In this document: positions 1 to 29,261 of the stretch, in pieces
Numbering within the stretch: the stretch's first letter is position 1
Layout: each line of letters opens with the position of its first letter
IMG/VR virus record: IMGVR_UViG_3300030450_000238
Coordinates: 1-29,261 of that record
Length of the DNA: 29,261 nucleotides
DNA from: a virus
Reading direction: 5' to 3' (one strand)
Position numbers and translations under genes: made by a program
Notes under the pieces: model-generated
What the model was told of the DNA's origin: nothing
The model's database searches: none
What the model saw: the letters and a program-made list of their open reading frames with translations, nothing else

Positions 1-87
1 CCTTCTTTCTACACCATCAATGGAAAGATCCTCTATAAGTTGGCTGAGATAGAGGATTTAGAATCAGCCAAACGTCAATCCAATTAA
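1..87 (+). CDS. C-terminal end of a possible helix-turn-helix (excisionase/MerR-like) protein, 5' truncated
   Basis: An open frame enters from the left edge and ends at TAA (85-87), leaving 28 residues that begin PSFYTINGKILYKLAEIEDL. The pattern of aromatic residue, basic turn, I-L-Y and then an acidic helix (AEIEDLE) matches the end of the HTH_17/excisionase-type DNA-binding domain, where a wing is followed by a Y-x-x-x-D/E-I/L helix. It lies 9 nt before the next gene on the same strand. The DNA-binding role is inferred from this short tail only; it could be another small phage protein. No start is visible. Confidence 0.5.
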   Translation, partial: PSFYTINGKILYKLAEIEDLESAKRQSN

Positions 88-96
88 TTTTTATCT

Positions 97-474
97 ATGG
101 ACTTTAAATTACCACTTGCAGTTTTCTCACAAGATGCAGAAGACCACAAAAAGCGTTACAAGGAGAACTACGATCCTAACAAAAACTATCCTAAGTATTC
201 TGGTGTTATGCAGATTACAGAAGAACAAATTATTAAGCTATGTGAGTATGTACAAAAAGCAAAGCCAGAGCATAGCGACTTTCATGGAGAAGGTGTAGTT
301 ACTATAAGAGCTACAGGCTATCTTAATGAGAGTAAGCAAGGTAAGAAGTATATTGGTCTTAACTTAGAGCCTGATTTTAAGACTATGAAAGCTATTGAAG
401 AAGCTGATGCAAGTCCTGAGTGGAAAAGCAGTCCTAAAGTACCTGACAAAAAAGAAGAGGAATTTCCTTTTTAA
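97..474 (+). CDS. Small SSB-like protein with an acidic EEEFPF C-terminal tip
   Basis: A 125-aa soluble protein. Its last residues, KKEEEFPF, resemble the acidic-hydrophobic C-terminal tip (DDDIPF in E. coli SSB) by which single-stranded DNA-binding proteins recruit replication and repair partners. The middle part (about residues 66-92, GVVTIRATGYLNESKQGKKY) could be OB-fold strands rich in basic and aromatic residues. The protein is shorter than bacterial SSB (about 170 aa), and the OB fold cannot be confirmed by eye. The start ATG follows TTATCT directly, with no Shine-Dalgarno sequence, the same arrangement as the gene at 586. It sits among small early-type genes. An ssDNA-binding role is an inference; the gene itself is convincing. 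Confidence 0.7.
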   Translation: MDFKLPLAVFSQDAEDHKKRYKENYDPNKNYPKYSGVMQITEEQIIKLCEYVQKAKPEHSDFHGEGVVTIRATGYLNESKQGKKYIGLNLEPDFKTMKAIEEADASPEWKSSPKVPDKKEEEFPF

Positions 475-479
475 CATTG

Positions 480-526
480 GGGGGCTGTAAGGGTTTTTGG
501 TGAGTTTTTCTCTTATGTAAGCCCCC
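480..526 (+). terminator. Long-looped GC-rich hairpin, possible terminator or structured leader
   Basis: GGGGGCT (480-486) pairs perfectly with AGCCCCC (520-526). Inside it, GTAAG (487-491) can pair with CTTAT (512-516) using one G-U pair, leaving a 3-nt bulge on the 3' side. The stem follows the SSB-like gene stop by 5 nt and is followed by TCACTTTTAG, a weak U-tract. It may be an inefficient terminator or a structured 5' leader of the gene at 586. The rest of the 475-585 gap is A/T-rich and holds no gene. Confidence 0.45.
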
Positions 527-585
527 TCACTTTTAGTAGATTTTAAGCCAAATTAAGCTAAAATAAAATAAAATTATCCTTATCT

Positions 586-972
586 ATGCCTTTAACATTT
601 AATAGTAAACAAATTGATAAAGTTGTCTCAATTGATGATGTCGGGTCTTTATCTAATCCAGAAGTTTTGTTATTAAAAGATGAGCTAATGACAGCCATCA
701 AAAGTATGGATGACTATATTAAGAAATTTAAACAGGAAAAACAAGAAGCTTATGATAAAGATTGGCATCAAAAAGTAAGACGTAAACAACAGGTCTGCAA
801 AGCGTTTTTATCGCAACTTATAAGCCTAGATCACGATGAAAGTTTATTTAGATCTATTTATGATAAACATTTCTCGCAAATTATCTTAGAATATATAGAT
901 AGGAACGAGTTTAGAACTATCCACAACAAAGCACGTTCTTTAGCTATTGCTGAAATAGAAAGAATATTATGA
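586..972 (+). CDS. Hypothetical helical protein, 128 aa
   Basis: Not recognised. The 128-aa product is highly charged and appears all-helical, with a long amphipathic stretch around residues 28-72 (YIKKFKQEKQEAYDKDW) likely to form a coiled coil. There is no signal peptide or TM segment. The ATG is preceded by TTATCT and an A/T-rich tract without a Shine-Dalgarno sequence. Its stop overlaps the start of the next gene by 4 nt (ATGA at 969-972), so the two are probably translationally coupled. Its place among small rightward genes suggests an early accessory role. Confidence 0.7.
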   Translation: MPLTFNSKQIDKVVSIDDVGSLSNPEVLLLKDELMTAIKSMDDYIKKFKQEKQEAYDKDWHQKVRRKQQVCKAFLSQLISLDHDESLFRSIYDKHFSQIILEYIDRNEFRTIHNKARSLAIAEIERIL

Positions 973-1256
973 CACCAAAACAAAGTCGAAGATCAGAACG
1001 TAAGCTTAATAAGCTTAAAGAAAACAAACTTGAAGAATTAGCAAAAAAATTAGATTTTGATATTAGAGGTTACGATCATATCGTTAAATATGCAGATAAT
1101 CATACTGCAAGTCTTCGTAGTGATTGGGTAGATGAAAATATTAGGACTATTATTATGAAACATAACTACAACGTAAATAAGGTTTCAAAGATGTTAATTA
1201 GAGATTTTACTGATAAAGAACAGGAGGCAGCCGAAAATGCAATCTCAGAATTTTAG
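969..1256 (+). CDS. Hypothetical basic protein, 95 aa
   Basis: Not recognised. The N-terminus is very basic (KQSRRSERKLNKLKENKLEE) and helical, and could bind nucleic acid. The C-terminal part contains NYNVNKVSKMLIRDFTDKE, which reads like a helix-turn-helix (compare the 'N..KVAK.L' pattern of small HTH proteins), but this is only suggestive. The gene is coupled to the upstream gene by an ATGA overlap and overlaps the downstream gene by 20 nt. Confidence 0.65.
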   Translation: MTPKQSRRSERKLNKLKENKLEELAKKLDFDIRGYDHIVKYADNHTASLRSDWVDENIRTIIMKHNYNVNKVSKMLIRDFTDKEQEAAENAISEF

Positions 1257-1464
1257 AGATAAAGAATTACTGGCAATGACACCTGATATGGAGGGTGTTA
1301 CAAGACCAAAAAAAGATAAAAAAACTAAAAAATTTACTTTTATTGTTAAAGGAGTTGGAATAGGAACTGCACCCATGAAAATATCTACACAAGCAGAAAC
1401 ACAAGCTAAAGCTGTTAAATATATTAAGGCTAGATGGAAAGATTGTAGTTACGAATTAATATAA
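1237..1464 (+). CDS. Hypothetical small protein, 75 aa
   Basis: Not recognised. The start is well supported: AGGAGG lies about 9 nt upstream of the ATG, inside the end of the preceding gene. After a charged lysine-rich N-terminus (TRPKKDKKTKKF) there is a compact segment, FTFIVKGVGIGTAPMKI, followed by a helix (AETQAKAVKYIKARWKD) and a final strand. This suggests a small alpha/beta fold of about 45 residues. There are no catalytic motifs or membrane segments. Confidence 0.7.
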   Translation: MQSQNFRDKELLAMTPDMEGVTRPKKDKKTKKFTFIVKGVGIGTAPMKISTQAETQAKAVKYIKARWKDCSYELI

Positions 1465-1479
1465 AAAAATAAAAAAATC

Positions 1480-1665
1480 TTGTATGTCACACATTTAGCC
1501 TGCAAAGGTAATTTTGGAGTCCAGCCAATATATTATGGTCTTACATCTAAATTTCAAGGTTGGTTTTATGACGGAAAAGTTGTCTATCTCAGCAGAACAT
1601 TTGAGACACGATCAGAAGCACAGGCAGCAGCAGAAAAACTTAGGGCAGATCGTATGTTGCGGTAA
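1480..1665 (+). CDS. Hypothetical small protein, 61 aa, TTG start
   Basis: Not recognised. The sequence has a protein-like composition, with predicted strands around GVQPIYYGLTSKFQGWFYDG and a C-terminal helix (EAQAAAEKLRADRMLR), so this frame is preferred for most of its length. The only upstream start is TTG at 1480, immediately after an A-rich tract with no Shine-Dalgarno sequence. A second open frame overlaps its 3' half (1568-1735). The two may be separate overlapping genes or halves of one frameshifted gene. Confidence 0.5.
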   Translation: MYVTHLACKGNFGVQPIYYGLTSKFQGWFYDGKVVYLSRTFETRSEAQAAAEKLRADRMLR

Positions 1666-1735
1666 TCATGTATTTAGAGTTATAAATGGAACAAGATACT
1701 GGCTTAGTCCTCCACCTGATGATTACGAAGCATAA
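1568..1735 (+). CDS. Possible overlapping small protein, 55 aa
   Basis: This frame opens with ATG at 1568, with AAGG about 9 nt upstream, and overlaps the previous gene by 98 nt in the +1 frame. The overlapping N-terminal half is low-complexity (HDQKHRQQQKN) and looks like a frame shadow. The part unique to this frame (about residues 34-55, VFRVINGTRYWLSPPPDDYE) looks like genuine protein. It may be a real short gene, or the true C-terminus of the upstream protein reached by a frameshift. Confidence 0.3.
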   Translation: MTEKLSISAEHLRHDQKHRQQQKNLGQIVCCGNHVFRVINGTRYWLSPPPDDYEA

Positions 1736-1740
1736 AACAA

Positions 1741-2055
1741 ATGGCTTCTCTTAGATACCATGCTGGTCGCATGGTTCTCTACGAGGAAGAGCCAACAGTA
1801 TGGCGAGTAAAGATTAAGACAAAACAGGGCAAGTTAAACTTACCGCTAAAAGCTAAAGAGTTAGAGCCTGCTCTTATAGAAGCAGAATATCTATATGCGG
1901 ATGCTAGGTGTATGAGTAGAGATCATCCTTTATGTATAGATTGCATCCACCACCTAGTCATAAAAGCAGAATGTGGTCTTGGTATGCCAGAAGGTAAAGC
2001 TAGTGGGGGAGTTTGGGCGAAGGACTGCGCTTACTTTTGGGAGAAGAAGATTTAG
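1741..2055 (+). CDS. Hypothetical four-cysteine (probable zinc-binding) protein, 104 aa
   Basis: The N-terminal half (residues 1-50) is predicted beta-rich (RMVLYEEEPTVWRVKIKTKQ). The C-terminal half carries CIDC, then a Cys in AECGLGMPEG and a last Cys in AKDCAYFW: four cysteines spaced like a metal-binding cluster, with a nearby HH pair. Similar 'C-x2-C...C-x-LG-PE...DC-x-x-F' proteins are familiar in marine phage genomes, but no function is known to me. Its 3' end overlaps the convergent minus-strand gene by 56 nt. Confidence 0.65.
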   Translation: MASLRYHAGRMVLYEEEPTVWRVKIKTKQGKLNLPLKAKELEPALIEAEYLYADARCMSRDHPLCIDCIHHLVIKAECGLGMPEGKASGGVWAKDCAYFWEKKI

Positions 2056-2302
2056 GATCTATTTTGTCTATATGATCGCCAGCTTGGTTTATTATTTTTA
2101 CTAATCTAAAATTTTCTTTTGCAAAAGCACTTATAAGATCTGGGATGTCGTTAGGATCAAGTGTTTCTATGACATGACGTAAAAATATCTCAACGTGTAA
2201 TTCTTCTTCTAATGTAACGTCAGCCAGCACCCAAGGCTCAACTTTGCGCCTTTTTTTGGCTTGTTTGTTAAACCAGTTTGACCAAGGCATTACAAGTTTC
2301 AT
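2000..2302 (-). CDS. Hypothetical protein, 100 aa, minus strand
   Basis: Not recognised. The start at 2302 is chosen over a longer frame beginning at 2323 because GGAGG (from 2315 to 2311) sits 8 nt upstream of this ATG. The N-terminus is basic (KLVMPWSNWFNKQAKKRRK). The central part is acidic and helical (TLEEELHVEIFLRHVIETLD), and the tail is Ser/Pro/Lys-rich and disordered (SSSPKSKRSPSPK). It is encoded opposite to its flanking plus-strand genes and overlaps the tail of the one at 1741. It may be a scaffold-like or DNA-binding accessory protein; this is a guess. Confidence 0.55.
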   Translation of the reverse strand: MKLVMPWSNWFNKQAKKRRKVEPWVLADVTLEEELHVEIFLRHVIETLDPNDIPDLISAFAKENFRLVKIINQAGDHIDKIDPKSSSPKSKRSPSPKLPH

Positions 2303-2330
2303 TACAAGTCCCTCCAAACACACACTAGCG

Positions 2331-2341
2331 TACTGGTCATA
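2331..2341 (+). repeat. First copy of an 11-bp direct repeat, TACTGGTCATA
   Basis: TACTGGTCATA occurs here and again at 2683-2693, 352 bp away in the same orientation. This copy lies upstream of the minus-strand gene starting at 2302. The two copies bracket the 23-aa micro-ORF and the 53-aa minus-strand gene. Confidence 0.5.
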
Positions 2342-2384
2342 TAAGGCAACAAAGCTATACTTGGCTTAGTTACATTATTGAATT

Positions 2385-2456
2385 ATGGCTCCGATGGGCA
2401 AAGGCACTTACGGAAGTAAGGTAGGAAGACCTAAAAAGAAAAAAAAGAAAAAGTAG
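2385..2456 (+). CDS. Lys-rich micropeptide, 23 aa
   Basis: A tiny ORF: it begins MAPMGKGTYGSKVGRPKK and ends in a run of seven lysines before TAG. The GKGTYGSKVGRP-K(n) pattern is one I associate with conserved micro-ORFs in marine phage genomes, which favours it being real despite its size and the lack of a clear Shine-Dalgarno sequence. The poly-Lys tail suggests nucleic-acid binding or charge neutralisation, perhaps inside the capsid; this is inference. Its stop codon is directly adjacent to the stop of the convergent gene (2457), with no gap. Confidence 0.5.
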   Translation: MAPMGKGTYGSKVGRPKKKKKKK

Positions 2457-2618
2457 TTATCTACCCGGAAACAAAGCTTTTTCTAGCATATCGCAAAGGC
2501 GATCATCCACAGTATTATCGGATTTCTTAACCATAGCTCGTACTATATCTAGTGCGAGTTTTTTTATTGCTTTGCCACGAAGAAAGGCAAAAAGGATGGG
2601 TTCAATAACTTTTAGCAT
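2457..2618 (-). CDS. Hypothetical small protein, 53 aa
   Basis: The reverse strand encodes a 53-aa protein beginning MLKVIEPILFAFLRGKAIKK, with a helical remainder (LALDIVRAMVKKSDNTVDDR) and the end CDMLEKALFPGR. The 'K/T-x-DN-x-VDD...L' signature resembles a small helical protein recurrent in marine phages, of unknown function. No Shine-Dalgarno sequence is seen. A TATAAT-like hexamer lies 6 nt before the ATG (2625-2630, minus strand), so the message could be nearly leaderless. The stop abuts that of the convergent micro-ORF. Confidence 0.6.
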   Translation of the reverse strand: MLKVIEPILFAFLRGKAIKKLALDIVRAMVKKSDNTVDDRLCDMLEKALFPGR

Positions 2619-2660
2619 TGTTTTATTATAATTGCTAAATTAATACTAGCTCCTACCTCA

Positions 2661-2707
2661 CAAAAAGAGCTATAGCCTCTTCTACTGGTCATAACGGAAG
2701 AGGCTAT
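2661..2707 (-). terminator. Rho-independent terminator for the leftward gene at 2704-2934
   Basis: On the minus strand ATAGCCTCTTC (2707-2697) pairs perfectly with GAAGAGGCTAT (2682-2672), an 11-bp stem with a 14-nt loop. It is followed by AGC and TCTTTTTG. The stop codon of the upstream minus-strand gene lies inside the first arm, as is typical of compact phage terminators. The loop contains the second copy of the TACTGGTCATA repeat. Confidence 0.7.
2683..2693 (+). repeat. Second copy of the 11-bp direct repeat, TACTGGTCATA
   Basis: An exact copy of 2331-2341, located in the loop of the terminator hairpin at 2672-2707. Confidence 0.5.
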
Positions 2708-2934
2708 CTTCTTGGCTTGATTTCTGCAACAGCAAGCTCTACTTCTTTGAGCCTGTGAAATACCTCTTTCATGTCATCGTGCATATCATCTATCTTTGTA
2801 GTTAGTAATTCTATAGCTGTTGTGTTTCGCACTAGATCATCTCTTGATTGTCTACCTCTATAAGATATTGATCCCACAGATACAAAACACGCTGTAAGTA
2901 ATGCCCCACCTGTTGCTGCTATTACCTCTATCAC
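2704..2934 (-). CDS. Small membrane-anchored helical protein, 76 aa
   Basis: The start is placed at a GTG (2934) because GAGG lies 9 nt upstream and the next domain begins there; a longer frame from 3009 would run through the probable promoter. Residues 2-20 (IEVIAATGGALLTACFVSV) form one hydrophobic membrane helix. The rest is a charged helix with heptad-like spacing (TTKIDDMHDDMKEVFHRLKE), a likely coiled coil. One N-terminal TM plus coiled coil is a common layout for small phage accessory or lysis-associated proteins, but no family is recognised. The gene is divergent from the candidate holin gene. Confidence 0.6.
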   Translation of the reverse strand: MIEVIAATGGALLTACFVSVGSISYRGRQSRDDLVRNTTAIELLTTKIDDMHDDMKEVFHRLKEVELAVAEIKPRR

Positions 2935-2952
2935 TTTACGAGTCCTCAATAT

Positions 2953-3339
2953 ATGTCTATTATACAGAAAAAGGCTATGACAGAACAAAAAAAGAAAAAT
3001 GCTTTTCAAAAATTAAAAGAAGGTATTGACGATAAAGAAGAACAATTAGCTATTATTAGCCTTTTCGTAAGATTAGGTGTTGTTGTTTGGAGTGGTTTTA
3101 TTGTGAGTCTTAACTACATAGAACTTCCCGGATATAGCAACGAGCCAAAAGATATCACGTTCCCAGCCAGCTTACTGACTGCCGCGATCAGTACCTTTGG
3201 GATTGAGGCATCACGCAAAAAAGGTAGTGAGAAAGACAGTAAAGTTGCAGAAAGCGAAGGTATGATTCAAACTATAAGAGTAATTACTCCCATTAAGATT
3301 GAGGGAGCAGAAGTAATCGACCCTAAATCCAAAAAATGA
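2953..3339 (+). CDS. Candidate holin-like membrane protein, 128 aa
   Basis: The N-terminal segment is highly charged (TEQKKKNAFQKLKEGIDDKE). Two hydrophobic helices follow at about residues 37-54 (LFVRLGVVVWSGFIVSL) and 68-84 (ITFPASLLTAAISTFGI), separated by a short polar loop; the C-terminus is charged. Two TM helices and small size fit a class II holin, and the 'KDITF-ASLL' region resembles membrane proteins of marine phages. No endolysin neighbour is visible, so the holin role is uncertain. ATG 2953 is the first start; ATG 2977 gives a more natural MTEQKK N-terminus, and neither has a good Shine-Dalgarno. The stop overlaps the next gene (ATGA). Confidence 0.6.
   Translation: MSIIQKKAMTEQKKKNAFQKLKEGIDDKEEQLAIISLFVRLGVVVWSGFIVSLNYIELPGYSNEPKDITFPASLLTAAISTFGIEASRKKGSEKDSKVAESEGMIQTIRVITPIKIEGAEVIDPKSKK
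2959..2988 (-). promoter_or_regulatory. Probable leftward promoter upstream of the gene at 2704-2934
   Basis: On the minus strand a perfect TATAAT (2964-2959) lies 18 bp downstream of TTGTTC (2988-2983, weak -35). The predicted start falls near 2952, just before the GAGG Shine-Dalgarno and GTG start. It overlaps the 5' end of the divergent plus-strand gene. Confidence 0.5.
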
Positions 3340-3854
3340 AAAAGCTACTTCCATTTATTTTTGCAGTCGCAACGAGTCCAGTATATGCCAATGTTACGGC
3401 TAAGTATGTGACCTCTGCACAAATTTCCATAGACTCGCCTTATGTAATTACCAATGCAGCCCCATCGACCTATAGCATAAGCGGAAACAATGTCACCACA
3501 TCTACAGGAACAGGTGATTCTGTTGTTACTAATGCTATTGGAGGACTAAATTTAGGCAGTTTAAGTAATGGTGTTCCAGCAGCAGTTAATACAAACAAAA
3601 CTGTAACAACTGCTGGCTCTGCGTTTAGCTTTTCTGAAAGTTACCAAGCTGGAGATGTAACTCAATCTGCTATCACACCTAGTTCTGGAATAGCAACCTT
3701 GCCTGTCCTTGGTGGGCAAACTACTGTAATCTCTGGTGGTACTGCTGGAACTTTAGCCCTTACAAGTCTTAGCTCTGGAATCCATACCTGTACTGCTGGT
3801 GGAAGTGGTACTAGCTGTATTGGATCTACTACTGTCAGCATAGAAATTGACTAA
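3336..3854 (+). CDS. Secreted Ser/Thr-rich protein, 172 aa
   Basis: The N-terminus MKKLLPFIFAVATSPVYA is a textbook signal peptide with probable cleavage after VYA (residue 18/19). The mature part is rich in Ser, Thr, Gly and Asn and probably all beta, with two Cys close together near the C-terminus (HTCTAGGSGTSC) that could form a disulphide. It is coupled to the candidate holin gene by ATGA and overlaps the next secreted protein gene by 8 nt. Function is unknown. It is unusual for a phage to encode several exported proteins in a row; envelope modification or superinfection exclusion are possibilities only. Confidence 0.7.
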   Translation: MKKLLPFIFAVATSPVYANVTAKYVTSAQISIDSPYVITNAAPSTYSISGNNVTTSTGTGDSVVTNAIGGLNLGSLSNGVPAAVNTNKTVTTAGSAFSFSESYQAGDVTQSAITPSSGIATLPVLGGQTTVISGGTAGTLALTSLSSGIHTCTAGGSGTSCIGSTTVSIEID

Positions 3855-4284
3855 ACTCTGGCTACTGCTAGTATTTATATACCCGATCAAGGTTTTTGCT
3901 ACTCCAGTAGTGCCTCAGTTCCGAAGTGGTAGTAGTACAACTTCCTCAACCTCGGAATCTGTAATAAATGAAACAATCACAAGTTACCAGTATCGAACTG
4001 GTTATACATTTAGCGTATCGGGTCACAATATAGAATCAACAGATATTAATGGTTACATCAACCCGACACCTACAAGTGTCAATGAGCAAACTGTCGGAGG
4101 TGTAAATTTTAGTTGGACTACTTTAGACGGCTCTTCAAACGCAAGGTGGAAAATATCAAACCCAGCAAGTTCCTTCAGTCTGGTAGAAAGTGTAATGGCT
4201 CCCGGCCTCGATACAGTTACAAATATAACTCGGACTATAACTACCTCAACCACCACAGAATCTACAAGTACGTTTGGGCAGTAG
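3847..4284 (+). CDS. Secreted Ser/Thr-rich protein, 145 aa, TTG start
   Basis: TTG at 3847 is chosen because it places an ideal signal peptide at the N-terminus (TKLWLLLVFIYPIKVFA, cleavage before TPVV). The mature protein is rich in Ser/Thr/Asn and probably beta-stranded (SYQYRTGYTFSVSGHNIEST), ending in a Thr-rich tail. It overlaps the preceding gene by 8 nt, suggesting translational coupling. The signal-peptide end (YPIKVFAT) resembles that of the next protein (CPTKVYAN), hinting at a common origin of these leaders. No function is recognised. Confidence 0.65.
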   Translation: MTKLWLLLVFIYPIKVFATPVVPQFRSGSSTTSSTSESVINETITSYQYRTGYTFSVSGHNIESTDINGYINPTPTSVNEQTVGGVNFSWTTLDGSSNARWKISNPASSFSLVESVMAPGLDTVTNITRTITTSTTTESTSTFGQ

Positions 4285-4868
4285 CTTTACTTCTCTGTCC
4301 TACAAAGGTTTACGCTAATACAACAGTAGCCTCTCCTCAATCGCAAAGTACCGGAGTAGTTAATAACAATGCCACCATGATCACCCCCTCAAGCCATCCA
4401 CAATTTAGGATGTCGCAAGGTATTGTCTGTGCATCTCCTACTCTTACAATTACTCCTTATATGACAGATGCGTGGAGTTTTAATCGACCTATTTCAACAG
4501 TAACTAGAACTCCTATTTATGACGAAGATACAGGAGAGATAAAATATTACCAAGAAATACCAAGATTTGAAAAAGATAACTATAACCTTAACTATGGTAT
4601 TTCTGCACAGATAAGTGTTCCATTAGGCAAAGCACCAAAGCTATGTTTAGAAGCAACAGAAATAAATATGAAAAATCAGAAGTTATTAACAAAAAAACTA
4701 CAAATGGAGATCGAACTTTACAGATTAACTATTTGCTCAGAGCAGTTAAAGAAAGGTGTGCAGTTTGTTGGTAAATATGCCACTACTTGCGAAGGGATAC
4801 AAGTTTCTATACCACCAAACCAAGTTGTGCCTCATACACACAAAATTGACGTAAAACCAGAAAAATAG
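4113..4868 (+). CDS. Secreted protein with C-terminal coiled coil, conserved in marine phages; start uncertain
   Basis: The open frame can begin at TTG 4113, but a signal peptide (YKYVWAVALLLCPTKVYA, cleavage before NTT) lies about 50 residues in, with no ATG/GTG/TTG just before it. The nearest codon that would give a normal leader is ATC at 4260. From 4113 to 4284 the frame overlaps the preceding gene. The mature part holds a beta-rich domain, the motif IPRFEKDNYNLNYGISAQIS, and a helical or coiled-coil region (NQKLLTKKLQMEIELYRLTI) with four Cys. The PRxEKDNxNxxxG...IPL motif is shared with a marine cyanophage protein family of unknown function. The coding region after about 4290 is firm. 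Confidence 0.65.
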   Translation: MDYFRRLFKRKVENIKPSKFLQSGRKCNGSRPRYSYKYNSDYNYLNHHRIYKYVWAVALLLCPTKVYANTTVASPQSQSTGVVNNNATMITPSSHPQFRMSQGIVCASPTLTITPYMTDAWSFNRPISTVTRTPIYDEDTGEIKYYQEIPRFEKDNYNLNYGISAQISVPLGKAPKLCLEATEINMKNQKLLTKKLQMEIELYRLTICSEQLKKGVQFVGKYATTCEGIQVSIPPNQVVPHTHKIDVKPEK

Positions 4869-4894
4869 CCCCTTCAGAATCGCCTGTAAGGGGC
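4868..4894. terminator. Hairpin terminator between convergent transcription units
   Basis: GCCCCTT (4868-4874) pairs with AAGGGGC (4888-4894) around a 13-nt loop. In leftward RNA the stem is followed by TATTTTTC, a usable U-tract. In rightward RNA it is followed by TT then A residues, which is weak. It overlaps the last base of the plus-strand gene's stop and closes the leftward small-gene unit, so it probably works mainly leftward and perhaps in both directions. Confidence 0.65.
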
Positions 4895-4935
4895 TTAAAA
4901 AAATGTCTGCTTATGTTTATACCTTGCAAAAATAG

Positions 4936-5031
4936 TTAAAGATCCAATTTAGTCCACCTTTGACATTTAAGCCGTCTAAGCCTTTCGACCAATCTTAAAC
5001 AGGGATCAGCCCTTACTGGATCTAAATTTAT
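4936..5031 (-). CDS. Possible 31-aa micro-protein with an ATA start
   Basis: Directly after the stop of the 206-aa gene (sharing one base) the minus strand reads I-N-L-D-P-V-R-A-D-P and then LRLVERLRRLKCQRWTKLDL followed by TAA. The amphipathic arginine/leucine helix and the natural-looking end look protein-coding, but no ATG, GTG or TTG stands at the front. ATA at 5031-5029 sits where an ATGA-type overlap would be expected. It may be a gene using a rare start, a decayed gene, or chance. The remaining bases of the 4869-5030 gap hold only the terminator and nothing else I can identify. Confidence 0.3.
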   Translation of the reverse strand: MNLDPVRADPCLRLVERLRRLKCQRWTKLDL

Positions 5032-5651
5032 TATACCTTATTATTCTTTTTTGTCAGCTTAGAAACAGCTTGCTTAACTAAAGGTCGCACTAACTGTAAG
5101 ACAACTGGAGCAGAAGCACCGACCAAAGCAAGACTAAAAACACCAATAAATTGATTAGCAGAAGGAATGTATTGATCTTTGAAGGGTACGTCTTCATATA
5201 GAGTTATGCACTCAGTTTTATCTAAGCGATGTCCTACTACGATTTCAAGCTTCTTTGCATTTCTGTAATCACCTACTCGTTGGTCTTTAGGGCTAGGACA
5301 TTCTGGTATTACTATTTCTTCTTCTTTTTCTTCTGGAATTTTAGGTGTTTCTGTTTTTGGTATTTCTGGATCTCCTCCCTGTGGCAATGGCTCTTCTATC
5401 ATTGTCATCTGGTTAGGGTTATATATAGGCGGTGTAAAATTAGGAAAGGTAAAATCACAAATGGTATATACACCATTAGGGTCATCTAATAACAAATTAT
5501 GATTACCTGTATTTTTTATATCTCTATGTTGATAAGTACAACCCGGAGGATTTATCTCTAAATATTGAGTGACTATAGGAATATTAGGTGTGTATGGTTC
5601 TGGAATATATATTTCTGGAATATATATTTCTGGTATTTCAATCGTAGGCAT
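5031..5651 (-). CDS. Proline-rich membrane-anchored protein, 206 aa
   Basis: The N-terminus is a Pro/Ile/Tyr-rich repeat (IEIPEIYIPEIYIPEPYTP). A middle region is acidic and proline-rich (KTETPKIPEEKEEEIVIPE), followed by a conserved-looking part with RVGDYRNAKKLEIVVGHRLD and ITLYEDVPFKDQYIPSANQF. Near the C-terminus there is one hydrophobic helix (FIGVFSLALVGASAPVVLQL) and then a basic tail (RPLVKQAVSKLTKK). The 'GDYRN...VPF-DQ-IP...PLVKQ' layout recurs in marine phages in my recollection; its function is unknown. It probably sits in the membrane with the tail inside and may be a spanin- or envelope-related protein, but that is speculative. It overlaps the zinc-ribbon gene start region by 14 nt. 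Confidence 0.7.
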   Translation of the reverse strand: MPTIEIPEIYIPEIYIPEPYTPNIPIVTQYLEINPPGCTYQHRDIKNTGNHNLLLDDPNGVYTICDFTFPNFTPPIYNPNQMTMIEEPLPQGGDPEIPKTETPKIPEEKEEEIVIPECPSPKDQRVGDYRNAKKLEIVVGHRLDKTECITLYEDVPFKDQYIPSANQFIGVFSLALVGASAPVVLQLVRPLVKQAVSKLTKKNNKV

Positions 5652-5787
5652 TTCTTGGTAGATACACTTCTACATAAGAAAAACATTTTGGGCAAGATAA
5701 ATTTGTGACTATAGAATACTGCGTGTCTTCTTCAGTATCGTGATCGCCACCCCAGAGTAATTCTGACTTGCAATGCCAACAATTCAT
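5638..5787 (-). CDS. Zinc-ribbon protein, 49 aa
   Basis: A short gene starting MNCWHCKSELLWGGDHDTEE, with a second Cys pair in NLSCPKCFSYVEVY. The two CxxC knuckles about 26 residues apart form a classical zinc ribbon, and the 'CWHC...WGGDHD' N-terminus resembles small zinc-ribbon proteins common in marine phages. Likely roles are protein-protein or nucleic-acid contacts; nothing specific can be assigned. The start overlaps the previous gene's stop (ATGA at 5787-5784), and its end overlaps the start of the proline-rich gene by 14 nt, so the three are clearly one translationally coupled unit. Confidence 0.75.
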   Translation of the reverse strand: MNCWHCKSELLWGGDHDTEEDTQYSIVTNLSCPKCFSYVEVYLPRNAYD

Positions 5788-6017
5788 TTTTTAAGTTTTA
5801 GTTTTGGTAATGCTGGGATTGACTCTCCAGTAGTAGAAGGTAGCGAGTTTCCTAATACATCACCCATAAGTCCTTGTACATTTTCAAGTACTTGATTCAT
5901 CATTTTAGCCTTAAACTGTTCGCTGGTGACGTACTTAAATGTGAAGAAACCACCGCCTAGAATACCTAACATAAGTATTCCAGTTACGATAGTAATAATG
6001 TCTAAAACTTTTCTCAT
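5784..6017 (-). CDS. Small single-TM protein, 77 aa
   Basis: Residues 6-29 (DIITIVTGILMLGILGGGFF) form a membrane helix near the N-terminus, preceded by MRKVL, giving a likely N-in anchor. The remainder is soluble, with a helical part (EQFKAKMMNQVLENVQGLMG) and a proline/lysine tail (IPALPKLKLKK). Similar one-TM proteins accompany the zinc-ribbon protein in marine phages, but no role is known to me. It is coupled to the zinc-ribbon gene by ATGA. Its start codon shares the CATG palindrome with a divergent plus-strand ORF. Confidence 0.65.
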   Translation of the reverse strand: MRKVLDIITIVTGILMLGILGGGFFTFKYVTSEQFKAKMMNQVLENVQGLMGDVLGNSLPSTTGESIPALPKLKLKK

Positions 6018-6147
6018 GTTTAAAGAAGCCCTAATTAAAGCAAGCGTACCAATTACATTTATGGTGCTTTTTTTAATTATAGGCTTAGCACCACTTTATG
6101 TCATGTATGGCATTATTGACCGCAATATACCTATTAAGACTCAGTAG
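6016..6147 (+). CDS. Possible small membrane protein, 43 aa, divergent
   Basis: From ATG 6016 this frame encodes FKEALIKASVPITFMVLFLI and continues hydrophobic (IGLAPLYVMYGII) to a polar end, so it would be one TM helix. It fills the otherwise empty 6018-6133 interval between two minus-strand genes. Against it: no Shine-Dalgarno sequence, no visible rightward promoter, and an orientation opposed to the surrounding operon. Hydrophobic shadow ORFs arise easily in AT-rich DNA, so this is uncertain. Confidence 0.35.
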   Translation: MFKEALIKASVPITFMVLFLIIGLAPLYVMYGIIDRNIPIKTQ

Positions 6148-6316
6148 CTTCTTCTTCGTTTGTTTTTATAAGATCATTACAAGCAGCAATACCACCTCTT
6201 AGCTCGTATATTTTTTTCTCACAGTTCTGCATAACCTGTTGAGCTTCTTGATAGTTTTTTGCTATCTGTTGTAACTCTGATTCAAGAGCAGCTTTTTTTT
6301 GTTCTGGGTTTAACAT
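6134..6316 (-). CDS. Small coiled-coil protein, 60 aa
   Basis: Nearly the whole protein is one charged helix with heptad spacing (EQKKAALESELQQIAKNYQE, then QQVMQNCEKKIYELRGGIAA), a typical short coiled coil, ending with acidic residues. It is the first gene after the promoter/palindrome at 6328-6369 and so heads the leftward small-gene unit. No signal peptide or TM segment is present. Proteins of this size and layout are often multimerising accessory or regulatory partners; no specific function is supported. Confidence 0.65.
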   Translation of the reverse strand: MLNPEQKKAALESELQQIAKNYQEAQQVMQNCEKKIYELRGGIAACNDLIKTNEEEATES

Positions 6317-6327
6317 TAAAGTTTAAA

Positions 6328-6358
6328 GTACAATACTAATATAATATCAGTACTGTAC
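6328..6358. promoter_or_regulatory. 31-bp near-perfect palindrome, probable operator
   Basis: Two 15-nt arms flank a central base: GTACAATACTAATAT (6328-6342) and ATATCAGTACTGTAC (6344-6358). They match as an inverted repeat except at two positions, and in leftward RNA both mismatches become G-U pairs. The palindrome overlaps the -10 element and spacer of the leftward promoter, the usual position for repressor binding. It could also act as an RNA hairpin at the end of the fibre operon. Confidence 0.5.
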
Positions 6359-6369
6359 AACTCTAACAA
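6341..6369 (-). promoter_or_regulatory. Leftward promoter for the small-gene unit
   Basis: On the minus strand TTGTTA (6369-6364) and TATTAT (6346-6341) are separated by 17 bp, matching sigma70-type -35 (4/6) and -10 (5/6) elements. The start would fall near 6334, about 18 nt before the ATG of the coiled-coil gene. It sits in the only sizeable leftward intergenic region near here (6317-6404). No intrinsic terminator separates it from the fibre genes, so late read-through is also possible. Confidence 0.5.
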
Positions 6370-6404
6370 CCTTAAGAGTAGACTTTTTTTACCATCAAAT
6401 TGTT

Positions 6405-8102
6405 TTAACTAATTGCTACAGCAAAAGCAGTTTGGGTTGCTTCTGTGCATAATTGTAACCCTATTTCAGTGTTAGTACTTGAATTATTAGTTACTTCAAC
6501 AACATAGCTAGTAGCATTTTGAGTTACAGAAGTAGAAACATTGTGCTGATGATTTTGAAGAACACTAGCTCCATAGTTAGCAGTTGAAGTATAAAACATC
6601 CAACCACCTAATTCTGCTCTAAATGACATAGCTGACCCACCATTACTTGAGTATCCACCCATTTTTATAGTTGCCCATCCACCATTTAATCCTGTAAATG
6701 TAAATGTTTTTGTAGTTCCAGAAGATATTGGTACGTTATAAACATTTCGAGCAAAACCACTATTTGTTTCATTATTACCAGTAGAATTACCAAACTGTTC
6801 AAAACGGCCAGATACCTTTGCTCCAGTGCTTATTGTCTCAAACTTTTTACTGCCATCGTAAAATAGTGCTACCCCACCATCAGGATTAAATGTTGCAATA
6901 TCTTCACTGTCAGTTTTTTCAATAACAGTAAGAACATCAGATCGGATTCTATTAATACTTCCATCGTGATAAATATTTAGGTCATCACTATTTCCGAAGC
7001 TAGCTTTTACATTATCATCAAAGTTAAGAGCATTTTCTGACTGATCCCAAGTCATGTCTGTACTGCCCGGTGTAGTGCCTCTAAACTCAGCATCACCTCC
7101 GTTTATATTTAAGATAACGCCATTAATTGTTGCCCATCTTCTGTTACTTAAACCTAGTTGACCAACAGTATCATTAATAGGGTAAAAATTACCATCACTT
7201 GTATTAGTAGTTCCACTCAGATGAACGCCATTCGCAGTTGTCTCAAACTTTTTGCTGCCACCATAATATAGTTCTACGGCTGCTGTATTTTCTATACCTT
7301 TTATAAAGGTTTGATTAGCTTCATCTTTTAAATGTATATGATTTGCTTTTATATTTATAGCGGCATCATTTGTTGTACACTCAATGTTTAAATCATTAGT
7401 AGCATTATTAATATGGCTATGTGTACCATCGTGATAAATTTTTAAATCTCCCGAATTTCCAAACTCAGCGTTTTTATTGTCTTGCCAATTCATTCCACCA
7501 TCAATGGTGAACACTTGTCTATTGCCATTATGATATAGCTCTACCGATCCATTTTTTATAAACTTTGCTGATGTTACTCTTGTATCATTATTAACATTAT
7601 TGTTTGTATTAATAACCACATCGCCAGCAGAATTACCAGAATTTATCTGTAAATCTCCCACATCACTTTGTATGATATTGTTTGTTCCATTATGAAATAT
7701 CTCTAAATCGTTATTATTTCCAAATAAAATCTTTTCATTATCAAGAAGAGTTAGACCATCAGATATTAAAACACCTGTAAGAGTAGCCCCTGTGCTTGTT
7801 GTTTCAAACTTTTTACTGTTGTCGTGATATAGCTCTACCTGTGCATTAGAAATACATTTAATTGCATAATGATTACTATTAGTAACAATATTTACATCAG
7901 CATTGAAATATGATTCGATATTTATATCACTTACAGTAAATCCAGCTATTACATTAGTTGTTCCATTATGATATATTTGTAGGTCATTACCAGTACCAAG
8001 TCTTAGCTTTTGGTTATCAACTAAATCTACGTTAGTAGCGAGATCCGTTCCAGTTATAGTGCCATCTGTTATACCATCAGATGTAATTCGTGTTAAACCC
8101 AT
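6405..8102 (-). CDS. Repeat-built tail fibre protein, 565 aa
   Basis: The protein consists largely of alternating short beta units: four copies of a G-N-x-x-D-L-x-I-Y-H-x-G-T/S unit (GTGNDLQIYHNGT, FGNSGDLKIYHDGT and others) and four copies of V-E-L-Y-H-x-G-S-K-K-F-E-T. Such units make up trimeric beta-helical fibres and are typical of marine cyanophage structural proteins. The final 140 residues are different (TFTFTGLNGGWATIKMGGYS onward) and probably form a globular receptor-binding or folding tip. Its start directly follows the stop of the S74 fibre (TAA then ATG), and it is the last gene of the late operon. Role as fibre is inferred from the repeats and position. Confidence 0.8.
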   Translation of the reverse strand: MGLTRITSDGITDGTITGTDLATNVDLVDNQKLRLGTGNDLQIYHNGTTNVIAGFTVSDINIESYFNADVNIVTNSNHYAIKCISNAQVELYHDNSKKFETTSTGATLTGVLISDGLTLLDNEKILFGNNNDLEIFHNGTNNIIQSDVGDLQINSGNSAGDVVINTNNNVNNDTRVTSAKFIKNGSVELYHNGNRQVFTIDGGMNWQDNKNAEFGNSGDLKIYHDGTHSHINNATNDLNIECTTNDAAINIKANHIHLKDEANQTFIKGIENTAAVELYYGGSKKFETTANGVHLSGTTNTSDGNFYPINDTVGQLGLSNRRWATINGVILNINGGDAEFRGTTPGSTDMTWDQSENALNFDDNVKASFGNSDDLNIYHDGSINRIRSDVLTVIEKTDSEDIATFNPDGGVALFYDGSKKFETISTGAKVSGRFEQFGNSTGNNETNSGFARNVYNVPISSGTTKTFTFTGLNGGWATIKMGGYSSNGGSAMSFRAELGGWMFYTSTANYGASVLQNHQHNVSTSVTQNATSYVVEVTNNSSTNTEIGLQLCTEATQTAFAVAIS

Positions 8103-11100
8103 TTACTTTGCCTCCAATGCTTCTATTCTACCGATAGCTTCTTGTAATGCAGCTACAAGTAAGGGTACAAGTCTACTTTGATCTATTCCTTGATATTTTG
8201 GATCGCCAGCTTTTATATTTACATCAGGTTGATCCTCTGTATATACTTCATCTTTAGTTCCTGTGATTGCTTCTGGAACTGCTGTAACTTCATGTGCTAT
8301 AAATCCATCACGAGTACTGTTTGGGTGTCCTATCCAATTAAACCTTGATGGTTTTAAAGTTTTTAATCTTGCAATACCATCAGATATTGCAACGATATTT
8401 TCTTTTAATCTATAGTCAGATGATGTGTTATAAGTTGCACTATTAACTCCAACATCAATACTGCCACCAGCACTCCAACCTCTTCTTAATTCAATTATTT
8501 TTCCATCAGTGGTGTTTCTGTTAAGTAGTAAAGGGTCACCAGAAATTCTGGAAATTTGCAGCTGTGGACCACCAGTAGTAGTATTAAAAAGTTCTAAACC
8601 TTCATTTCCAAAAAGGGTATTAAATCTGTAAGATTTAATGTTGCCCTCTTGGGTAATACGAAGACGTTCTGATGCACTTGCAGTATTATTGGCTTTTGTG
8701 TAGAAACGCATAGCACCACCTCTTCCATTAGGCCCACCACCTCCTTCACTTAAGACATCTATTTCACCTAAACTTCCACTTTGAGTTACAAACTTTAATT
8801 TATGTCCACTAACACCAGAATTATCTCCTCCACTATCTTTAAAAATAGCGAGATCTGCACCTTGAACAGCTAAATTACTAGCTGAAATATGACCATTGGT
8901 ATTGTTTGTTGTACCTATTAATAATCTTCCAGACGAATCTAGACGCATCCTTTCACTATTGTTAGTTCCAAATCTTATTGCTTTATTTTCATAGTGATAA
9001 AGCACACCTTCTTCATTTGAATCTATCCCAACAATTAATCCATCACTAGAACTTGACCCTGTAGTATCGTTGCTGAAACCTGCAAAAGAAGCAAAACTTC
9101 CACTTTCATGCACTTGTAATTTATTACCTATTGTTGAGGTACCTATACCAACTTTTCCAGACGAATCTATACGCATACGTTCAACAGGAGTAGGAGTGCC
9201 ATCGGCTGCTGTTAAAAACTCTAAACGACCCGGCATATCTTGGTTTCCGGGTGTTCCATCTACATGAGCTTCAATATATGCTGCTGATACAGGTGAACTT
9301 CCATCATTACCTTCAAAATAAATTCTTCCTAAAAGGTCATCATCTTGAACAGAAGTATTTCCACCAATAGTTCCACTTCTAGACTTGCGAAAATATATAT
9401 AACTTGCAAAATCATTATCAGAATACCTATTTAGAGAAATAGATGTACTTGCATCAGTACCAGCTACATAAAGTTTATGATCTCCTGAGTGAAGAATTGA
9501 TGTAGTTCCAACAAGCAGCCTTCCAGATGAATCTATACGCATACGTTCATTACTAGAACCATCTATAGAACCAAAAAATGCAAGGGCGTTTGTTGCTGCT
9601 GGCATACCTAAAGAAAAAGATCCACGCCCACTATTATCAAAACCAATTAATACTTTATTTGATGTTGTAGCTCCATCCCAATTACTTAAAGTAAGAGCAT
9701 TTATATCTGTATCTTGCGTATTGATAAGAGCCGTAGCAGCCATGTTATTACCATTACCTACAACAAATTTTGTACCTGTTGAAGAGTTATTTGTTGAACC
9801 TATCTGTACTCTTCCATCTGAATCTATACGCATACGTTCATTTAAACCTGCCGTATAGAACGCAAAATGATCTGAACTATGATCGTAACGAAGTAAACCT
9901 CTAAATTGAGCATCTCCAGAAGTTCCATCTGCAAAACCAATTTGACAAAGAGCAGAAGTATTTGTTGTAGCAATCGTTATACCTTGATTTGATGATCCCT
10001 CAATCACTAAATCATCAAAACTAGAGTTATAGCTACTAGGACTTGTTGTACCTATACCTAGTCTGCCAGACGAATCTATACGCATACGTTCTGAGCCATT
10101 GACTCTAAAATCTATACGAGAATTATTTACCAGATATATACCAGCTTCATTAAGATTTTTTCCCGAACCGACAATCCCCGAACCAACACTATCGCTATAT
10201 AAATATCCAGCTACAGCACTACCTCCTCTTATAAATTTAACAGGAAAACTATCACTACTAGATCCAGTTTGTATATGTAAAACTTCTGTTGGACTTGATG
10301 TACCTATACCTACGTTTCCAGACGAATCTATACGAATTTTTTCAGTTCCATTATTGCATTGTATTTCGTATGCTAAAGCATCAATTCTAAGATTTTTTCT
10401 TACGCTATTTGTTCTATCAAACGCAAGTAATCTTATGGTTGAACTTGAGTTTGGATGAACTTCAAAACCTTGATCTCCGTCAGAAACAGTAAAAGGTGAG
10501 CTAGGACTTGTTGTACCTATACCTACCCGATTGTTGGAAGAGTCAACAAATAATGTGTTGGTGTCTACTGCCATGTTTCCTGTGACAGTAAGACTCGTCA
10601 AGTCTCCTAGTGACGTAAGAGAACTGGTAACAACAGAACTATTAAGCGTGTTCCCTGTAAGCGTTCCAGCAGCAGCCGTAACTGTGATATTTGCTGTTCC
10701 GTCAAAGCTAGTTCCATTTATAGTCCTAGCTGTTGCAAGTGCTGTTGCTGTTGCAGAGTTACCAGTACAAGATGTTGCTACAGGTGCAGCCCAAGTAAGT
10801 CCTCCATTATTACCAGATTGTGCAGAAAGAAAATATCCATTAACAGGACTATTACTGACTTTTAATTTTACTTCGCTTACTGTATCGTCACTTGGTTCTC
10901 CAATACCACCTGATTCTTGATAAAGAATAAAATCTGGTGCAGCAGAGATATTAGCTCCAAATTTTATTGTAGAACCACTTAATGCAAAACCTTGTGAGGG
11001 TGTAGATGTACCTGTGTTTGGTTTTTGGATAACACCATTAACACTAACTAATAACGTATTTGCTGCTGTTGGAGTTATTGCAGATGTAGTGCCAGATGTT

Positions 11101-11336
11101 ACAAGAGTAAAATCTGCATTAGGAAAAGATGCAGCACCATTATTAGCTGCGTTTCTAAGTGCAAGATATTTAAAGTCAGGGCCACCGCCAGCACCAGCTA
11201 CCTTTGCTATAGAACCATCATCTTTCTTAAAAAACAGTTCGCCAGTATCGGTTCTAACGGCTGGTTCGCCCGAAACAAGATCACTTGCTGCTGGGTCACT
11301 TCCTGATGCTCTTTTGAGTCGAATTACATTAGCCAT
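8103..11336 (-). CDS. Large tail fibre with C-terminal peptidase S74 chaperone domain, 1077 aa
   Basis: The N-terminal about 50 residues (NVIRLKRASGSDPAASDL) share the IRxKRS attachment motif with the next upstream fibre. The body has about seven repeats of the ERMRIDSSGRLGIGTTSP type, giving trimeric beta structure. The C-terminal 105 residues are an intramolecular chaperone (peptidase S74) of the endosialidase/T5 fibre family: Ser973 and Lys978 in SDYRLK are the expected self-cleavage dyad, followed by GFIAHEV and a final coiled helix. The chaperone should trimerise the fibre and then cut itself off before Ser973. GGAGG precedes the start (spacing about 10). It is likely host-range determining. 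Confidence 0.88.
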   Translation of the reverse strand: MANVIRLKRASGSDPAASDLVSGEPAVRTDTGELFFKKDDGSIAKVAGAGGGPDFKYLALRNAANNGAASFPNADFTLVTSGTTSAITPTAANTLLVSVNGVIQKPNTGTSTPSQGFALSGSTIKFGANISAAPDFILYQESGGIGEPSDDTVSEVKLKVSNSPVNGYFLSAQSGNNGGLTWAAPVATSCTGNSATATALATARTINGTSFDGTANITVTAAAGTLTGNTLNSSVVTSSLTSLGDLTSLTVTGNMAVDTNTLFVDSSNNRVGIGTTSPSSPFTVSDGDQGFEVHPNSSSTIRLLAFDRTNSVRKNLRIDALAYEIQCNNGTEKIRIDSSGNVGIGTSSPTEVLHIQTGSSSDSFPVKFIRGGSAVAGYLYSDSVGSGIVGSGKNLNEAGIYLVNNSRIDFRVNGSERMRIDSSGRLGIGTTSPSSYNSSFDDLVIEGSSNQGITIATTNTSALCQIGFADGTSGDAQFRGLLRYDHSSDHFAFYTAGLNERMRIDSDGRVQIGSTNNSSTGTKFVVGNGNNMAATALINTQDTDINALTLSNWDGATTSNKVLIGFDNSGRGSFSLGMPAATNALAFFGSIDGSSNERMRIDSSGRLLVGTTSILHSGDHKLYVAGTDASTSISLNRYSDNDFASYIYFRKSRSGTIGGNTSVQDDDLLGRIYFEGNDGSSPVSAAYIEAHVDGTPGNQDMPGRLEFLTAADGTPTPVERMRIDSSGKVGIGTSTIGNKLQVHESGSFASFAGFSNDTTGSSSSDGLIVGIDSNEEGVLYHYENKAIRFGTNNSERMRLDSSGRLLIGTTNNTNGHISASNLAVQGADLAIFKDSGGDNSGVSGHKLKFVTQSGSLGEIDVLSEGGGGPNGRGGAMRFYTKANNTASASERLRITQEGNIKSYRFNTLFGNEGLELFNTTTGGPQLQISRISGDPLLLNRNTTDGKIIELRRGWSAGGSIDVGVNSATYNTSSDYRLKENIVAISDGIARLKTLKPSRFNWIGHPNSTRDGFIAHEVTAVPEAITGTKDEVYTEDQPDVNIKAGDPKYQGIDQSRLVPLLVAALQEAIGRIEALEAK
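9163..10091 (-). repeat. Four exact copies of a 20-bp repeat inside the S74 fibre gene
   Basis: GAATCTATACGCATACGTTC (plus-strand reading) occurs without mismatch at 9163-9182, 9529-9548, 9820-9839 and 10072-10091, and degenerate copies lie near 8936 and 10323. They encode the ERMRIDS segment of the fibre repeat. Identity at DNA level beyond codon need offers sites for recombination that would change the number or content of the repeats. Confidence 0.75.
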
Positions 11337-11357
11337 TGGCTTTTACCTCCTTATGGT

Positions 11358-12668
11358 CTAATAGCTTCCACCATCTATATCAAAACCAGATACACTTCCA
11401 TTTTCTAGAAAAGTAACAAGATCAGATAAAGCGACCTGTACCATTGTGCCATTGTCGTTTGCAACAAATTTATCTGTAGCGACAAGAGTTGTTGAGGTTG
11501 CGGAAGTACCACCATCGCAAACTGTATTGAACTCTGTGGTTGTTACCACTGCACCATCTAAGATTTGCACTTCGCTATCAGTTAAATCAGCTAAAGAGTT
11601 AGCTGTTGTCTGATTCATGGTTGCAAGTTCTGTCAACTTATCGCTATGAGGTTCTACGTCTGTACCAATGACAAGTCCTAGTGATGTTCTTGCATTAGAA
11701 GCTGATGTTGCACCTGTTCCTCCGTCAGATATTGCTAACGTACCTGTTATAGAACTAGCACCTAAGTTAACAGCCATCTCTGTGGACTCGATTACAAGTC
11801 CTCCATTTGATTTAAGATCTACTGATAATGTGTTTCCTGACTTTTGTAGACCATCTGCTGCTGTTATCTGACCAGCACCAGAGAATTGTGCAATCGTGAG
11901 GTTATTAGTACCCACAACAGCAGAGCCAGAGTCTGATGTGCAAACAAAGCCGTTATCTGCGTTAACTGTTCCTTTTTCTACAAAAGTAAAGAAACCAGCA
12001 GCGTTAGCACCAGTAGCTAAATCTGCTGCCCTAGCTGGAGAAGAGCCGACTACATATATACCATTTTGACTTGCTGTTGATTGGTCTTTTACAAGAACAC
12101 GATCATTAGTTGATAAAGTAACACCATCTAGCGTGTCTCCATTGTTTAGAGCAGTTGATATTGTGATGTTTGCTGTTGTTGCTGCTACGCACGAATCTTT
12201 AACATCAAGTCCTTGTGATGTGGCTTCAACGAAGCCCTTAGTCGCTGCATCTTGTGTATTTACAGGATCAGCTAAGTTTGTAATGTTTTGACTTCCAAAG
12301 CTTACTGAAGCTGTTGGAGTAGCCATTTCATTTAATTTATTTGTTCTAACACCTGTATCAAAGTCGCTTATCTTGGTGTGTGCTACAGAAGGAATATCGT
12401 CTGATACTAATGCCCTAAATGTAGGTGCTGCATCTGATCCTGTTGTTGGCCCTGATAATACTTTATTAGCATTTATTACTGTATCTTTATCAAAAAACTT
12501 ACCTTCTCCACCAATAGGCTCAATAGTAGTTGCAGACCCTCCAGATCCTCCAGTTCCTATACCAATAAATAGAGTTTTACTACCTTCACTAAATGCTAAT
12601 TCCGCATTTTCTAGTGTGGTTGGTGCTGATGATCCTGTGGATCTTTTTATGCGGATTGTGTTAGCCAT
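11358..12668 (-). CDS. Tail fibre protein, 436 aa
   Basis: The N-terminus ANTIRIKRSTGSSAPTTLEN matches the IR-x-KRS motif of the larger fibre and presumably docks to the same tail or fibre component. A middle module (about residues 150-270) reads DVKDSCVAATTANITISTAL...DRVLVKDQSTASQNGIYVV, a unit widespread in phage and cyanophage fibres. The C-terminal third has ISDGGTGATSASNARTSLGL, another common fibre motif, and ends in DIDGGSY, like the LVDGGSF end of the 79-aa gene. No enzymatic residues are seen. It is coupled in a run of fibre genes; assignment as fibre or baseplate-associated structural protein is firm, exact position is not. Confidence 0.8.
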   Translation of the reverse strand: MANTIRIKRSTGSSAPTTLENAELAFSEGSKTLFIGIGTGGSGGSATTIEPIGGEGKFFDKDTVINANKVLSGPTTGSDAAPTFRALVSDDIPSVAHTKISDFDTGVRTNKLNEMATPTASVSFGSQNITNLADPVNTQDAATKGFVEATSQGLDVKDSCVAATTANITISTALNNGDTLDGVTLSTNDRVLVKDQSTASQNGIYVVGSSPARAADLATGANAAGFFTFVEKGTVNADNGFVCTSDSGSAVVGTNNLTIAQFSGAGQITAADGLQKSGNTLSVDLKSNGGLVIESTEMAVNLGASSITGTLAISDGGTGATSASNARTSLGLVIGTDVEPHSDKLTELATMNQTTANSLADLTDSEVQILDGAVVTTTEFNTVCDGGTSATSTTLVATDKFVANDNGTMVQVALSDLVTFLENGSVSGFDIDGGSY

Positions 12669-12671
12669 AGT

Positions 12672-12911
12672 TTAAAATGAACCCCCATCGACAAGGTTTT
12701 CTACAGTACGAGTTGCATCTGCTTTAAATGTAGCAGAAGTAGAGTCATAGTAAATAACAGAATTACCTACTACACCAGAATCATTTAATCCTTTGCCTGT
12801 TGAACTAAAGGATGGGCCTTGTGGCCCTTGTGTAGCAACAGTAATAACTGTTGCGTCACCTTCATTAACAGTAACAGTATTTTTACTGGTTGTGACATTA
12901 ACAGAAGTCAT
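12672..12911 (-). CDS. Short fibre-associated protein with a GPQGPS collagen-like motif, 79 aa
   Basis: The first 30 residues are beta-type (SVNVTTSKNTVTVNEGDATV) and are followed by a single short collagen-like segment, GPQGPS, then a polar C-terminal part ending NLVDGGSF. The size and pattern fit a small trimeric connector or fibre tip element recurrent in marine phages. Its start overlaps the stop of the preceding gene by 4 nt (ATGA), and 3 nt separate it from the next fibre, indicating coordinated synthesis. The function as a structural adaptor is inferred from context. Confidence 0.7.
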   Translation of the reverse strand: MTSVNVTTSKNTVTVNEGDATVITVATQGPQGPSFSSTGKGLNDSGVVGNSVIYYDSTSATFKADATRTVENLVDGGSF

Positions 12912-13252
12912 GGTGAACTATAACCCTCTGACATAGTTATAACACCTTCAAGGTAGTACTCTCGCAATCCGTTTGGGTCTTCAAGTAATACATCATAATA
13001 AAGTGTATTAGTTTCAAAAGTAGCAGTCTGTACATCAGTTAAGGAAATATCAATAACACCATTAGCTCTATTAGTATAGGTAATTGCAAAATCTCCATAT
13101 TTAATATTTCTGCCTTCATCCCAACATTGAGCATAGACTGTATATCCAGTAAGGTTTATAACAGTTCCAGTAGAATCTTTAAAAACAAGTTGCAAAGAAA
13201 AATCTGCTCTTCTTTGAACTGTCATGTTGTAAGTTCCGGGTTGTATCGCCAT
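12908..13252 (-). CDS. Small fibre/baseplate-associated protein (BppU-N-like), 114 aa
   Basis: An all-beta protein with the pattern YNMTVQRRADFSLQLVFKDS followed by INLTGYTVYAQCWD and a C-terminal YYDVLLEDPNGLREYYLEG. The order of strands (a basic RRADF start, then an INLTGxTV strand) resembles the N-terminal domain of siphophage baseplate upper proteins and small structural proteins of marine phages. It probably attaches fibres to the tail tip; this is inference. It lies 2 nt after the collar-domain fibre gene and is coupled to the next gene by ATGA. Confidence 0.7.
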   Translation of the reverse strand: MAIQPGTYNMTVQRRADFSLQLVFKDSTGTVINLTGYTVYAQCWDEGRNIKYGDFAITYTNRANGVIDISLTDVQTATFETNTLYYDVLLEDPNGLREYYLEGVITMSEGYSSP

Positions 13253-13254
13253 AA

Positions 13255-14424
13255 TTAAATTTTAATAATGTAGAGCATTGCTATGTTACGAGGTCTAGCC
13301 TCTGAACCTTGACTTCCAGAAGTACCAGATGCAGAAAACGTATGATCGTGTGAAGCATCCATACTAAAACCACCTGTAGGACTATTGGAAGCTGACTCTG
13401 TTACAGGGTTGTTTGCATCAAATGTCTTTGTAAATACACCATCTGTAGTTCCATAACCTCTAAAACCTTCTCCAATTCTTCTAACACTACCTGTTAAAGA
13501 TTTATTGCTAGTTGTTGCAGAAAGACTTATAGAGTGATCATGTGACGCATTTTGTCCGCCTTGCGGATCATTAATATTTCTTCCACTGTCTACACCTCTA
13601 CTATCATCAAAACCTCTAACAAATTCACCTCGTAAATCTGGAACATTAAAATTACTACCCGAACCGCCATAAGTAGTTCCTATAATTGCAAATAACGCAG
13701 CATATGTTCCTGTTCTTGAGTATGAAGCACCATTGCATTTAACATAACCTGTTGGAACTGTATTAGCTGCTATACAGAATACAGATCCAGTTGGCACACC
13801 CTCAACAATAGAAAAACTAAGATTACCCGATGAGTCAGTTTGTAAAAATCCACCATTTACTATTGCTGAAGGTAACGTAAGAGCTACATTTCCAGATAAC
13901 GATGATGGAGATTGTAGTGATACAAAAGGAGATCCACTTGTATCTTGAAACCTAATAGGTAATGCGTTAAGCATATCTAAACCAGCATTACTTATTCCAA
14001 CTCTCTGTGTGCCAGCAGTAGAAAAACCCATCGTGTTAGCACCTGACCTAAAAATTCCAGTATCGCTGTCGTTGTCAAAACATAGTGCTGGACTGCTTGC
14101 TCCAGAGCTATCGTCTAGTTTTAATGGGCCTGTTAGCGTGTCTCCAGCCCTTTTTACAAGTCCTAAATTATCCTCATCTAAATTACCAACATCAAAATAA
14201 GTAGGAGTTGTGCCACCAGTTCCGTCATTTCCTGTTGTTGACCTTATTAATAATTTTTTAGGCGAGGTAGAATTATCTGCAACAAATTCACATGGCAAAA
14301 TCTGACCAGCCTGTGCTTTATCTCCAAAATTATTTGACGCTTCAGCAGCTAAAGCAAGGTTAAGGTCTGCTCTTACTCCAGCACCAGAACTATTTGCAAT
14401 ATCTTTGTTAGCTACTTGTGCCAT
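13255..14424 (-). CDS. Tail fibre with phage tail collar domain and HxH motifs, 389 aa
   Basis: Residues 1-205 are a polar fibre region that includes GDTLTGPLKLDDSSGA, a frequent fibre repeat unit. Residues about 209-268 form a tail-collar domain (TGYVKCNGASYSRTGTYAAL...YGGSGSNFNVPDLRGEFVRGF). Two SHDH motifs (His295/297 and His359/361) resemble the HxH residues that bind metal ions along the trimer axis in T4 gp12 and gp37. The protein ends ARPRNIAMLYIIKI, typical of collar fibres. It lies directly after the gpJ-like gene, with GGAGG about 14 nt upstream of the start. It is a likely receptor-binding fibre. Confidence 0.85.
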   Translation of the reverse strand: MAQVANKDIANSSGAGVRADLNLALAAEASNNFGDKAQAGQILPCEFVADNSTSPKKLLIRSTTGNDGTGGTTPTYFDVGNLDEDNLGLVKRAGDTLTGPLKLDDSSGASSPALCFDNDSDTGIFRSGANTMGFSTAGTQRVGISNAGLDMLNALPIRFQDTSGSPFVSLQSPSSLSGNVALTLPSAIVNGGFLQTDSSGNLSFSIVEGVPTGSVFCIAANTVPTGYVKCNGASYSRTGTYAALFAIIGTTYGGSGSNFNVPDLRGEFVRGFDDSRGVDSGRNINDPQGGQNASHDHSISLSATTSNKSLTGSVRRIGEGFRGYGTTDGVFTKTFDANNPVTESASNSPTGGFSMDASHDHTFSASGTSGSQGSEARPRNIAMLYIIKI

Positions 14425-14446
14425 TTAAAAAATACTTTCCTCCATA

Positions 14447-17400
14447 TTACACCCCTTTGCCATATCCAACAGCTTGAAATGTAAATTGTTTATCTACAAA
14501 AGTTGTACCATTTTTTATCTTAATGTTAAAGCCTGTGCCAGTAACCCCCGACAATATAAAATAATCTCCATCAGATGCGTTTTGTATTGTAATACCAACT
14601 GAGGGTAAAAAAGCATTAACACCACCTAAACTAGAAGTACCTACAAAAAATGGTTTTCCAAAAGTTACGTCTAAACCAGAAGAAGAAGTGCCAGACTGTA
14701 ATGGTGCTGTTGTAGTAGAGCCACCACTAACATAACTACGTTCAGTTCTTGATTCAAATGATGCAATAAAACCAGCTTGAATAACATTAATATTATGACC
14801 TGTATTTTCTGAAGTTAAATTTAATCTGAATTGAAAGCCTCTACCTTTAAATGTTCCATTTGCAAAAGTATTAAATGATGAATATGTTGGTGAGCTTGAT
14901 GGATCTGTTTGCGTTGTTCTTACAACCATTTGAGCATTAACATCCTCAATTGCAGTACCATCAAAATTACCATTAGTGGCATAGTTATCCCAACCACCTC
15001 CAGCAGGGCCTCCTAAACTTGGAGGTAAATCTGGAATTTGTGTTTCAATAGTATTACCAATTTCTATTCCTATTGTTTGCAGTATTCTTTTTAAATTAAG
15101 AGAAAACACACCACCTAAATCTACTGTGTTTTGAAAATCATAAGTACCTGTTAAACCATTAGTAGCTGCTGGATTGGTAAGACTTAAAACATTACTGGTA
15201 GTGCTTGTACGAGTCTTAGTACCCGGATAATTATTATCATCATCTCTTTCTGTGAGAATTACTTGTGTATCTACCATATCTGGCAAATCAAGAATTACAC
15301 TTGTTTCTCCTGTGCTAAATCTTTCCCCATCATCTCTAAATTTTAAAATATATTCACCTTCTAAAGCTGGTACAACTGCTTCTGTAGTATTACCAGCAGC
15401 AGCTTGTACAAGATCTACAGAGTTAGCAAAAGTTCCTGTACCATCAGTCTTATTTGAGTGTCGTATGTAGACTCGACCTCCATGCAGAACGTCTGCATCA
15501 ATAGATTTATCCCACCTTAATCTTACTAATTTATCGTTTACAGGTTCTAGTGTAAGATTTTCTACATTATTTGGAACTGCTTTTTTACCCTCTGCATTAA
15601 ACTGTGTTGATGATGGAGCAGATGATAATTGACCAGCAGCATTAAATGAAAAAACTTTTATATCATAAGTTCCAGCTTGTGTATTCATAATTTCTATATC
15701 AGGTCTAAATACAATTTCAGTAACCCAATTTGAATTTTGAAATCTATATTGAACTTGATATTGTGTAACACCAGCAACAGGAATCCAAGATATAAGTAAT
15801 CTGTTTATTGCAATATTATTAACAACTACGATTTCTTCTAATATTGGAGTTTTTATACTAGGTGCTGGTTTTAACTCATTGAGTCTTGATATGTTTCTTG
15901 CTGGTAAAGTAGGAAAATCGACTGATTCTATATTGTCGTACTTATCAGACCGATAAGCTAATGCACTAATAGAATAATTAACACCATCTTGTTCTTCTAC
16001 GCTTACAACCCTAAAAGTTTGTGGTTCTTCACCAGTTCCGTCACTCTCTAATAACCAAATAGAATTTACGTTAGGAGTTGTGCTTAATCCGCTTGTAAGA
16101 TTAATTTTATCTCCTACAACAGTACAAGCTCTTTTTTCAACTGAACCATTGGGCATAATAACGCTGACTTTTTCATTACCACCTCCAAAACTAAAAAGGT
16201 CAGCAGTATCATCAACTGTAATTTGAGTTGTTGTTGCAGCAGCAATGCGACCAGATCTTCTATCTCCTTGTCTAACTGGATCATTGACAGCAATGACACT
16301 TCCCGGCCTAACAATTGCTCCAGCATCCATTGATGTTGCAAAGTTTATAACCTCACTTTCTTGTTCCTCTGAAAAAACTATTGCACGAGCTAAACGCTGC
16401 GCTTGACCTCTAGAAGTACAACCAAAACTTTTTACTTGTTTGTAAACTATTCCAAGTTTTGCTCTTCTATTAACTTCTGCTGTAGTATTGCCATCACCAT
16501 ACACCTCAAAATCCATTTCTCTTGAATCCATATTAAAATAACTAACACTTACAACAGAATGTCTCTGTTTAAGACTAGAACCTGTATAACTAAAACCTTC
16601 TGGAGTCACGTTAGCCAAGCTAAATAAATAACTAGGATCTGTAGGTCTATCTTGAATAATAGATATAGATCCCTGTGACCATATTGGTATGCACCTCATT
16701 ATTGATGCTAAGTCTTTTATAAGATCAAATGCCTCTTTAGATGACTGTATATTTACATTACAACTAAACCTTGGTTCTTTACTTCCAAAGCCATCGTCAA
16801 GCAGTGTTCTACCTCCATCATTTCCAGTGCAATATCTACTAGCAGCAACGAAGCTATATAAATCTAAATTTTCATACAATTCAGAATCATTAGCTTGATT
16901 AGGGGCTATATGAGTTCCAAATCCATAGCGTTTAGTCGTAAGAAGATCTAAAAGTATCATTGCTGGATCACTACACCAAGTTGCAGCAGCCATTTGTCCA
17001 TTAAAGACATAATTTTCTGGGTAATGAATAAATCCAAAAGTACTACAAGTTCCTAAACCTAAAGAATCAGCAATAGTTTGATTAGCAACAACAGTCGGTG
17101 TTAATCCTCCATTTGCTGCTGGTATTCGTACCTTAATTCCTCTTATTCTGTATGCTCTTTTTGGTATTGCACTAAATTGCTCAGAGTCTATTCTTAACTG
17201 TGCATATGCAGAGTCAGGATATGTCTGTGGATCATCAACTATCTCTTGCATAACAGAAACACTAAATTCATCTTTTAAATTATTATCTGTACTGTCTGCT
17301 GTAACTCGAAGAACTTTTATTGCTGCTTGTGAATAAGTTGCTGGCAAATTTACACGATATTCTTTGGAATATAAATCAGCAGATCTTCCAGTTATTGTTT

Positions 17401-17971
17401 CTTGAATTTTATCTGTAAAAGTTCCATTATTAATTTGTAATTGTATTTTTAATTCAACGCTTGAACCTAATAAATCTCCATTGTCTTCTGCTTTTTGTAA
17501 TTGAGGAAAAGATATTGTTACTCTTACTGCGTCTTTATTAAGAGATATAGATTGTGTTACTCCATTATTAGCAACAGTACAAGGTCTAGGGAAACCAGCT
17601 ATAGGGCTTGAGTTTACAGGGTCATTTGATTCAATTCCGGGTATAACAAGTTGGTTATTTGTACCAAAACGTGCATCTAATACAACACTTTGAAAATTAA
17701 AATCTGCATCTGTTGGACTACTGTTACTAGCGTTTGCATTAAGTATTGGTGTGTCATTTAGAAAAATATCTTTCTGTGCTGACGTTAAATAATCAGCAGA
17801 ACTCTTAGCAATGCCATTTTTTGATGGTGTTGCAAATCCCTCTATCTCACCTTCTGATAACAAGTCTTGTATAGTGGCAAACTGTTTACTGTTTAAAGTA
17901 TCGGGCGCACGATACGGAGTTGGAGGAGTTGGAGGGCCACCACCCGAACCTTTAATAATTTTCTTTGTCAT
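14447..17971 (-). CDS. J: Central tail tip / host specificity protein, lambda gpJ family, 1174 aa
   Basis: Length and position match lambda gpJ (1132 aa), which forms the tail-tip hub and central fibre and contacts the receptor. The N-terminus has a G/P-rich start, then SKQFATIQDLLSEGEIEGF, typical of the family. The middle contains TKRYGFGTHIAPNQ and the beta domains of the hub (RRSGRIAAATTTQITVDDTA). Two fibronectin III-like domains follow at about residues 702-795 and 798-895. The C-terminal 300 residues diverge and likely carry the receptor-facing part. Its start overlaps the stop of the gpI-like gene by 4 nt. Confidence in the family is high, in the receptor role moderate. Confidence 0.92.
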   Translation of the reverse strand: MTKKIIKGSGGGPPTPPTPYRAPDTLNSKQFATIQDLLSEGEIEGFATPSKNGIAKSSADYLTSAQKDIFLNDTPILNANASNSSPTDADFNFQSVVLDARFGTNNQLVIPGIESNDPVNSSPIAGFPRPCTVANNGVTQSISLNKDAVRVTISFPQLQKAEDNGDLLGSSVELKIQLQINNGTFTDKIQETITGRSADLYSKEYRVNLPATYSQAAIKVLRVTADSTDNNLKDEFSVSVMQEIVDDPQTYPDSAYAQLRIDSEQFSAIPKRAYRIRGIKVRIPAANGGLTPTVVANQTIADSLGLGTCSTFGFIHYPENYVFNGQMAAATWCSDPAMILLDLLTTKRYGFGTHIAPNQANDSELYENLDLYSFVAASRYCTGNDGGRTLLDDGFGSKEPRFSCNVNIQSSKEAFDLIKDLASIMRCIPIWSQGSISIIQDRPTDPSYLFSLANVTPEGFSYTGSSLKQRHSVVSVSYFNMDSREMDFEVYGDGNTTAEVNRRAKLGIVYKQVKSFGCTSRGQAQRLARAIVFSEEQESEVINFATSMDAGAIVRPGSVIAVNDPVRQGDRRSGRIAAATTTQITVDDTADLFSFGGGNEKVSVIMPNGSVEKRACTVVGDKINLTSGLSTTPNVNSIWLLESDGTGEEPQTFRVVSVEEQDGVNYSISALAYRSDKYDNIESVDFPTLPARNISRLNELKPAPSIKTPILEEIVVVNNIAINRLLISWIPVAGVTQYQVQYRFQNSNWVTEIVFRPDIEIMNTQAGTYDIKVFSFNAAGQLSSAPSSTQFNAEGKKAVPNNVENLTLEPVNDKLVRLRWDKSIDADVLHGGRVYIRHSNKTDGTGTFANSVDLVQAAAGNTTEAVVPALEGEYILKFRDDGERFSTGETSVILDLPDMVDTQVILTERDDDNNYPGTKTRTSTTSNVLSLTNPAATNGLTGTYDFQNTVDLGGVFSLNLKRILQTIGIEIGNTIETQIPDLPPSLGGPAGGGWDNYATNGNFDGTAIEDVNAQMVVRTTQTDPSSSPTYSSFNTFANGTFKGRGFQFRLNLTSENTGHNINVIQAGFIASFESRTERSYVSGGSTTTAPLQSGTSSSGLDVTFGKPFFVGTSSLGGVNAFLPSVGITIQNASDGDYFILSGVTGTGFNIKIKNGTTFVDKQFTFQAVGYGKGV

Positions 17972-18594
17972 GCGACCACCTGATTTGTATCAACAGAAGC
18001 AGAGATAACCACAGATCCGCACACGATTTCTCCATAAACAATGGGATGTGCTGTCCCGGCTCGACTTGTATTTTGCACCCCTGAGAAATTAAAAGATATT
18101 CTTGGATCATCTTCCTGTTCTTCTGGTGTAGGCAATGGAAATAATATTTCAGAAACACCACTTAAAACCAAACCAGCACCAACAGCACTTAAAGCTGTTC
18201 CTATTTTTGTTGCAATCCCAGCACCAGCTAACCCTGCTGTACCAGTAGCTCCAAGTGCTTGTGTTCCAAACAAACCAGCACCCGGGAATAAGAATGACGC
18301 ACCAATCAAAGCACCGCCTAATAAAATTCTATTAAAACTACTACCACCAGCACCACTTATAACAGGTACAAAATGTATCTCTGATTTTCCTACAGGATCA
18401 TGTATTTGTTCTTTATCTAATTCATTATCTCCAACTAATACTTGATAATATCTATTGCTCATATATGCTTCTAATTTTGGAAAATTTGTTATTAAAAATT
18501 TAACAGCTTCTGCTGTAGTTTTTACAACAGCTTCAAATTCATCTTGACCTAAAAACTCAGCAAGTTCTCCATGTAATTTAATTTTTCTGAGCAT
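17968..18594 (-). CDS. I: Tail assembly protein, lambda gpI family, 208 aa
   Basis: The N-terminal 75 residues form a ubiquitin-like beta-grasp-type domain (MLRKIKLHGELAEFLGQDEF). A Gly/Ala-rich hydrophobic stretch follows at about 80-150 (ILLGGALIGASFLFPGAGLF), then the family's C-terminal segment FSGVQNTSRAGTAHPIVYGE. Lambda gpI is needed for assembly of the tail tip and is not found in the finished tail. The gene overlaps the gpK-like gene by 17 nt and the gpJ gene by 4 nt, as in lambda order K-I-J. The hydrophobic middle could insert into or cross the host membrane during entry; this is inference. Confidence 0.88.
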   Translation of the reverse strand: MLRKIKLHGELAEFLGQDEFEAVVKTTAEAVKFLITNFPKLEAYMSNRYYQVLVGDNELDKEQIHDPVGKSEIHFVPVISGAGGSSFNRILLGGALIGASFLFPGAGLFGTQALGATGTAGLAGAGIATKIGTALSAVGAGLVLSGVSEILFPLPTPEEQEDDPRISFNFSGVQNTSRAGTAHPIVYGEIVCGSVVISASVDTNQVVA

Positions 18595-19285
18595 AACGAT
18601 ACCTCTTACCAGTACATTTTTGTAACCACTCAGAATATGGCTCTCTACAAGATAGTCTATCGGCTAAATGATGTAAAACCATATCTCCTAAAAAAATAGC
18701 TACATGATTTAAAGTTGGATGTAGTATTGACATCAATAATACATCACCTTTTTCTAAATTCTCGTCTTTATCAAGTTCTCTAAATCCAGTTTGTATTGCA
18801 TATTTCTCAAATAAAGGATTTAACAAAAATTCTTCTGGAGACATATTTCGTTCATAATCAGATAAACTAATATTTTTTTTCTGTTGATAATAATCACGAA
18901 CTAAAGCCCAGCAATCTGTAATCCCCCAAACCCATTCTCTTCCTATAAGTGGTGCTTTATAACCTTGCGGCTCATAATATCCCCATGTTTCTAAAGTTGG
19001 ATTAACTATATACCAAGGTAAATTACTTTCCTCACAACTAACTTTATCTGCTTGTGTAGGTTCTGGTGAGGAGACAGGATGGCTATGAAAAACTCCAATA
19101 ATATCTCCAAGGTTATCTGCTTTTACATAATCTTCTGGGTCAAGAATAAAACATTGATGTGCTGTCATTGATAAATTACGACAAGGAAAATATCTTTCTT
19201 TGCCTTTTATGTTCAACACTAAACCTACAGCTTCTTTAGGATCTTGGTCTTTTGCATGAATTAATGCGTTATCTTTCCAATTCAT
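18578..19285 (-). CDS. K: Tail tip peptidase, JAMM plus NlpC/P60 domains, lambda gpK family, 235 aa
   Basis: Residues 1-105 carry a JAMM metalloprotease domain: Glu18, then the HSHP motif (His67, His69) and Asp80 in PEPTQADK. The Ser usual in the HxH-x7-S-x2-D motif is Thr77 here. Residues about 115-230 are an NlpC/P60 peptidoglycan peptidase domain with Cys125 in TDCWALV, His194 in NHVAIFLG, and a third polar residue probably His205 or 206 (VLHH). This two-domain layout is that of lambda gpK, which helps assemble the tip and is thought to open the cell wall during DNA entry. It overlaps the gpL-like gene by 4 nt. Confidence 0.92.
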   Translation of the reverse strand: MNWKDNALIHAKDQDPKEAVGLVLNIKGKERYFPCRNLSMTAHQCFILDPEDYVKADNLGDIIGVFHSHPVSSPEPTQADKVSCEESNLPWYIVNPTLETWGYYEPQGYKAPLIGREWVWGITDCWALVRDYYQQKKNISLSDYERNMSPEEFLLNPLFEKYAIQTGFRELDKDENLEKGDVLLMSILHPTLNHVAIFLGDMVLHHLADRLSCREPYSEWLQKCTGKRYRYAQKN

Positions 19286-19890
19286 CCTATAAATGTACCT
19301 ATGGATGGGAAGACATCTCTAGTACATTGACGTTTTGGCGCACGAATACCAGCCATATCAAAAATTGCTGCTAATTCAAACTGTACTACTTCTCTATTTT
19401 CTGCTGATTTGCGATCTATATAATATTCTTCTCTTGGAAACTCTGCATCTGGATCAGGAGTACCAAACGGATTTATTGCACCAGAAAAATTAGCAGCATC
19501 CACAAATCTTGCCATTGTTCTTATTCTTGTAACTTTTGCGCCAGTTAAATCATTGCCAGCAGTAAAAGCATTTGCAGCTAACAAAACTGCTGACATACTT
19601 GGAGTTCCCATATTACTGATAGTAATAGTTGGTCTTGGTAATTGACCTCTTTGAAAAGCAAAACCAGTAGCTTCTACAGGAAACCTTATATAAGTTTCAC
19701 CATTCCAAACAATATCTCCATAAGCATCAAGATTACTTCCAGCATGAAACCTATGTTCTGTAGTTACATTACTAGGATTACCTGTTGCGTAATTTAAACC
19801 CTCTTTAAGAGTAAGTTTAAACAACTCAATAATTGAAGATGGATTTACTTTTTGTATGTCGCTAAAAACAGGTGCGGTATCTATTGTCAT
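19282..19890 (-). CDS. L: Minor tail protein, lambda gpL family, 202 aa
   Basis: The family pattern is visible: a start with SIIELFKLTLKEGLNYA, then FHAGSNLDAYGDIVWNGETY, FPVEATGFAFQRGQLPRPTI and SNMGTPSM. Lambda gpL (232 aa) sits in the tail tip below gpM and has an iron-sulphur cluster bound by cysteines in its C-terminal domain. This protein is shorter and has only one Cys (in KRQCTRD), so the cluster cannot be present. Its C-terminus, VFPSIGTFIG, ends where the metal domain would begin. It overlaps its neighbours by 4 nt on both sides (ATGA). Confidence 0.85.
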   Translation of the reverse strand: MTIDTAPVFSDIQKVNPSSIIELFKLTLKEGLNYATGNPSNVTTEHRFHAGSNLDAYGDIVWNGETYIRFPVEATGFAFQRGQLPRPTITISNMGTPSMSAVLLAANAFTAGNDLTGAKVTRIRTMARFVDAANFSGAINPFGTPDPDAEFPREEYYIDRKSAENREVVQFELAAIFDMAGIRAPKRQCTRDVFPSIGTFIG

Positions 19891-20456
19891 GGTTCAAATT
19901 TTTGTACAAATGTAGCTGTTATCGTAGCTAGATTAGGTAAATCAATCACCTTACTCCATTCTGGGCAAGTAAATTTATATGACGCTGTTTTTGTGATCGA
20001 AACATTGCCACTTGTAGTTGCACCACTAGCTGCTGTGACAACAAATACATTGGCATTGGTAACAGAAGAAACTACATAAGTGCCATCAGAAGAAGAACCA
20101 GAGGTAAAGTCAATTACTAAAGAATCACCAACAAATAATCTATGATTTGTAATCGTAATAGTTATTGTCGTACTACTTTGTGAATATGTACCTGTCTTAG
20201 TAAAAGATTCTTTTGGTGGTGAGTATGTAAAACTTGCTTTATCTCTTGCACGTTCTTCTAAAAAATATTCAATGGTATCTGACTCTTCTTCTGTTATATT
20301 TTCCCATTTTAAATTAAAAATTTTAGGATCTTGATTATTTGGCAATCCAAAACCTAAACGCTGTTCAAATCCATCTGCAAAAGATACAACCTTAACTACT
20401 GGCTTAGATTTTTTAGTAACGCTAAAACTAGGTTCTATAGATGGAAAGTTTGCCAT
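19887..20456 (-). CDS. M: Minor tail protein, lambda gpM family, with inserted beta domain, 189 aa
   Basis: The gpM signature is present at both ends: FPSIEPSFSVTKKSKPVVKV, SFADGFEQRLGFGL and NLKWENITEEESDTIEYFLE at the start, then YKFTCPEWSKVIDLPNLATI at the end. Lambda gpM has 109 aa; the difference comes mainly from a Ser/Thr-rich insert at about residues 86-155 (TYSQSSTTITITITNHRLFV...DSLVIDFTSGSSSDGTYVV). That insert looks like a small exposed beta domain of a type found in several marine phage structural proteins. It is coupled to the tape measure gene (TAA directly followed by ATG) and to gpL (ATGA). Confidence 0.88.
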   Translation of the reverse strand: MANFPSIEPSFSVTKKSKPVVKVVSFADGFEQRLGFGLPNNQDPKIFNLKWENITEEESDTIEYFLEERARDKASFTYSPPKESFTKTGTYSQSSTTITITITNHRLFVGDSLVIDFTSGSSSDGTYVVSSVTNANVFVVTAASGATTSGNVSITKTASYKFTCPEWSKVIDLPNLATITATFVQKFEP

Positions 20457-22496
20457 TTATGTTAAAAGTCCTCCCGGTCTTTTTTGTTTTATCATTTCTG
20501 ATTGGATAGCAGCAGCTAAAGCTCTGCCAAACTCTTGTGATCTTGCAGAGTCTCCCTCAACAGAGCTACCAGAAGCATCTACATTTACAACAATATTACC
20601 AACACCTCCAGAACTTTGCACTCCAAGTTTTCCATTTGCGCCACGCTTTAATGGCATAATCGCTTCTGGCCCTGCTTCTCCCATAAGCCCCATGCCATTT
20701 GCCATTGGGAATAAAGTGGGTCTTGTAACTATGCCCCCTCTAGCATACTGCTTAATTGTGTTACCAGCATCTATAACATTTCCGTTTGCATTTTTAAATC
20801 TTCCTCCTGTTATTCCATGAAATAAAGGTTGAACAACAGCATATCTAACAAGCATCCTTGTTAAATCAGCAATAATAGAATTTGCTAAATCTCTAAAGTT
20901 TAATTTGCCTGTCTGTACAAACTTAACTAAAGCATCTTCCATTCCTTTAAACGCATTAACAAAAGCATCTTGAGCTTGCTTTGCTACATCAAACGCAGTC
21001 TCAGCAAATGTTTTTAAAGATGACTTATCTTTATCATCTCCAGTTGGATCTTGGAAGTTAGAACCTTCACCTCCACCTGTCTCATAGCCCTCCAAAAAGT
21101 CAAGTAAGTTACTTCTTGCTACACTTACTCTTCCTTTAGCAATACCTTCTCTTCTAGTTCCTTCTAATCTTTTCGCTGACTCTATAGCTGCTCTTAACGT
21201 GTTTTCTAGTTTTCTTCTTTGATTCTCATCGCCTATACCAAAGAACCTTCTAAATGCTTCAATAGCACCATTAATAGCATTAACTATTACAGTCATAGTC
21301 TTTTGTATTGCTGCACCAATAGGTTGCATTATACGACCAATATTAAGTTGTAGTTTCTGCATAGAAACTTGTAACTTTTGACCAGCATCCATACTGCTGT
21401 TAGCCATTTCAAGTGCAGCATCCCTATGATCCTTACTTAATTTCGCTACAAATTTCATAACGTCATTAAGACCTACAGTTCCATCTCTTAAGTCTTTTTG
21501 TAGTTGTGGTAATGTTCTTCCTGTTGCGTCTGCAAACTTAACAACGGCTCCCGGCAATCTTTCTCCAAGTTGACCTTGTAATTCTTCAGCCGACACCTTA
21601 CCTTTACCAAAAATCTGTGACATGGCTCGAATCGCAGATTGCACATCTTCCGCATCTCCACCAGTTGCCTTAATAGCTTCTGATACTCCTCTAAATACTT
21701 TTTCAGCATCATCAACATTACCTCCAGCACCTATAACTGATGCTGATAATGTTGTGAATTGTTTTGTTGAAGCACCTATAGGGACATTTAATTCATCAGA
21801 TACATCTGCAATTATCCTTTGTGCTTTGTTAAATTCTCCTTGTGTTTTTGTTACACCTTTTAACGCAATCTCAAGACGACCAATTTGTGCAGCATATTTA
21901 GCAGCAGCACTAGCAGCTTTTACAGTTTCTACAACACCTCCTATAGCAGCACCAACCGCAGCCCCCGCCGGCCCTCCAACTGCTGCTCCTGATAAACCAA
22001 AAGAACCTACAGCACCTAAATTACCAGCAACACCAGCACCAGCTATTGCTCCAAGTGCCGCTCTTTGACCAACACCCATATTTTTTGCAGAACCAATAAA
22101 TCTATCTCGCATTTTTGCAAATCTACCTCTGGTGTCCATCTGTGGGCCAATAGGTGATGCGTACTGCGTACCCGGCTGTATGCTTAAACTTGCATTTAAT
22201 TTATTTATCTCGTTTGTAAAACGACTATATGATGCACCGCCTTTATCAACTTGATCTCTTAGAACTTTAAAAGCTGCTATTTGTTCTTTAATTATTTTAT
22301 TACTTCTGGCATATTCACCATTAAAACTTTTTGCTCTTTTGTCTATTCTTAAAATACTGGCAACTGTTTCGTTTAAATTCTTTTTATTTAATACAAGTGT
22401 TTTATTTATTTTGCCAAACGTAGCCCCTAATTTTTTTAGCTCTTCTCCTCCAAAAGTTTTTATACCAATTTTTATGGTATTAGTTTCTTTTGCCAC
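20457..22496 (-). CDS. H: Tail tape measure protein, 679 aa
   Basis: The protein contains the tape-measure N-terminal domain at about residues 200-355, with the signature KGKVSAEELQGQLGERLPGA. A Gly/Ala-rich hydrophobic stretch lies at about 143-190. The C-terminus matches the lambda gpH type (DLANSIIADLTRMLVRYAVV, ARGGIVTRPTLFPMANGMGL, GEAGPEAIMPLKRG). It sets tail length, may exit with the DNA and span the envelope. By the usual scale of about 0.15 nm per residue the tail would be near 100 nm, an estimate only. The GTG start overlaps the stop of the preceding frame by 1 nt, and AAGGAG lies 9 nt upstream. Confidence 0.93.
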   Translation of the reverse strand: MAKETNTIKIGIKTFGGEELKKLGATFGKINKTLVLNKKNLNETVASILRIDKRAKSFNGEYARSNKIIKEQIAAFKVLRDQVDKGGASYSRFTNEINKLNASLSIQPGTQYASPIGPQMDTRGRFAKMRDRFIGSAKNMGVGQRAALGAIAGAGVAGNLGAVGSFGLSGAAVGGPAGAAVGAAIGGVVETVKAASAAAKYAAQIGRLEIALKGVTKTQGEFNKAQRIIADVSDELNVPIGASTKQFTTLSASVIGAGGNVDDAEKVFRGVSEAIKATGGDAEDVQSAIRAMSQIFGKGKVSAEELQGQLGERLPGAVVKFADATGRTLPQLQKDLRDGTVGLNDVMKFVAKLSKDHRDAALEMANSSMDAGQKLQVSMQKLQLNIGRIMQPIGAAIQKTMTVIVNAINGAIEAFRRFFGIGDENQRRKLENTLRAAIESAKRLEGTRREGIAKGRVSVARSNLLDFLEGYETGGGEGSNFQDPTGDDKDKSSLKTFAETAFDVAKQAQDAFVNAFKGMEDALVKFVQTGKLNFRDLANSIIADLTRMLVRYAVVQPLFHGITGGRFKNANGNVIDAGNTIKQYARGGIVTRPTLFPMANGMGLMGEAGPEAIMPLKRGANGKLGVQSSGGVGNIVVNVDASGSSVEGDSARSQEFGRALAAAIQSEMIKQKRPGGLLT

Positions 22497-22837
22497 TATT
22501 TCTTCTCCTTATTAGATTCTTGAATAGCAACAAATTCCATTAGTTGTAAACCTTCGAGCATTTCTTGTCGGTTATCTACATGATATAGGTCAAACAGTCC
22601 TCCATCAAGTAATAAAACCTCGTACTTTAATCCTACTACACCTCCAAAAGATGTGTTCCATTGTGTCTGACAACGTAAAAACATCATTACAATATCCCAA
22701 TTCTCATCAAAAACTTCAAAATCAACTTCTTCTTCTGGCTGTTCCTCAATTTCAACACCTAATGCAACAGCATCTTTTTGTGTTTCATCTATAGTTTTTT
22801 TGCCACCCGAAACCCAGTATAAAGCAGCATCAGTTAG
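22496..22837 (-). CDS. T: Tail assembly chaperone C-terminal extension (gpT-like part of a G-GT frameshift fusion)
   Basis: This frame is reached by a -1 slip at 22837-22843 and then encodes 113 residues: LTDAALYWVSGGKKTIDETQ directly after the slip, an acidic linker (EIEEQPEEEVDFEVFDENWD), then FLRCQTQWNTSFGGVVGLKY, which resembles the small DUF1799-type tail proteins. With the 110 residues from the upstream frame the fusion would have 223 aa. In lambda the GT product binds the tape measure and tube subunits during assembly, and this part lies directly before the tape measure gene, as there. An ATG at 22687 exists within the frame but has no Shine-Dalgarno sequence. Confidence 0.85.
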   Translation of the reverse strand, partial: LTDAALYWVSGGKKTIDETQKDAVALGVEIEEQPEEEVDFEVFDENWDIVMMFLRCQTQWNTSFGGVVGLKYEVLLLDGGLFDLYHVDNRQEMLEGLQLMEFVAIQESNKEKK

Positions 22838-23166
22838 TTTCCCACTTGTGCATTTCCATAGAATTTTTTAAAAGCATCTAATACACCAGCAACAAAATCT
22901 ATGTCTTCTGAAAATTCTTTTAAAGTTTTATCATTAAATTCTATTGGTGTACCATCTTCCTCGTTCATATCCTCCCAACCAACTAAAACTTTCTTCAAAG
23001 CATCAAATTCAGTTGAAGATTCAAACTCATCAAGTTCTGTTCTGGTAAGTCTTTTAAATTTACCAATAAATGTAGTTGAATCAAACTCTCCTACTTTTGT
23101 TTCGCTTGGTTGAGAGACTTCTACAGGCCAAGGATAAACTTTAGTCTTTTTTCTAACAAATGCCAT
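22834..23166 (-). CDS. G: Tail assembly chaperone, lambda gpG-like, 110 aa
   Basis: Position (between tail tube and tape measure) and size fit gpG (140 aa). The protein is acidic and helical, with LTRTELDEFESSTEFDALKK and TLKEFSEDIDFVAGVLDAFK, the usual composition of tail chaperones that coat the tape measure. The last sense codons GGA AAC before the TAA at 22836-22834 form part of a GGGAAAC slippery heptamer, so a fraction of ribosomes should continue in the -1 frame to make the longer G-T protein. The AAG AAG leader offers only a weak Shine-Dalgarno sequence. Confidence 0.85.
   Translation of the reverse strand: MAFVRKKTKVYPWPVEVSQPSETKVGEFDSTTFIGKFKRLTRTELDEFESSTEFDALKKVLVGWEDMNEEDGTPIEFNDKTLKEFSEDIDFVAGVLDAFKKFYGNAQVGN
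22837..22843 (-). promoter_or_regulatory. Programmed -1 frameshift site GGGAAAC
   Basis: In the minus strand the reading frame G-GGA-AAC-TAA places a canonical X-XXY-YYZ heptamer one codon before the stop of the G-like gene. The -1 frame is open from this point through to the 22496 stop, and the distance (150 nt to the internal ATG at 22687) is in register. Lambda uses GGGAAAG in the same place. No convincing downstream pseudoknot was seen. Confidence 0.85.
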
Positions 23167-23213
23167 AAATCAATATATATACTTCTTTACTCTACCTCAG
23201 TAGTCAATACTTA

Positions 23214-24146
23214 CTAAGTAAAGACTATACTTAGCTCATCATTTGCCGAACTTGGTACGAGTGTATATGGAATCTCTAACATAGTCACTCCATCAGCCTC
23301 ACCATAAGCAACGTCACCAATATCAACTTTTGTACTTGTAACTCTGACAATATTACCAGCAGCAGTACCATGTGTAACTGTTAGGTTACCTAAAGAAGTG
23401 TCAGATAATGCAGCGACAAAATAATCTTTCTGTGCCAAAGTTGGTGCTTCTATAGTGACAGCACCATTAGCTGCTCTATCAGTTAATAAAACCTCTTTTG
23501 TACCGCCAACAAGTTCTCTATAGACTATTGAGTTACCAACATCCATTGAAAAATTCATTAATGCTCCAGCAAATGATAATAACTGGAAGCTACTTGTATT
23601 TCCATTTTTAAATATTAATGGTGTTGCCTGATTTCCATAAGTTACAGAAGGCAATGCTGTATCTGTTGGGGCATTGTAGATTCCGGTAAAAGTAAAATCA
23701 ATCGAAGGGATTTCACCAACGGCTGCTGAGATCGCAAAAGTCCCTCGACATCCTGTAACAATATGCCTTACACCATCTACGTTGTAGTGAATAGTAACAG
23801 ATGAAAAACTAGCTGAGATAGGTTCGTAAGTAACGCTGGTTCCCGAACTGACCGTTTCCGAGAAGCCACACGCTTTAAGCGCACTTCCATATCTAGGCGC
23901 AGTTCCAGCAGTTCCAGATCCAGCAAGTTCTACGCTAAACGTACACTCAACTCTGGTGTTTGCTAGTAGCTGTTGAGATGCACCTAAATAAGGTCTGACA
24001 ACATCTCTGTTTACTACATCACTAGATTGTGGTGTGATTGACAGATCTCTTACAAGAACAACGTCTGTTGCTGCTGGAGTTGGATCTGTTCCATAGCTGC
24101 TCTCAGCTTCAATTAGAATTACTCTCTTCCTTGTCAGTTGTGCCAT
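23214..24146 (-). CDS. V: Major tail tube protein, 310 aa
   Basis: An all-beta protein starting QLTRKRVILIEAESSYGTDP, which matches the N-terminus of many siphophage tail tube proteins, followed by a domain with VECTFSVELAGSG and SIDFTFTGIYNAPTD and ending LEIPYTLVPSSANDELSIVF. It occupies the gpV position between tail terminator and chaperones. Rings of six copies would build the tube around the tape measure. GAGGT lies 9 nt upstream of the ATG. Its 5' end overlaps the 50-aa gene by 38 nt. The 47-nt gap to the chaperone gene is A/T-rich with only a weak 7-bp inverted repeat. Confidence 0.85.
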   Translation of the reverse strand: MAQLTRKRVILIEAESSYGTDPTPAATDVVLVRDLSITPQSSDVVNRDVVRPYLGASQQLLANTRVECTFSVELAGSGTAGTAPRYGSALKACGFSETVSSGTSVTYEPISASFSSVTIHYNVDGVRHIVTGCRGTFAISAAVGEIPSIDFTFTGIYNAPTDTALPSVTYGNQATPLIFKNGNTSSFQLLSFAGALMNFSMDVGNSIVYRELVGGTKEVLLTDRAANGAVTIEAPTLAQKDYFVAALSDTSLGNLTVTHGTAAGNIVRVTSTKVDIGDVAYGEADGVTMLEIPYTLVPSSANDELSIVFT

Positions 24147-24261
24147 CTGTAGTTACCTCAGTAGGGGGTTCAGCTTGTTTAGTTTGTTGAACTAGCTTAC
24201 GTTTGCCAGTTTTCGGGTTCAGTATGTAAGTACCGCCCTCATTTGGAATTTCATACTCCAT
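24109..24261 (-). CDS. Small protein, 50 aa, overlapping the tail tube gene
   Basis: A short gene starting MEYEIPNEGGTYILNPKTGK with a lysine/glutamine stretch and a C-terminal tail rich in Thr, Asp and Glu. AAGG lies about 8 nt upstream of the ATG, a good start. Its end overlaps the tail tube gene by 38 nt in another frame. A small gene at this location between tail terminator and tube recurs in marine phages with 'I-P-x-E-G-G-T-Y' starts; function is unknown, perhaps tail assembly. An inverted repeat, GTTGTTA/TAACAAC (24276-24292), lies just upstream of the ribosome site. Confidence 0.65.
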   Translation of the reverse strand: MEYEIPNEGGTYILNPKTGKRKLVQQTKQAEPPTEVTTDGTTDKEESNSN

Positions 24262-24303
24262 AATAATCCTTAAGGGTTGTTAGGGTAACAACTTGATTGT
24301 AGA

Positions 24304-24732
24304 TCATGTTGATAAATCGTTATAACTACTCCTGTAATCTACTTCATATTCACAAGAAATTATCCCTGCTGGCTGATCTGCCTCAACAACATCAAATGTT
24401 ACTGTGGCTGGCCTTACATCAATCGCAAGTCCTCCTAAAGTTGGATCTGTAACAACCTTAGTATGTAAACTTTCAACTGTTGCATCTGCTGTAGTATCAG
24501 GTGTTTGTGATCTAACGACAACAACTATTCTTACTCGTAATGTCCAATCTAATTTAAGATAAGTTGCGCTATTAACAGTAGGCTCATCTGTTATAAACTC
24601 AACAACTAGAGAAGGAGATTCATCTCTTGTCATTGGCTCAACACGACTCCTATAGATGCGAGTTCCTACACCTGTAGTTCCTGTAAGATTTGTTTTAATT
24701 TTTGCTAATATCTGTTCTCTTTTACTAGCCAT
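24304..24732 (-). CDS. Tail terminator/completion-like protein (lambda gpU or gpZ position), 142 aa
   Basis: An alpha/beta protein with the pattern REQILAKIKTNLTGTTGVGT at the start, then RVEPMTRDESPSLVVEF and LDWTLRVRIVVVVRSQTPDT. Proteins with this pattern are tail terminators or tail completion proteins that cap the tube end next to the head. It starts one base after the stop of the head-tail joining gene (TGA-G-ATG) and is followed by the 50-aa gene and tube gene, as expected for gpU. Whether it plays the U or Z role cannot be decided from the sequence alone. Confidence 0.75.
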   Translation of the reverse strand: MASKREQILAKIKTNLTGTTGVGTRIYRSRVEPMTRDESPSLVVEFITDEPTVNSATYLKLDWTLRVRIVVVVRSQTPDTTADATVESLHTKVVTDPTLGGLAIDVRPATVTFDVVEADQPAGIISCEYEVDYRSSYNDLST

Positions 24733-24733
24733 C

Positions 24734-25012
24734 TCAAACCTTCATTAATGAAATTACAGATAAAGTACCATCATCTATTTTCCTAGCACTTCTTACTTTA
24801 TATTTGACATTACTGACTTCTATCTGAGTGTCATATGCCAACGAACCAAGATCAGTTGTTTTAACTGTTAACTGATAATCAGTAGTCAATACACGATCAT
24901 CAGCAACAATCTCGTCAGGCTGCTCTAAGATTCCTTTATAAGTTGCATTGTCATAGAATACACTCTCTGAAAAATCTCCAAAGAACGTATCTATATCCTC
25001 TTTAAAAGCCAT
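24734..25012 (-). CDS. Head-tail joining protein (gpFII-like), 92 aa
   Basis: The sequence AFKEDIDTFFGDFSESVFYD, then YKGILEQPDEIVADDRVLTT and KYKVRSARKIDDGTLSVISL, has the strand pattern and size of gpFII/head-tail attachment proteins (lambda FII is 117 aa). It would sit at the connector between head and tail. The start codon follows the U-tract of an intrinsic terminator after only 3 nt (CTC), so it has no Shine-Dalgarno sequence. Translation must depend on read-through of the terminator and an unstructured U-rich leader. Confidence 0.75.
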   Translation of the reverse strand: MAFKEDIDTFFGDFSESVFYDNATYKGILEQPDEIVADDRVLTTDYQLTVKTTDLGSLAYDTQIEVSNVKYKVRSARKIDDGTLSVISLMKV

Positions 25013-25015
25013 GAG

Positions 25016-25040
25016 AAAAAAAAAGCCCTCGGTTGAGGGC
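25016..25040 (-). terminator. Strong rho-independent terminator inside the late operon
   Basis: On the minus strand GCCCTC (25040-25035) and GAGGGC (25030-25025) form a 6-bp GC-rich stem with a 4-nt loop, followed by nine U residues (25024-25016). It lies just after the stop of the 127-aa gene and just before the start of the joining protein, so it separates abundant head proteins from downstream connector and tail genes. Partial read-through or antitermination is implied. Confidence 0.85.
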
Positions 25041-25047
25041 TACTTAT

Positions 25048-25431
25048 TTAGCCGTACTTCTTAAGACCAACTAAGTTGATACTAAAAGTAAAGGTTGGAG
25101 ATGATCCACCGATTGTCTGAACAATCTTGATATAACGCTTACACTCATCTTTGTTGATTGCAAGTGTTTGCATCGAAGCAGATCCAGTTACTTGTGTAAA
25201 AGTAGCACCAGATAAATCTGTGTATGTACCACTTGAAGCATCTGACTCGGTTACTTTTATATCTAATGTTGGGCTAGAACCACCACCAGCAGCACTATCC
25301 AAAATTAGCATCACATCTCCGTCATATTCGAGAAGATCTATTGCACTTGATGTAGCTGTGCTTGTTACAGCAGCAGTAGCAACACCAGCAGTGACAGTTA
25401 GTTTTTCTAGGTTCTGTTGAATAACAGACAT
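25048..25431 (-). CDS. Small head (possible capsid decoration) protein, 127 aa
   Basis: A beta-rich protein: the start QQNLEKLTVTAGVATAAVTS leads into LEYDGDVMLILDSAAGGGSS, TLDIKVTESDASSGTYTDLS and IKIVQTIGGSSPTFTFSINL. Proteins of this pattern directly downstream of major capsid genes occur in many siphophages. Its place before a strong terminator, in the unit with the capsid gene, suggests high expression, as expected for a decoration or stabilising protein (gpD analogue). There is no recognised fold beyond this, so the role is inference. It starts just 1 nt after the stop of the previous gene. Confidence 0.7.
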   Translation of the reverse strand: MSVIQQNLEKLTVTAGVATAAVTSTATSSAIDLLEYDGDVMLILDSAAGGGSSPTLDIKVTESDASSGTYTDLSGATFTQVTGSASMQTLAINKDECKRYIKIVQTIGGSSPTFTFSINLVGLKKYG

Positions 25432-25432
25432 T

Positions 25433-25765
25433 TTAAGATTCCTCCTGTTTAGAAATGAACTCTTCTAATTTTGCAATTAGATCAGTTTTATTTTTTCTTC
25501 TATCGAGTTCTATTCCAAGCTTGCGACCATAAGTTTCAATTTGTGATTTTGTCATTTGAGAAAAATCAACTTCGTCACTATTGGTAGGCTCTGACTCGAT
25601 AACTGGTTCTGTACTGGCAATAGGAGCTTCACAAACCTCAACAGCTAATTCAGCTTTCTCTACTGCTATCAAATAACTACCAGTTTGCTCTTCAACATCA
25701 ACGATAGTGCCGACACTCGTTGGAGTGCCAGCTATCATTGTTGCTCTTAGCAATTTGACCTTCAT
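25433..25765 (-). CDS. Head-completion-region protein with C-terminal HeH/SAP-like domain, 110 aa
   Basis: The frame is open from 25828, but ATG 25765 is chosen: it lies 1 nt after the capsid gene stop and gives a natural start, KVKLLRATMIAGTPTSVGTI. Residues about 1-45 form a small beta domain. A linker rich in Glu and Ser follows, and residues about 71-105 (MTKSQIETYGRKLGIELDRR, then KNKTDLIAKLEEFI) form a two-helix HeH/SAP-like domain of the kind used for DNA or protein contacts. The gene has the position of lambda FI, whose product aids DNA packaging. That parallel is positional only. Confidence 0.7.
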   Translation of the reverse strand: MKVKLLRATMIAGTPTSVGTIVDVEEQTGSYLIAVEKAELAVEVCEAPIASTEPVIESEPTNSDEVDFSQMTKSQIETYGRKLGIELDRRKNKTDLIAKLEEFISKQEES

Positions 25766-25766
25766 A

Positions 25767-28247
25767 TTATGTTCCGAAGGAGAACGCAGTTGGTTGCTTA
25801 ACAGCAAAGTCAACATCCTGTAATGCAATGATTCTTACGCTACCGCTTGTTGCATTTGCATATGGATCTACTGTTAGATCTAAACCAGACCACATACCGA
25901 TCACAAACTGTGAGAAGTCTCCAAAGAGTACATCGTTGTTTGCAAGCTGATTAGAAACAATAGCTGGATAGCCGTTGATTTCGTTGTTTTCAAACACAAA
26001 CTGTCCTGTGTTTGTAGCCTTTTCTGTTGACTTCAAAGCACCTCTGGCAGAAGCGTTGATTAAGTAGTACATATTAGCTACATCAGCGTTTGCTGCTGCA
26101 ACGTCTGTCTCAAGTGCTATGTACTCAGCAAATGTACCAAATGTAGTAATTGTTGATGTACCTACACCAGTTGTATCTTTGATACCTAATGGCTCGTTTG
26201 AACTACCAGATCCATAGATAGCTGCGTTATCTAACTTAGTAGCGATGACCTTAGCAATGTCATCTCTAATCATTGTCTCAACGTCTATAGATGATTGAAG
26301 TAGCAATCTTCTTGAGTAGTCAACGAAAGCACCGATTGTTTTTGGTGTCATGTTCACTTGGTCGAAAGCTTGCTGACTTTCTGTTGGTGCGCCTGACTCA
26401 CCTACAAAGTAAGCAGTTGATGTAGATGTCATTCTGGGGATGCTCACGTTACCAGAAAGTCCGGTCAACATGGTCGGATTCGTTGCCATCACAGCCATTC
26501 TTTTACGAAGAATGTCTATAAATGAGCCTGCTAATAATTCTGTTGGAACTAAGTTACCACCAGCAGTTGCAGTGCCTACATTCAAGTCTCTTTGTAAAAC
26601 TTCGTTAGGAACTAAAATTCCATTTGCAGGCTTCTCATACTTCTTAGAAGCTGCGTCAGATACCTCTCTCTCAAAAGCTGCTGCTTCTTGAGCTTGGCGA
26701 TCTGTTGGATTTGCTAGTGCGTTTAATGCTCTCAAGAAAGAGAATTGCTTAATTTCTTTTTGGTCTAAGCCAACTTCATTAGTACTCATGTCAGTAGAAC
26801 GTATTGGTGTATTAACTGCCTCTGCCTTGTTTTTAACAAGATCGAGGATAGCTGCTTTAGCTTCTGCTGGTGACTTATTAGATTTAATAAGTGAGTCAGT
26901 AAGCTCTTCTGCTCCATACTTTCCAAATTCACGACATAATGAAGTGATTGCTGCTGTACGAGCATTATTTTCATCTAAAGCACGTTGAACTTCGGCTTTG
27001 ATGTCGATCTCAACGGATTTCTCCGCTTCAACCGCAGTTTCTTTAGTTGATTCTTCCATAGTGCGAACCGAGGGTGATGCGGATTCTTCCGCAGAAATAA
27101 TCTCCTGTTGAGGTGATTTATCTTCCATAGTAATACTATTGCCTTGTGAGGGTGAGATCAAGCTTCTGCCGAAGCCGATTGTTGGATCAGCCGGAACTGT
27201 CACAACTGACAATTCGTGAACCGACCATGATCTTGCAAGCATACCATCTGCTGTCTCATCCATATCATTTATAGAATATCCAAAGCTAATTCCTCTAAGT
27301 ATTCCATCTTTTACATCTTCTAAAATCTCAGATGCAAACTTACTTCTTGAGAAACGGATCTTAGCATAGCCTCTTTTGTCTTCTCCAATATATGCACTTT
27401 CAACCACACCTATAGGCTTATCCATATTGTGATTAAAGAGAACTGCACCGCCATCATTTAGCCTGCTAAGATCAGCAGCACCATCTTCATGGCTTAATAC
27501 TTCGTTACCAAAATATCTTTTTACTGGATATTCAGAACTAAAAGGAAACTCAAATGTGCGTGATTTCACATTTTTAAAGTCCGTAACCTCTTTACGTTCA
27601 AATCTATCTCCAGCATCAACACTTCTAATCGCTGCAATTTTTGTAAGTGTCGAAAATTTATGGCCGACCTTTCTATCGGTAGCCTCCCCATTTCGATACA
27701 AAGTAATCAATGCAGCAGGGTCATCTGCTGTTCCAGTGATAGTAAAGGAACTATCAGGTACATCTATTGATCCATCTCTTACGATACGATCAATTTTTCC
27801 TCTAGCTGTACCACCGCTAGAGTTCCATCTAACAAAATCACCAACCTTAAGCCCATCGGGTTCGGCTCTGTGTTCTGTTTTAGTTTCTTCAGTCATAGTG
27901 CGTTCTCTTGCTTTTTTGATTGAATTAGACTTTGACCTAGCCCAAGTTTGACCAGAGTCACCGCCCCAAGCTGCCCAGCTTACCCGGCCATTACTAGGAT
28001 AGCCTTCTTCCCCCGGACGGAAACCCTTTCCGGCTTTATCTGACTCATGGCGGGCGAACCATGCGTTCATTGTAATAACTGTATCTGGTGATAGCTCGTT
28101 TCCGCTTAATATTTGTGTTGCTCTTGTCCTTGCGTCATCTGTACCACCAGCTTCTCCTTCTTTTTTCCAAGCCCTATATCTTTCTGCTTCTTTCCTCATA
28201 CCCTCAGTAGGCATCAGGTTTATGTCCGTTCCATTAACATTTGCCAT
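25767..28247 (-). CDS. Fused head maturation protease and major capsid protein with two extra N-terminal domains, 826 aa
   Basis: Residues about 15-115 are a domain with LSPDTVITMNAWFARHESDK and WAAWGGDSGQTWARSK, a unit of unknown role seen next to phage proteases. Residues about 130-205 match the Hva1/TUDOR (DUF2945) pattern (GLKVGDFVRWNSSGGTARGK...VGHKFSTLTKI). Residues about 230-365 are the prohead protease (S78): His273 in FNHN, Ser321 in GISFGY and Glu345 in VHELSVVTVPADP. Residues 375-480 are a charged helical scaffold-like segment. From about 535 to the end is an HK97-fold capsid protein (GNLVPTELLAGSFIDILRKR...YGSGSSNEPLGI). Self-cleavage should release the capsid subunit. A possible internal start is Met118 (27896). 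Confidence 0.92.
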   Translation of the reverse strand: MANVNGTDINLMPTEGMRKEAERYRAWKKEGEAGGTDDARTRATQILSGNELSPDTVITMNAWFARHESDKAGKGFRPGEEGYPSNGRVSWAAWGGDSGQTWARSKSNSIKKARERTMTEETKTEHRAEPDGLKVGDFVRWNSSGGTARGKIDRIVRDGSIDVPDSSFTITGTADDPAALITLYRNGEATDRKVGHKFSTLTKIAAIRSVDAGDRFERKEVTDFKNVKSRTFEFPFSSEYPVKRYFGNEVLSHEDGAADLSRLNDGGAVLFNHNMDKPIGVVESAYIGEDKRGYAKIRFSRSKFASEILEDVKDGILRGISFGYSINDMDETADGMLARSWSVHELSVVTVPADPTIGFGRSLISPSQGNSITMEDKSPQQEIISAEESASPSVRTMEESTKETAVEAEKSVEIDIKAEVQRALDENNARTAAITSLCREFGKYGAEELTDSLIKSNKSPAEAKAAILDLVKNKAEAVNTPIRSTDMSTNEVGLDQKEIKQFSFLRALNALANPTDRQAQEAAAFEREVSDAASKKYEKPANGILVPNEVLQRDLNVGTATAGGNLVPTELLAGSFIDILRKRMAVMATNPTMLTGLSGNVSIPRMTSTSTAYFVGESGAPTESQQAFDQVNMTPKTIGAFVDYSRRLLLQSSIDVETMIRDDIAKVIATKLDNAAIYGSGSSNEPLGIKDTTGVGTSTITTFGTFAEYIALETDVAAANADVANMYYLINASARGALKSTEKATNTGQFVFENNEINGYPAIVSNQLANNDVLFGDFSQFVIGMWSGLDLTVDPYANATSGSVRIIALQDVDFAVKQPTAFSFGT

Positions 28248-28249
28248 AG

Positions 28250-29261
28250 CTAGTCAGTTTTCTTTTTGCGTGTTTTTTTAGATCTAGTAGGTGGTGGAGT
28301 CGGAGGTGCTTCCTGTCCTATTTCTACCTCTAAATCTAAATCTTTATCTAATGTAACTCCTAACCCTTGTGCGACATCCTGTTCTCTTGCAATTTCAGAA
28401 ACAATATCGTCATAATCACCGCCATTTGTCTGTGCTATAACTTGTGATTTGGTCATATAGCCAGCTTGTTCTGCTTCTCTATAGGCTTTTATTTCTTTCA
28501 GAGGATCAACGTAATGTTGTGCTGGTGGTGTCCATCTTGGTTTGCAATATCTCATAGAGTTTGCAGAATAATCAGGAAAATCTAACTCTCCTGTTAATAC
28601 GGCAAGTTCTATCCACATTTTAAAAACTCTTAGATGAAAGTTTTTAATCATGTACTTTTGACAGAAACTCCAATGCTGCCTGTCTTCTAACAAGCTAAGT
28701 CTTGAACTGGAATAGTTAGTTTCTGAGAAGTCTTTACTAATTGTTTCAAAGCTACATCCAATTCCAGTGGCGAACCTTCTAATTTTGTTTTTGACAAACA
28801 TCTCATATTGCTGAGATGGGTAATCAATATCAGGAACATTTACAGATTCATTAGGCATTAGATACCTAAATGTACCCGGCTCAAAGTTTTGTATTCTTTG
28901 TGCATTTTGTACATCATCACCAATCAATTCACCCTGATCGTTTTGGATAAATCCCATAATGCTTGCACCAGCCCTAGCTCGTATAACAGCAGCTTCTTCA
29001 TAACCCTGTAATTGGTGCATATCATTCATCACACTATGAAACCAAGGCACACCTCTGTTCTGCCCGGGTCGTTCTGGCATAAACAGATGAATAATCTCAG
29101 AGGCATTTATAAAGATATGCAATGACTGTTTATTTGCATAATCCAAGTAATAAGCATCGCCCGGATGTTTTTTCAAGATAGCGTACCTTTGCGCTCTCCC
29201 CCAGCTATCGACTTCGACACCATTTCTCCACTCATTGCCTTTGGTGAGTGTCTTACCGTCA
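28250..29261 (-). CDS. Portal protein, lambda gpB family, 5' truncated by the window edge
   Basis: The frame is open to the right edge (first complete codon at 29260), and 336 C-terminal residues are present. Upstream of a TTG at 29176 the sequence continues with NEWRNGVEVDSWGRAQRYAI, which belongs to the family, so that TTG is not the true start. Family motifs follow: IIHLFMPERPGQNRGVPWFH and NFEPGTFRYLMPNESVNVPD, then DFSETNYSSSRLSLLEDRQH. Portals form the dodecameric DNA entry vertex and bind terminase. The disordered, lysine-rich end (PTPPPTRSKKTRKKK) is followed after 2 nt by the capsid fusion gene. Terminase genes should lie to the right. Confidence 0.93.
   Translation of the reverse strand, partial: DGKTLTKGNEWRNGVEVDSWGRAQRYAILKKHPGDAYYLDYANKQSLHIFINASEIIHLFMPERPGQNRGVPWFHSVMNDMHQLQGYEEAAVIRARAGASIMGFIQNDQGELIGDDVQNAQRIQNFEPGTFRYLMPNESVNVPDIDYPSQQYEMFVKNKIRRFATGIGCSFETISKDFSETNYSSSRLSLLEDRQHWSFCQKYMIKNFHLRVFKMWIELAVLTGELDFPDYSANSMRYCKPRWTPPAQHYVDPLKEIKAYREAEQAGYMTKSQVIAQTNGGDYDDIVSEIAREQDVAQGLGVTLDKDLDLEVEIGQEAPPTPPPTRSKKTRKKKTD

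Follow-up and report, generated by a model that had tools for sequence, protein, structure and literature searches.

The two overlapping reading frames that separate the tail tube gene of this marine phage from its tape measure gene are, in all likelihood, expressed through a programmed -1 ribosomal frameshift of the type known for genes G and GT of phage lambda. The window analysed here, a stretch of 29,261 bases, is a linear virus record in which all genes are on the minus strand, a point absent from an earlier sequence-only reading of the same DNA. The frameshift site is defined by its phase, its position, the opening of the -1 frame and its conservation in relatives. Beyond the site itself, comparison of relatives points to a conserved RNA structure immediately downstream.

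Organisation of the tail chaperone locus

The features of the locus are given in Table 1. The 110-aa ORF ends with GTG GGA AAC TAA, so that the heptamer (22843..22837, minus strand) is read in the phase G-GGA-AAC and touches the stop codon. In the -1 frame, the CTA codon at 22837 is followed through 113 open codons (LTDAALYWV...) to the TAG at 22498..22496, and base 22496 is common to this TAG and to the GTG of the tape measure gene. The predicted G+T fusion is 223 aa long. The sequence-only reading had proposed the in-phase heptamer touching the TAA, the 113 open codons up to the tape measure start and a 223-aa fusion in the lambda order; all its numbers hold.

Table 1. Coordinates of the features of the G/GT locus in the window; plus signs count nucleotides after the heptamer
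Feature	Position	Strand	Evidence
Tail tube protein, preceding gene	23214..24146	-	Phage_tube_2, E 1e-20
Gene G-like ORF, 110 aa + TAA	22834..23166	-	Product ends ...QVGN; phrog_569, E 4.8e-10
Slippery heptamer G_GGA_AAC (GGGAAAC)	22837..22843	-	X_XXA_AAC in 122/122 distinct relatives
Zero-frame stop TAA, adjoining the heptamer	22834..22836	-	Contact with heptamer in 183/198 wider-family sites
T-like -1 extension, 113 aa + TAG, DUF1799	22496..22837	-	PF08809, E 1.5e-10; phrog_680, E 7.4e-19
Stem 1, 5' arm UGCUGCU, +8..+14	22823..22829	-	RNAalifold consensus; pairing versus slides
Stem 1, 3' arm GGUGGCA, +30..+36	22801..22807	-	RNAalifold consensus; pairing versus slides
Proposed stem 2, 5' arm in stem 1 loop, UGGGUUUC, +21..+28	22809..22816	-	T codons 9-10, synonymous sites invariant
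Proposed stem 2, 3' arm GGAAC-AG-CCA with two-base bulge, +92..+101	22736..22745	-	Covariation
Tape measure protein, 679 aa, next gene	20457..22496	-	TMP_3, E 7e-30; Tape_meas_lam_C, E 3e-26; strong Shine-Dalgarno

In the sense of transcription, the genes before the locus encode a lambda-family portal (Phage_portal_2), a protein in which protease and capsid are fused, a head-tail attachment protein, a tail terminator and, last, the tail tube protein; the locus is followed by the tape measure gene, with a lambda-type C-terminal domain, and by genes for lambda-type minor tail proteins and NlpC/P60. Two overlapping ORFs occupy the interval from the tail tube gene to the tape measure gene, and the profile matches, together with the neighbouring genes, place the G-like and T-like parts exactly at the positions of lambda G and T. 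The second part matched DUF1799 (PF08809) with 41.6 bits against a curated cut-off of 26, and a search of PDB sequences with the T profile returned no match. The AlphaFold2 model of the G part had a pLDDT of 80. Foldseek gave no significant match with the G and T models; VIA-align of the G model gave weak rows only, with YqbN (3klu) at the top (Z 3.4) and the HK97 tail assembly chaperone (2ob9) in third place (Z 2.8), and two of its top three rows are proteins of the tail chaperone type.

Several other properties of the window were recorded. A single 826-aa ORF (25767-28247, minus strand) carries an N-terminal phrog_2859 region, Hva1_TUDOR, a prohead serine protease and an HK97-type capsid, and another ORF (18578-19285, minus strand) encodes a lambda gpK-like protein with JAB and NlpC/P60 domains. 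At 23166-23230 (minus strand), gene G has no Shine-Dalgarno sequence, in the window or in relatives, and the tape measure gene has a strong one; the mean Shine-Dalgarno duplex was -0.5 kcal/mol for gene G, -3.0 kcal/mol for internal T starts and -8.8 kcal/mol for the tape measure gene. No tRNA gene was found in the window. A host search in genome contigs gave a single match, to a contig of a Maricaulis MAG; as this contig is the counterpart of a viral contig that the set already included, no host was called.

Conservation of the slip site

Relatives were taken from IMG/VR, and counts refer to distinct gene pairs (112) or, for the final set, to distinct junctions (122). Bare GGGAAAC occurs twice in the window for 2.3 expected, which is close to chance; presence alone is therefore uninformative, bare heptamer counts were dropped as evidence and conservation decides. 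An X_XXA_AAC heptamer, in phase and directly before the stop codon, was found in all 112 gene pairs and at all 122 junctions. The first part was 110 aa long in every one of the 112 pairs, and the second part was always in the -1 frame. A close relative without the heptamer, named beforehand as an observation that would speak against frameshifting, was found at none of the 122 junctions. These carried either GGGAAAC (95) or AAAAAAC (27), followed by TAA (118), TAG (2) or TGA (2). On a tree built without the site, five block swaps between GGG and AAA were each forced by branches with good support (a tree of the G part alone gave six swaps), and no intermediates between GGG and AAA were seen among the relatives.

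The last base of the heptamer is equally constrained. The Asn codon of the heptamer was AAC in 112/112 pairs, as against 27% AAC at other Asn codons, and the remaining Asn codons of the G part numbered 330 AAT and 77 AAC. As a C to T change would leave Asn in frame 0 and Leu (TTA) in frame -1, the C is demanded by neither protein. The residue itself, N110 of the G part, was invariant in 37 homologues. In 47 relatives the -1 frame closes five codons before the heptamer, and in 52 it closes ten codons before it, which implies that the frameshift must occur at the heptamer.

The site is also common to remote relatives, namely Synechococcus phage S-CBS1, an Escherichia coli Dhillonvirus group and a GC-rich group. 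In S-CBS1, AAAAAAC stands directly before TGA and is followed by a DUF1799-like extension; in Escherichia phage JLBYU27 (Dhillonvirus), AAAAAAC stands directly before TAA, again with a DUF1799-like extension. In the wider family, three groups taken together gave 198 rows in which X_XXA_AAC was found; all three stop codons were represented, and the 15 sites that do not touch the stop lie one codon before it. The rows outside this count were L181 and L309, both truncated where the contig ends, L276 (unrelated partial match), L305, which has other slippery runs instead (GGGAAAA, AAAAAAA), and L160, the distantly related Klebsiella phage VAC8 (Webervirus), in which no in-phase heptamer was found. 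The present annotation of two isolated phages differs from these readings. In S-CBS1 (HM480106.1, 11563-12215), gp13 and gp14 are entered as separate genes, the call for gp14 is too short by 23 codons and no fusion is annotated. In JLBYU27 (OK272475.1, 11223-11899), the annotated T part is a DUF1799 fragment of 31 aa, and AAAAAAC TAA together with a GGCGGCG/CGCCGCC stem indicate a 105-aa frameshifted extension.

A conserved stem and a candidate pseudoknot downstream of the heptamer

Unguided RNAalifold folding of 83 distinct sequences gave a 7-bp stem (stem 1, +8..+14 with +30..+36) starting 7 nt after the heptamer. In this alignment, 99.8% of the cells were paired, compared to 27-57% when the partner was slid, and pairing across the 122 sequences reached 99.4% of cells. 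The pair types interchange without mismatch (UG/CG/UA and GU/AU/GC), and when 189 nt were scanned in 102 sequences, stem 1 was the sole conserved helix of seven pairs. T codons 8-13 show almost no synonymous variation (TCG in 109/109, for example), and shuffling of synonymous codons in 42 representatives gave a mean z of -1.59 at +4..+42 compared to -0.32 in a control stretch. In the S-CBS1 group, a stem is present at the same place in another register, with 84.9% of cells paired versus 29-35% when slid by 1-2 columns and 59-74% by 3 columns, and 11 cells were changed on both sides. Combined, these comparisons indicate that stem 1, newly described here, is a probable RNA stimulator of the slip. 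A search of Rfam over the region gave no match. A G-quadruplex considered for the G-rich loop was dropped; the G runs of relatives are broken by changes that preserve stem 1.

The same scan revealed a second helix, in which +24..+28 of the loop pair with +92..+96 and three further pairs follow past a two-base bulge. In the 94 sequences in which pair 25-95 was first scored, it was CG in 88 and UA in the other 6, and GAA or AAA stands at codon 32 only if position 25 is U. Each partner changes five times on the tree, both sides together; four independent supported contrasts agree, for which the sign test gives p = 0.125, the floor for four. Across the 122 sequences, the pair was CG in 109, UA in 8 and CA in 5, the CA cases being part of a divergent set that has lost the stem 2 helix; stem 2 is absent or broken in 9 of the 122. 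At the 3' arm, the synonymous choice was invariant among sequences keeping the residue (GAG31 in 98/98, CCA34 in 102/102). No consistent helix between the stem 1 loop and downstream sequence was found in the S-CBS1 and E. coli groups. As regards an H-type pseudoknot, the pairing of stem 1 is well supported and the covariation of stem 2 comes from few lineages; the two stems, the second being lineage-specific, probably form such a structure. In the divergent rows without stem 2 (L414, L420, L421, L422, L433, L434, L436), T codon 10 is changed from TCG to TCT; the changed position, +29, is in neither stem.

Alternative explanations

Programmed frameshifting has to be weighed against other origins of the second part. 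If there were two separate genes, the second part would be translated alone, either from a start codon inside it or by ribosomes that re-initiate after the stop. S-CBS1 is annotated in this manner, with gp14 starting 23 codons into the second part, and gene G is also without Shine-Dalgarno sequence, so that its absence is no bar. The sequence-only reading had argued from the internal ATG on two grounds. The loss of residues stands: the first NTG of the -1 ORF is ATG 22687, at codon 51, and a start there would drop 50 residues. The missing ribosome site at this ATG is a weak argument that does not discriminate, since G itself lacks one. What does count against two genes is that the second part has no conserved independent start among the 112 distinct gene pairs: its first ATG or GTG shifts between codons 24, 27, 34, 35, 41, 42, 50 and 51, and some relatives have none at all. 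In tblastn, matches to the second part take in its very first residue, one base back from where ORF 1 ends, and homology thus reaches back to a first codon overlapping the last base of the heptamer, itself invariant at all 122 junctions. We therefore hold two genes to be very improbable, and the frameshift interpretation is supported by the lack both of close relatives without the heptamer and of a conserved start. The fusion could instead result from transcriptional slippage, for which the six-A run of the AAAAAAC variant might be suitable; the runs of the window, GGG and AAA, are three bases each, too short for polymerase slippage as usually described, whereas the phase, the position of the stop and the covarying downstream stem suit slippage of the ribosome, and the likelihood of a transcriptional origin is accordingly slight. 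An assembly indel or a decayed gene is the least credible origin: one contig alone could carry such an error, but over 120 distinct contigs, and isolated phages too, show the same frame change, and the relatives refute it.

A different objection accepts the frameshift and ascribes the conservation of the downstream RNA to protein or codon constraint, with no stimulator. It is consistent with the behaviour of the lone hairpin of the window, which was not more stable than shuffles in single-sequence folding (z -0.18), so that the support for the stem is comparative and not thermodynamic, and with the synonymous shuffles of the window's own group, which were just mildly unusual (mean z -0.88). 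The compensating changes in stem 1 and at pair 25-95, the synonymous invariance of the TCG, GAG and CCA codons and the sliding controls speak against it, and we regard this explanation as unlikely.

Comparison with known frameshift systems

Frameshifting of the lambda G/GT type is textbook knowledge, and the lambda gpG/gpGT shift was reportedly studied by Levin in 1993 and by Xu, Hendrix and Duda in 2004 and 2013. As in lambda, the locus has the order tail tube gene, G, -1 frame T and tape measure, an X_XXA_AAZ heptamer near the end of G and the fusion of a C-terminal domain. In contrast to lambda, the heptamer ends with C and not G, the stop codon touches it, the T domain is DUF1799 and a covarying downstream RNA structure is proposed. 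The earlier description of the slip sequence as one base from that of lambda is right as a count and understates the difference, since X_XXA_AAC is poor in E. coli. The lambda shift is reviewed in PMC5009743; heptamers of the form X_XXA_AAC have low efficiency in E. coli, yet are probably used by IS elements (Sharma et al., PMC4066793). A stimulator, or a different tRNA state in the host, is thus a reasonable expectation for such heptamers.

In Burkholderia phage KL1, a GGGAAAC immediately before TGA and a downstream stem-loop were predicted for gp18/gp19 (PMC3483164). KL1 is likened to the present case by its site, both features being predictions; it differs by an extra gene before the tape measure gene and by a prediction made without comparative RNA evidence. 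The same two heptamers found here are present at the tail chaperone frameshifts of the Caulobacter phages phiCbK (AAAAAAC) and Colossus (GGGAAAC) (PMC3556154) and of the haloviruses HCTV-1 and HCTV-2 (PMC5009743), phages that are larger or archaeal and are likened here by their heptamers. Given these precedents, KL1 included, novelty lies neither in the heptamer nor in its contact with the stop. In S-CBS1 (HM480106), the G and T parts are homologous, AAAAAAC adjoins a TGA and a strong stem is present at the same place; it differs by its annotation as two genes and by the shifted register of the stem, and no matching second helix was found in it. In the literature covered, which includes few subscription papers, no paper linking DUF1799 with frameshifting was found, and none was met that describes a conserved pseudoknot for a tail chaperone frameshift.

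Proposed mechanism and significance

Under the frameshift model, most ribosomes would stop at the UAA after G_GGA_AAC and yield the 110-aa chaperone G, and a minority would slip back one base, with GGA-AAC re-pairing as GGG-AAA, and read the 113 further codons to give the 223-aa GT. The downstream stem-loop, at 7 nt, would raise the slip rate, in this lineage probably as a pseudoknot, and the touching stop codon may aid the slip by holding the ribosome at the site. By analogy with lambda, whose G protein covers the tape measure protein and whose T part brings in the tail tube protein, G and GT would act on the same two partners. More tentatively, it is possible that the AAC-ending heptamer, the touching stop and a conserved pseudoknot form a module of the DUF1799 lineage, setting the ratio of G to GT in hosts with a tRNA-Asn slippier than that of E. 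coli.

In conclusion, the finding of a frameshift site is correct, well-supported and ordinary, and the RNA structure is an extra layer; of note are a heptamer type poor in E. coli and a probable, covarying stimulator. This fixes how two tail genes are annotated, both across a large group of marine phages that are uncultured and in isolates such as S-CBS1 and Dhillonvirus, in which the fusion protein was missed. The approximately 200 sites constitute a well-sampled comparative case in which heptamer, stop and downstream RNA structure can be traced over evolution, and they raise the question of why heptamers that work poorly in E. coli are retained by these phages.
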